A DNA stretch of 64,000 nt from Diabrotica undecimpunctata. Taxonomy: Eukaryota; Arthropoda; Insecta; Coleoptera; Chrysomelidae. The stretch is from contig NC_092804.1 of the NCBI RefSeq assembly GCF_040954645.1, positions 94,446,862 through 94,510,861 on the forward strand, written 5' to 3'. Numbering within the stretch: position 1 is the stretch's first letter; each line of letters begins with the position of its first letter. The notes beneath the pieces were generated by a model, which did not search any database, was not told where the DNA came from, and worked only from the letters and a program-made list of their open reading frames with translations. This document shows positions 1-64,000 of the stretch, in pieces. The position numbers and the translations under genes are program-made.

Positions 1-525
1 AGTATTCTAAAGTTAAAACCAAGAACCAGATTTGACTTAATCAAACCCTCTGGCCATAGCAAATATGCTAAAGGTGGTTCACAAAATGCAGTCAGAGCTA
101 GAAAATTATTTAAATTGAATGAACCAGTTTATGTAAAAAATAAGCATACCAAGCTTTGGCAATGGGGTAAGGTTATGAAAATATTAAGTTATTGTACTTA
201 TTTGGTATAAGTTGGATCTCTTGTCAAATTTGTTCATGCAGACTCTTTTAGAAGTGATATGGGCGATCCATCTTATTCACATACCAATCAAGTATGTGAA
301 CCAGAACAAGAAATGTGTAGCAATGTTCCCAGTGTTCCTCCAATCTTAACAGTTGATTCCCCAAAAAGTGAGTTAACACCAATATCAGTGCCACCAAGTG
401 TTATATGTGAATGTAATCACATACCCAAAATGGCTTCTCCAAAAGTGACTTTAAAAAATAATGATACTCCAAAAATGTCTAGGTTTGGTAGAGTTATAAA
501 ACCAACTCGCAGGCTAGATCTTTAA
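1..525 (+). pseudogene. Ty3/gypsy pol, C-terminal end of integrase (broken)
   Basis: The reading frame is open from base 1, with one TAA at 208-210, and ends at 525. It carries the pattern found after the integrase core of gypsy elements: a basic start (LKPRTRFDLIKPSG), a KLFKLNEPVYVKN-like stretch resembling the GDKVLVRD segment, a tryptophan-containing strand (LWQWGKVMKIL), then a Ser/Pro-rich tail ending SRFGRVIKPTRRLDL. Tails of the RRPKRLDL type are common at the C-terminus of this family. RT, RNase H and the catalytic core lie outside the window. A purine-rich tract (about 527-545) and a TGTTGTG start follow directly, as expected for a polypurine tract and 3' LTR. The in-frame stop makes this copy inactive. 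The family call rests on pattern, not alignment. Confidence 0.7.
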
Positions 526-1695
526 TAAAAAAACAAGGAGAGAAATGTTGTGAATGTTGTCTGTGGCAACCAAAAAAAGAAGAATCATGACAGGCAGATG
601 TCAATGGTTGTTGATGTTGATATGTTCATGAATAAAGTTCTATTAATTAAAAATGTTTTTTAATTAAAATACATAACATAAATAACTCTCTGATTAAATG
701 TGTACACATAAAACCGTACTACAGAGTTGAAAGGGAGTATTTAAAAACTCAACCTGTAATTGACAATTAGTCCTTAAACGTTATTTAAAATTATTTTAAA
801 AAAATGACGGGTCTTTATTATTAGTCTAAGTAGTAGGATTTAAAGTTAAACAAAAAAAAAATAGTATATAAAGATTATTAAAATTGATAACAAGACTTAA
901 TACAAATTAGCTGTGTTCCACACTCTAAGGTGATCTTTCCAACTGGTTCCCTGAAGTTATTCAGGAAGTCTTATAGGGGACCTGGATCTCTGATGGAACA
1001 GCTCAGGGTGACGGCAGAGGTGCCAACCCAGTAGGGAATAACTCAATTTCTTTTCTAATATAATCCCCAACAAAAATAAAAATGATGAATTCTTGATTCT
1101 GGACTGAACTTCTGAAGTAGGCTAAAATAACATTTGTGTTAGCGTTTCTCCTTACTCTTAATAAAAAGTAGGGAAAAACACAAGGTTTGTTAACCTTGAA
1201 AGATACGATAAAAAAATTACTGGGAATAAAAAGCTTTAATGATTTTGTAAATAATGTGACGTTCGCATGGTTTGATAATATTTTAAGTAAAATGGATTGA
1301 TTAAATAGATAATTTTAAAAGAACGGTATAGGACAGAATATTTTTATAGATAGTCAGTCTTAATAGATATATAATTATATGTTTGTTTAAGGCCGGAAAG
1401 TAAAATAGAACTTGGACATATGATTTTATCTTATAAATTTCGATTTAGACGTAGAATATTTCTTAATGAAATGATGTGTTTTTATACTTTTTATTGATAA
1501 TTGAATCCACTTACCGGCTAAGAGTGGCTATAACTCAAATGGTATACACTAAAACAAACTAAAACTGTCTCATCTTCTTCCAAAAAAAATACTTTTCTTA
1601 AAACAAATTTAGCACAGCTCTTGCCGCCTACTTATTTTAGTTCAACGAACTTCCTTTGTCCAGAGTTGAGACCAGAATGCGCGCTAATTCTTACT
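526..1695. other. AT-rich stretch with putative start of a 3' LTR, no gene
   Basis: A purine tract at about 527-545 followed by a TGTTGTGAATG start near 546 fits a polypurine tract and LTR of the gypsy remnant just upstream, and an AATAAA lies near 630. I cannot fix the far LTR edge because no second copy is in the window. From about 700 to 1,695 I see no coding signal. Confidence 0.35.
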
Positions 1696-3550
1696 CATGG
1701 TACAATAAACACAAGGTATGATACATAATGTTCCAAAATCGGTTCGCGTCGCGCATGACGTAGTCAAGACCGCTTCTTCACGTAACATTTGAATGTAGTT
1801 GTATAGGAAAGACTTTTAATTTTAAGTGTTTTTATATAATTTGGCTAATTTAATTATAGTAATTATAAAGAAATGATAAAATTATGTTATTATAATATTT
1901 AAGCATAAATAAAATTTTGAAGTTAATTTAAATTTATTGATGTTTGGTACAGTTATTTTGTTAAGGTAGATATGCTTTATAAAACAAGTTTTAATTATCT
2001 TTTATTACACGTAGGTACAGGTTGATCAACTTATACTCCAGAGTTTGATATTTCAGATGTTTAAGAAGATAAAAAAAAGTGGTAATGAAGGTACACAAAA
2101 TTTGTATGTATATACTGTACTAAACAAAAATCAAAATAAACAATGATAAAGTCAACTTTATTTAGATCGGATGGGCTAGTTGGCCATCGAATATGAGTGT
2201 AGTAGTGAGGTCACACAATATTGCATAGACATCTTTTGTCATTTTCACACATAAAATTATCTTGGTATTGTTTAATAATGATAACATGATTTAACAAAGA
2301 AAAATATGTTATTTTGGAAGATGCTAAATTGATTTCCTCCGAAACAGGTCTTATTGCAAATTGCATAGCAGGCTGAGGCTAGTTTCTTACTTAACAAATC
2401 GATATGAAAGAACCATTCAAAATTGCTGACTAAAATAATAACAACAATTTTACAGTAACATGTTAAAAAACTTTAAACTGATATATTCATATGAATTCTG
2501 GTTCTTCGTTAATCTACAAAATGAAAGATATTATAATGGAGTTTTTTCTAGTTGCATAACTATGCACATCACTCAGTTTATCCAAATGTTTTTAAAAGCA
2601 CCTATTTTTAACACATAACAAACATTAAAAAATAGCGATGGTTGATGAAGAATAAAAATGAATTAATGCAGAGCTGGATGAATTACTGCAGAGCGCAGAT
2701 ATCGTTAGATTTGTAAAGTTAGAAAGACAGAACTGGCTTGGTCACTTAAAAAGAATGTCAGATAATCGAGCTATACAAGTAATCCAGAGATTAAAACCCA
2801 GTATATATCTAAATTATTTTTCTATTATAAAGTAGATGACTGTCAGTATTGAGTTACTTTAAAATATATTTATTATCTCATAACTTGCAATTTGCAGTGG
2901 TCACCATTGATAACCGATATTATTGTCGAACTTTTGTTTTTATACAAGCCTTCTATCTTACCGGTGTAAAGTCGTCTGAAGTCGTTATTTATTGTGTGTT
3001 GCGTTTGAACTAATTTGTGCCTTATTTTCATATTATTATATTGTTTGGTAAGTAAATTTTGCATATAATAATCGGTGGGTCATAGTAATGTGGATATTTT
3101 TTATTTTACTAAATTTAAAAATAAATAAATCTAAAATATCGTATTGAATTATAAATCAGATTTTTCTTTATTTTAATCTATTTTGTTTTTATTTCAGTAA
3201 AACTGCTTGGAAATGAGTGACAATAAATCAAAATACGCAAATCTACTACTATTTACCTATACAAAAAGAGTGCGTATATTATTAGTACATGTATGAAAAC
3301 AGAAATAAATATTTCGCCTGTGCCCTCAGAAAAAGTAAAGGTTTTACGCTACTGAAAATATATTTTTTATTCAATTATAACCAAAACAAAACATTTAAAA
3401 AAAAATTCAATCATTTTTTCACCATAATTTCAAAATTAATGTGTACGTTAAGCTGTAATAATGGGTTCGAGCGGTCTTGACTACGTCACACTCCTGGGCC
3501 AGCTGTCAAATGTCATGCGTAATATCATACCTTGTATTCATTCTATCATG
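1696..3550 (+). mobile_element. Non-autonomous TIR element 'CATGGTAC', copy 1
   Basis: The left end CATGGTACAATAAACACAAG and the inverse of the right end (CATGATAGAATGAATACAAG) form an imperfect terminal inverted repeat. It continues inward to a second matching block reading GACGTAGTCAAGACCGCT. The whole element recurs inverted at 32,552-36,192. Flanking 9-mers (ATTCTTACT and CTTGTTAGT) match at 6 of 9 positions, so the duplication is decayed. The interior holds a 63-codon minus-strand ORF (2,873-3,064) similar to one in copy 2, and a LINE scrap near 2,640-2,800. No transposase is visible. The terminal CA and 8-9 bp target would suit a P-like or MULE-like family; this is inference. Confidence 0.7.
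2640..2805 (+). pseudogene. LINE C-terminal scrap inside TIR element copy 1
   Basis: Translation gives a stretch like IVRFVKLERQNWLGHLKRMS. It belongs to the 'W-GHv-RM' motif downstream of RT in RTE-like and related LINEs. The same scrap, longer, lies in copy 2 (34,930-35,190, opposite strand). So the LINE sequence was already inside the TIR element before the two copies separated. Copy 1 lost about 190 bp at its 3' side, near 2,800. Confidence 0.55.
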
Positions 3551-4353
3551 CTTGTTAGTCGGATAAGAAGGTCTGCCTAAAACGGCCGCTGGGGTCGCTG
3601 TTTAATACCAACTTAAAAATTCAAAATTAAGAAATATTAATGGGATATGGATTTAAAAATTTTATTTAAAAATGTTTAAAACATTATTGAAGTGACGGAT
3701 TCGTTACAACACAAGCAACACATTCATGATTTGAAATATAACTATTATTAAACTTAGGTAAATTTTGTTAGATTTCTACATACATATAATCGAAAACGTG
3801 GCTTTACAAAAAGTGAGGTTACGAATATTGAAAATGCTGTCAGAATTATAGAATATAAATTACAATAAATGTACTCACCCCAAGAGAATTCTGCAGACCA
3901 TAAAATGAAGTTTAAAATAATTCCTACCTTATTTCTTTTATTTCTTTTATAAATTTCAAAAACAGGCAAAAAATTATATTCCCACTACGTTAGAAAAGGT
4001 GATTGACAGACAGTAGGAAGGGACTGCAATGAAGTTAGCACAGATGACATAGGACGTATGCCTATGATGGATTTAGCTCTTCTGTCAACATAGAACAGAA
4101 TATTTAGTCTACTGGGCAGAAAGAGAGAGGGCGAATATTTATTCTACCGGAAAGAAAGAGAAAGAGGGCGCCAACTACTTTTGTGAAGAAAAAATAGTAA
4201 AAACGAAACTTAAGGCAAAGGAATTAATAAAAATTAATAAAGAAATTAGAATAAAATAATTATTTAAATATAAATTACATATATGGGACAGACAAACCGA
4301 CGGATCCATAACCGTATTTACTAACATTATATATCAATCAAACATTCCGATAC
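3551..4353. other. No recognisable gene
   Basis: AT-rich sequence with short AG-rich runs (GAAAGAGAAAGAGGG near 4,140-4,170). I see no convincing coding signal or repeat edge in it. Confidence 0.4.
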
Positions 4354-4533
4354 TACTTCAGCCCTAGCCCATCATATTCAGATAGGTCACAAAATAGTTT
4401 TCGAAAAAGCAAAAACCATCGCTCCTATCCGCTCCTTAAAATTAAGAATCATTCGTGAAGCTATCGAAATTGGAAAACAGCCTAACAGCTTAAACACGCG
4501 CGATGACGCTGAACGACTGCCGGCAACATGACG
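4354..4533 (+). pseudogene. Penelope-like element, C-terminal GIY-YIG region fragment
   Basis: About 59 open codons end at TGA 4,531-4,533. They read SALAHHIQIGHKIVFEKAK and then IIREAIEIGKQPNSLNTRDD. This is the pattern of the last part of the GIY-YIG endonuclease of Penelope-like elements: a small-residue/His start, GH-I-F-KAK, then the REAIEI-K-PN-N-R-DG segment. The final tryptophan codon expected after PAT reads TGA. Reverse transcriptase is absent, so this is a 5'-truncated relic. Related bacterial and phage GIY-YIG enzymes lack this C-terminal arrangement. I judge the assignment fairly likely but only from motif memory. Confidence 0.6.
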
Positions 4534-4899
4534 ACCCCTGCTTCAGCGACCCCTTGCCCCAACCCACACCGCTCAGACCATATCAGCTCAGACCACGTCA
4601 GCGCATAGCGTTACAATACATCATGGTTACAATTACCATAGAAATTCTTGGGAAGGAACATCTATCTAGGGTTGTCAACTTTTTTTTTATTTAATTAATG
4701 GCTTTGAATAACTTGATCCATTCAGCCACGATAATGTATTTGACTACTTGAATTTGTTAATGATGTATTGACTTATTGTATTTGTTCAAAAAATAGTTCT
4801 TCGCATTCGCATTCGTAAATTAAAAATATAATGTAATCATCAGTATCACAAGAATCAGTAGATGGACAAAAAACCACACATTCATTATATATGTTACAA

Positions 4900-5230
4900 T
4901 TCTGTATAAATTTTGTTAATTTTTATTTAATTTTACTTAATTTTTCTATTTTTTATAATTTTATCTTATTTAAATTTATTTAATTTTATACAATTTAATT
5001 TAATTGTACTTATTCTTTCTTATTTTTTTAGTTTTATTTAATTCTTCTTAATTTTATTTTAATTTTATTTAATTTTATATAATTTTATTTAATTTTACTT
5101 TATTTTATTTTATTTTGTATAATTTTTTTTACATTTTTTGTAACTTTATATAGTTTTTTATAATTTTATTTATTTTTATTTGGTTTTATTAAATTGTACT
5201 TAACTTTATTTAATTTTATTTAAAGCCAAA
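4900..5230. repeat. Low-complexity (TTTTATTTAAT)-type tract
   Basis: A long irregular run of TTTTATTTAA, TTTTACTTAA and TTTTATATAA units with almost no G or C. It is a minisatellite-like low-complexity array without coding potential. Confidence 0.75.
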
Positions 5231-5600
5231 AGAAAAAAGATTGATTAGAATTATTTATTAATATAAGATTATTACTTAATTCTAGTTTTCTATTTCTAAT
5301 TTTTTTATTTATTTACTTTGAATATTAATTTGTTTTGTTGTATAATCCACTTCTGCAATAACTATGTGATATACTTGATTTAAAATGAATTTACGAATTT
5401 TTTGTAATTTGGCAACAATCTTAACTTAGATCTCTGACGTAGATAATGACGTGAATCGGGATTTATACTGTACCAACTGTACCTAAAAGAGAGGTCGTAC
5501 TTGTCAATTTTTTTTAAGCCTACGCCACCATTTACATTTTTGGCAGAAAGTGCATTGTTTAGATTACAGTATGTTGTTTATTTATTATTAATGTGTCTGT

Positions 5601-5860
5601 TAAGGTCCATTCCATCAGCTCGGGCATATTTTGACAGATTCATAGCTGGAAACCTACAACACAAAAGTTCCTATCTCACAGTATTAACAGCTTAAAAATA
5701 AACTTTTATTACAGTATTCTTTCACTGAAAAAAGAAGAATTATTACAAATAGTGGAAGTGTATACTAAACCCATAAAATTTTGGGTAGTATATATTTAAG
5801 AAATATATTTCAGTTGTTCTAATTTAACATACTCTACATAGTAAATATTTGTATTAATCA
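5601..5860 (+). repeat. Non-autonomous repeat family X, partial copy 1
   Basis: The run from CTCGGGCATATTTTGACAG through CCTACAACACA and TTTTGGGTAGTATATATTTA matches, in inverse orientation, the complete copy at 27,523-27,967. Similarity fades after about 5,860. The ORF starting at 5,501 is a by-product of this repeat and not a gene. Confidence 0.65.
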
Positions 5861-6210
5861 CTCTGTTTATTTTATTAAATGTAGAGTTATTGTGTATAAA
5901 ACAGAAATAATAATAATAAAAATTTTTAACTTTGAACTTTTTTGTACTTACACGCAAGTTTTATGACATGAATACCTAGCATAACAGAATGAATTGTTGG
6001 AAAATTACTAATCTTTGCTTTAATTTTTATAGTATCATGTATTTGCTTTGCTAAATCCTCTTTACATAGGGAAGTATACTTATTTTGTAAGACAATAAAA
6101 CCACAGTTTATGTTGATTCCATCCTATGAAAACGTCAACAATTAAGTATTCCTCATAGCATCCGTATTAAGGAATAAAAAACGGGTGTGGCAGTCCAGTG
6201 GGACTGCCGG

Positions 6211-6824
6211 TAGAAGTTATACTTCTATATACGCGTTCGTCGTTACAAATTTATATGGGAGTCAATCTGCACAATCATTACATATGTAATGTTACAGGTA
6301 AGAGAGAGCAGAAAGAGAAAAGGAATTAGGTATACAGGTATATGGTGCATCGTTTGCTGTATATAAACATTTGACCTGTAATAGGAGTATAGTAAGTAAA
6401 TAAAGGATTGAATCAATATTTTTATGAAAATACATATTTTTATTTTCATATATGTATAAAAGTAATTGAATTAAAAAAAAATTTTGTTTATTTTTATTCA
6501 TTATTTATTAATATAAAAATACAATGCAATATTCATAAGTATTTAAAAATGACAATATACATAACTTAATTACGCATATGTTTAATTTACCATGATAACA
6601 ATATTAATAAAAAAAATATTGTTTGGTGATACAACTATTGACAAAAATAATATTTAATTGTTGTTTGTTGTGTATATAAGTACTCATTTGAAATTTCTTG
6701 AGATATTTACAAGTTTTAATTTATAATTTAACATGCCCAACGAGGCTTGTTACTCCCGTGTAAATTTCCGATTCACTCCCGTGCAAATTTCCAAAGTCGA
6801 ACGCGCGTATAGAAGTATAACTTC
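6211..6824. mobile_element. Short TIR element with GAAGTTATACTTC ends
   Basis: The left end (TAGAAGTTATACTTCTA, itself a palindrome) and the right end (TAGAAGTATAACTTC) are inverted. Inward of both lie CGCG-containing and AAATTT..GGGAGT blocks. ACTCCCGTG-AAATTTCC occurs twice in tandem at the right end. A truncated relative sits at 20,930-21,065. No coding region is present and TA flanks only the left side, so the superfamily is unknown. A GGCAGTCC/GGACTGCC hairpin lies just outside, at about 6,189-6,208. Confidence 0.55.
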
Positions 6825-6954
6825 AAAAACCAACAACTCGGATTATGTTGTAAATTTTCATTTTATTTTAAAATTTAGCATTTTTGCGTATATTACATAT
6901 ATTTAATAAAATGAACGTGGGGTTTTTAAATATTTCAAAAATAAAAAAGTTAAT

Positions 6955-7035
6955 TCATATTGGGATTCGAACTCACATACATCAGCGTATGAACCAAACA
7001 CGTAAAACATTTGCCAATTAGACATGATACAAACG
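6955..7035 (-). other. tRNA-like B-box sequence, possible SINE head or tRNA relic
   Basis: On the minus strand a GAGTTCGAATCCCA box (pol III B-box consensus) follows at tRNA-like spacing a CTAATTGGCAAATG block that loosely resembles an A box. The T-stem does not pair well and no acceptor stem can be drawn, so it is not a working tRNA. Confidence 0.3.
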
Positions 7036-7137
7036 TATTTCAGTTCTCGGTCATACAGTGATTTATTGAGATTATTATTTTGAAATACAAAAGACTAAAA
7101 TAATTATGAACATTTAATAAATAATACAAAACATATC

Positions 7138-7140
<3 letters not shown>

Positions 7141-7213
<73 letters not shown>
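7141..7213. repeat. (AT)n microsatellite
   Basis: Uninterrupted AT dinucleotides. Confidence 0.98.
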
Positions 7214-7215
<2 letters not shown>

Positions 7216-8640
7216 TCTAGCGGTTAATGGGGGCTCCGTACTAAAACGGTATTATACTAACTCCAGGTGGATATACATCGTGTATATTATTATCTGGGTA
7301 GCGCTTTATGTAGACTCCGACCAACACGTCGGATTAAGTGGACTCCGTAATAGGTTAAAACACTTTTGGGATCCGTATACATTTCTTTGCGTACACAACT
7401 AAACTCCTCCGATGTTGCCAATAATTTGATTAGTCGTAGATTTGTAAATTTTACAGCAGGTACGTTTTGGAACTTCAAATTTATTTAAATATCAATCAAT
7501 TTAGTCATCGAGAAATTTCACAAATAGGTACTTGGTTAATGTAGTTAAATATTTTATGGTGGTTATTTATATTACTTGCTTTAATTATTTTCAAACTTAA
7601 AAAAGTATTTATTATAAACTTGGAAATGGCTAGTTTTCGTTTTATTTATTATTATTTTTTGTTAAAATGTATATGCACTTAAACATTTAGTCTCTAAATG
7701 TACTAACATCGAGTAGAGTAGTCGTGTAACAGTTTAAGAAAGTAGAAGCCCTTCGGTAGGATTATAATAAACTACATAAAATTAAAAGAAACTCTGTAAA
7801 CAGGAGATCTTTGTAATTTTTCAATTCCTGCAATTTATGAAGTGCAATATTTGTTTCATAAAGTAGTTAAATTTAAACTATAATAATTTATGGGAAGCGT
7901 TTAAAGAAGTAATCGCTAACCTTAATTAGAATACGGCACAATAAGAAGATGAAACTTACTGTATTTTTACTTATTATATTCACAAAAAGAATATCCAAAG
8001 TAAAATTTAACACGTTTTAATGGAGTTGTAGTGAAATTTGACTTCTTATTACGATACCGGATCCTGTAAAATTTTAAATACATTAAATCTCCCGTAAATT
8101 ATTAAACTTACTCTTAGAATAAAATAACAAACTTCTTAGTAATTAGGTACAATATATCGTTCACAATTATCTGATAATGTGTAGGTGTCAAGATTGCACG
8201 GTCATGTGCCATAAGGTTTCATCTTTCATATAAACATCGATAGTTTTTAACTTTGGGTGTATTTGATTCCACCATGCTGTAACCGATCCAACTTGAAAAG
8301 TGTTATTTTACATAAAATTAGCACGTTGACCCTATTAATGACCTATAAATATACATTGTTAAAAATTGTATACATTTATCAATTTAAAACGTTCTTTGTC
8401 GTCTTCTGATCTTCATCTCCATTCGTTCCTAATTAAGCACATGTTATCCACAGGATACCTCTCTCATTTTTAAATCATTACTCTTTTTGCCTTTTGCCAT
8501 GGTTATCTTTATTTTGTTTATTCATATCGTTTTTACTCATAACAAATATTGGGTAGATTATTGTATCATTAAACTTTCTCCTTATGTCCGTATCATATAA
8601 GTTGTCTAGTTATTTTAGCGTATATAATGTCGTATGTTAA
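7214..8640. other. No recognisable gene
   Basis: Unique-looking AT-rich sequence. ORFs here are short and show no family motif. A CTCCG word recurs near 7,235-7,350, and similar words flank the (AT)n tract at 17.6 kb. Confidence 0.4.
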
Positions 8641-9700
8641 TTCCATTTTGTTTAACAATAAAACAGCAAAACTTCTACAAACTTATTTCTATCTTATCAC
8701 TACAGCTGTTTCGGAGAGTGCCTTTCTAAAGTCTCAAGTTTCTCGAATCCATCAATCATCCATTGTATTTCTTATACTTTCATTTAAATCCTCTCCAATC
8801 AAAGATTTTGAAGCAGCTTTGCTCCATAGTCCATTTTTGTTTCTTTTTGTCACTGTTTCTCCTTTCTCTTCCTGCAATCAAATGAAATGTTCATTTTTTG
8901 AGATATGATTGGATGTTTTCTCTCCATTGTATACTGACATGCCCAAGTGGCATTCTTTTGTGCTAACTTCCTTTCACACCCGTTCTACAAGTTTGACATC
9001 TTGGCGTCTCTGCACGTGTCCGATATACCTTAAGGGATTTATTTTCCTGAACAATATCGTTATGCGAGCTTTCTTTATTCAGTATGTTTTCTTATTCTAT
9101 ACGGATTTGTAGCGATATGATAATGAGTTCTGAAGCTATTTTCTTGTGGCATTTTAAAGTAATTACTATTTAAATGGGAATAAGCCACAATTAAAGCTTA
9201 AAGTTAGTTTATTGACGTTTCAATTTCCACTTCGGAAATCGTTCTCAAAATACAAACATTAGTGAGAATGATTTCCGAAGTGGAAATTGAAACGTCAATA
9301 AACTAACTTTAACCTCTAATTGTTGCTTATTCCCATTTAAATAGTAGTTATGATAATGGGGTTAAATAAAAATTTCTGATTATTTTCCTTTCAAATATTC
9401 GGAGTGCTTCCTTATTTGTTTTAGTCATTCTCCATGACTCACATCCATGTATTAAAATAGGTCTGAAGTTTGAATTATGCTCTGTATTTCTTTAGTGGCA
9501 TTATTATTAACCGTGATTAGTGATCTAAGATATTTAAAGTGTTCCATACTTTCAAAATTGTAGTTGTTGACTTTAATGTTTTTTCTAAATTTATTGAATT
9601 GGTTGATTGGTTTTCTGTTGATTCGCTTGTATTTGGTTTTCATTTCGTTGATTTTAAGTCAAACATTTTTTGTGCTCTCTTCACTTTATTGAAGTTTGTG
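8641..9700 (-). pseudogene. Degenerate LINE RT thumb and C-terminal region, copy A
   Basis: Read on the minus strand from 9,700, the sequence encodes MEHFKYLRSLITVNNNATKE, the conserved FkYLGs-iT-n---EI segment just after RT in RTE-like and related LINEs. Further on it encodes GHVQRRQDVKLVERV and then KECHLGMSVYNGEKTSNHIS. Several stops and frame changes break it. A 223-bp palindromic element (9,126-9,348) splits it. A second, shorter copy of the same region lies at 11,641-12,238 in the same orientation. The plus-strand ORFs here are antisense shadows. Confidence 0.6.
9126..9348. mobile_element. 223-bp palindromic (hairpin) MITE with 10-bp target duplication
   Basis: TATGATAATG occurs at 9,116-9,125 and again at 9,349-9,358. 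The related LINE copy at 11.8 kb has this site only once, which proves an insertion. Most of the insert is one hairpin with arms of about 85 nt (ATTTAAATGGGAATAAGC... and its inverse) around a loop of about 15 nt containing AAATACAAACATTAG. The block TTTCCACTTCGGAAATCGTT lies next to the loop. No coding capacity. Confidence 0.75.
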
Positions 9701-10078
9701 GACGGAAGACTTTCTCATTAGGGTTATGAGTTCTATATCATTAGCATATGCTAGGAGTGCTTTGTCCCTTGGGCCGTTAATGGATAACATCTTAAATAGG
9801 CGTTATTTCTATTTTAGTAAGCTGTTCATTAATTTTTTGATTATTGGAATCGAGAATCTGTATTTTATTCGACTGTTTTATAACACAGAGTTTCTTGGAG
9901 CATATTTTCATCTTAGGTTTCCAGTATCATTATTACAAGGATTTTGCTGGATATGGACATAGTGAACCCGGTGGTATGTACATGATGTTTTTATAACCAA
10001 CGTTCAAAAATTTTTCTTACTGTAAATTTATGATTATTTTACTAGGAAATATAGTGTTGTTTAATAATAATAAAGTTC
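9701..10078. other. No recognisable gene
   Basis: Ordinary AT-rich DNA. The short ORFs at 9,696-9,962 show no motif. Confidence 0.35.
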
Positions 10079-10088
10079 AAGCAACAAT

Positions 10089-10435
10089 ATACAGACGAAT
10101 GTTGAGGATTCCATGGATACAAAGAGTTACTAATGTTGAGGTACTTCGTCGCATGTGTAAACAAAAAGAATTACTAAGAATAATCAAAGAGAGGAAAATG
10201 CAATACTTGGGTCATGTGCTGAGAGGCGAAAGATATGAATTACTTCAAGTTATACTGGAAGGAAAAGTACAGGGCAAAAGATCAGTAGGAAGACGCCAGA
10301 ACTCGTGGCTGAAAGACCTGAGGAGATGGTTCGACCGCTCATATGCAGAGATCTTTCGCGCAGCAGTTTCCAAAACTACAATTGCCATTTGGATCGCCAA
10401 CCTTCAAAAGGAGACGGCGCAATGAGAAGAAGAAG
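10089..10435 (+). mobile_element. 5'-truncated LINE 3' end with (GAA)n tail and 10-bp TSD
   Basis: AAGCAACAAT stands at 10,079-10,088 and at 10,436-10,445, flanking an insert that ends in AATGAGAAGAAGAAG. The insert is one open frame, with the pattern IYRRMLRIPW, NVEVLRRM, YLGHVLRGERYELL, GKRSVGRRQNSWLKDLRRWF and ending ETAQ. This is the post-RT C-terminal region of a LINE, including the GHvlR and GRR--SWL-DLR motifs. Truncated 5' ends, tail repeats and target duplications are the signature of target-primed reverse transcription. A 91-bp tail of apparently the same family lies at 24,582-24,672. Confidence 0.82.
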
Positions 10436-10445
10436 AAGCAACAAT

Positions 10446-10980
10446 TCCTATATGCATTAACTCGGTAATGATAATTCTGCTCCCCGATACCAAGTAGCAG
10501 TCCCGAAAACATTAAAACTGCTACACTCATGCTTCCAATTATCCAACGATTAGCCAGTCCAGTACTATACGCCTTATTATGGTACTGATATTGCTGCTGC
10601 CCCTCATGAGTGAATAGAATATGCAAGGAAGGTTTTGGCAATTTAATAGGATTTTGTGTGTTAGAATATTATTTTTCCGAGAAAGTGAAGAATATCAATT
10701 TGCTATCCGGATTTAATCCATAAATTATTAGAATGCTATAAAATAATGATATTAGCATAAAAAAATGGTCTAATAGTCAGTAATAAAGCATATAAATGTT
10801 CTTTAACATACAAAATAGATGACGTAGAGTAGGGCATAACGTAACAATAGACCCATATAATTTTAAAGGATTGCAACATTTTAGATATCGTAGATAACGT
10901 TGTAACATAAGAAATAAAAGGGAATATTCAGGTAGCTAACTGATGTATATATAACTCTTATAATACTTTTAAATTCAGAG
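10446..10980. other. No recognisable gene
   Basis: AT-rich sequence, including a shadow ORF on the minus strand. Nothing with a family motif. Confidence 0.35.
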
Positions 10981-10989
10981 GTCTAATAC

Positions 10990-11290
10990 GACTTTCTTAA
11001 ATCAGGATATATAAAACAGTGATTAAACCAGTGCTAATGTGTGGATATGTGGCCAGAACGCTAACAAAACAATGTACGTAAAACTCAGGTACTGATTAGA
11101 TCAGGATTGCTAGAAAAGCCATCAGAAGTATTTACCGACTTACAAAGGTCCGCGTACTAACCAATACCGAACGGAACTAAAGCCAAGGCCAAACACATAT
11201 ATAAAGACAACGTCGTGTAAGAAGCTAAATCTCAATGCTAAAGTTGCGCTGGCTATATCCAAAGGCTCTATAATAACTACATTGCCAAGT
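10990..11290 (+). pseudogene. Degenerate LINE fragment (post-RT region)
   Basis: With several stops, the translation retains IYKTVIKPVLMCG followed by RIARKAIRSIYRLTK. This matches the IYkTiIrPvltYGsETWtl segment of RTE-like and related LINEs. It is plainly dead. Too short to place in a family. Confidence 0.5.
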
Positions 11291-11640
11291 TAAATTGGGA
11301 GGATGCCTCAAGAGAAAAAATGCCTTTAGGACTTCCAAAAATGAAGGGGGAAGGTAACATGAGGTCAGATTTAGGAATAATGAGACTATCTACCGACCCA
11401 TCATATTTATCAACACATGCCTGTTCAACTACCTGCTATCCTACCTATAGTCAATACTCATCTGTTGGGGACTATCAAATCAATTACATGTAATCAAACA
11501 AACCAGGCTTAAAAAAAGTTATCTCAGGAAAGGCACTTTTAAAACGTTATTTACGTTACTTATTAAAATTTAAATTTTTAATGAAAAATAAAAGATTAGC
11601 CATTTGTTATGGGGTTCAGAGAAGAACCTTCACGATGTTA

Positions 11641-12238
11641 ATTTTTTGAGATATGATTGGATGTTTTCTCTTCATTGCATACTGAGACGCCCAAGTGGTA
11701 TTCTTCTGTGCTAACTTCCTTCCATACCAGTTTTACAAGTTTGACATCTTGGCGTCTATGCATGTGTACGATCTACCTTAAGCAATTTATTTTCCTAAAC
11801 AATATTGTTATAAGAGCTTTCTTTATTCAGTATGTGTTCTTCTTCTATACGGATTTGTAGCGATATGATAATGAGGTTAAAACAATTTTCCTATTATTTT
11901 CCTTTCAAATATTCGTAGTTCTTCCTTATCCGTTTTAGTCATTGTCCATGATTAGCATCTATGTATTAAAACAATTTTCCTATTATTTTCCTTTCAAATA
12001 TTCGTAGTTCTTCCTTATCCGTTTTAGTCATTGTCCATGATTAGCATCTATGTATTAAAATAGGTAAAAAGTTTAAATTATGATCTGTATTTCTTTAGTG
12101 GCATTGTTATTAACCGTGATTATTTATCTAAGATATTTAAAGTGTTCCATATTTACGAAATTGTAGTTGTTAACTTTAATATTTTATCAAGATCTATTAA
12201 ATTGGTCTCTTCTGTTGATTCGCTTGTATTTCTTCTTA
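11641..12238 (-). pseudogene. Degenerate LINE, copy B of the 8.6-9.7 kb sequence
   Basis: The stretch repeats 8,900-9,115 and 9,359-9,640 at high identity in the same orientation. It lacks the palindromic insert, so it preserves the empty site of that MITE. It contains an 89-bp tandem duplication at 11,876-12,053. At 12,238 it abuts a different degenerate coding fragment without a visible target duplication. Confidence 0.65.
11876..12053. repeat. Exact 89-bp tandem duplication
   Basis: The unit starting AACAATTTTCCTATTATTTT is repeated with a shift of exactly 89 bases and no differences that I can see. Copy A (9.3 kb) has one unit, so this duplication is recent. Confidence 0.9.
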
Positions 12239-12240
12239 GC

Positions 12241-13094
12241 TTGACGAATTCTTCTTTTTTCATTCTGTGAACTACTAGTGGGTTCATTTTAAGGAATTTT
12301 TTCATCACGTTTAGGTAATCATCAACGGTATATAAACGTTGTTGAAATTTTAGGGCATTTTCAAAATCTCCAAAATCACTACCATTGGGTAAAAGCTAAG
12401 ACTAGGAAAGAAATAGCGTAATGTAATTTTTTCAATGGTAGGATGAGTTTCCAAAATCATTTTCAGAATCAAAACTATTTTAATGCTGCGGTTTTGGCCG
12501 CCACAAGAGTCTGACCACAAAATTACATGTTTTGCAGAAGTAACATTTTCTTCAATGTGTTTCTTAAGACAAATGCCTACGTCCTGGGCTCCCCGACCAG
12601 CTTCACCTTCTATCCAAATATAACAATGACCTTTTTTATCCTTGGCGCTATGGATACCAAGGTTGTAAATACATAATTGACGCTTATAATATACAATATT
12701 TATTAGAATTCTCGAAAGGGGAAGAGTTTTTCTTTAAATCAAAACAAAAGGTTTCCACTTCTGGTTGATCGTTGCTTATCTTCATGTCAAGCTTTCTTTC
12801 TTCTTAGTACACATTTTTTCTTTTTTTAACGCTTAATTGTTCGTTATCTGCGCAATTTTTAATTTCTAATTCGAAACAATCACATCTACTACAAGTATCT
12901 TTTTTCAACTTTTTTCTTTGAAGATTAAATCGTGTTAAAAACATTTTTTTGTAAAACGAAAATTTAACAAGGCCATTGTCTGCTTCATCAATATACAATT
13001 CATACATTTTACTTAATGTTATGTCTTTTGTTGAAGTATTCTCTTTCTGTGTTAGCTCTTCTGTAATGTGACTATTATAGAAAAATTTAAGCAA
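12241..13094 (-). pseudogene. Relic of an insect 'WSDSCGGQNR' repeated protein (possible DUF7869-like)
   Basis: On the minus strand, two to three frames joined by small shifts encode: a Cys-bearing part (KKDTCSRCDCFELEIKNC); QPEVETFCFDL; YNLGIHSAKDKKGHCYIW; HVILWSDSCGGQNRSIKIVL; TIEKITLRY; then FENALKFQQRLYTVDDYLNV. I recognise this architecture from long, multi-copy insect proteins with an acidic SDxCGGQNRN motif. Their copy number and RNase H-like feel suggest a transposon origin, but I cannot verify the domain name. At least two frameshifts make it a pseudogene. It continues no further left than about 12,241, where a LINE relic begins. Confidence 0.5.
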
Positions 13095-14224
13095 TAACTA
13101 AAACTACTTCTTAACCTAAACGCCTCAACAAGTTGCCAACGTCACCATTGTTAACCACGTTTATGTACATAATAATATGTTGCCAAATATTCGATTTACA
13201 ATCATTAAAACGCTCGCAAGAGGCGCTTGGTCCAAAACTAATACACAAAAATTAGTCGCTTGCTCTAGTTATGCAAAATTCAAAATCCAAAATAAAAAGA
13301 AAGGTACCTATATTATAACGATTTCGTCGTAGTTGTAAATTAATAGGAGATAAAACCAAATGTAGAGCATATAGTGAAATCTGAATATTTTAGAATAACT
13401 ATATCGAGCGGGAACATTATTGATGAGCAAAAGGGAGACCCATCGCTGAGAAAGTGACAAAGCAATTGGCAAAAGCAAAGGGTATATACTAAAGTACCCA
13501 TACTCTAAAGCATAAGCAGGTCTTTTCGTACTCTTTTAGTAAGTGACAGATTCGACCGTTACTTGATGGAAATTCATTTTATCTAACAATTAAACAGGTA
13601 TGCGTTTACACGTCATATTTTGTAACTGAATAAGTTGAGGAGGGGATAACTGTTTGTCTCAAGTTGGTCATTCAGAATTATGTCTGTATTTTTTAATTTG
13701 CTAATTTCCATAGATTCTAATATTCATGGTATCTACAGATAGCTTAAGGCCTTTATTATAAATACACTTTTTTAGTAATAAAAATATATAAATAGAACCT
13801 AGAATACGCCTGTAAAAGTATGTAACCTTTGATCTCTGGGATAAACCCATCTCCTGAACAATGGTGCCGATATATGTAGGTAAAATTTTCTACACCTATT
13901 TTAACCTGTTTATTTCCTCATTATCAATATATATGAGTTGTAACCGATACCACAAACTCATTTACTTATAGAGTCTATATATTGACTATAGTTATTACTA
14001 TACAAATCTGACTCGAAATATCGTCTTAAAATAACAGCAACAGAAAAGTGAAAGATTAGTCATTTTGTATGAAGGTTAAAGTAGAAGCGTTCACGAAAAT
14101 TGAAGTACTAATAAGACCACCGCAATCGGGCGTACCCTGGGTAATAAACAATTAAGTAATCGTTAATTCTTAAATGACCCGTTCAATATGTTTTTTGTCA
14201 AATCGGTCCTTTTTAGGACCAACT
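13095..14224. other. No recognisable gene
   Basis: AT-rich and apparently unique; no reading frame with a motif. Confidence 0.35.
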
Positions 14225-15249
14225 ATTCTAATTTTTTCAAGAAATTGGACACGGTTGACAGAAGCTTAGACTACTATTCTTTATTCCACAGAACTCAGGT
14301 TATAATACCCACTTATAGTGAGAACACCATTATGAGTAGCAATCTTCTAATATCTCTATTGCAGGATTATAGGGAAGCCACAGCAATATACACGGACGCA
14401 TCAAAAACAACAGAAGGGACGGGATGCGCATACTTTTTACCTGCTACAAACGTAGATTTCAAGTATAAACTACCATATGAATTTTCAATCTTTTCAGCGG
14501 AATCAATAGCTATACTTGAAGCTCTAAAATATGTTAAAAACACCTGTAATAGACATATCTTAATTCTGTCAGATTGCCTTTCAGTTTTGCAGAGCATAAA
14601 AAACATTGAATTACCCTCAACATTTAGCAACCCCTACATATTTGAAATAAAAGACCGATTGTATCATTTATCATCGACTGGAGTCAACATAAAATTTATT
14701 TGGGTCAAAGCACATATTGGTCTCAAACACAATAAATATGTAGATCACTTGGCTAAAATGAGTGTAACAACTGGCTCTACGTTGAAATATATGCTTAACA
14801 CATCAGATGTTACTACGATTTTCAAAAAAAATCAGCAACTTAGATGGAAAGAGCAATGGAAACATTACTGTTCTACAAACTCTAAAAGGTATACCTCTTT
14901 ACAACCAACTCTACCTCAAACAACCTGGTTTCAGAATTTCAAAGCTCCTCGTAAATATATTACTACTATAAATCGAATACGCTTTGGACATGCATGCTAC
15001 CCATGCCATTTATTTAAAATTAAAGTCATCGATGATGATAGTTGCAAACATTGCGGCAAGCTAGGTGACCTCGACCACATCTTCTTTGAATGTCCTAAAT
15101 TTATTCAGCATTCAAACTCCCTGTATACAAAATTAACTAAATGCAATACATACGCTCCATATAATATACAGTCTTTGTTAGCCATAGGTTCTGTAACAAT
15201 ATATAATTTAATTATAGAATTTTTGTCAGACACATCCATAGCTTTATAA
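14188..15249 (+). CDS. LINE ORF2 C-terminus: RNase H plus zinc-binding tail (partial)
   Basis: An uninterrupted frame. RNase H residues are visible in order: AIYTDASKT (first Asp), FSAESIAILEAL (Glu), LILSDCLSVLQS (second Asp), then FIWVKAHIGLKHNKYVDHLA (third acidic region). The C-terminus has the cysteine/histidine cluster CKHCGKLGDLDHIFFECPKF found at the end of I, R1 and related LINE ORF2 proteins. The true element likely begins at about 14,234, so the first codons are host flank. RT and endonuclease are missing, so it cannot act alone. No stop interrupts it, which implies a fairly recent insertion. Confidence 0.75.
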   Translation: MFFVKSVLFRTNYSNFFKKLDTVDRSLDYYSLFHRTQVIIPTYSENTIMSSNLLISLLQDYREATAIYTDASKTTEGTGCAYFLPATNVDFKYKLPYEFSIFSAESIAILEALKYVKNTCNRHILILSDCLSVLQSIKNIELPSTFSNPYIFEIKDRLYHLSSTGVNIKFIWVKAHIGLKHNKYVDHLAKMSVTTGSTLKYMLNTSDVTTIFKKNQQLRWKEQWKHYCSTNSKRYTSLQPTLPQTTWFQNFKAPRKYITTINRIRFGHACYPCHLFKIKVIDDDSCKHCGKLGDLDHIFFECPKFIQHSNSLYTKLTKCNTYAPYNIQSLLAIGSVTIYNLIIEFLSDTSIAL

Positions 15250-15595
15250 ATCTGGTACTCGTTCATGAAAATTTTCATGAGCGTGTATAGGATTAGACTT
15301 GTACCCTTTGTTTATCCTATATGTAACAATACCTTATCCGTAGTCCAGTATTGTTTGTCTGTTAAAATAAATGTCTTGACGGACCCCTAGACGAGAAGCG
15401 AGTGTCCTTGTATTTTCCTTCGACGTGTTCTTCTATTAATTATTCGTCTATTTCGTTTTAGGGATATCGCTGTGCATTTGTCTGAGAGAAATAATCTGTA
15501 CTTAACTGTCTATACTTTTTTAAGGAATATATTATAACCTTTCGAGACTGGCTGAATGACGAAAGTCAATGCCACAAAAAAAAAAAAAAAAAAAA
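14234..15595 (+). mobile_element. 5'-truncated I-like LINE with RNase H, poly(A) tail, 9-bp TSD
   Basis: ATTCTAATT precedes the element (14,225-14,233) and recurs after a run of about 23 A (15,596-15,604). The insert holds the end of ORF2 with RNase H and a 3' UTR of about 340 bp. That UTR contains CTTGACGGACCCCTAGACGA, which closely resembles CTTGATGGGTCCCTAGACAA in the LINE ending at 54.5 kb, so the two families are related. The duplication is short and AT-rich, so the 5' edge is moderately certain. Confidence 0.65.
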
Positions 15596-15779
15596 ATTCT
15601 AATTATGTGTAAAAATATTAAGAGTATATCTAGAGATAAAGACACTCCACTTTACATATGCGCTTAACAAAATGCAGGAAGCACATAGATGGCCAATCCT
15701 ATGGTATTTGGTATTAAGCTAATCGCTGAAAATTACATATTAAATGCAGGCAAAGAAGCAAAGAAACACTTATAATGAG

Positions 15780-16260
15780 AGAAAACAAAACCAGTCAGCT
15801 AAGAGAACCTTTCAACGATGTTGAGCTTAGATCCGCTATCCACGTATATAATGAACAATATTACGGCTCCTGGCTGAGGATCTGAGCACAAAACTAACTA
15901 TAAAATTTGAACTAAAAATACAACAATGGCTAATATCCAAAGTCTTTAGACAAGCAAAGCAAAGACAAAGTTGTTGCCTTGCTTAAACCTGGCAAAAACT
16001 CCAACGACCACAAAAGCTATCGGCCAATATATCTATTTATTTTGTCAGCTATACAGAATACTTCTGTACATGATCCTTAATATAAACCGATAATAGAAGA
16101 AAAACTCAAATTAAAAGACAAAAGTGGCTATATATGACAGGTTAGATCATATATGTCACAAATACTAAATCTTGCCCAACACAGCGAAGAGAAGTACGAA
16201 AAATATCAGGTATGAGGAGTGGTATTTGTTAATCTAAATGCCGCTTATAAATAGTTATTT
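15780..16260 (+). pseudogene. Degenerate LINE reverse transcriptase fragment
   Basis: Across stops and shifts the translation keeps KVVALLKPGKNSNDHKSYRP, the strongly conserved 'iPiPKpgK-p---ksYRPIsLl' block of LINE RTs. Further on come SYMSQILNLAQHSEEKYE and VVFVNLNAAY, corresponding to the RT motif A region (vFvDl-aAyD) with the catalytic Asp changed to Asn. Old and inactive; clade probably CR1/Jockey-like but unresolved. Confidence 0.55.
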
Positions 16261-17580
16261 AAATAACTTATAAAATATTTAGTTATAAATTAGTCAGCCA
16301 AATTCAGGGAATATTAAGACTCACATCCACACATAAGCTCTACAATATCGTAGCTATCAATCCACCTAATATCCGAAGATAAGTAGCTAGAGAGCAAAAA
16401 AAACAAAGTCCAAATTCGTGACATCCACTCCACGAATACCAGCCCATTTTATGACTAGAATCAAGGAAAAACTGGCTATATCAACACATCTGCAAGATAT
16501 ACAAACAAAAATAAGCTGCTCCTCGCCATCTGATCCCTCGAACGGAACTTCCTTATGGTAGTTATCTTCCTTAAATCTGCCAGGAGGACTCTTGCCTGCA
16601 AACACCGGTTAACTTGTGTGCATGTGGGGTGGTACAAGACTTATCACACTTTCTTAGTTAACTTTACCGTTCAAATCGCTCTTTTTGAAGGGACAAGATT
16701 TATTTATGTGAACTGAACACGTAAAGTACAGTCAGTAAGCTACTACTTATAAAGATCATTGCTAATTTGACACTAACTCCACTTATATTGATTACATATT
16801 ACCCCTAAATACGAGATAAAACATTCAGAAATATGTAATATTGGTGAAGTGGTATAATTCATGTTAGAAAAATTAATCATTCTTCCCTTTTTTGTGCACT
16901 ACTACCCATTTTAACAAAAAAATATCTACTCGTATTTTAGCACTTAAATATTTATTTTGAGATAACCTTCTATTCAGAATTAAAAAATAGAATAATAAGA
17001 AATAGAATCCAGAAAAAAATAAAATAATAAAATAGAAGAAATAAAATAATAAAAAAGCTGTATATAAGATATCATGAAACAATGGATCAAATAAAAGAAG
17101 TTCTTATTAACCTGATTCTTAACTAAAACGTATAAAGACATACTCACGTTAACAAAATACATTAGGAAATTTTCGCATATGAAAAAACACATCCAACTTG
17201 GTAATGAAATCCTTTTGTATCTATAAATCTATTTTTAGAAAAGCACGTACCTACCAAAAACAGGTATTTGGTAGTACACATATCTGTTACATACTGTAAT
17301 GCGTATGAATGATAACAAAAGTAAGGAGTCTATATGAACCGTTTAGAATACAAGCTGGAAATAAACGGCTTAATCCCATAGTTGCCAAACTATCACAGCT
17401 TACTTAAACCGATATACGTATGGTTCCAATATACACGGAACAAGATCTGAACGACCCCTATAATATATACACGTGAACTAAGCGATATACATTCATGATA
17501 CAGCGGTACTTAAGGGCTCCACAAAATTTTTAAAAATTGTGAAACTATACATGTTGACGAATCGACAGAGCCAATATTAT
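16261..17580. other. No recognisable gene
   Basis: AT-rich DNA with purine- or pyrimidine-skewed tracts near 16,960-17,060. Nothing with a family motif. Confidence 0.35.
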
Positions 17581-17586
17581 GGAATG

Positions 17587-17634
17587 GTCAAGTGAGCTCC
17601 GTATATCGGTGGCCACTTGACCACGGAGCTCACT
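17587..17634. repeat. Inverted repeat (16-bp arms)
   Basis: GGTCAAGTGAGCTCCGT and its near-inverse ACGGAGCTCACTTGAAC face each other across about 15 nt. They lie just left of an (AT)n tract, and GGAGTCCACTT follows. A hairpin of unknown role. Confidence 0.6.
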
Positions 17635-17676
17635 TGAACCTGAATTTTAACATGGGCGGAGTCCACTTTATGCCGT

Positions 17677-17680
<4 letters not shown>

Positions 17681-17766
<86 letters not shown>
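17681..17766. repeat. (AT)n microsatellite
   Basis: Uninterrupted AT dinucleotides. Confidence 0.97.
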
Positions 17767-17768
<2 letters not shown>

Positions 17769-19465
17769 TGTTATGATGTATTGTTTGTTTGAATGATGAG
17801 CAATGAGTATTTTAATAATATAGGGTTTTTATCGCGGTTCTCAAAGAATTAGTTTGTAAGTACTTTTTTAAATTATCTTTATTATAACTATTATGAAACA
17901 CACATATATATCTAACCTAGCCAATGTAAATTTAAAATACACTATCTTTTAATTGATATTCTTATAAAACTAATTAAATTCTATAGACAATGTAAAATTT
18001 AAACAAACTATCTTCAAAATTGAAATTGTTATGACACTAACTAAATTATATTAACAAAATTTTGTACCTTTCTTTCACTGAATGCCTAAATGAACTGTTT
18101 TCCACTATATAGATTCTAATCACCACTGAATGTCTTCGTACTTCGGTTATCCTTGTTTTTGTGAAATTACTTTTTCCAATTATCAGCTTCTACCAATTTA
18201 AGATATATTTTTCTTCACCAGCATTTATAAACCACCAAGCAAACCAGCAAACAGCATTTATATTTATTCTTCTTTTCAATATACCAATATCCAATTATTA
18301 TAAGTTGATTTATACTAATTATATTAAACAATTGGACTATTTGTAACTGATTGACTGACTCCAACTAACTTTCATATTTCTTACCAAACTTTCTGACTGA
18401 CTTTCATAGTAAAAACTGCCATCTTGAATCCAAATCACGGGTATTTATATCTTTTCAATCTTCCAGAACCATCTGGTAAGAAGTCATGTTCGATTTAGTT
18501 CTATTTCTTCTATATGGATGTTCTCGAAAAAAATATATGTTGGATCCACAGACATCACCATTATTTCCAGAATGTTCGACCGTCAACAAAGGTCAAATTC
18601 TGCATTCTGGAGAATTCTTTAATTTTCTATTGATAATTTTGTTTACATTTAGGCTTTTCAGATCAGAATATATAATTAAATTAGTAACTTAACATTCTAA
18701 TTTAATAAACTACACATTTTAAACAACTATAACCCCACTTATATTCGTAAAAATTCTTAAACGTCACTTCAGAGTATGTATATCTGGTTGCCTAGTCACA
18801 TGGCTCACTTAAATATATCTACAACATCATAATTACTAAAAAAATACTTTTTATATGCTAATTTCTTAAAAATGCCCTCACATAAATATATTTTTATTAA
18901 ATTCTCTAGTATATAACTTCTTAAAATAACCAAATACTTGTTATATCTAAAATTATCTAGTATATAACTTATAAACTATTTTCTATAAACCCCAATCGTA
19001 TCAATACCCCAAAATAATATTTAAAATAAATAATTTACTTATTATTTCTTTAAATATTAATTTTCTCATACCTTATTAAATTTAATAAATTAATAATTCA
19101 ATTTTTTTTTATTTAAAATGTGTTCTATTAAATACATCCCTGTTCGCTGTCTATGTCAAACTGTCATGTCAAATAAAGCAATGGAGGCTATTATATGAGA
19201 AAATAAACATAATCATATATTATTGTGTTATGTTTATTTATAGACAAAACCTATGAATTATTTCCATTCAACAGGCTTTCATCCATATGAATTGGTAAGT
19301 TTTACACTTTATTATATTAGAAAGACATTTTTAGCAAATTATTTATAGAATCTATTTAGTATCTAACCCCAAATTATGATTTTTAGGGTACAAAATAATT
19401 TCCATATGTACAAGACAACAAGTATGATGTCAAATTGATTCAAAATAATGAAATCTACCATCTAT
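17767..19465. other. AT-rich, possible LTR sequence of a gypsy relic, no gene
   Basis: TGTTATGATG near 17,770 and CATCATAAT near 18,826 could be the ends of a long LTR belonging to the minus-strand gypsy relic at 19.5-20.7 kb. I find no second LTR, primer site or polypurine tract, so this is only a possibility. The word TCTATAAACCCCAATCGTAT occurs at about 18,982 and again at about 20,757. Confidence 0.3.
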
Positions 19466-20740
19466 TTAACAAATCAAGTCTATTGAATAAAATGGATATA
19501 TCAGTAAGCTGTTAGTGTTTTTATAATTAGTGTTAAGTTTATAATATATTACTTCTTTTTGAAAAAATGTACATTTTTCTTGATTTATTTTAAGTCCAAC
19601 TTTATCTAATCTGTTTATTATAATTTTTAGGTGTTTCTCATGATCTTCAGCCGTTTTAGAAAAAATTAATATATCACCAATGTAGTGAATTACAAAATGT
19701 TCATATTGATCCAAAATATCATGAAGACATCTACATAGAACACTGCAAGATGATTGAAGTCCAAATGGTACTACTTTGAATTGATATACTACTCCATCTA
19801 TCTGAAATCCTGTATACTGTCTACTTTTTCTTTCTAGAGGTATTAACCAGAAACTATGCTGTAAATTGATTTTAGTGAAAAATGACATTCCTGTAATTCT
19901 TCCTAGTATTCCATCTTCTAACATATTATTAATCGTTCTGTTTACTTCTTCTCTGTATTTATATGGTATTGGGTATGATTTTGTTTTAAAATCTTTTTCT
20001 TCTTTAACTTTTATACTATGGATATAATTTTGTGCAATTCTATTTTCTTTATTGACAAGTCCCTTGTGTTGCTGCAATATGGAAACGACTATTGATTTAT
20101 ATTCTTCAGGGCAATATAAAACTTTCATCATATCTTCTTCTTTACAAATAACATTATTCTTCATTATGTACTCATTATTCCTTGCTTCCAATTTTACGCA
20201 CTCCACCTCGTAGGCATCCATCTGCTTAAAATTTCCATTCCTTAAATATTCACTACAATAATTATTCTTTACATTCTTTTGGGACATATCCCTATCATCA
20301 AAATACATTTCTTCTTCATAAACATCATTATTTTCTTTTAATAATATCAACTCTTATTCCTTCTTCCACCTCATCTTTCTGCATAAATTTAATTATTTGC
20401 CCTTCCAAAGTTACCATTTTTCTTCAAAATCTATCTTTACTTTCTTCTTTTCCAATTCATCATTTCCCATTAATATATCAACACATAAATCCTTGACAAT
20501 AAATCCTTGCATATTAATTTCTTTATTAAGAATATTAAAACTTCTTATTATTTGCACCAACAATTTTAATTTTTGGAATCTTTATTATATCTGATAGTTT
20601 TAATGTATTAAAAATAAAATTCTCCGAGACTAAAGTACTTTCTGAACCAGTATCTATCATAATTTTAATCATTTTATTTTTGGCCAAAGCATTTATATAA
20701 ATTAAATTAATAGATTCAATAATTTTCTCTTCATTTTTTA
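19466..20740 (-). pseudogene. Ty3/gypsy protease-RT relic
   Basis: Minus strand. At about 20,660 an aspartic protease signature reads MIDTGSESTLVS, and frames change after it. The 294-codon ORF then carries the N-terminal RT approach (SIKVKEEKDF, SYPIPYKYREEVNRTINNML), INLQHSFWLIPLERKSRQYT (motif A region) and FKVVPFGLQSSCSVLC (motif B). The catalytic motif has changed to HYIGDILIFSK, where gypsy elements have YIDD. Sequence between GRI and TGMS is deleted, removing the start of the RT palm. RNase H and integrase are absent. Clearly non-functional. Confidence 0.75.
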
Positions 20741-20777
20741 TAAGGAGATATATTTTCTATAAACCCCAATCGTATCA

Positions 20778-20905
<128 letters not shown>

Positions 20906-20929
20906 ATATATATACAAAAGGAACATTTT

Positions 20930-21065
20930 TATTCTCGAGAGAGGAAGAGAGAGAAAATATATCTTCTGTCTCTCTCGTACTCATTATCTTACATATGTAA
21001 TGATTTCACCGATTCACTCCCGTACAAATTTCCAACGTGGAGCGCGCGTGTAGAAGTATAACTTC
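20930..21065 (-). mobile_element. Truncated end of the GAAGTTATACTTC element family
   Basis: Read inverted, the end GAAGTTATACTTCTACACGC is followed by GGAAATTTGTACGGGAGTG and CATTACATATGTAA, then AG-rich sequence. This is the same order as the left end of the 6,211-6,824 element. Only this end is present. It abuts the long-TIR element that starts at 21,066. Confidence 0.55.
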
Positions 21066-21487
21066 AACAATGATTGGCGCATCACCTACTGACCGGGAGC
21101 GTAACTATAAATATACATGGCGCTAAATTCAAAAGTTTAGTAATATTACCTAGGATTGTGAACTCATTTTAAAGTAAAGGAAAATCGATATAATCCTAAA
21201 ATAACAAGAAAAATCCTTATCATATACCATAATAAATATTTTTCGTATACTTTTTGGGTTTTCTTGTTATGTTGAGACTATATTTATTTTCCATTACATT
21301 AAAATGTCAAAGTGATTAAAAAAATTAAAGAATAAAATATAGAATAAAATCTTTATTTATAAAAATGTTACAAGAAATGTTATATGTGTTAAAAGAAATA
21401 TTAATAATACAAGCCAAGTTTAGTATAATTTAGTTTTCTTAATGTTGTGACAACAACTGGTCAGTATTTAAATAATTGTTTTGTCAA
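21066..21487 (+). repeat. Left arm of long inverted repeat
   Basis: Inverse match to 24,023-24,443. It includes the shared words TAGTAATATTACCTAG and GTATACTTTTTGGGTTTT, so the match is continuous and not a short chance palindrome. Confidence 0.85.
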
Positions 21488-21594
21488 TCTTTTTTTTTTA
21501 TTTAAACGCAGCCGCATCAACCATATTGGTTATTAACGGATGAATTTAATACAAACAATAATGATTACAAATAACAAATAAATAATATACTTAT

Positions 21595-22850
21595 ATGTGG
21601 TTCAATATGTTACAGTCTCTTAAAAATTTCACAATATTTTCACTGGTACACTCACTAAAAATGTCCCTTATAACTGATGGAATTTTATTAGTTAGTCTTT
21701 CAGCACTATATTTGGGTCACTCCGTTAATACGTGTTTCACTGTTAACGGCACGTCACAACTCGTACATTTTGGTTGAGGTTCTTTCTTCATGAGATATTC
21801 ATGTGTGAGTTTGCTGTGTCCTAATCGGAGCCTGGTTAATACAACCTGAAGGAAACGGCTAGGGGCGTTGTTAGTCCATCGTCCAAAATTTGGTTTAATT
21901 TCTTTTAACTTTGAGGATTTTTCTTCCCAACATTTAGTCCAATTACATATCAGCTCTTGTTTAAAGTACGGATTGAGATCTTTTGCTAATGGTTTTATTG
22001 TCGGTCTGATATTTGGGGAATTTGCTATTTCCCGAGCATTTTTATCAGCTAGTTCGTTTCCTTTAATGCCTATATGTGATGGTACCCACACGAAGACTAA
22101 TGTTTTGTTTTCCAGCTGCTGCATCTTGTTTTTAATTAATTTAGCTATCGGGTTGCAAGTGTACATTTTTGATGGTATATGAAGGGAAAAGATAACCAAA
22201 CCGTTGAGCTTCTCCGTCGTATAAGACTGACTTGGGCAGCCTTCGGCAAGCTGAACCATATTTTCAAATCGTCTGATATACCAATATGCCTTAAAAGAAA
22301 AACGTTTAATCAGTGTGTTTTGCCAGTGTTAACTTACGGTGCCGAAACGTTGACCATGACAAGGAGAACAGTTCAAAAGATCCGTGTGTGTCAAAGGGCG
22401 ATGGAGCGTGCTATGTTGGGCGTTTCACTACGAGACAAGATCCCAAATCGCCAGCTACGACAAAGAACAGGAGTGGCTAATGCAGTAGAGAGAGTAGCAA
22501 CACTGAAATGGAACTGGGCAGGTCACGTGGCTCGAATGACAGATAATAGATGGACAAAGCGGATACTGGAATGGAGACCAAGAGATGATGCCTACCGAAG
22601 CAGAGGTCGTCCACCAACACGTTGGACTGACGATCTAAAACGTTGTCATAGGAATTGGATGCAAGAGGCACAAGATCGAAATAGATGGAAAATTATGAGG
22701 GAGATCTATGTCCAGCAGTGGATAAGCGAAGATTGAATGATGATGAAGGGAATTGATTGAGTCAGTAATAATAAGGAATTTATCTGGTTTGACTGTTTGT
22801 ATGTGAATTAGAGCTCTGTATAATTGTGTAAGAAATCAAAACATAAACAA
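21595..22850 (-). pseudogene. LINE ORF2 RNase H region, split by an RTE insertion
   Basis: Minus strand. Sequence at about 22,840-22,753 encodes IQTVKPDKFLIITDSINSL (the RNase H second-Asp segment). After the inserted RTE (22,189-22,743) it resumes with YTCNPIAKLIKNKMQQLENK, LVFVWVPSHIGIKGNELADK (the third acidic site) and THEYLMKKEPQPKCTSCD plus VKHVLTE (C-terminal Cys/His cluster). This is the I-like class, similar in layout to the 57-62 kb LINE. 5'-truncated and shifted in places, therefore inactive. Confidence 0.75.
22189..22743 (+). mobile_element. 5'-truncated RTE-like LINE 3' end with (ATG)n tail
   Basis: TGAAGGGAA stands at 22,180-22,188 and again at 22,744-22,752, flanking the insert, and the RNase H frame of the host LINE is cut exactly there. 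The insert encodes IRLTWAAFGKL, VLPVLTYGAETLTMTRRTVQ, NWAGHVARMTDNRWTKRILE, RGRPPTRWTDDLKR and ends VQQWISED. This is the standard post-RT region of RTE/BovB-like LINEs. It finishes in a short ATGATG tail typical of that clade. The protein frame is open, so the insertion is fairly young. Confidence 0.82.
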
Positions 22851-22859
22851 AATTCCTAC

Positions 22860-23317
22860 TTTAAAAAAGCGGCAACACTTTATACACTTTTGCCATACGC
22901 TTAATTGTCAATAAAATTTGAAGTATTTCTGTATCAGTTGCGTACAATTGTCAAATATATTTAATTAAAATTATTATTTTGTGGAATATTAGACTTAAAG
23001 AGTTATTTCATAAAATTTATATTATTAATAATAACAAATGTTTTTGATTATTTAATCAATATAATTCTAAAATTTCCAATATAATGATGATTACATTTTT
23101 CTGATTATTACACCATGTTGACGCCTATGAAAGATAGGGTAGTTCTGTATGGGTTTCGTATTATTAGCTGTGTTAGGAAAATTTGAACTCTAAGGTTGAT
23201 AGGTCACTTTGTATAAATCGTGACGTGCAAGTGTTTTACTTGAATTAATGACAATTTCAAGGTTTTCCCGAAGTGGATGCTTTGAAATGTACCACCAGGC
23301 GTCGCCCACTTTGCAGT
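22860..23317. other. No recognisable gene
   Basis: AT-rich interior of the long-TIR element; no motif. Confidence 0.35.
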
Positions 23318-23480
23318 TCCTCGCGAATACATCCAAGCACACGTGCTCTTAGACAATATTAATGTAAACAAACGTAAACAAAATAGAACCTTACGAATTA
23401 CCGACAATCAATATTTATTTATTTACACCATACAATATATTGATAACAAATAATAAAATTATTTATTGTGCAAAATATAT
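23318..23480 (-). repeat. Non-autonomous repeat family X, partial copy 2
   Basis: CCAAGCACACGTGCTCTTAG through AATTACCGACAATCAATATT matches 27,620-27,770 in the same plus-strand sense. Similarity decays after about 23,470. Confidence 0.55.
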
Positions 23481-23829
23481 ATTTTGAGGAAATAAATTCC
23501 ACAAAATTAAGAAGTCACCTGTCAATCAGAAAATGTTTTAGGGAATACCATAGATAAAATTACACCTAGATTAGTAACAGGGATAGCCAAGGTCAAATCA
23601 AGTTCGGATTTCGCACCCATTCGTTTGGTGGCGCTGCTAGTCACGTTCCTGCGCGGAGGGAGTGTGCTGTGTTCAATTCAAAGTTGAGTTTAGACAAATA
23701 CGGCGCCATATTTGTATTTGTTTTATTTTTTATATAAGTAGTGCAAAAAGGTACAATTTTAGACGATTTTTTATTATGGCATCGAACACATTATATGGAA
23801 TACCAATGGAAAAACGAAGAAATTAACAA

Positions 23830-23946
23830 AAAAGATGTTGGGTTCCAGATTGCATGGATTAGCAAGCATTACGGTTTTCCAAGTCCACGAAATTATATGG
23901 ATATGTTTGATAAATGGGTGAATGCTGTTAAGAGCCCTAAATTTTA
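23830..23946 (+). pseudogene. THAP zinc-finger scrap
   Basis: One frame gives KRCWVPDC (the first Cys pair of a THAP C2CH finger, C-x4-C). After a one-base shift the next frame gives SKHYGFPSPRNYMDMFDKWV, matching the F-FP----...-W segment of the domain. The downstream C-x2-H pair is not seen. It sits inside the long-TIR element, so it could be captured host exon or the remnant of that element's own THAP-type transposase. Confidence 0.5.
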
Positions 23947-24022
23947 AATTTATGCGACTAAAATTGTAGTAAAATGCCTTTTGCAGAATTCGGCGTTTAT
24001 TCACATAAAACTTGACATAAGA

Positions 24023-24443
24023 ATGACAAAACAATTATTTAAATACTGACCAGTTCTTGCCACAACATTAATAAGAAAACTAAATTATACTACACTTGGC
24101 TTGTATTATTAATATTTTTGTAACACATGTAACATTTCTTGTAAAATTTTTATAAATAAAGATTTTGTTCTATATTTTATACTTTATTTTTTTAACCACT
24201 TTGACATTTTAATGTAATGGAAAATAAATATAGTCTCAACATAACAACAAAACCCAAAAAGTATACGAAAAATATTTATTATCGTATAGGATAAGGATTT
24301 TTCTTGTTATTTTAGGAATATATCAATTTTCCTTTATTTTAAAATGAGTTTACAATCCTAGGTAATATTACTAAACTTTTGAATTTAGCGCCATGTGTAT
24401 ATAGTTACGCTCCCGGTTACTAGGTGATGCGCCAATCATTGTT
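24023..24443 (-). repeat. Right arm of long inverted repeat
   Basis: Inverse match to 21,066-21,487, with scattered substitutions and small indels. Confidence 0.85.
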
Positions 24444-24581
24444 TTACTCGTTAACACGGGAGTTTCACTGCTAGGTGGCAGTGTGCTATGATTTGTATAC
24501 ATATTAGCGACCGGTTTATATAGTAATTAACAGGATGAAGACTTCGGCTTCAAAAAGCTATTGCAGTGTTCCTCAATGTTC

Positions 24582-24672
24582 TTTTTCTTCTTCCATCTTC
24601 TATCGAACTTCTATTCAACTTCCATCTTCTATCGAAGGTTGGAAATCATCATGGCTATGCGGACTCTGTTGA
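24582..24672 (-). mobile_element. 91-bp LINE 3' tail inserted in THAP exon
   Basis: CTCAATGTTC precedes it (24,572-24,581). The second copy starts at 24,673 and is split by the Harbinger element, ending at 28,492. On the minus strand it encodes NRVRIAMMISNLR then stop, the terminal residues of a LINE protein like that at 10,089-10,435. It ends in a GAAGAAGAAAAA tail next to the first target copy. This is a severely 5'-truncated retrotransposition product. Confidence 0.72.
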
Positions 24673-25059
24673 CTCAATCAGCCCTATTCTGTAACTACAA
24701 ATCGAATAGAAATGAGTCAAATCGAATAGAGGTCAGCAAGTCGGATCGGAATTATAGGAATCGGTATTCTGTAACTCATCTCGACCTCTACTATCGGAAT
24801 GTTGTGTAGAAATTGATTTCGACCACATTTCGACTAGACAAGCTCTGTCGAGATTAAATTTCGACATCGAAATTGGTCTTGACGCTTGCGCATCGGTATC
24901 AATTCCAATTGTTTTGACATTTATTTGTTGACTTGTTAAAAATAATTATTTTTAATATAAATTAGCGGTTGCTTAATTTTTGTAGCTTCTTCATTTTTTA
25001 GTCTGTGGTTTATTTTTATTTAGATAATTGTATATTTAATTTAATTTGTGTCGTGTACA

Positions 25060-26519
25060 ATGAATTTCCAAATAGATATGGGTATCATTCTTGGAGGAGA
25101 AATAGAAGCAGAGCTACAAAGGCAAGTGCTACAGTTTTAAGTTTAAACTACATTTAATAATCTATAATAATTGTTTTCATTTTTTAGACAACTTTTTAAC
25201 TTACAAAAACGAGTTATAAGGGATACAAGTAATCCGTTTGAAATTCCTAATGAACTTTTTAGAGGTTTATATAGGCTTCCAAAACAGATAGCCAACGACT
25301 TAATCCATGAATTAGAACCATTCTTAATAGATCCACGCAGAATTACGTCAATTCCAAATCATTTGAAAGTAAATATGCTGAAAATACTGAATAAATATAT
25401 GTTAATAGTTATTTTATAGGTCCTATGTGCATTACATTTTTATGCACATGGAAGTTATCAAAAAAGCGTTGGGCAAGATTTTTTACTAGGGATGAGTCAG
25501 TCGGTGGTCAGTCGTTGTATTGGAGAAATAAGTATGATATTATCGACACATCTTAGTAGAAGATATATTAGATTTCCCACAACCATAGTGGCAAAGATAT
25601 CAGTAGCTCGTGGGTAAATAAAGTTATTCAATTATCAACTTTATTATTGTTTAATGTAAATTTTAGTTTTATGGAAAAGTTTAATTTCCCAGGTGTAGTG
25701 GGTTGTATAGATGGTACTCATATAGCAATTATTTCCCCACCTATTGATCATCCACAAAATCCAGGTTTTGTATACATAAACAGGAAAGGGTTTCATAGTA
25801 TCAATTGCCAGATTGTATGTAATTTGTTAACACTAAATATTTGAAGTAAATTTTCTTTTTTTTTTTAGATATGTGATTCGAATTTAAAAATACTTAATTG
25901 TAATGCTAGATATCCAGGATCCATGCATGATTCAGCAATATGGAATATGTCAAATGCAAGCATGCATATGGAGGAAATGTATAATAATAATGAACGAGGA
26001 TTTTGGTTGTTAGGTATATCCAAAAAAATACTATCGGCATAAGTGCAAATTACTTTAATGTTATGACAATTGTAGGTGATTCTGGGTATCCGTTGCAACC
26101 ATGGCTATTGACACCAGTAGAAGGGGCACAAGAAGGTACCCCAGAAGGTCAATATACATCGGCACATATACATGTCCGAAACACAATTGAACGCTGTCAT
26201 GGTGTTTTGAAAATGCGCTTCCGTTGCCTTTTAAAGCACCGTGTTCTACATTATTGTCCTGTTACAGCAGCAACCATTATAAATTCCTGTTGTGTTTTAC
26301 ATAATATCCTTATTGAGCATAATGTAGAAGTGGAAGACAATTACGAAGATTTCAACAGAGTTGAGCAAAATCCTGTTGAAAATAATGATGGTAAATTTTT
26401 AACTTTGAATATGTACATAGTTTTTTATAACTCAATTTGTTTCAGAACCACCAAATGTAAATTTGCTAGGTATAGGCCGTAGAATAAGAAGTCAGTTGAT
26501 AAGAAATTATTTTAATTAA
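25060..26519 (+). CDS. Harbinger transposase (HARBI1-like nuclease), seven exons
   Basis: Exons inferred from splice sites and frame: 25,060-25,121; 25,188-25,368; 25,420-25,613; 25,667-25,814; 25,869-26,013; 26,076-26,390; 26,446-26,519. They sum to 1,119 nt, i.e. 372 residues and a stop, with no internal stop, near the usual HARBI1 length. Intron 1 has a GC-AG donor (AAG/GCAAGT); the rest are GT-AG. The DDE triad is visible as CIDGTHIAI (Asp161), GDSGYPL (Asp245) and IERCHGVLKMRF (Glu282). The start ATG was chosen because MNFQIDMGII splices in frame into the conserved NLQKRVIRD block. It would cleave at the element's inverted repeats, normally with the Myb-like partner. Confidence 0.85.
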
Positions 26520-26595
26520 ATATATTTGTAGGAACATATACAACAGTTATGAATAAAAAGTACAAAATCATATGTGGTTTTATTTGAATGGGTCT

Positions 26596-28122
26596 CTAAT
26601 TTTTTTCTTTAATTTTTAGTTCCCTCTCTTTTAAATCCAATTCTCTCTCTCTTAGATCTAATTCTCTGGTTTTATTTTTTGTTTCCAACCATCTCACTTT
26701 TAATTCCATCTCCTTCAAGTCCAATTCTCTTTGCCACAACTGCTCGCTCTCTGAAGCTGACTCTTTCATGGCCATGAAACGTTCTAAAATTGCAGCAGTT
26801 TCTTTTTGGCCTACAGCATATGCCTCTGCTGCCTTTTGGAGATTACTACCTTTATCTGAAAACAAAAATAACACAAACTTATAGAAAACAAAACATTATT
26901 CTTAAATTAATTAGCAATTTAAACATATTTTTATGTATCTTTTGTTGGGGCTTTTCTCTTAGGTGCTACATAAATGGATTCTGCTGGACGTTTTGATGTG
27001 CTGGGTAAAAATATTTCTGTCTCAACTGTACACTCTTCTGGTTCATTTTCCATTTGTTCTTCAATCAGTAAATCATCTAGTTGATTGCTTGTTGGTACAG
27101 GATCTATAGTTTCATTATTGAATCCCACTTCCTGTACATCAGCAACTTTCACTGCTATCCAAGATACTAGCCCCATTAATTTTTCTTCAATTGGGGTTAG
27201 TATTTTCCCATCTGCTTCTCCACCACCTGTCCGTTGTTCAGATTTTATGCACTCCCTTGCTTTTTTTTTTGTATGACTCTTCCAGTCGATGAAAGTCTGC
27301 AAAATAATTTAATTATATTACCAATAATTATACATCATCAAGGTTAATGAAAAGCATTAAACATTTTAAGAATTGCTGCTCCAATTAATTTACTATACCA
27401 AAATCTAATTAATTTACCAAAACTTTTCTACTTAGTCTTAGACAAAAAAACTTACTTTCTTCCACTGCATTTTTGATTTTTGCGGACCTGAACCCATAGC
27501 ATTCAGTGAGAGAGTTAAACTCGGTTCGCTATTCCCAGTCCGAACTGTCTAGTGGATTTAGTAATTATTTTTTTGCGAAGGTAGTTACTTTTTGACAGAC
27601 TAAAAGTGGCTGGAAATTACTATACAACCAAGCACACGTACTCATAGCCAATATTAATAGTAAACAAACTAAATAGTAAATAAAATAGAACTTTGCGAAT
27701 TACCGATAATCAATATTTATTTATCTGCACCATATAATAAATAGTTATGTTAAATTATAACAACTAAAATATATTTTTTAAATATATACTACCCAAAATT
27801 TGATGGGTTTAGGATACACTTCCACTATTTAGAATAATTCTTCTTTTTATAAAGAAAGAAGTCTGCAATAGTAGGATACTTGAGCTATTAATACTGAGAA
27901 GTAGGAATTGTTGTGTTGTAGGTTTCCGACAATGAATCTGTCAAAATATGCCCGAGCTAAGCGAATGGAGTTTAACTCGTCCCACAATTTATCAATTATA
28001 TTATTATTTGCTTCTGATGGTTTCGTTTTTCCGTGCAATAATATTTTATGCTCAGACATAAAATTTACTAAGTAATTTAATTGCTCAGCAGATGCCTTTT
28101 TCTTTGGTGTGCCGCTTGCCAT
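26596..28122 (-). pseudogene. Harbinger Myb/SANT-like accessory protein, interrupted
   Basis: Minus strand. Exon 1 starts at 28,122 (MASGTPKKKASAEQLNYLVN) and carries a zeste/MADF-type trihelical domain, broken after LWDELNS by a 445-bp insert. It resumes at about 27,511 with SLNAMGSGPQKSKMQWKK and ends at a GTAAGT donor (27,455). Exon 2 (27,296-26,931) encodes IDWKSHTKKKARECIKSEQR and the RTGGGEAD signature. Exon 3 (26,855-26,596) encodes a Glu/Lys/Arg-rich coiled coil with repeated ELDLKEREL units. The expected donor after KRKAPTK reads AT instead of GT. Such proteins carry the transposase to the nucleus and bind the element ends in Harbinger systems. Confidence 0.78.
27523..27967. mobile_element. 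Non-autonomous repeat family X, complete copy in Myb exon
   Basis: A 445-bp insert flanked by GAGTTAAACTC (27,512-27,522) and GAGTTTAACTC (27,968-27,978), a near-palindromic 11-bp duplication with one mismatch. It splits the Myb-like exon between the ELNS and NAMGSG codons. Partial copies occur at 5,601-5,860 and 23,318-23,480. The ends GGTTCGCT and (inverse) CATTCGCT are weakly inverted. No coding capacity; class uncertain (MITE most likely). Confidence 0.7.
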
Positions 28123-28933
28123 TTTGTATTCTTTTGTGTAACAAACAACAAACTTTTCAAACTTAACCAAAACAAATCAAAACTACTTGACAACAAGCTT
28201 AAATATAATCTTCTTTTTTGATGAATTTTTCGCGCGCACTAGCCTTTCCAGTAACATACCGTCACAGAACACTTATTTCACTTTTCAGTGCGGGGTTGCC
28301 ACCAACTTCTGAGCGCGTCAAATAGAAGTTGGCGTTTTCGATTTAGACCGATTACGATGTGAGTTACAGAATGCCAATTCAAACACGACAACGACGCGAT
28401 AGATATCCAACATTCCGATTTTGGGTAATTACGATTCGACATGGTCATTTCTATTCGATTTGTTAAAAGTTACAGAATAGATCTGAATGTTCATCCTATT
28501 ATAACCGGTGTTATAACTCACAAAAAAAATCCATACATAAGTTTCCGCTGGACGAGAATATGAGAAAAGTTTGGCAATGCATCTTGCGAATTGGTAAACC
28601 TATAACCAAGTACATGACTGTGTGCAGTTACATTTTACTGAGAACGATTACTTTCTAAGTAAGTGTTGATTAAAATATTATTTATATTTTAATATATATA
28701 TTTATATTTAATTTACTTTATAGTAACACCTGAAACTAAATTGAGAAATGCTGTTCCATCAGCTAAATTGCCCCAAAAGTCTCATGAAGTTATTAGTAGA
28801 AAACGTTAATTTACAAAATATAACGTGGCCAGCTCCAAAAACTGCCTCAACCCTCAACTAAAGACCATGATACTATGGCATGATATAAGGATACAAGATA
28901 TAATATTGCCACGCACTAAACTCGTACACTTCC

Positions 28934-29236
28934 CGTCATATAAAACTGGTACACTTTTTTTCCCAATGTAAACCTGTGTTCAGACTGGACACAATGGTCC
29001 GTGAATCAATTCGTTGTTGCCATCACAGACAACGGAATTGCACAAAATCTAAATATATAAAAAATAACGTTCAAAAATGTATAAAACTTTTAGATAGGTA
29101 TTATTTTTATTATTAACAACAAAAAACCGTATCTAATAAATTTAATAACCAGAGATAGGGTTGAGCTAATATCCAAAATGTTTGAAGGATCTTTAAACCT
29201 AGGGTATTGGCACAGGGAACATTGGAATGCATATAC
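28934..29236 (+). repeat. 300-bp direct repeat, copy 1
   Basis: From CCGTCATATAAAACTGGTAC to CACAGGGAACATTGGAATGC the sequence matches 63,131-63,434 at roughly 90% in the same orientation. No inverted ends or tail identify the class. Confidence 0.8.
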
Positions 29237-29625
29237 TGTAATTTTATACTTCAATTATCTACCGAACACGAATTGTATTTTGTGTCAATAAGTTTAGTAA
29301 CATGCAAACTACCAAAATTAAATTATTATTTATTACAAGAACAATAAAGGTGGTTAAAGGTTGGTAAAGGACCTCGGAGGCAGTACGAGTTGTCGATGCT
29401 CACACTGCAATAAAACTCTGAGAAACGTCCACTGTTTTCTGACGAAAAAGTCGGAAGTTCTAGGAATAGAACTCAGCTCTGCCAACAAATCCTAATCTCA
29501 CGTCCTCGAAGGCAATATGCCGCGTAAACACTGGGTGCATGGCGCACAATGGGTGTGCGTTATGTAGCTGACGAGAGAGGGTGAAAGGCGAGTTTCTGGC
29601 GCCTTAAAACTGGAACATATCGGCT

Positions 29626-30942
29626 ATGAGAATAAACCCAGATAGAAAATTCTGGTCCTCCAGGTTGGAGGTTGTGCTATGGACCAGCGATCCATACACG
29701 GAAAAATACACTGCTACGAAACGAATACTATTGCCTCGGAATAGGACAGATTATCAGGACAAACGACGTAAGCTACGAATAAAGGACACTCTATTAGGGA
29801 CATGGAACGTACTAAGTTGGTATCGACCTGGAATTTCCACAAGAGCAATAAAACAGCTGGAAGAACTACAATACGATGTGACTGCAATCCAAGAAGTCAG
29901 ATGGACTGGGTCTGGGGCAATCCAAATGGAGAAGTCAATAGTGTTATGGTCTGGACATGAAACACGTCATGAAAGAGGGTGTGGTTTTGTAATAAGCGAA
30001 AGGATTAAATCTGCTATACTAGATTTCAAAGCAATTAATGATAGAGTCTGTAGCATAAGAATAAAGGGCAAATGGTTCAATCTATCGATATTCTCAGTGT
30101 ATGCACCAACCGAAGAAGCAGCAGAAAAAGAGAAGGAAGAATTCTATGACTCCCTAACCCGATTATACACGGAAGCCCCAAAACATGACATCAAAATAAT
30201 ATTAGGGGACTTAAACGCAAAAATAGGCAAAGAAGAACACATAAGGCCGGTAGCTGGAAATCAGAGTCTACATGACATTACCAATGACAATGGTTCAAGG
30301 CTGATTGAGTTTGCAGCAGGGTGCAACATGATTATCAAAAGCACCCAATTTGCCAGGAAAAACATATATAAGGTAACATGGAGATCAAATGATGGAAGAA
30401 CGAGGAACCAAATTGATCACGTATTAATTGATGGGAGGCATTCAAGTAGTATAATAGACGTAAGAACTAGACGGGGACCAGATAGTGATACAGACCATTT
30501 CCTAGTAAAGGCCAAGCTCAGAACTAGAATCTCAACACAAACAACAGACAAACAGATGAAGATCGAAAGATGGAATGTGTCTAAATTGGAAGAAGAAGAG
30601 GGAAAGAGACAATACCAACTAGAATTGAGAAACAGATTCCAGGTGTTGGAAACGAAAGAAAATGAAAGAGAAAATATAGACCAGAAATGGCACTCCATTA
30701 AAACGATCATTACAGAAACAGCAGAGAAGTGTATAGGTCGGAAGAGAAAAGCAAAAAGAAACAAATGGTTTGATGAAGAATGCGAGGATACCTTAAAAGA
30801 AGCAAACAAAAGAAGAATCGACTACCTAGCAAACCCGACGGATGAAAAGCGTGAACAATATAATAGAGAGAGAGCCTTAGCCAGAAGAACAGTAAGGAGA
30901 AAAAAGAGACAACATTTACAACAACATACAAGAAAAAACTAA
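29626..30942 (+). CDS. RTE-like LINE endonuclease (APE type), truncated before RT
   Basis: 438 codons. Endonuclease landmarks in order: LLGTWNVLSWYRPG (the TWNV start), VTAIQEVRWTGSG (catalytic Glu), IFSVYAPTEEA (Tyr motif), IILGDLNAKIG (GD-NA), RTRNQIDHVLIDGR (Asp) and PDSDTDHFLVKAKLR (SDH-type His). The protein resembles what databases often name craniofacial development protein 2-like, a misnomer for RTE/BovB endonuclease. It then enters a Lys/Glu-rich linker (WFDEECEDTLKEANKRRIDY) and stops where the RT should begin. All catalytic residues are present, so the nuclease could fold, but without RT it cannot copy itself. Confidence 0.82.
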   Translation: MRINPDRKFWSSRLEVVLWTSDPYTEKYTATKRILLPRNRTDYQDKRRKLRIKDTLLGTWNVLSWYRPGISTRAIKQLEELQYDVTAIQEVRWTGSGAIQMEKSIVLWSGHETRHERGCGFVISERIKSAILDFKAINDRVCSIRIKGKWFNLSIFSVYAPTEEAAEKEKEEFYDSLTRLYTEAPKHDIKIILGDLNAKIGKEEHIRPVAGNQSLHDITNDNGSRLIEFAAGCNMIIKSTQFARKNIYKVTWRSNDGRTRNQIDHVLIDGRHSSSIIDVRTRRGPDSDTDHFLVKAKLRTRISTQTTDKQMKIERWNVSKLEEEEGKRQYQLELRNRFQVLETKENERENIDQKWHSIKTIITETAEKCIGRKRKAKRNKWFDEECEDTLKEANKRRIDYLANPTDEKREQYNRERALARRTVRRKKRQHLQQHTRKN

Positions 30943-30946
30943 ATAC

Positions 30947-31627
30947 ATGGTCGTATCAAAAAAGGAACGACAGCGAATAAGACAAAACATTACCATAAAC
31001 GATCATAATTTTAAGGTGGTCAAAGAATTCAAATACCTAGGAGCAACAATTACCAGTGAAAACACAGGAGAACGGGAGGTTGAAATACGAATACTGGCGG
31101 GGAATAAATCATTCTTTGCCATTCAACATCTAATGAGGTCAAAGCTTCTCTCAAGGCGTGCCAAAATCCAAATGTACAAAACCATAATACGACCAGCAGT
31201 GACATATGGAAGTGAAACATGGACATTGAGAAAGAGAGAAATCAATAAGCTATTAGTATGGGAACGCAAAATCCTGCGAATTATATATGGTCCTTGCAGG
31301 GACAGCCTGACAAATGAATGGAGGAGCAGATACAACAAAGAAATAGAGACTCTCTTCGGGAAAGGAAACATCGTAAGATACATAAAAGCCAATAGATTAA
31401 GATGAGAAGGCCACGTGGTACGGAGTGATGACGACAGACTGATTAGCAATGTGTTTTGGGAAAGACCAGATGGTAGAAGATCGACAGGAAGGCCTAGAAA
31501 AAGGTGGAAAGACGCAGTCAGGGAAGACCTGGAGAAGATGGAAGTGAGGCCATGGGAAATACTAGCACAGGATCGGAATCAATGGAAGGCAATAGTAAAC
31601 GCGGCAACAACTCACGAAGAGTTGTAA
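30947..31627 (+). pseudogene. RTE-like LINE post-RT C-terminus
   Basis: A different frame from the endonuclease part. It encodes FKYLGATITSENTGEREVEI, KTIIRPAVTYGSETWTLRKR, EGHVVRSDDDRLIS and TGRPRKRWKDAVREDL, ending VNAATTHEEL. A TGA at about 31,402 interrupts it between ANRLR and EGHVVR. The YADD-bearing palm is absent. Together with the frame change, this shows an internal deletion spanning the RT core. Confidence 0.8.
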
Positions 31628-31668
31628 AAGCCAATGATGATGATGATGATGATGACAAGAACAATAAA

Positions 31669-32542
31669 TGTGAAAAACTAACATTATACTTTATCCTACG
31701 TATTATAAACTATAAAATATCCGGGACGAAAAAACGCTTTTCAAAACGTGACAGTTACAATCCAATATCTCACTGTAATGTTTTATTATAATAATTTAAA
31801 GTTATGTCTAGATTGATTATCTATCATTATTTTTAAATTGAAATATGTTCATAAATTGTAATAAAACACAAATCAATGTGTGGATACTTAATTAAGATTA
31901 TGGAAAATTACAATAGTAATAGGAGAATTTTTAGGATGCATGTTTAAATAAATGTGACTGACTGATAGAGAATGATCGATAATGTTTTAGTTTTTAGTAT
32001 ACTCAAAACTGGCGATCTGTCGCACAGCCCTACTTTTAGCTGGTTTCATATAATATTTTCGTTGAACTGGCAACAGTGCCCTAGAAATTAGAATGACACA
32101 TGTGACAAGACCAACGTACACAACTTAAAAAACACGGTTTTTGGTTATAAGAGTTGTACCAGTTTTTTATGACGCGAACGGTACATCTCGCGCATGACGT
32201 CACCTTGTGCTAAATTTTCAAAATGTATCCATATTTGCGGATGAAACTATTGAAATTCTAATATATTAGATGTTTTATTTACTAGAGACTAAAGACTTCT
32301 TAATTAATTATTTACAATAAATAAATCCTTTAACGAATTATCAATAAAGATTTCAGCTTCAGAACTAGTTGGCTTCCCAGTGAGAAAACGTAGATTCGTT
32401 AACGACAAATAAACGGTTAAATAAAATAGTTTGGTGATTCAACGCTCATCTCTACAGAACGGAACTAGTTCTGTGATATGTCATGCGTAATCACGGTAGT
32501 AAGTTGTTCTTTCATGAAGCATAATAAATAAACAAACAGTCA
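31669..32542. other. No gene; contains a TGACGTCA motif block
   Basis: AT-rich flank. TGACGTCA (CRE-like) lies at 32,195-32,202 in the context CGCATGACGTCACCTTGTGC. The inverse of GACGTCA-CTTGTGCTAAATT recurs near 55,350-55,370 between the divergent THAP starts. TCGCGCATGACGT also recurs inside the ends of the CATGGTAC element, so this may be a fragment of that family. Confidence 0.4.
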
Positions 32543-32937
32543 GTAGGTCAGCATGGTACAATGAATACAAGCTATAATATTGCGCATGACATTTGACCGC
32601 TGGCCCAGGAGTGTGACGCAGTCAAGACCGCTCGAACTCATTATTACAGCTTAACGTACACATTAATTTTGAAATTATGGTCAAAAAATGATCGAATTTT
32701 TTTTAAATGTTTTGTTTTGGTTATAATTGAATAAAAAATATATTTTCAGTACCGTAAACCTTCACTTTTCCTGGGGGTTCAGGCCAAATTTTTATTTTTG
32801 TTTTCATACATGTACTAATAATATGCTGACAAGAAGATCGAACAGAATTCCAAGATATTGGCTACCAAAAATATGATATTTCCTACCGCGAAGAAACTGA
32901 AATAACATCAGAAGAAATTAAAAAACACGCCAACGCT

Positions 32938-34296
32938 ATGAAAAATGGAAAGGCTCCAGGACCGGGGGGAGTACCCATTGAACTGATTAAATATGGCCCT
33001 GACAAACTATTTCAGCTATTGGCTTATACTTTTAATTTATTCTTGAGAGGAGAAGAGCTACCCCCAGAATGGAAAACTGCATATATCAGCAATCTATACA
33101 AAAATAAAGGCGACAGAAAAGATTCTAAGAACTACCGAGGGCTTAGTGTAACTAACTCTATCTATAGAGTCTACGGGAAGATAATTAAAAGCCGAATTGA
33201 AGATTTCTGGGAAGACGCTGAAGATCAGAGTGGCTTTCGTACTGGTCGTTTCGAACATAATATGGAGACACACATGGTATTTATTGATCTTCAAAAGGCG
33301 TATGACAGTGTCCCATTAGCCAAGCTATGGCAGGTGCTAGAAGACAAGAATATTCCACCGATTTACATTAATGCTGTAAGGGAGTTGTACGATGATATGA
33401 CGAGTGTAATAAAGATTGGACAAAAAGTGACAAGAAAGGTAAAAGTGACCAAAGGACTTCGCCAAGGCTGCTGCATTGCCCCTACACTCTTTAAGATTTA
33501 TTTGGAGGGGGTTTTGGATATTTGGAAAAGAAAATGTGAACCTATGGGTGTTAAAATTGGAGACCATACACTGTACAGCTTGCATTTTGCTGATGACCAA
33601 GTAATACTTGCAGAAGATCAAGATGATATCCACTACATGTTACGAAAAATAGATGAAGAATATACTAAGTGGGGCTTATCAATTAATCCATCAAAAACAG
33701 AGTACGTAGTAGTGGGAGGTGAAGGAAAGCACTTAGAACTAGGAAGCAAATAAATTCAAAATACTGATAGCTATAAATATCTCGGTGTAAACATTACAAA
33801 CAATGGTCGGAATACAAAAGAAATAGCTACTAGAATTGGTCAAGGAAATTCAGCAATACGTCAACTGAATAGTATACTTTGGAATAACCACATCACCCGA
33901 AACACAAAAATTAGGATATACAAAAGTATCATAGAAAGCATTGCAAAGATTGAAAGCATTGAAAGCAATTATTGGAGAAGATGTTGCCAACTCACTAGAA
34001 GAGATGGAGTAAGGAATACTGAAATCAGAGAGCGTGTGGGCATAGACATTGACGTCCTGGAAACTATAGAATGCAAAAGGCTGAAATGGTATGGCCATGT
34101 AGAGAGGATGAATGATCAACGATGGCCAAAGAGAATGTTACAGTGGATCCCCACCAACCGCAGGAAAAAGGGAAGACCAAGAAGATCGTGGAGACAAGAA
34201 GTAAAAGGTGCAATGGAAGATAGGGGTCTACAAGTAGATGACTGGAACGATCGCAAGCGTTGGAAGCTAGGTTGCGAGAAACGGCGGCAGCTGTAA
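32938..34296 (+). pseudogene. LINE reverse transcriptase and C-terminus (RTE-like), one stop and small losses
   Basis: RT blocks in order: MKNGKAPGPGGVPIELIKYG, ISNLYKNKGDRKDSKNYRGL, DQSGFRTGR, MVFIDLQKAYDSVP (motif A), GLRQGCCIAPTLFKIYLE (motif B) and HFADDQVILAED (motif C, FADD). TAA at 33,751-33,753 follows GSK, then the same frame continues with DSYKYLGVNIT, LKWYGHVERMNDQRWPKRML and KKGRPRRSWRQEVKGAMEDR. Part of the thumb (the YGaEtWtl segment) is missing near 33,930. Endonuclease is absent through 5' truncation. The clade is my inference from the GHVERM and RGRPRR-W motifs. Confidence 0.75.
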
Positions 34297-34304
34297 TAAA
34301 CTCG

Positions 34305-34406
<102 letters not shown>

Positions 34407-34623
34407 TAATAATATACGCACCCTTTTTGTATAGGTAAATAGTAGTAGATTTGTGTATTTTGATTCACTGTCTATATTTCCAAGCAGTTTTACTGAAATA
34501 AAAAGAAAATAGATTACAATAAAGAGAAATCTGATTTATAATTCAATATGGTATTTTAGATTTATTTATTTTTAAATTTAGTAAAATAAAAAATATACAC
34601 ATTTATAACCCACCTATTATTAT

Positions 34624-34830
34624 ATGCAAAATTTACTTACCAAACAATATAATAATATAAAAATAAGGTACAAATTAGTTCAAACGCAAAACACAATAAA
34701 TATCGACTTTAGACGATTTTACACCGGCAGGACAGAAGGCTTGTATAAAAACAAAAGTTCGACAATAATATCGGTTATCAATGGTGACGACTGCATATTG
34801 CAAAGTTATGAGATAATAAATATATTTTAA
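34624..34830 (+). other. Short ORF conserved between the two TIR-element copies
   Basis: 68 codons beginning MQNLLTKQYNN. The ORF at 2,873-3,064 on the minus strand encodes a near-identical protein (MQNLLTKQYNNMKIRHKLVQ). I recognise no domain. Most differences I noticed are amino-acid changes, so there is no clear sign of selection on protein; the match probably just reflects element identity. Confidence 0.4.
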
Positions 34831-34929
34831 AGTAACTCAATACTGACTGAGTCATCTATTTTATAATAGAAAATTAATTTAGATATATGCTTACATATGT
34901 CTCTTTATACAAATATACACTTCGTAAGG

Positions 34930-35190
34930 GCTTAAAAAATTTGATGGGTAAAATGTTGAATACCATGTTGAATACTTTGCTTCACCGCTGCCTGATGTTC
35001 ATGGTTTGAAGATCTTTCTCTATATCCTCTATCCACCTTTTATTGTGCCTACCCTTTATTCCTATTTGCTTGGGGTTTTAATCTCTGGATTACTTGTACT
35101 GTACAGTTTAGTCTTTGTGACTTTACAAATCTAGCGATATCTGCGCTCTGCAGTAATTCATCCAGCTCTGCATTAATTCATTTTTATTCT
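34930..35190 (-). pseudogene. LINE C-terminal scrap inside TIR element copy 2
   Basis: On the minus strand, after the shared start near 35,180 (GAGCTGGATGAATTACTGCA), it continues to RWIEDIEKDLQTMN-like codons. That matches the LINE 'kRWiEDie-Dl--m' C-terminal motif. Homologous to 2,640-2,805 but about 190 bp longer. Dead. Confidence 0.5.
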
Positions 35191-36201
35191 TCATAAACCA
35201 TCGCTATGTTTGAATGTTTGTTATGTGTTAAAAATAGGTGGTTTTAAAAACATTTGGATAAACTTAGTGATGTGCATAGTTATGCAACTAGAAAAAACTC
35301 TAATATAATATCTTTTATTTTGTAAATTAACGAAGACCCACAATACATATGAATATCAGTTTAAAGCTTTTTAACATGTTACTGTAAAATTGTTGTTATT
35401 TTTTTAGACAGCAACCTTAAATAGTTCTTTCATATCGATTTGTTAAGTAAGAATAACTAAGATCTGTTTCGGAACAAATCAATTTAGCATCTTCCAAAAT
35501 AACATATTTTTCTTTGTTAAATCATGTTATCATTATTAAAATATAAAATGTTATCATTATTAAACAATACCAAGATAATTTTATGTGTGAAAATTACAAA
35601 AGATGTCATTTAAAATATTGTGCAATATTGTGTGACCTCTCTACTACATAACACTCACATTCGATGGTCAGCTAGCTCATCCGATTTAAATATAGTTGAC
35701 TTTATTATTATTTATTTTGATTTTGTGTTTAGTTCAGTATATACGTACAAATTTTGTGTACCTTCATTACCACTTTTTTGTATCTTTTTAAACATCTGAA
35801 ATATCAAACTCTGGAGTATAAGTTGATTAACCTGTACCTACGTGTAATAAAAGATAATTAAAACTTGTTTTATAAAGGATATCTGTTAAAAAATAACTGT
35901 ACCAAAAATCAATAAATTTAAATTAACTTCAAAATTTTATTTATGATTAAATATTATAATAACATAATTTTATCACTCTTTATAATTACTATAATTAAAT
36001 TAGCCAAATTATATAAAAACACTTTATAAGTTATTATAAATTATTATTATATTATATTATTATATAGATTATCAAAAGTCTTTCCTATACAACTACATTC
36101 AAATGTGTGAAGAAGTGGTCTTGACTACGTCATGCGCGACGCGAACCGATTTTGGAACATTATGTATCATACCTTGTGTTCATTGTACCATGGTAGGTCA
36201 G

Positions 36202-36465
36202 TATTAGTAAAGCATTATGAGGGAGCAGGTGTATTAAATTTAAACTGGACGAAAAATTACGTCTTTTAATTAAAAATAAGATATTATTTGGTATTTTCCA
36301 AATAATATCTTTGAAACTATATTGTCGTATAGATTTTTTGGAGGTATTAAGTGTGAAAATAAGAATTAGTTCTAAAAAATGAAACAAAAAAAGATAAAAT
36401 TGGTATAAAATTTGTTCTATAAAAATTAAATCAAATAAAAAATAATTCCAACACTACTGTTTAAA
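36202..36465. other. No recognisable gene
   Basis: Flank of the TIR element, AT-rich. Confidence 0.35.
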
Positions 36466-37603
36466 TTAAAAATAACTCCAAACAATTAGAAATTCTAAAC
36501 CAAATTCTTTGGTAATTAAATGTTCAAACCGACCACCAGGTTGTAATAAACAGTAACCAAATCTATTATACAAAGCATTCCTCATGACGTTGAGTTCATC
36601 TGCCGATATGTTTTGGCTATGTTGGATTATATTTCCCTTTAGTTCCTCCAAGTTTTTGGCTTGCTCGAACTCATGTATACAATTTTGTTTTTAGCATCCC
36701 CCAAAAATAAAAATCTAGAGGAGCTAACTCAGTTGACCGAGGGGGCCATTTTATTGTACCGTCTGTACTAATGACACGTTCAGCAAAAATTAATGATAAA
36801 TAGTCTCTAACGACTTTTGCATTATGTGCAGGACATCCGTCTTGTTGAAACCAAATTTCGTTGAAGTTAATTTGAAGACGTTGAAGTGCAGGAATAATTT
36901 GATTTTGCAGTAATTGGAAATATTTGACTGCGTTTAAATTGCCTTCAATGAAAAAAGGACCAATAATATGGTCTCCCAAAATTCCAGTCCAAACATTCAA
37001 TTTTTGGGGATACTGCGTACGCACAGACACACTCAAATGCTTATTCGCCTGAGACCAATAACGTACAGCGGGCGAATTATGTTTCTTGTGAATTGTGAAG
37101 AAGGACTCATCTGTAAACAAAATATTTTTTAAAAAATTAATATTTGCATGGTATCTCTCCATCATAATTTCACAAAATTACATCCGTTTAAATTTATCAT
37201 CAGGAAATATTTCTTGAATTGTCTGCACTTTATAACAATGGTAGTTGTTTCTTTTCAAAATATTCCTCACTGTTATTGCATTCAAATCAATTTTATCGGC
37301 AATTTGTTTACTTGAACACGGCGTCGCTTCAGCCAATGCACAAACTTGAATTTCTCTAATTTCTCGTTCTTGAGAAATTTTCTTTTCGCGAGGTTGATCT
37401 GATGGGCAACATTTTTTACAGCTGCCATTAGTACAGCCAAACTTTTCAAATTGATAAATAATGGCTAATACAGTTTTTTCTATAGATATTGGCCTATTTT
37501 CAAAAGCCATAATAAATAAATTGATAGTTTCTTGTACTGAATTGCTCCCAAAGTACCATTTTATTATTCGTACCCGTTCTTCTGTTGTATAAACAGTCGG
37601 CAT
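36466..37603 (-). pseudogene. Tc1/mariner-type transposase, DD41D spacing (broken)
   Basis: Minus strand from 37,603. A helix-turn-helix region of the DUF4817 kind (VYTTEERVRIIKWYFGSNSV, CALAEATPCSSKQIADKI) precedes an in-frame stop at about 37,176. The catalytic domain then reads ILFTDESFFTIHKK (first Asp), WFQQDGCPAHNAKVVRDYLS (second Asp) and WPPRSTELAPLDFYFWGMLK (third Asp). 41 residues separate the second and third Asp, i.e. DD41D, a spacing reported for the rosa group. A frameshift near 36,655 precedes the C-terminus (FEQAKNLEELKGNI). I could not identify terminal repeats. One stop and one shift make it inactive. Confidence 0.78.
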
Positions 37604-38135
37604 AATTATTTCTTATCTTCACACTTACAAAGTTACCTCCAAAAAGAAATACATAGCTGTCGACAGGCCCACAGCATAGCTGTCGACTTCTCTCGTCTCG
37701 ACGAATGGCGATGTTGCCAAAATTATCTTATATTATTCAAAATTGGGTTACAATTTCGACAAATAAAAATGCGAATCTGTAAATTTTTCATGGATTTTAG
37801 AAATTTCGGACTAGTATTCGTGTCAATTAATGTTTCATTTTTAATATCATCATTAATTTTTGAATTGCAATATAACCGCACCACTGATCGCCAATTTTTT
37901 AAATCAATTCAATGGTTTAATTGAAATATGTAATAAGGCAACCCTGTTGCGTATAAGCTAAGCTGGATCGGAAATTCGTAAGACGTTCATTAACGGGCGT
38001 GTCTAAAAAATGGGGAGGGGAGAAAAAGGGGAAATATATTTGTTTTCTTTGTCTATTCGCTGAAAATATGATTTTATATCTGTGTTAGATATCCGGTTAA
38101 ATTCTACCATACCGACCATAAACTTTTACCTAGAC

Positions 38136-38138
<3 letters not shown>
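37604..38138. other. No recognisable gene
   Basis: Contains CATAGCTGTCGAC twice about 25 bp apart (near 37,652-37,684), otherwise featureless. May hold the undetected right end of the mariner. Confidence 0.35.

Positions 38139-38225
<87 letters not shown>
38139..38225. repeat. (AT)n microsatellite
   Basis: Uninterrupted AT dinucleotides. Confidence 0.97.
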
Positions 38226-38230
<5 letters not shown>

Positions 38231-38919
38231 GTAGATATCGGCGTAGCTCGCAACAAAGGAAAATATATAATAAAATATGTGCATAAGGATGGTATAAGGA
38301 TGGATGTGTATGGAGCAGTTTTAGGCCAAGTATTATTTTGTCCCGATTACAGACTATACAGGACCATAATATATTCTAGATATCAAAAAACACAGACTAG
38401 TTAAGATAGTATTTGTGCTAGTTAGGTATTTTTAACTACAAACTAACCCAATACTTTGACAAGTATGTAATTCTTCCAAAACAGCATTCTCGGGGATAAA
38501 ACAAGAAGCACCAGCCTTCGCTCCATCATCAAAACTGTTTTCACTATTGTTACAAAGTTCCGCTCTACAAATACAAATATTTAGTAATGAAATCATTAGA
38601 CATGATTTAGCACTTCCATATAATAAATATCACGTACCTATTTAATAAATCATCCACAAGTCTTTTTTGTTGTCTTTTATGTTGCCGGTTCGTTCTATCA
38701 AAATTCGTCTTTTCGTTCTGTTTGTTTTAGATAAATTTATTGACGGAACAGCTTCATTTCTTAAAGAACGATGTTTTGCTGGTGTATACCCCAGCAATTC
38801 ATGTTTTAAATTACGTTCATAATCACTTTCGATAAAGTGCGTAAAGCGAACACGAGCAAGTTTAACATTAAAACTATCCTAGCGCTTACGCAAATTTCCA
38901 AAGAGCTTGCATTTCCTTG

Positions 38920-39294
38920 TGTTATGAATTTATTGATTAACTTATAATTTGTTCTATTTTATTTATTATTTCTTTACTAATTTATTATATCGTTCTTATT
39001 TTAATTTATTAAAACACACAGTAATTTATATCAGTTTATTAAACTATTGTACAATTTATTTGACGAACGTTACAATAAAATCGCGGGAGCGGGTCTTCAG
39101 ATATTAACTGTTTCCAAAATGAAAGTTCCGTCATATTTATACGAAAACAGCTGTTCTCGAACCATATGGATGTTGGTTTTTTTATTACTGGGAGTTTCTG
39201 CCAGCTGGTCGAAGGGTCTCGTACAATCTAAAACATATTAGTGAATAAACACATGTTTACAGGTTTTTAATATGACTCATATTTTTACGTAACA
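38920..39294 (-). repeat. Gypsy 3' LTR
   Basis: TGTTATGAATT...TTACGTAACA, 375 bp. Matches the other LTR except for about eight substitutions and a 65-bp deletion after GGATGTTG. The ORF in it is a shadow. Confidence 0.9.
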
Positions 39295-39312
39295 TTGCCC
39301 CCCTCTTAAAAC
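39295..39312 (-). promoter_or_regulatory. Polypurine tract
   Basis: On the minus strand a purine run with six G lies immediately upstream of the 3' LTR, the plus-strand priming site in LTR elements. Confidence 0.7.
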
Positions 39313-39356
39313 GAAGATTCCTCCTGGAACCTTGTCGGGACTGGAACTGGAACGGT

Positions 39357-39413
39357 ATGTTGGTATCGGCAATTGGACCCTCTTTTACAACTTCCAGTTG
39401 TATAAAAATGACA
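39357..39413 (-). other. CCCH zinc finger at Pol C-terminus
   Basis: CHFYTTGSCKRGSNCRYQH gives C-x7-C-x5-C-x3-H, the RNA-binding CCCH class. It follows the macro-like domain by about 14 residues, close to the stop. Confidence 0.8.
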
Positions 39414-39452
39414 AGGGACGGTTTTCTCTCCGCACCAGTAACTATGCGGATT

Positions 39453-39842
39453 GCAACAGACTAACACCTGGACTTTGGTGTCTTTAAAGATCTCCTCCAC
39501 CATATTTCGGATAACCCTCCAATCTAATTGGCGGCACTCCAACTTTGGCATGGCTAACTTTTGCACGTCGGACTCTAGTACGTGCTCTCTCAATTGAAGT
39601 AAGGCTTCCCATACATCTCGGTAGGTAGGTTGGTCACGGGCAGTGTCTTTTGTTACCAGGTAGAAAAGGTAACGTGGTGCATCTTGGAGTTTCAAGGTTT
39701 TACCGGGAGCTGGCACTTGGCATTGAAGTTCTGCAACTCGACCAAACTTCCTTCGAAAGACGGATGCCAACCCTGGTGCTTCTTTGATACTGACCGGAAT
39801 GGTAAGGGCCAGCGAGTAGTCATCGGAGAGCGCGAGTAGATC
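39453..39842 (-). other. Macro-like (ADP-ribose-binding) domain within gypsy Pol
   Basis: Residues about 675-804 of the Pol frame. The order of conserved blocks (SLA then PGLA--F--KFG; RY-FYLVTK; PTY---W-AL; AMP-L-C--LDW; I--VF-DT-V-V-V) follows the TARG1-type macro domain. The Lys in LVTK is kept. The Gly-rich catalytic loop is shortened. A macro domain binds ADP-ribose or removes it from proteins; what it would do for a retrotransposon is unknown. The frame is open through the domain, so it was not picked up as a dead fragment. Confidence 0.7.
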
Positions 39843-42443
39843 TTGCTTTTCTTCAGTGGTAACACCATGTCTTGCTTTACCGGTACCTCCATAGGCACCC
39901 ATGAATTCCTCAAACGTGAGGTCAGACACATCTTGGACTTGGTTTACTTCCACTTCTTCATCTACCTCGTGGTCACCTTCGAAAGACGCCAGCCGGTTAT
40001 GGTGTACTATCATCTGCTTTCCCTTCGGAATATTGCTTATTCGGTAGATTACATCGTTGATCTTCTCCATAATTAAGTATGGGCCTTCCCAAAACTGCTG
40101 CAATTTGGGAGAACAACATTTTCGCTTGTTGGGATTATAGAGCCAGACTTTGTCGTTCTTCTTAAAGCAACCCTTTTCGGCTTGTGTATCGTACCGTTTC
40201 TTCATTCTGTCGCTAGCGATCTGAAGGTGGGAACGGACCAACTCATGTACATCGTCCATTCTTCTTCGTAATTCGATCACATAATCTTCACCTGCTACAT
40301 CTTCTCCAGGTCGACACCCAAACTCTAGATCACAAGGTAGTCGCATTTCGCGTCCGAATAGGACTCTGGCTGGTGTCTGGCCTGTTGATTCGTTAACAGC
40401 AGATCTGTAGGCCATTGTGAAGAACGGAAGGTATTGGTCCCAGTCTCGCTGATGATCGGACACCATCTTTGTCAAATACTTGCCAACTGTCCTATTCATT
40501 CGTTCTACCATACCATCCGATTGCGGATGATATGCTGTAGTTCTTGTTTTCTTCATGCTTAGTCTATCACATATTCCTTGGAATAGATCACTTTCGAAGT
40601 TCCTGCCTTGGTCACTATGGATCTCCAAAGGCACTCCAAATCGGCTGATATATTCTTGGATCAACTTATCTGCTACGGTGGCGGACTTCTGGACTGGAAG
40701 TGCGTAAATCTCGACCCACTTAGTGAAGTAATCCATTACTACCAACATGTACTTGCCTCCATTTTCATTTTCTGGAAATGGCCCAGCGATGTCCAAAGCT
40801 ATTCTTTCAAACGGGCTTCCAACATTATATTGTCTCATAGGAGCTCTCCTTTTTCGATAAGGCTCGTTACTCGTAGCACAAATAGTACATTTCTTACACC
40901 AGTCTTTTACGTCGTCGGAACTGTTCATCCAATAAAACCGTTCCCGAATTCGCTGAAGGGTTTTCTTTACAACAAAATGCCCTCCTGATGGACTGTCGTG
41001 TAACTGACGAAGTACTTCGGCTATTCTGCTCTTTGGGATCACCAACTGTCTTCTCTTCTCTGAACCGTCATCAGAACACTCTGCTGGACATGGCCTTCTG
41101 GAAAGAGAATCAGCGTTTCTGTGGCTAACTCGGGCCCGGTGCTCAATCTTGAAATCGTATTCTTGGAGTCGTTCGATCCATCTGGCTATCTGACCCTCTG
41201 GATTCTTGAACTGCATCAACCATTTAAGGGCGGCATGGTCGGTTCGGATTAGAAACTTTCTGCCATAGAGGTATTGATAGAAGTGCTCTACTGATTTAAC
41301 TACTGCTAGAAGTTCTCTTCTCGTGACGCAATAATTACGCTCAGGTTTTGAAAGAACTTTACTAAAATATCCGAGGACTCGTTCCTGTCCTCCTTGAATC
41401 TGAGACAGCACTCCTCCAATTCTCACATTACTTGCATCTGTATCTAAGATGAACTCTCCTTCTGGCAGTGGATACCCTAAAATTGGTGCTGTTATTAAAT
41501 GCTTTTTCAAGGTCTCAAAGGCATTCTGGCAGTCTGTATCCCAGCGGTAATCTCTTGCTTCCTCTGTGAATCGCGTTAATGGCTTAGCGATATCTGCAAA
41601 CTTCTTAATAAACCTTCGGTAGTAAGTACATAGTCCAAGAAAACTTCTCACTTGATGTTTGTCCGTTGGTACTGGCCATTCCTTAATGGAATCAATTTTT
41701 CCCTTATCCACGGCCACTCCTTCTTTACTGACTATATGACCCAGATAATTGACTTTACCTTGAAATAGCTGGCACTTCTTGGGGTTTAACATCAATTGGG
41801 CAGCTTTAAGTCGATTAAAAACGTTTTCTAAATTCTTCAAATGTTCTTCAAATGTCTCCCCCAAGACGATTATGTCATCTAGATAAACCAGGCATGTTTT
41901 TCAAGATAACCCTCTCAACACATTTTCCATAAGCCTCTCAAATGTCGCAGGAGCATTACAGAGTCCAAATGGCATAACGTTGAATTGCCACAATCCAGAT
42001 ACCGTGGCTGTCTTCTCTTTATCTACTGGGTCCATTTCTACCTGCCAGTATCCAGACTTCAAATCCAAAGTAGAAAACAATTTACTTCCAGCCAATGTGT
42101 CCAATGTGTCGTCGATCCGAGGCAGAGGATAACTATCTTTCTTGGTAACGTTGTTCAGCAAACGGTAATCCACACAGAATCTCGTCGTTCCGTCTTTCTT
42201 CTTAACCAGGACCACCGGATAGACCCATGGGCTCGTAGAAGGTTCTATCACCCCATCTTTCTTCATTTCCTGAACAGTTGTTTCAGCTTCCTCTCTTTTC
42301 GCCTGTGGTAATCGTCGAGCTGTTTCACGAATTGGCTTAGCATTACCAGTATCAATTTTATGCTTAACAACGGTAGTTCTTCCCGTATTTCCTCCTTTCG
42401 GTACGAAAATATCACGATACTGCCGAAGAAATTCCCTTAATTT

Positions 42444-43056
42444 CTATTTCTCCATCTGATTTAGAGACTGTCCTGCAACTGCAACCATTTGGTCGAATTT
42501 GTCGTTGGAATTATCAGATGTTGTCGCCTGACGGATTATGGATGTCACAGGTACACAAGTTCCTACTTTTGTCTCTTTCTTGATGGTCACTGGGTAGTCG
42601 TTGACATTGATAAGTCTCACAGGAATTTCTTTAGCCGAAGTCACCAATTCCTTTCCAATTCTGATTCCACGGCCAACCTCATCGTCATGGTTCCAAGGCT
42701 CCATCATAACAGGTGTCCCTTCGTCTACAATTCCCTGTAGTCGCGCTACTATGATCGTTTCGCTTCTTCGCTATAACAGTATGGACGAACTTTTCTGCTC
42801 CAATTCCCAATTGTACCTGTATTTCTCCATGAATGTTGGCATTTTCACCTGTAGCGGTCCGAAGTCGCAACCTCGTTGGTAACAGTTTCTTACGGCTGTT
42901 TATAACTGTTGGGCGTATAATGGTTCTGGTCGCTCTGGTATCCACCAACAACGTATGTCTTTTACCATTTATTTCTCCATCTACATATACACTATCTTCA
43001 CGACATTTCAAAGAAGCTATTAGTATAAGAGGGTCCTTGGAAAAGTTTCGGGTCAA
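42444..43056 (-). pseudogene. Gypsy protease region
   Basis: The frame reads YVDGEINGKRHTLLVDTRAT. The catalytic triplet DTG, expected in retroviral-type aspartic proteases, is DTR here. The flap region follows (RLRLRTATGENANIHGEIQV). A frameshift near 42,755 moves to the frame beginning MEPWNHDDEVGRGIRIGKEL. The Gly-to-Arg change would abolish protease activity. Confidence 0.7.
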
Positions 43057-43082
43057 AGCTGCCCCCCTAAGGCTGACCCGTT

Positions 43083-44218
43083 CTAGTTTTCCTGGTGGTG
43101 AGTTTCTTGATTTGCGTCGTACCTAGGGTGCTTACATGAACTTCGTACGTGTCCTATTTCGCCACAATTCCAGCATCTTATGGTCTTCGTTTTCTTGTAT
43201 GTCATACTCTTAATCATATTAACGAGCTGGTCAAGTTTATCTTCATCTCCTTCCTCTTTTACAGTCCTAACTTTACTGTACCCTCCAGAGGCCTTAGCTG
43301 ACTCGTATTCGAGGGCGGCGGATAAGACATCAACCAGCGTCTTGTGACGAGCTAATCGTAGTGTTCTCTGCATTTCATGATCACGAAGACCATCAATAAA
43401 CGTTTGAACGGCCAATTTTTCCATCATGTCTTCGGGAGCTGTTGGATAAGCATATCGTACTAATCTGGCAATATCTACCTCATATTCTTGAAGAGCCTCA
43501 TCTTTTTTCTGTCTATGATTTTTAAGCTGCGACTGATATACATGCTCCAAATGTTCGTGGCCATATCGCATATTTAACCTTTTCTTAAGTTGTTCGAAAT
43601 CATCCGTCTCTTCTGCGGCTATGGTCTGAAGCACATCTAAGGCATCTCCTCGAAGAGCGATAGTCAGGTTTACAGCCTTTTTTTTTTAGACCATCCATTC
43701 GCTCTTGCAGCTGATTCCAACTGTTTCATGTAGTTATTCCATGACGATTTTCCGTCGAAAGTTGGGACTTTAACATGAACAGAACCTTCACTTTTTTCAA
43801 ATTTCAGTCGTGTTTCCAACTTACATTTCGTCTTGTCTTCTTTTGTCTTTACTGTAATTGGAATGTATCCTCTCTCTGCTGTCCCTGTTTCCTCCATCTT
43901 CCTTTCCATCTCTTTCATCTTTTCTTCGAAGGCCAACTTATCGGCAGCAAGTTGGTTGTTTAACGAAGATATTCTATCGTCCAGGGCAGACATCTCAGAA
44001 GTAACTTTAGAGATTTCCGAAGAGATGTTAGCAGAAACTTTGCTTTCCAAGGAAGAAATCTCGTTAGAAAATTTGTTTTCTAAAGAAGCGATGTCGCCGG
44101 AAACTTTCGAAATATCGCCAGAAACTTTGTTCTCTCATGATGCGATGTCACCAGAAACTTTCGCAATCGACGAGATAACAGCAACATGCTTGTCTTCAAA
44201 TATATAAATTTCCGGATC
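43083..44218 (-). pseudogene. Gypsy gag, main part
   Basis: Minus strand from the LINE junction at 44,218. A heptad-rich coiled coil has repeated KVSGDI(S/A) units and an in-frame TGA near 44,133. Then come FDGKSSWNNYMKQLES, a shift in an A-run near 43,680, and capsid-like helices (QTIAAEETDDFEQLKKRLNM, LQEYEVDIARLVRYAYPTAP). The nucleocapsid knuckle CWNCGEIGHVRSSC (C-x2-C-x4-H-x4-C) follows. The end is at 43,083. The N-terminus lies beyond the LINE at 54,542-54,670. Confidence 0.8.
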
Positions 44219-44370
44219 ACAGTTCGAATTCGTTAGTCAAGGTGGGTGGACGTATTCGAGTTTTGTGAATTAGCTGGTGATTGTTTCTTGTAAAATATAA
44301 GAAGTGTAATTAGTTTTTAGTTTTGGTATTGATATTTACGGAGAGCATATTAGAGTTTTTTAAGGCGTAA

Positions 44371-45715
44371 GTGATGTCAAAAAAAACGGGCGGCGATAAG
44401 CCGCCCGATGAAAAAAACACTGATAGTGATAATAGCAGGTATGTTCAGCAAATAGATATGAATAACAGTTATAGACCAGGAGATAATGGTCCATTTTATG
44501 TGTTTGTGGAACATAAAAATAAAAATTTAGGGAGACTTTTTCCAATTAAAATAGGGCACTTTCTACTTAAAGATGAAATTTTAAAAAAAGATGTAATAGA
44601 CATTAAACCGGTAGGAGTTAATAGGGTAAAGGTTATTTTTAATACCTTAGAAATAGCCAATAGTTTAGTTAACCACGAAGTTATATTAAAAAATGAGTTA
44701 ATAGCATTTATACCTAAATTCTACACTCACAAAAAAGGAGTTGTCAGGATGGTAGATACTTTCTTTTCTGAAGAATATTTATTAACGGCTATCAAATCAA
44801 ACAAACAGGTATTAAGTGTCAATCGTATGAAAAGGAAAATTATAGACTCTGATGGAAATGTAGTTTTGGTAAATAGACAAATGATAATAGTAGAATTTTT
44901 AGGAAATGAAATTCCAAAATGTATACAAAGAAATTTATGCAATTTTCATGTTGAACCTTACATACAACCCGTTGTACAGTGTTTCAAATGTCTGAGATAT
45001 GGCCACTCAGACTAGGCTATGGCTAGCTAGACAATGTAAATCAAAAAATGAGAGATTCCAAAAGTGTACAGATACAAGTCATACAAAAGAGGATTGTAAA
45101 GAAAATAATTTGTGTATTTATTGTAATAATAACGACCACCCCTCAATTTCACGTATTTGTCCTGTATATGCAAAGCAAAAAGGGATAAAACAAATTATGT
45201 CAGTTGAAAACATTTCCTTTAAAGAAGCCGAAAATATATACAATAATCCATCATATGCGAAGGTGGCTACGAATAACCGTTTCTCTATTTTAAACAACGA
45301 TAACAATTTTCCAACTTTACCGAATACTTCTGGCGGCAGTCCATCATCTAATAGTACTTTTAAAAAACCAAAACCAGCTTCTAAAGTGAATACTGTTAAA
45401 ACAATTAAACGAACACACCCAACCTCTCCTACACCAGATATGATGCCTGTAAAAAAATCTTTTAAACCTAGTCAAAAACCTAAACCCATTATACCTAACC
45501 CCTACAGAGAAGAATTTATGGACTATAAAGAGAAAACTATAATGTTAATTACCTCCTTCCTAAATAAATTTCAAAAAAATTTTCAATTACCACCAAATAC
45601 TCTCATGGAATCTAATATCCGGGACTTTGTAGAAAGTGCATTTGTTCCAAGTGATCCAAATGATGCCATGGAAACATATAGTGAATCAGATTCAAGTGAA
45701 AAACTATTTTACTGA
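44371..45715 (+). pseudogene. I-like LINE ORF1 (gag-like), frameshifted
   Basis: The first frame (44,371-45,015) has an Asp/Asn-rich start and an RRM-like middle (FYVFVEHKNKNLGRLFPIKI, VNRVKVIFNTLEIANSLV). It ends in a zinc knuckle, VVQCFKCLRYGHSD, where a TAG breaks it. The second frame (to 45,715) continues with KCTDTSHTKEDC, CIYCNNNDHPSISRICPVYA and the conserved MSVENISFKEAENIYNNPSY. A Pro/Lys-rich tail follows. Multiple CCHC knuckles are the norm for ORF1 of I and Jockey-type LINEs, which packages the RNA. One frameshift near 45,010 disables it. Confidence 0.8.
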
Positions 45716-45913
45716 TTAAACTTTAAAAATGGCGAATAAACAAACAATTAAAAACCAATTAGTAATTTTGCAGTGGAATAGTAGATCAATAACATCTAAT
45801 AAAAATAATTTCTTAAATTACCTTAATAAAAACCATGTTGATATTATCATACTTTCCGAAACTTGGCTTAGGTCTAATAGTAATTTTAATATTAAGGGAT
45901 ATAACTTCATTAA

Positions 45914-48315
45914 CCTTTCCGTGGCCGTGCGGGGTATTTTAGGTACCCCACTTGCGGTTTTGTTTTTATAACTTTTCAAAATATTTTTATTTTTCTTTAT
46001 CCCTCCAGGTAATCTTAGAAAATATATTACCAAATCATTTTTTTGTAAAAATTATTAAATATAATTTCAATTTTATAGTAAAATTGAAATTAATTCCTTG
46101 GGGTACCTCCGTTACCCCGCACGGCCTGCTGCGTATTGAAATCATACGCGTATATTCCTGTCGTCAGCCAGCCAAATATGATGTAAACGAAATGAAATGA
46201 AATGTAAACAATATTCTATTTTTAGATTACTGTTAGACTAAAATAATCAGGTTTAGATTACTTTAGTCGATCTTAGTAGTAATTTCTTTGCTTTGCGCTA
46301 CGTATTTGTGTATTTCGGAGAAAATGGCGCGACGTAAATATTATACTGAAGAGGAATTAAGTAGAATTTTAGAAGAGAGTGACAATGATGAATACGAGAT
46401 CAGTGATAGTGAATCAGAAAGTACCGACAATGTCGAAGAACAACAAACAGTTCTAGATGAAATTACAGTCTCTGAAAATGAAAGTGAAAAGTCTACTTTT
46501 GAGCCAATTGCGGAAATACTAATATCGAAATCAGGATATGAATGGAAAACGCAACCCCCTGCACCTACAAGGCGCAAGGCTCATAATATATTAAATTGTC
46601 GAGAAGGTTTACAAAATAATAGGTGAGTAGGTATACATTTTGAAAATAAACAAATGTTTTGATTAATTCGCAATTCGTTTTATGACAATATGCTACAGAC
46701 ATATGCACTCACACAAATCGACATGGAGAAGTATATTCTGAAAAATTTAATGAAACTCATCCTGATGATCAAATGCGTTGGAAGAATGTTACAATTACTG
46801 AATTATACGCTTTCATTGCAGTGCTTATAGCAAGTGGGAGGAATCACGGAAGAAAACTCCACTTGTCGGAAATGTGGGCCGAAAATGAACTATTCAAACA
46901 ACCATTCTTTACTGCTGTAATGTCTAGAAATAGATTCAAAATGATATATAGACACTTGCGATTTGATGACCCCTCAACAAGAGCAAATAGAATAATAAAA
47001 CAAAAGATAAACTACAAGCAATTCGCAATACATACGATCAATTTGTAAAAAATTGCGTTGATAATTATTCACCTGGTGAAAATATCACAGTCGATGAGAG
47101 ATTAGCTACATTCAGAGGAAAATGTCCTTTTAGAGTTTATATAAAAAGTAAACCTGGTCGATATGGAATAAAAATTTGGGTTTGTTCGGACTCTGATACT
47201 GCTTATATTTTGAACAGTCAGATATACACTGGAATGATAGAAAATCAACGAGAAATAAATCAGGGTTTTAGGGTATTTCTAGACATGGTTAAACCCTATT
47301 TTGGATCAGGGCGTGTAGTTACCACAGACAATTTTTTTACCTCTGTTCCCCTAGCCGAAGAACTGCTAAGACGTCAACTTACAATTACGGGAACTCTAAG
47401 GGCCAACAAAAAAGAGATTCCTGCTGAATTTGCTCCAAATTCTGCGCGCGAAGAACGTTCCTCTATTTTTGGATTTTCTAATGATCTCACATTAGTATCC
47501 TATGTATCTACAAAAAAGAAAGCTGTCATTTTGTTATCGACACAGTTTCACAGCGACGAAATATCCTCTGATGAAAAAGAACAACGTAAGCCTGAAATTA
47601 TTTTACACTACAATAAAACCAAAGGGTCAGTTGACACCGGAGATAAAATGACTAGAGAATATACATGTGTTCGTTCAACTAGGAGATGGCCATTTAGGAT
47701 TTTTATGGAAATTATTGATATGGCTGCACTCAATGCCTATATTATATTTACTAAAAAGTTTCTCGATTGGAAGAGTAATGACCGAAGTAGGCGAAGAATT
47801 TTTTTACAAAACTTGGCAGAAGAACTTTCATTCCCAAACGTTCTACACCGGAAACAGAATAATAAAAATTTTCACAAAACTGTAAAAAGTGCAATAGACT
47901 TATTTCTCTCTAATAGCAATGCCACTGTGTCAGAAACCCCTGCCAGAGACATTCAACAATATACAAATCGAAGATGCAGCTTTTGTGCCAGAACACGGGA
48001 CAGAAAGACTAAAATATCATGTAGTACATGCAGAAAACCCATATGCAACATACATCGAGAAGAAACTAAAACATTTTTTTGCCCTGACTGTAAAAATGAT
48101 AAATAAGATCATATTATTGTAATTACAGGTAAAATAAAAAAAATGTACATCTTTTTAATAATAAAAACAAATTATTTCAGTGACTAGAGCTTTATTATAT
48201 AACTTTCCAAACAATAATGTATAATTTAAATGAATTATTAAAGTATTTTAGTGGGGTACCATAGTTACCCCGCACGGCCTGCAACGTAAGTTTTTATAGC
48301 ACGATTCCGGAAAGG
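45914..48315 (+). mobile_element. piggyBac transposon, 2,402 bp
   Basis: TTAA flanks both sides (45,910-45,913 and 48,316-48,319). The ends CCTTTCCG are inverted copies, and subterminal GGCCGTGCGGGGTA with GGTACCCC palindromes occur at both ends. Removing the element and one TTAA rejoins the LINE ORF2 in frame (ATT AAA AGG). Size, target and ends are all canonical. Confidence 0.93.
46324..48106 (+). pseudogene. piggyBac transposase (one frameshift)
   Basis: The start MARRKYYTEEELSRILEESD opens an acidic N-terminal region. A GTGAGT at about 46,623 and a CAG near 46,695 bound an intron or short gap. NVTITELYAFIAVLIASGRN then begins the DDE domain. A one-base shift near 47,000 separates FDDPSTRANRI from SPGENITVDERLATFRGKC (first Asp). 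The second Asp is in VVTTDNFFTS and the third in KGSVDTGDKM. The C-terminus has a Cys-rich finger (RRCSFCARTRD, CSTCRKPICNIHRE, FFCPDC). Only the shift, and possibly lost residues at the 46.62-kb junction, impair it. Cut-and-paste at TTAA. Confidence 0.85.
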
Positions 48316-48504
48316 TTAAAAGGTGTCGTGATGACGGATATGGCGGAGTTGGTATATTTATCTTACAAACAATTAACTATCAAGAAAGTGAAATAATTCA
48401 AAACTTTTCAAGGGGCATTGAAGTATGTGCAGTATTTATTCCAGATATAAATATTTCTTTCGTTTCAGTATACAAACCTTCAGACATAGCAGCCACAAAA
48501 AAAA

Positions 48505-48775
48505 GGGTATACCGACAAAAGGACGCGGAAAAAAGGACGCATAAAAAAGGACGCGGAAAAAAGGACGCGCGAAAAAAGGACGCGTGGAAAAAAGGACGCG
48601 TGGAAAAAAGGACGCATATTATTAATGAAATACTATAAATAGTTTATTTTAATTGACAATAGCAATTACCCCCGTTTATCCCCTATATATAATTACAGAA
48701 AATGATTCTACCTAACCTAAAATCGGTTACGGTAAAAGTAAAAAGTGAAAAATATTTATATGAAAAAAACTTGCC
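48505..48775 (+). repeat. MULE left TIR with GGACGCG minisatellite
   Basis: Seven units of about 16 bp (GGACGCGGAAAAAA, GGACGCATAAAAAA, GGACGCGTGGAAAAAA...) followed by a unique part inverse to 50,742-50,880 (CCTAACCTAAAATCGGTTAC). Confidence 0.9.
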
Positions 48776-48918
48776 TTCACACTTTATCCAGGCTTAGGAG
48801 TGGCAGCAGAAGCTGGCGTGTTTACAAGTTTTTTTTTATTTTTTTTTATTTTTTGCTTTTTTTGGAATTTTTTTGTCATTTTATTTTTGTTTTGTTTTAT
48901 TTTTGATATTAATTTTTT

Positions 48919-50325
48919 TTATGTTTGCAACTGAAAATTGTGAGCAATGCCTCTCAAATATTCTAAAGTTGGTCTGTCAGCATAATCGGCAACAATAGTC
49001 CTTATCCTGTTTGCTGTATCTTGATATTTTCTTTTGCGTGGAGGTACATTGCCCGAAATGTACTGCTCTATTTTCAAAACATTTAAATCATATTCTTTTT
49101 TTAGAGAATTAATAAATTTCCAAATATTCGGATGTGCACTATTGAGAAGAGAAGAAAAGCTGTTGTGCCATCCTTCGACAGCATTATTAGTTCGAGGTAT
49201 ATCTTGGTCTGCCAAATCGTAACAATTCCATACATTTGCTGGAAAAAGGGGTTGTCTTCGATTTCCTCTTCTAGCTAATCTCCCTACCCAAGTGTCTTCA
49301 AAGTAATTAATCAGCGGCACTAGTAGTTCTTCATTTTGTGTATAAAAATCGCTATTGAGCAACTCCTCGTACACTCTGACTACATGGTTGTCTGGAACAA
49401 ACGCAAGAGCTGTCAATTGTCTTAGGTGAAGGGCGAAGTCAGGATTCTCAATATATCTACGTTGCAATCCGGCACTTTGAATATGGCGCCACATACACTG
49501 CGAGAAATGAAAAAAACATCCGCGGATTCTCACATTTGGGAACTCAGTTTGTGCAGCATTCATTGCCGCTCTTTCAAAGTCCATCATTATTGTTAGAGGG
49601 CGCAAGGCCGGATTCAACACCTTTAGTTGCTGAAAAACACGTGTATAAGTCTCTTGTGTTTTGTTCGTTAGAAGTGCAAATACAGTCGGGATTACATTAC
49701 TGTATCGCACTCCATGAATTGTGTATATTTGAGAAAACAATGGTGGTGCTGAGTTAAATGTTCCATCGGCATACCAATGATCGCATTGTTCCATAAATCT
49801 TAAATATCTTTGTGTTGAAAATAACAAAATACGTTCTTCTTCTGGCCCGCTATCAAATAATAGAAATAGCTCACCGCCTGTAGTTGTTTTATATTCTTCA
49901 GGAAGCACAAGTTCTTCTAAATTTCTCGGATTTGCGGGCGTACCTTCTAGCTCGTTCCGAACTCTTTGCACAGTTTTTTTTAACGACGACACTGATGGAA
50001 GTTGTGCCGTAGCAGCTAAGGAAAGTCCTTGAGAAATTTCACTTACTACACCTTGGGTGGAGTGTTCCAGTTGTTGTGCAACTTCTTTCATCCGGTTACA
50101 AGCTTCTTTTGCTTCAATCTTTGCCGTGTCTGCAACGTGATTATGTTCTGTGGATTTTGTAATTTCATCCACAACGGTATGCACTCTTCCTGTACATTTA
50201 CACTTATTATAAGTAGCACACTTCCAAATTGTCTTTTCACCAACCACTCGCTCTTTTTTATGGAGAAATCCATTATAAAGTAACAAGTTGTTGCCTTTTT
50301 GGCTTTTCACAAACGCTAACACCAT
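48919..50325 (-). CDS. MULE transposase with FLYWCH-type zinc finger
   Basis: 468 residues, uninterrupted. Residues 5-65 form a FLYWCH/WRKY-like finger (NNLLLYNGFLHKKERV, WKCATYNKCKCTGRVH, EHNH). A linker leads to the MULE core: WYADGTFNSAPPLFSQIYTI (Asp187), LTIMMDFERAAMNAAQTEFP (Asp249), GCFFHFSQCMWR (the Cys-x2-His motif, 270-273) and TNNAVEGWHNSF (Glu384). This DDE order is that of MuDR-like transposases. The start is an ATG with no earlier in-frame start. It has all catalytic residues and full inverted repeats on both sides, so this copy could be capable of movement. It is antisense to the host LINE. Confidence 0.9.
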   Translation of the reverse strand: MVLAFVKSQKGNNLLLYNGFLHKKERVVGEKTIWKCATYNKCKCTGRVHTVVDEITKSTEHNHVADTAKIEAKEACNRMKEVAQQLEHSTQGVVSEISQGLSLAATAQLPSVSSLKKTVQRVRNELEGTPANPRNLEELVLPEEYKTTTGGELFLLFDSGPEEERILLFSTQRYLRFMEQCDHWYADGTFNSAPPLFSQIYTIHGVRYSNVIPTVFALLTNKTQETYTRVFQQLKVLNPALRPLTIMMDFERAAMNAAQTEFPNVRIRGCFFHFSQCMWRHIQSAGLQRRYIENPDFALHLRQLTALAFVPDNHVVRVYEELLNSDFYTQNEELLVPLINYFEDTWVGRLARRGNRRQPLFPANVWNCYDLADQDIPRTNNAVEGWHNSFSSLLNSAHPNIWKFINSLKKEYDLNVLKIEQYISGNVPPRKRKYQDTANRIRTIVADYADRPTLEYLRGIAHNFQLQT

Positions 50326-50741
50326 CTTAACAGACTGATATCAATTTGTAAAATGTTTTCTTGTTAAGAACAGAATAAATTACCTACCGCGACAAGTTTC
50401 CCCTATATAAACAATTTGGTTAATGATGTTTTGTTATATCGGACCTTTTGTAATATTCATTTCTTAAAAACAATTATCAAACAATTAGAAAGTTTTATTT
50501 TCTTACTAATCGTTTCTATTTACATTCTTAACATTACCTGCGGAATTTATCAACCTTCCGGTTCGCGTTAAACACTCATTAGACCCCTTACTGGGCTGGT
50601 ACTTGGGTTTTTCTAATCCCATACATAATTCTGATAATATGGAATCTAACCTGTTTCAATACCAGAAATCTTGAATCAACATTATATTAGTATTTATTAT
50701 TTTACTTAAGATATTTTAGTCCTAAGCCTCGATAAAATGTG

Positions 50742-51013
50742 AGGGCAAGTTTTTTTCATATAATTATTTTTCACTTTTTACTCTTACCGTAACCGATTTT
50801 AGGTTAGGTAGAATCATTTTCTGTAATAGCATATGGGGATAAAATGGGGGTAATGGCTAATGTCAATTAAAATAAACTATTTATAGTAATTCATTAATAA
50901 TATGCGTCCTTTTTTCCACGCCTCCTTTTTTCGCGCGTCCTTTTTTCGCGCGTCCTTTTTTCCGCGTCCTGTTTTCCGCGTCCTGTTTTCCGCGTCCTTT
51001 TGTCGTAGATTCC
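50742..51013 (-). repeat. MULE right TIR
   Basis: Inverse of the left TIR, with its own set of units (TTTTTTCGCGCGTCC, TTTTCCGCGTCCTG). Unit number and spacers differ slightly. Confidence 0.9.
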
Positions 51014-54000
51014 AAAAAAAGATTGGTTAAACTTATTGGTACAGTTTGATGATATCTCCCGTACAATTTTTTGCGGCGATTTTAATGTACACCATTACAG
51101 GTGGGGCCCTATTCCGGAAGATCGCGGGGGAAAGGATTTAACAGAAGCTTTAGATTTTTTGGAACTAATTACTTTAAATGATGGATCGCCCACTAGAGTT
51201 AATCCCAATGGTAATCACTCTGCAGTTGATTTAACTCTTATCTCCCCTTTTTTGGCAGATTTGGTAAATTTATCTCTAAATAATTCAGATAACTGTCGAA
51301 TAACAAAAAAATTATTTGAAGTTATATCTTCAGCAGCATCTGCATCCATGCCCGTTAAAAAACCTTTCATTCCTTCTGTCCCAAGGCCCTATTGGTGGGA
51401 CAAAGAATGTTCTGATATAGCTGAAAGTCGCTCCCACGCACTTAAATTGTTCAGAAGACAAGGAAATATTACAAATTATCTGAATTACCAAAATATTGCA
51501 GCAAAGGCTAAACTCATTTTCAAGTTAAACCAAAAAAATAGTTGGATAACCTTTCTTAATCAACTCAATAGATCTACACCCCTTTCAAACATTTGGAATT
51601 GTGTAAAAGTTATAAGAAACAAATATCATAAACAAAAGAAACCTCCATTGCACGAAGATTTAATTGAGGATGTTCTGAATCAGCTGGCCCCGCCTTCGGT
51701 CTCTAATGTCAATGTAGACAATCAAAAAAATTTTCATTTTTGTTCTACTTCAGATACTATGTCTAAAACTTTTACCTATTCAGAGTTAATTTTGGCAGTA
51801 AACCAAACCAGAAGCACGGCTCCCGGTTTGGATGGTTTCACATATATTATAAAATTTTACACAATCTTCCAGTTTCAGCTAAACAAATCATTTGAAAAAT
51901 TTTTAACAACTGGTGGGTAAAACAAGATTATGCTGAGGATTTAAAAAATATTGTTATATGTTTAATTAGAAAACCATCTAAAGATCCAAAATTACCCTCA
52001 TCATATCGACCTATATCGTTAATGTCTTGTCTGACCAAGACTTTTGAACGCATGTTTAAGTTTCGCCTAGAACATTTTATTGAAAGCAATTCTCTCCTAC
52101 CCACTACACAGTATGGATTTCGGAGAGGCCGTAGTACGATAGATGCATTGATCCATATGGTTACAGATGCACAAATATGCTTATCTGATAACAAATACAT
52201 GTTATGCCTATTTGTGGACCTAAAAGGTGCATATGATGTGGTTGATTTAAGTATTTTAAAAACAAAATTGTGTAGAATGGGTATCAGCAAACAGGTATCA
52301 AATAACTTAATAAATTTGTTTCTAAACAGAAAAATTTATATTCGTGACCACAGAAATGTACTCCACGGGCCAAGAACAGTATATAACGGTTTGCCGCAGG
52401 GATCAATATTTAATGCTATTTAATGCACTTTTATTTAATGTATACACAGCAGAGCTGCATAGTTTGATGAATGACACTATAAAAGTTATACAGTACGCGG
52501 ATGATATTTTTTTCTATACTATCCATAGTTCATATGAACGATGTATTACAGATTTAGAGTATATTTTTTGCTGCATGCGTGATTGGTTACATACTATGGG
52601 TTTTAGTGTTTCACAGCAAAAGACAGCGGTTATGTGTCTTACTAGGCACAGACTTAAAACACCCGATTTGTATACCATAGATGATTTTACTGTACCCGTA
52701 GTGAAAGAATATAAATATCTTGGCATCTATATAGATAATAAACTCCTATGGACCAGCCACATAAAACACGTGAAGCAAAAATGTGAGAAAGGGCTCAATC
52801 TTCTGCGTGTAGTTTCGAAATATAAATGGGGTGCAGATGTTAAAATATCTCTTACTTTTTACAAGTCATAAATCCGCTCAATAATAGATTATGGATGTAC
52901 TATTTATGCCTCAACTAGCAAATCAAACTTATTAATCTTAGACAGAATTCAATATAAGGCAATTAAAATAAGTCTAGGAATTATGATGTCGTCACCGAAT
53001 TGTGCAGTTCTCGCTGAAGCACAAGAACCGCCTTTGTGCCTTCGAAGAGAGTACTTAGCTAATAAACAGCTAATAAAGTATAGGACGTTTAGTACATTTA
53101 TGGTCAAAAAAATATCAAATATAGTGGTCCAGAATCTTACAAACAAATATTGGAGAATTAAAACGTCTCCCCCTCTTGCTGATGCTTTTATTGACACTGA
53201 GAGACATAAAGAACTAATACATAGTCAAAAAAAATATCCTATTTACGAAATCGATTTTGCAGCCTTAATATTTAAACCAACCATTATAATTCCAAACTAT
53301 CCAGATAATATATTTCTATCAAAATTAATTTTCAAATCTATACTCTGTAATTTAGGAGAGAATAAAATCATCATCTATACGGATGGATCAAAAAAAAGAT
53401 TTAAAACAGGCTGTGCATTTTTAGTTTCTAATATTAACCATGTTGAGCAATATCAAGTACCTTATTATTTATCGATTTTCAGTGCAGAAGCTATAGCTAT
53501 TAGGAAAGCTTTAGATTGGTGCGAGATGAATTTACTTTTATCTGTGGTAATTGTAACAGACTCTCTCTCAGTTTTGAACGCCATTAAAAGCCCTCCTTTT
53601 AATCATTATAATAAAAATATTCTTCTATCTATAAAAAATAGTCTATATAAACTGCAGGAGTATGGTGTACGAGTTACACTAGTCTGGGTTAGAGGTCATT
53701 CAGGGATAACTGGGAATGAAGCAGTTGATATCGCAGCTAAAAAAGCACTTGACTCAGAATTGAAAGTAAACATGTGCAACCCATCAGATCTTATTAATTT
53801 ATATAAGGCTGACGTAAGGGTTAGATGGGAAACTCAGTACAGTAAATTTTCAACTACATCAGAGAACCTCTATTTTAAACTTCAACCGGTTTTACCGACG
53901 AACATTCCTTACATCAATTCGTGGGATTATAATAGATATAAGTCATCAATTATATCACGTTTAAAACTTAATCATGGTCGCTTTCCAGCACATTTGTTTA

Positions 54001-54436
54001 GGATTGGTATCTTAGATTCTCCGTGTTGTCCTCACTGTCCAGAAAAACCTTTAGCCGATATAAATCACGTTTTCTTAGAGTGTCAAAAATATACTGCACA
54101 TTCAGATATGCTGTACCAAGAACTGAAAAAGTTTGTAAGTCTACCAACTAACATTCCTACTTTATTAGCACAACAAGAGAAAGAAATATACAACCTTTTA
54201 ATCAAGTTTGTTTTAGAAGCAAAAATAGATATTTAGCTCATATATAGTTAAATATGTGTATATGTATATATGTGTATATAAATATGTGTTTACAAACATT
54301 ATGTAATTAGAATCCAAACCTCTGTTTTACCCCATTTGTTAATACCTCCTGCCCGTGACCTAGTCTAGTTTGTCTTAATAAAAATGTCTTGATGGGTCCC
54401 TAGACAAGAAACGAATGGCCATGTTTTTATCCCTAT

Positions 54437-54531
54437 CCTATCCTTAATAATAATAATAAAAAAAATACAAATATTCTGTGGCAAATAGACAAGTTCTAAT
54501 GCCATCCACTATCTACACACACACACACAAG
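54437..54531. other. (TAA)n tail plus ~70 bp extra before the LINE target copy
   Basis: TAATAATAATAA then A-rich sequence, then about 70 bp ending in ACACACACACACAAG, directly before TTTCCGGATC. The extra part is not gag sequence, since in the gag frame it would end in a stop. It may be a 3'-transduced segment or part of the true LINE 3' end. Confidence 0.5.
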
Positions 54532-54541
54532 TTTCCGGATC

Positions 54542-54670
54542 CAAACCTTCTTCTTTTAAAGCGTTCTTTAGTCGTTGGACTAAATCAGCCTTTTTCCCGG
54601 TAGAAGCTAATTCCCTATCTTCAAGATGCCTTCTTAAATCCGTAACTGTGAGCTCATAAATCGTAGCCAT
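54542..54670 (-). pseudogene. Gypsy gag N-terminus: SAP-like domain
   Basis: Minus strand from ATG 54,670, about 40 bp inside the 5' LTR. TIYELTVTDLRRHLEDRELA followed by KKADLVQRLKNALKEEGLDP matches the two-helix SAP motif (LkvaeLk-eLk-Rgl-t-GkKaeLveRL). It is cut at GATCCGGAAA, which recurs at 44,209-44,218 where gag resumes, so removing the LINE rejoins the frame. SAP motifs bind AT-rich or scaffold DNA and occur in chromatin proteins. Confidence 0.75.
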
Positions 54671-54695
54671 TTCCACAATTTCCACTTATTCCACT

Positions 54696-54711
54696 TTTCT
54701 TCTGACACCAC
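54696..54711 (-). promoter_or_regulatory. Primer-binding site
   Basis: On the minus strand TGGTGTCAGAAG lies one base inside the 5' LTR, the position of the tRNA primer site; TGG starts are typical because tRNAs end in CCA. Confidence 0.65.
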
Positions 54712-55151
54712 TGTTATGAATTTATTAATTAACTTATAATTTGTTCTATTTTATTTATTAATTCTTTACTAATTTATTATATCGTTCTTATTTTAATTTA
54801 TTAAAACACACGGTAATTTATATCAGTTTATTAAACTATTGTACAATTTATTTGACGAACGTTACAATAAAATCGCGGGCGCGGGTATTCAGATATTAAC
54901 TGTTTCCAAAATGAAAGTTCCGTCATATTTATACGAAAACAGCTGTTCTCGAACCATATGGATGTTGACCTCAATTGACCTGGTTTCGCCTCGAATGCAC
55001 AGGCTGAATTCCGGAAGGTTCGAATGGAACCAGTTTTTTTATTACTTGGAGTTTCTGCCAGCTGGTCGAAGGGTCTCGTACAATCTAAAACATATTAGTG
55101 AATAAATACATGTTTACAGGTTTTTAATATGACTCATATTTTTACGTAACA
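54712..55151 (-). repeat. Gypsy 5' LTR
   Basis: 440 bp with the same ends as the 3' LTR. It keeps a 65-bp segment (CTCAATTGACCTGG...) missing in the other. Confidence 0.9.
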
Positions 55152-55241
55152 CTTGTCTTTTGGAAAGCTATAAAATGCTGTACCGAGTACAAAACTCTTG
55201 CACATATTGTCAACGGCAAAACCATACACTGCACACCTCAT

Positions 55242-55983
55242 ATTGCGAAAAATTTAAAGCCTTTAACACTCTCAAAATATTATTTTACTAAATATTGGCT
55301 ATGAACCGTAAATGTACATAAATATCAAAACACAATATGCCGAAATTTAGCACAAGCTGACGTCACATAAGCAACGCCTGCATGCGCGGTATCTTATCTG
55401 TTTGTATTTGTATCATGATACTATGGTTATAGTATCATAACTAAAGTAAAGACACAGAATAAGAAACAAGTACGCACATCTCGTTCGCGCAGACGTTCAG
55501 CCATGTTTTAGTCGGAACCAGTGCTGCTCAGTAAAAATTATTCTGGCGTCCAAACAAATCTGCTTTACATGTATTTCTCCCATAAGAAGTTGGAAATGTT
55601 GATTTTTTAAATATTTTAAAGAATAAATAAGGACTTTCGCTTGTGAATATCCATTCTGTACGATTCATTTTGTTTGTTTTTGTGAGGTAAGAGTATCGAT
55701 CAAAGTATGTATTAAGATATTTACTGTTAAATTTTGAGGTTATATTGTGTTAGATTAAAACTATTATTTTTTCTTTATTTCAAGGTATTTTGTTGTTGTT
55801 TTTATATCAGCATATTTCAAAATTATTCAATAAATCATTTAATTTATTTACGAAGTTGAAAAATATTTAAATTTATGTTTTATTCTTTTTTAGGTGCGAG
55901 TAATTTTATCCCATGAAAGTACTAAAGATATTCGTTTTATAAGGACTGTTATTTTATTATTACATGCATCCTATTATTAATAA
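55242..55983. promoter_or_regulatory. Intergenic region between divergent THAP starts, CRE-like site
   Basis: A 742-bp stretch separates the minus-strand THAP ATG (55,241) from a plus-strand THAP ATG (55,984). TGACGTCA, the CREB/ATF palindrome, is at 55,358-55,365, in a comparatively GC-rich patch. A GTAAGAG donor near 55,686 and a TTTTTTAG near 55,893 would allow a 5' UTR intron. A shared promoter is plausible but unproven. Confidence 0.35.
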
Positions 55984-56098
55984 AATGGTTATGTGCTTTG
56001 CTCCAAATTGTAAACATTACAGCGAGCAAAAAACATGCAAGTTTTTTGTATTCCCTTCCAAAATTTCAGAGAAGCAGAAGTGAATAAATCTCATGAGG
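55984..56098 (+). pseudogene. THAP first exon (broken)
   Basis: MVMCFAPNCKHYSEQKTCKF and FVFPSKISEKQK give the THAP N-terminus: C-x4-C then the FPSK motif. The next codon, which should be the invariant Trp (TGG), is TGA, followed by INLMR and a splice donor-like GTAAAAG. No later exon with the C-x2-H pair is found before the LINE at 56,672. So it is either truncated by the LINE or its second exon lies far away. Confidence 0.6.
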
Positions 56099-56099
56099 T

Positions 56100-56662
56100 A
56101 AAAGTAGATATAGTGTTTTTCATATAAAAATACGTGCACGTTTCAATTTATATAAAGAGAGAGCATAAAGAGAGAACACTTATATTTAAAATTTCCAGAA
56201 CGTCTGTTGCGTAACAACAATATTTAATATTTTTATTTTATTTTGTATCATAATATTTTATATCACACTGTATATTAGTTTAAGATTTATACAATTCTTT
56301 TTTACCATCTAATAATCTGTACGACGCCAATAGCTTGCATTCAAATAACTTTCTAGACATAAGCTTCTAAATTCGTCAAAGAATTATAACAATGAAGGGA
56401 TTAATGATTTCCAAATTATCGGTTTGAGTTTATTAATAATTTTGTATTAAAATGTTTTCTTATGTATTTTAGTGTGTTGCAGTAATCTTAAAACGAAGTG
56501 TATTTACTGTTAATATAATAGTTTGACAAATAGTTGACATTTTAAAAATTCCTCACTAACTTACTATTCTGATGTTTTGACAACGCTGTGGAGTTCTGAC
56601 GTCGTAAATCTTAAATGACGTGCACGCATTATTATATGAAAAATACTATATTAGTTTGTTTT
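56100..56662. other. No recognisable gene
   Basis: AT-rich, probably intron or flank of the THAP relic. No motif seen. Confidence 0.35.
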
Positions 56663-57045
56663 AATATTGCTCCGATTATTCGATCGATTCGAACGAGTAC
56701 ATACCGCTCTGTGAATCAGTGTAAAAATTTGCTGTTTATCACAGTAAATACCAGTTTTTAAAAGTATTTTACCATCAAAAAGTGATTAGTAATTGTTGTG
56801 TAGAGTTTTTAACGTCAAGAGCTGTATTATTATTCAGTAAGAAATTGTTTATTAATACTTTTCTAACCAAAACATTCAGCTGTGTTGACATTTTTTTTTG
56901 CCATATTCGACATAAGTCAGTCCTACCAGGGACTGGCTCGTCGAGGTTTTAGACAGGCAACCAGTAATACAGACATGCGTTACAACTGCTGCCTATCACT
57001 CGAAACTTTAATACAATAAAACCAAAAATAGTTACTTTTGACTAC

Positions 57046-58431
57046 ATGAGTAACAACTTAAATCAATGTTCTCCTACAGTTAGCAACACCATGTCTGGAA
57101 ACAGCATCATCAGTAATAATCCAAATTCATATGCAACTGCTACTATGTCAAAACCCAAACCGAAATATCCCAAAAAAGATCAAGCAATATTAATACATGC
57201 TGAACCAAATTTATTACTACTCGACTACGTCAAAGCCATAGGAAACATTGTTAGCCCCAAAAACATATGCTTCGCCTCAAGAATTTCCAATAACCGGATA
57301 TGCATCTACTTAACAAATTCTGAACTCGTAGAACATATTTTAACAGAATATCCTACGATTACAATCAACTCTGTAGAACTACCCATAAGAAGACTGGTAA
57401 CCCCAGCCAAGAGACTAATAATCTCCAACGTCTGTCCATCAATACCTCATGAAATTATAGAAAAACACCTTCAAGATCTTGGTCTTCAACTTGCTTCACC
57501 AGTGTCACATATCAAAGCTGGAATCCCTGGTGATGAATTTACTCATATTATGAGCTTCAGAAGACAGGTATATGTCACTCCAACTACAGATAGTCTCGAA
57601 ATCGAAACATCATTAATAATTCCATTCGACAATAATTCATACAGAATATTTCTCTCTACTGACAAAATGGCATGTTTTCTATGCAAAAAACAAGGACATA
57701 CAGCAAATAACTGTCAAAATCCCCCTAGCAATCCTCTTCCAAATGAACAAACGTCCCCAGCTGAACCCATCCCTGCTACCCCAATATCAAACAACATGGT
57801 ACCACCAAACACAACACAAAATTCGGTTTCCAGTCAACAGATAAAAACTGTCGATATATCCACCACTTCTATTGCCGCAAACAATGAATTTCTTCCTCCT
57901 ACCACTGCTCAGAAACGAACTCGTTCTGACCTCAGCGATTCTACCTCCCAAGAAACATACACATCTACTAACTTACCCATCAAAGACATAAAAATGCCTT
58001 CACCCGATGCAAACGTACCTATAAAGCGTAAAACTAAAAAATCCAAGAAAGTCGCACCCGATCAGTCTAAATTAACTGCCTCCTCTGTTCTCACAATTAA
58101 TAATCTTTATCAAGAAAATCCAAACTTATTCTCCTTACCGGTTGAAAATTTTCTTGCCTTTCTGGAAAACTCATTCGGCAGTAATAACCCTCTACAAGAA
58201 GCACAGCAGTTCACTCAAAATGTAAGATCACTACTCGACGACATGTTTAGAATATACCCTTCACTGGAAGATAGAACAATTAAGAATAGATTTACAAGGA
58301 TTTCTAAGAAAATTAAACAGCAACTAAATTTCGACAATTCAGAAATTGGAAGCACAACATCGCAATCTACAAATAATGATGAAGATTATCTAACCGACTC
58401 TTCTCTGACCTCTCAACGTTCTAAATGTTAA
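57046..58431 (+). CDS. I-like LINE ORF1 (nucleic-acid-binding, gag-like)
   Basis: 461 uninterrupted residues. Ser/Asn-rich start; an RRM-like part at about 45-175 (ICFASRISNNRICIYLTNSE, LIISNVCPSIPHEIIEKHLQ). One zinc knuckle, CFLCKKQGHTANNC (C-x2-C-x4-H-x4-C), lies near 205-218. A long Pro/Ser/Thr-rich linker follows with a basic patch (KRKTKKSKK), then a helical C-terminus. It would coat the LINE RNA and aid reintegration. The ATG at 57,046 has CTACATG context and no better upstream start. Low GC and Asn/Ile-rich like its surroundings. Confidence 0.8.
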   Translation: MSNNLNQCSPTVSNTMSGNSIISNNPNSYATATMSKPKPKYPKKDQAILIHAEPNLLLLDYVKAIGNIVSPKNICFASRISNNRICIYLTNSELVEHILTEYPTITINSVELPIRRLVTPAKRLIISNVCPSIPHEIIEKHLQDLGLQLASPVSHIKAGIPGDEFTHIMSFRRQVYVTPTTDSLEIETSLIIPFDNNSYRIFLSTDKMACFLCKKQGHTANNCQNPPSNPLPNEQTSPAEPIPATPISNNMVPPNTTQNSVSSQQIKTVDISTTSIAANNEFLPPTTAQKRTRSDLSDSTSQETYTSTNLPIKDIKMPSPDANVPIKRKTKKSKKVAPDQSKLTASSVLTINNLYQENPNLFSLPVENFLAFLENSFGSNNPLQEAQQFTQNVRSLLDDMFRIYPSLEDRTIKNRFTRISKKIKQQLNFDNSEIGSTTSQSTNNDEDYLTDSSLTSQRSKC

Positions 58432-58452
58432 AAATATTTTACTTTCACGTTA

Positions 58453-61400
58453 GTGCAGTGGAACTGCGATGGGTTCTACCCTCGCTTAGAACGCTTACAA
58501 CAATTAATAAATAATACAAAAGCAGATATTATCTGCCTTCAAGAAACCAATTTCAAGGAAACACATAGACGTGAACTTAAAAATTTTGAAGGTTACCATT
58601 TTCTTAGGCCTACGTTTATAAGAGCAAGTGGGGGAACATCTATCTTCGTGTCTAATGATTTATTTTCTATACAATATATCCTAACCACCAATTTGGAGGC
58701 TATAACAATAACTGTCTGGTGTCCCGACCAAATAACCATATGCAGTACATATATTCCACCTAATTATAACTTAACAGAAACCGAGTTAGATGATTTAATC
58801 CGCCAACTTCCCAGTCCTTTTATACTAGTTGGAGACTTTAACGCCCATAATACCATGTGGGGCTCAAAGAAAACTTTTGGTAGAGGAAAAACCGTAGAGG
58901 CCGTATTGAGTTGCAATAATACTTGTCTGATGAATAGTGGAGCCAGTACATATTTTAACATTGCCTCAGGAACTTACTCATCTATCGATCTAAGCATATG
59001 TGATCCCAAGTCTGCCGATTCACTCTCATGGTATACTTTAGATAGCCTATATGATAGTAACCACTTTCCGATAGTCATAACAAATAGCAATAAAAATTTC
59101 TGCACCATTACTAAATGGAATATCGCTAAAGCGGACTGGAATAATTTTCAAACTAGCGCCGAAGATCATATGTTATTACTTCAACAATCTGAAGATATAG
59201 ACGAGGCAATAACTCTCTTTAACAACTGCATTATTATGTCTGCAGAAAATCATGTAAAAAAAATAACAACCCTCTAAAAAAGCAGTACCATGGTGGAATT
59301 CAGAATGTGAACTAACTGTACGTCAATGCAAAACAGCCCTCAATAGATATCGAAAAAGAAGAACTCAAGAAAACCTAATCTATTTCAAAAAGCTAAGAGC
59401 CAAAGCGAAATATGTCCTTAGAAAAAACAAAAAAGATTCCTGGCAAAATTTTGTCTCTACAATTACTAGTGATACTCCACCATCTAAAGTTTGGATAAAA
59501 ATAAGACAAATGAAAGGTCATAAAACTCCTCCAAAAATTCCAGCAATATCACTGAATGGAAACGTTATAACAGATAACCAAAAAATTGCTCAAATAATGG
59601 CTGAAAGTTTTGCATGGAAATTCAGGTCTGAAGTCGAACAGATTGAAAGTCCAAATGACCAGAATATACAAATTCCTCTTGTTCCACAAATTAGTAGACA
59701 CGACATTGATGCTATTAACCTTCCTTTTACACAAGAAGAATTAGCACTTGCACTATCCTCTTGTACGAACTCCGCCGCTGGACCAGACAATATCCCAATT
59801 ATATTCATCAAAAATTTATCTCATTCCAGCCTCGCAACACTGCTGAATCTTTATAACAAGATATGGCATACCCAGCAATTACCCAAACTGTGGCGTGAAT
59901 CAATTATCATACCAATAAAAAAATCTGATCTACCCTCAAACCTAACAAAATCATACAGACCTATCTCTCTAATCTGTTCATTATGTAAACTGTTTGAGAA
60001 AATGATTAATTCAAGATTAACATGGCTTCTCGAAAAATATGCAATAATTGACTCAGCGCAATCCGGTTTCAGACGTCACCGCTCAACTCTTGACAATTTA
60101 GTGCTATTACAAACACAAATAGCTTCCGCTATTTCAAACAAACAGGATCTGATCGCTACTGTCTTTGATATAGAAGGAGCTTTTGATACTATCTCGCGCC
60201 AAGCCATTCTTGAAAAGCTTCGTCAATACAAGATAACAGGAAATATTTACTCCTTCATAAAAAACTTTTTACAACAAAGAACGTTCAAAGTGAAAACAAA
60301 TGGGGAAATTTCGGCGACATTCGGGCAAGATAATGGAGTTCCACAAGGTTCAGTACTCAGTACAACACTGTTCATTCTTGCAATAAATGATATTTGTTCT
60401 AGTATTTGTCCACCAGTCAAGCACTTAATATACGCAGATGACCTTATTTTATATTGTCAGGGAAAAAGTACAATCGCCACATGCAACGTACTCCAAACCG
60501 CTGTAAATCAACTTAGCGAATGGTCCAAAAAAACCGGATTAGCCCTTTCAACGACTAAATCCAAATTAATACGGTTTAGCAGAAGACCTTGCAGCCAAAG
60601 TCCAATTATCACCCTTAATGGAACTACATTGCAACTAGTTACTCATCACAAAATACTTGGTTTAACGTTTGATAGTAGGCTAACTTGGAAACAGCATATT
60701 AGTGTATTAAAGGGCAATGCAATGAAGAGACTCAATATCATCAAGGCACTATCAAAGTACACATGGGGTGCGGACGAAACCATCTTACTTAATATATATA
60801 GAGCTTTAATCCGCTCAAAACTAGACTACGGCAGCTTCATATATATGTCTGCATCAAAATCTGACTTAAAGCTACTGAACTCTGTGCATAACACTTCTAT
60901 TCGTCTTTGCTTAGGCGCTTTCAAATCCAGTCCCATAGATAGCCTTTACTGCGAGGCTAATGAACCACCTCTCTGGATTCGACGAGAGTATCTTCTCCAA
61001 TCTTACTTTGCTTCCGTATCCGCAAACCCATCCAGTCCAGTCTACCATTTAATTACTTCAACATCGCCTCCGGAGGCCCCACAAAGGATCCAATCAATAA
61101 TAGACATCCAGAAATTAACTCTAAGAAATTCCATCGACCTTACTAAAACACATCCCTTTCCAATCCCGGATACCCCGCCTTGGAATAGACCAATCCCACA
61201 TTCAATCACTTGTCTATTAGAATACAGTAAACATGAAACCTCAAGCCTTCTCATAAGGCAACACTTCAAAGAAATTATAAGCAAGTACCAATTCCAAACA
61301 ATTCTGTATACAGATGCCTCCAAAAGCGAAGCAGGCGTTGGATGTGCCGTTACCAACATGATGAAGTAATCAAATCATCTTTTTTACCGAATTTATGCAG

Positions 61401-62104
61401 CGTATACACTGGAGAACTTTATGCAATACTAGAGGCTTTTAAAAAACTAAAAACAGATCATAAAAACCAAGCAATATGCACAGACTCGCTGTCGTCACTA
61501 CAATCGATAAAAAACCTATACTCTCAGCATCCCTTAGTTCAAGAAATCCATAGGACACACAATGCACTCGCTTTTCAAGGTGTAGATGTCACGATCATCT
61601 GGCTACCATCCCATGTCGGCATCCCCGGTAATGAAAAAGCAGACCAAGCAGCCAAGCAAGCTTCTTGTGTAAACAGTCAATCCTCAAAAGCCCAACATAT
61701 TCAAATCCGTAATGACCTAAAGCAAATCTTCAAGCAACAACAATATCATACCTGGCAAACCCACTGGAACACAATCAAGAGTGCATTACATGAGATCCGG
61801 CAGACTGTTGAAAAATTTGAACTTCCAAATATGTCTAGAAACGAAAAAGCTGTCATCCGAAGATTAAGAATAGGACATACCCGATTCACACATGAATATT
61901 TAATGAAATCCGAGCCGAAGCCCAATTGCCAAATCTGCTCAAGTGTATTAACCGTGAAACATATCCTGATCGAGTGTCCCGGTACGCAAAACACAGAGTG
62001 CAACATAATCTTAAGTCAAATATCAAAGACGTTTTAAACTCGCCTGATCAAGTCTTTAACCTAATTGGTTTCTTGAAAGACATTCAGTTGTTCAACAGAT
62101 TATG
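58453..62104 (+). pseudogene. I-like LINE ORF2: endonuclease, RT, RNase H (three frameshifts)
   Basis: Endonuclease complete: MQWNCDGFYPRLERLQQLIN, IICLQETNF, STYIPPNYN, ILVGDFNAHNTMWGSK, SSIDLSICD, DSNHFPIV. A shift near 59,270 follows. RT: SAAGPDNIPIIFIK, SYRPISLICSLCKLFEKMIN, QSGFRRHRSTLDNL, TVFDIEGAFDTIS (motif A), NGVPQGSVLSTTLF (B) and LIYADDLILYC (C). RNase H: ILYTDASKSEAGVGCAV, a shift near 61,350, YTGELYAILEAF, QAICTDSLSSLQSI and IIWLPSHVGIPGNEKADQAA. The C-terminal cluster CQICSSVLTVKHILIECPG precedes a third shift near 61,990, and the protein ends DIQLFNRL. Every catalytic motif survives, so the damage is recent. Confidence 0.85.
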
Positions 62105-62358
62105 ACCCCTTGTTTTCTATGTATTTTACCTTTAACTTATATCTTAGTGATAAAACTGTTGTATTATTTAGTCATGGGCTCTAAACTTATAGATTAACCT
62201 ACTGTAGCAGTTAGTAACATGTATTTATTGTAATAATTATTATACACAATATTGTTTGTGTCAATGGCCATTGCAGCCGAGACACATTAATTTAAATAAA
62301 AAAAAAAAAATATTGCTTATATTTTAGATATTCTGTGACTGTCTTTTCAGATTTATAC

Positions 62359-62632
62359 TGTAGCGAGATTAAATGAAATGAGCGGTACGAATTTATATAA
62401 ATATATTTATTTATAAGTTTACAGTTCGATAGTTTCTTAACAACTAAACTTATTCATAACATCGTTACATATATATACCAAAAGTATTATTCTAGAATAA
62501 TCTAAAGTAGTCTCACCTCTAATTCGCCTACGTGAGGGGTTGTTCTCTCTCTCACTCGATATCGCCGAAAAGTTCTAGTTCTTTTCGAGATACAACCGTT
62601 ACACGGGCCACGCAGAATGTATTTTCGTAACA
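62359..62632 (-). repeat. Possible solo LTR
   Basis: Begins TGTAGCGAG and ends TTCGTAACA, with a GC-richer half like an R-U5. The following CTGATCCCC recalls the polypyrimidine next to the 3' LTR of the 38.9-kb gypsy. No second copy, primer site or target duplication seen. Confidence 0.3.
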
Positions 62633-62717
62633 CTGATCCCCTATTGGATCTGAGCGTCCCGATCAGGAACTCTATATCTTCCAATACATATTTTTTTGTT
62701 TTTCTAATCACAATAAA

Positions 62718-62895
62718 ATGTTGGATTGTTATGAAGAAGTTGAAGAATTTTTAGAGTTTATTTATCATATTGTAGAAGAAAATCGTCTGGAACGTATAAG
62801 AAAGCGATATATTCTTGATAAAATTATATCTAAAATCCAATGGAATTTTACAATATTTCATCAGCGCATTAACTTAAGCAACAAATATTGTATGC
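62718..62895 (+). pseudogene. Harbinger-like transposase N-terminal scrap
   Basis: MLDCYEEVEEFLEFIYHIVE and RIRKRYILD, then in the next frame NPMEFYN and back to FHQRINLS, recall the start of PIF/Harbinger nucleases (R-YirdrqNP-efyne-eFhqrFRlsk). At least two frame changes. No catalytic residues present. A family distinct from the 24.7-kb element. Confidence 0.4.
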
Positions 62896-63130
62896 TAATT
62901 TATAGGAATATAACCAGTTTTTATGGGATCATCACTGTACCAGTCTGCTTATATTCCTTAATTGTTCTGTAAATAGTTGAATTCGAAACACTTAAAATTA
63001 GCACATTACTTTAGTAAGTTTGATTTTAAAAATAACTATTCTGCAAAACTAACTTGTTTGCCTGTTTTATTTTTGCTACCATGGCTGTTATTTTTATTAC
63101 AGGATTATCAATTTTTATTTGTTTGTACAG

Positions 63131-63434
63131 TTTCCGTCATATAAAACTGGTACAATTTTTTTCCGAATGTAAACCTGTGTTCAGACTTGACACAATGGTT
63201 CGTGAATCAATTCGTTGTTGCCATCACAAATTACGGAATTGCACTAAATCTAAATAAAAAAAGAACATTCAAAAATATTTAAAGTTTTTATATAGGTATT
63301 ATTATTATCATTAACAACGAAAAACCGTATCTAATAAATTTAATAACCAGAGAGAGGGTTGAGTTATTGCACAAAATGTTTAAAGGATCTTTAAACGTAG
63401 GGTATTGGCACAGGGAACATTGGAATGCATCTAC
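63131..63434 (+). repeat. 300-bp direct repeat, copy 2
   Basis: Same orientation and roughly 90% identical to 28,934-29,236. Confidence 0.8.
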
Positions 63435-64000
63435 AGTCCATCTAATTTACTTACCGTTGCACGTCATCATCATTGACATAGATCAAAGTTGACATAGTTG
63501 CCAAAGTATAAAAAAATCCAGAATCCATTTTAAATCAAATAGGTTACATAATTATTGCAAAAGTAGATTATACAACAAAACAAATTAATATTTAATGTAA
63601 ATAAATAGAAACAAAACAAGAGTTAAAAAATAATCTTGTTAAAAACAATTTGAGCTGCTTGTATGCGCCGTATAAAGATGTAAAATGGAATACTTAAACA
63701 AAAACAACACTTTTTTCATTACTTATTAATATTAGTCAACACAGCAACTGTCAAATAAGTGTTACCAATTTATGCCAAAATATCACCTTCGTTCGATTAC
63801 AGTTATAGTGTGTTTCGAACAAATGTTCTTCATAAAAACGCTTTATAATCCATTTATACAAATTAAATGAAACATATTATTGTGTATTTCTTTAAGTTAA
63901 CATTAATAGAAATCTTTAAATATTATTTCTACGCTTATATAATAAAATATGCCTAGTGGTTGTAATGGCAGTGTACTCGGCAAAGTGAAAAAGAACACAT
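63435..64000. other. No recognisable gene
   Basis: AT-rich. An ATG near 63,950 opens a short frame (MPSGCNGSVLG) that runs off the window; too short to judge. Confidence 0.3.

Follow-up and report, generated by a model that had tools for sequence, protein, structure and literature searches.

The macro domain protein TARG1 (also OARD1 or C6orf130) removes ADP-ribose from glutamate and aspartate residues and from the phosphate ends of DNA breaks and RNA, as stated in the available part of PMC6582358, and its mechanism relies on Lys84 and Asp125 (PMC9411070, available part). ADP-ribosylation has also been connected with the silencing of retrotransposons: in the sections of the papers at hand, Drosophila PARP-1 is described as occupying and silencing copia and gypsy (PMC3964218), and SIRT6 as mono-ADP-ribosylating KAP1, which silences L1 (PMC4695847). 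A limited literature search by titles and abstracts gave no precedent for a macro domain in an LTR element.

Here we describe the remains of a Ty3/gypsy element in a window of 64,000 nucleotides from the genome of Diabrotica undecimpunctata. The element is of a known kind with a tail for which this search gave no precedent, a TARG1-like macro domain and in many relatives a CCCH zinc finger behind the integrase, and the domain capture is real and recurs in a clade of retrotransposons known mainly from beetles.

Structure and state of the copy in the window

An initial annotation, made from the letters of the window, had proposed one open frame leading from integrase through a macro-like segment into a CCCH finger. 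This was confirmed with a minus-strand frame of 852 residues (39306-41864), which comprises the end of reverse transcriptase, RNase H and integrase and passes from the integrase C-terminal domain through a linker, the macro domain and the finger to a stop at 39306 (Table 1). The residues D358, D418 and E454 were located where they had been placed; the range given for the tail, 39306..39850, includes the finger and misses a few codons of the macro domain, which spans about 39453-39866. The complete domain order is present in the relatives P0026 and P0029. Compared with P0001, a Pol of 1339 residues, the frame has 76% and 89% identity in two stretches. A motif like FxxFM...GKARxGVT was seen by eye in the linker of many relatives.

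Table 1. Positions of the element's features in the window
Feature	Position	Strand	Basis
3' LTR start (TGTTACG...), extends to lower coordinates	39288..39294	-	TGTTACG after the tract in other copies
Polypurine tract GAGGGGGGCAA, immediately after the stop codon of the window copy	39295..39305	-	read from the sequence; similar tract after the tail in other copies
3' part of gypsy Pol (RNase H, integrase), macro-CCCH tail and stop codon	39306..41864	-	single ORF of 852 amino acids; Pfam
CCCH zinc finger, C-x7-C-x5-C-x3-H	39357..39413	-	Pfam PF00642, 1.1e-6 on the tail; PDB relatives, e.g., CPSF4
TARG1-like macro domain, about 138 residues, Lys84 equivalent kept, Asp125 equivalent lost	39453..39866	-	
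Linker, about 40 residues	39867..39986	-	family comparison by eye
Integrase C-terminal domain	39987..40085	-	Pfam PF22938, 3.5e-12
Integrase catalytic core, D358/D418, E454 just downstream	40524..40814	-	Pfam PF00665, 7.1e-12; residues checked
Integrase H2C2 zinc-binding domain	40866..41039	-	Pfam PF17921, 1.1e-19
RNase H-like domain, residues 108-236	41157..41543	-	Pfam PF17919, PF17917
Upstream remains of the same element (reverse transcriptase, protease, gag with CCHC knuckle), broken frames, outer bound approximate	41901..44200	-	

The Pol frame itself reaches the polypurine tract, and there is hence no space before the 3' LTR for an env ORF such as Errantivirus-like gypsy elements have. 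One of the other loci which show the tract followed by TGTTACG is cut off inside the latter. In copies L031-L036 homology extends for 389-504 bases, counted from 9 bases before the end of the tail, and then stops; in L030 it extends for about 185. Among seven other copies compared, L031 has a stop at the position of that of the window copy, and six have no visible stop there; in these six the frame seems to run on for a few codons, through the tract and into the start of the LTR. Several related proteins have a C-terminus such as LRRGQC or FKGGAV, which looks like translated polypurine tract. The LTR of the window copy diverges after TGTTACG from those of other copies, despite tails which are 96-98% identical, and the LTRs of the other copies fall into several types.

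The upstream remains include three ORFs (41901-42266, 42685-43056 and 43083-43634) and show by eye a likeness to the reverse transcriptase and protease of P0001; the gag region contains a CCHC knuckle, CWNCGEIGHVRSSC. The polypurine tract and the start of the 3' LTR are present; a repeat search of 36000-50000 revealed no 5' LTR, and a LINE-like ORF adjoins the gag remains there. Between RNase H and integrase, 85 residues of P0001 are absent from the window copy, with a matching gap in comparison with other copies. The window copy is dead, since its Pol frame is broken above 41864, the 85 residues are deleted and the repeat search found no 5' LTR. The frame is not a host gene, as it ends at a polypurine tract and LTR start and is repeated through the genome.

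The window is rich in transposable elements, since pieces of reverse transcriptase, RNase H and endonuclease occur at many places; besides the element described here they were noted at 14188, 19466, 29626, 32938 and 52983, and a 619-residue ORF with reverse transcriptase (RVT_1, 1e-38) lies at 59510-61369. Two minus-strand ORFs at 36671-37603 resemble by eye a mariner-type transposase, the one at 36671-37165 having no Pfam match at E 0.001, and a pure (AT)n microsatellite (38139-38227) separates the mariner-like from the gypsy pieces. On the other side, two plus-strand ORFs resembling by eye LINE ORF1 (44371-45715) adjoin the opposite-strand gag remains, and are followed by a piggyBac-type transposase domain (47210-48106; DDE_Tnp_1_7, 7e-34), a 14-base tandem repeat just past it (about 48503-48619) and a single ORF with MULE transposase and FLYWCH zinc finger (48919-50325).

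The macro domain, its catalytic residues and the finger

Human TARG1/C6orf130 was matched by tail residues 33-173 with an E value of 1.2e-20 (phmmer against PDB sequences), and the predicted structure of the tail (28-row alignment, mean pLDDT 87.5) had TARG1 as its best structural match; in both sequence and fold the tail thus agrees with the TARG1 (ALC1-like) type of macro domain. Of the checks which the initial annotation had proposed, the Pfam scan of the window tail gave no match to Macro, whereas the zf-CCCH match and the TARG1-like predicted fold were obtained. Chance resemblance to TARG1 was ruled out by the phmmer and fold matches, and also by the occurrence of the same tail in further species and in additional copies within its own genome. 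A reading of the tail as DarG, a bacterial antitoxin, was rejected with a score far below the cut-off of that family.

In the window copy, the loop ECRQLD is two residues shorter than its counterpart GCGLDRLQW in TARG1 and has no usable residue at the place of Asp125; Lys84 is kept, and only half of the catalytic pair is therefore present. The altered loop had been recognized correctly. Since the equivalent of Asp125 is gone and Lys84 remains, hydrolysis in the window copy is likely lost or altered, and to this extent the earlier suggestion that the domain may bind without hydrolysing stands; it does not extend to the family.

A census of residues began with 48 macro rows, i.e., 40 from the best 120 of 1478 matches to an integrase and tail query, seven from a shorter query and the window, fragments included. 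Rows with fewer than 120 filled macro columns and rows at least 90% identical were dropped (48 to 41 to 30), and the remaining 30 non-redundant complete tails still contain P0008, a broken protein with a broken macro domain. The dyad of Lys84 and Asp125 is kept in 22 of the 30 and absent in 8. Asp20 occurs in 30/30, Gly43 in 29/30 and Lys84 in 27/30, and the pocket residues are among the most conserved of the tail; position 35, Ser in human TARG1, is Ala in 19/30. Seven tails without Asp (window, P0001, P0002, P0003, P0004, P0008 and P0010) form one clade with support of 100/99, and in the eighth dyad-less tail, P0023, Arg stands for Lys. The Asp-less branch retains the fold, Asp20, mostly Gly43 and mostly Lys84; ADP-ribose binding may also have been lost in it, since Lys84 is replaced by Arg in two of the seven and the phosphate loop is shortened in four. 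Judged by these residues, the commonest form of the tail is likely a hydrolase, the dyad form being common and the Asp-less form of the window looking derived.

The finger has the spacing C-x7-C-x5-C-x3-H which the initial annotation gave (39357-39413). When the tail was scanned alone, PF00642 scored 28.9 bits against a cut-off of 20.5, with the C-C-C-H residues intact, and the closest solved relatives of the tail after TARG1 include CPSF4-type fingers (PDB sequences). The finger is present in 19/30 non-redundant tails. Six fingerless elements (P0022, P0026-P0029 and P0033) form one branch (support 88/84) in which the dyad is kept; some of the other absences are due to cut gene models or contigs.

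Relatives, origin and selection

With the tail of the window as query, a Pol of 1339 residues bearing the same tail was found (65% identity in the tail). A short query added more Pol ends and proteins of Diabrotica virgifera, two of them named "ADP-ribose glycohydrolase OARD1-like", as well as Aquatica leii and Psylliodes chrysocephalus; at least some of the beetle proteins with such names (P0003, P0005) are probably transposon pieces. With integrase plus tail as query, 1478 matches were obtained, and 40 of the best 120 have the macro domain, a share which is biased upward by the ranking, best first. An organism is named for 20 of these 40, and 17 are beetles (Molorchus minor 10, Aromia moschata 4, Callosobruchus maculatus 3); two rows labelled Erysiphe pulchra and one labelled Klebsiella pneumoniae are probably contaminants. 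The protein P0011, an Erysiphe pulchra record, continues past its macro-CCCH tail with a segment that weakly matches Ty3 capsid and with a CCHC knuckle; this is perhaps a gene model spliced across adjacent elements. Among the 80 macro-less rows of the best 120, 54 have 6-24 residues after the integrase C-terminal motif and five have 70-85; the tail of P0039 is cut, P0125 continues with 175 residues of another kind, and for P0053 and a further 18 rows the motif was either wrongly placed or missed.

In an integrase tree of 106 rows, from which 17 of 123 rows with a short integrase match (16 of them tail-bearing) were left out, 27 tail-bearing and three tail-less rows (P0039, P0041 and P0048) form one branch with SH-aLRT 99. 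At least four changes of the tail label are needed on this tree, and the well-supported branches force at least two, a pattern which fits one gain with losses, though there may have been several gains. The macro domain is gone from P0039, which by eye retains an apparent end of the finger and is to be regarded as a secondary loss of the tail; P0048 diverges basally within the branch, and its lack of a tail may be primitive. All 31 tails in a macro tree of 50 rows group together (support 100/92), separately from 18 phage rows and human TARG1, the sole cellular TARG1 included; 18 of 28 viral-contig loci were used, L001 being omitted because its translated match hits a stop. Since the 31 tail macros form one clade, a single source for them is favoured. 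An origin from viral contigs was rejected: the tail alone matched none of them, and the family alignment matched 28 loci, of which the two with ORFs read (L001 and L018) hold a free-standing TARG1-like ORF.

In the assembly of 1.74 Gb, the tail query yielded 6092 first-look candidates; 150 were scored, a set biased to good copies, and these were 96-100% identical, one having an internal stop. ORFs around tail matches reach 1422 and up to 1847 residues, so that some copies are intact. Searching with integrase DNA, and thus independently of the tail, led to 30 loci including the window; the tail was found in 30/30 and no tail-less copy was seen among them. The tail extends to the last codon in 25 of these copies; at least one stop occurs in 14 and alignment gaps in 12, and some shared stops may stem from the neighbouring duplicate copies L083 and L084. 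In-frame tails were therefore found both in other copies and in related species. The proposed capture of a TARG1-like module and a CCCH finger by a gypsy-type element is supported by relatives, trees and copies, which show both joined in frame to the C-terminus of Pol as a lasting component of the element. A one-off fusion with host DNA, with the other members ending after the integrase, had been named as the finding that would speak against capture; it is ruled out by the many relatives, the single integrase clade and the tail in 30/30 copies of the same genome, though three members of the clade are tail-less.

Compared with the reference copy L043, the 29 copies other than the window showed 169 synonymous and 175 nonsynonymous differences in the tail, corresponding to a pN/pS of about 0.30, a rough value with site counts from the last copy and inherited differences counted many times; the same kind of sum gave 0.15 for the integrase piece. 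When distinct tail changes were pooled, 71/234 were synonymous (63.7 expected, p 0.16). Changes in a single copy were synonymous in 48/185 cases (49.0 expected), and those common to several copies in 23/49 (14.6 expected, p 0.009, uncorrected for multiple tests). The shared changes comprised 17/35 synonymous in the macro codons alone (11.0 expected, p 0.026, uncorrected), 4/9 in the finger (2.3 expected, p 0.17) and 2/5 in the linker (1.4 expected, p 0.45). For the integrase, used as control, the values were 28/36 for shared changes (10.6 expected, p 3e-9) and 31/123 for single ones (29.6 expected). Because shared changes show a synonymous excess and single-copy changes look neutral, we read these data as selection on the tail during copying of the element, weaker than on the integrase, and none after insertion. 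The selection check proposed for the macro segment thus had a divided outcome, with an excess in shared changes and pooled tail changes near neutral. Two further sets of 8 and 20 copies from the same genome had been picked among the best protein matches; the low number of nonsynonymous changes in them is biased by this choice and carries no weight here.

Possible roles and comparison with known systems

The reading which we hold to be somewhat better than even is that a Ty3/gypsy clade acquired and kept an ADP-ribose macro-CCCH tail, acting mostly as an eraser and in the branch of the window as a reader. This clade, known mainly from beetles, gained the TARG1-type macro domain and the finger behind the integrase, most likely once, and has maintained them at the C-terminus of Pol. 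Most lineages have a tail with the Lys-Asp pair, which probably strips mono-ADP-ribose, for which the nucleoprotein of the element, its DNA or RNA ends, or silencing host proteins would be candidate targets, and the finger would anchor the tail on RNA or cDNA. A TARG1 linked to Pol could relieve silencing, make ends ready for integration or designate targets for the integrase. In the Asp-less branch the element multiplied to at least 150 copies with the equivalent of Asp125 gone; the module there would most likely be an ADP-ribose reader fixed to the integrase, which would tether the complex to ADP-ribosylated chromatin or protect the marks from enzymes of the host, and the success of this branch argues that binding alone could suffice. 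The replacement of human Ser at position 35 by Ala in 19/30 tails, the weak selection on the tail, the further changes at Lys84 and in the phosphate loop of the Asp-less branch and the tail-less members of the clade count against this reading. More tentatively, and a little less likely than not, the whole clade may depend on ADP-ribose, with an integrase-borne hydrolase which would disarm host ADP-ribosylation or clear integration ends, and one branch turned into a reader and greatly expanded in a beetle genome.

A tail acting purely in counter-defence, removing host mono-ADP-ribosylation which restricts or silences retrotransposons, either in chromatin or on RNA or proteins of the element, as viral macro domains do for RNA viruses, with the Asp-less branch as a secondary loss, appears somewhat doubtful. 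The dyad retained in 22/30 tails, the silencing of retrotransposons by PARP-1 and SIRT6 (available parts of PMC3964218 and PMC4695847) and the viral fold matches, of which the top three include the insect viruses Kadipiro virus (VP8) and a Frankliniella flavi-like virus, are in accord with it. Yet the branch of the window lost Asp and was amplified all the same, and a free eraser would need no place behind the integrase. The tail might instead help integration, either by removing or reading ADP-ribose on DNA ends and gapped intermediates or by targeting the integrase to ADP-ribosylated chromatin, as the chromodomain does in chromoviruses, where it presumably has the same position. TARG1 works on ADP-ribosylated DNA ends (PMC6582358, available part), and a reader could do without Asp125; however, the CCCH finger, typical of RNA binding, is left unexplained, and we regard this possibility as rather unlikely.

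The tail might also be a module for packaging or translation, whose finger and macro fold would bind RNA in the particle, any ADP-ribose chemistry being incidental; the finger occurs in 19/30 tails, and CPSF4-type fingers are among the best PDB relatives after TARG1. Such a role is improbable, considering that the six-element branch keeps macro domain and dyad without a finger and that the pocket residues are among the most conserved. That the tail is a passive passenger or artefact, i.e., a neutral fusion with host DNA, is very hard to credit: three members of the clade lack it or have it truncated, it decays in dead copies, with stops in 14 of the 30 copies examined, and the pooled changes are indistinguishable from neutral, but the frame was kept open across many separate elements of one clade and the shared changes show a synonymous excess.

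If a genomic parasite has taken up an ADP-ribose eraser or reader, this would point to a restraining or guiding effect of ADP-ribosylation on insect retrotransposons that is large enough to favour elements with such a module, and the contest between host and transposon may involve ADP-ribose signalling. The natural series of tails with the dyad kept, the finger lost or Asp lost could be used for testing the purpose of the domain.

Compared with TARG1/OARD1/C6orf130, the domain is here fused behind an integrase and often followed by a CCCH finger; the branch of the window is without Asp125, and position 35 of the tails is mostly Ala. RNA viruses (alphaviruses, coronaviruses, Kadipiro virus) likewise have a macro fold inside a viral protein, and Kadipiro virus VP8 was the best viral fold match, with 34% identity to the tail; the macro domains of VEEV and SARS virus are called MACROD-like in the available part of PMC6582358, unlike the tail. 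Macro folds near that of the tail also occur in proteins of insect-associated flavi-, virga- and negev-like viruses, and among the 50 viral fold rows shown, many of them nameless, none was named as an LTR element. With the "412 / K02A2.6-like" Ty3/gypsy elements of arthropods, the element shares the order of protease, reverse transcriptase, RNase H and integrase (in relatives), the polypurine tract and the LTR, and its integrase is common to tail-less elements; these mostly have 6-24 residues after the integrase C-terminal motif (54 of the 80 macro-less rows among the best 120), in contrast to about 190-300 here. In chromoviruses a chromodomain, presumably a domain of the chromatin-reading type captured at the same place, occupies the C-terminus of the integrase; a Pfam scan found none in the frame of the window, which carries the macro domain instead.
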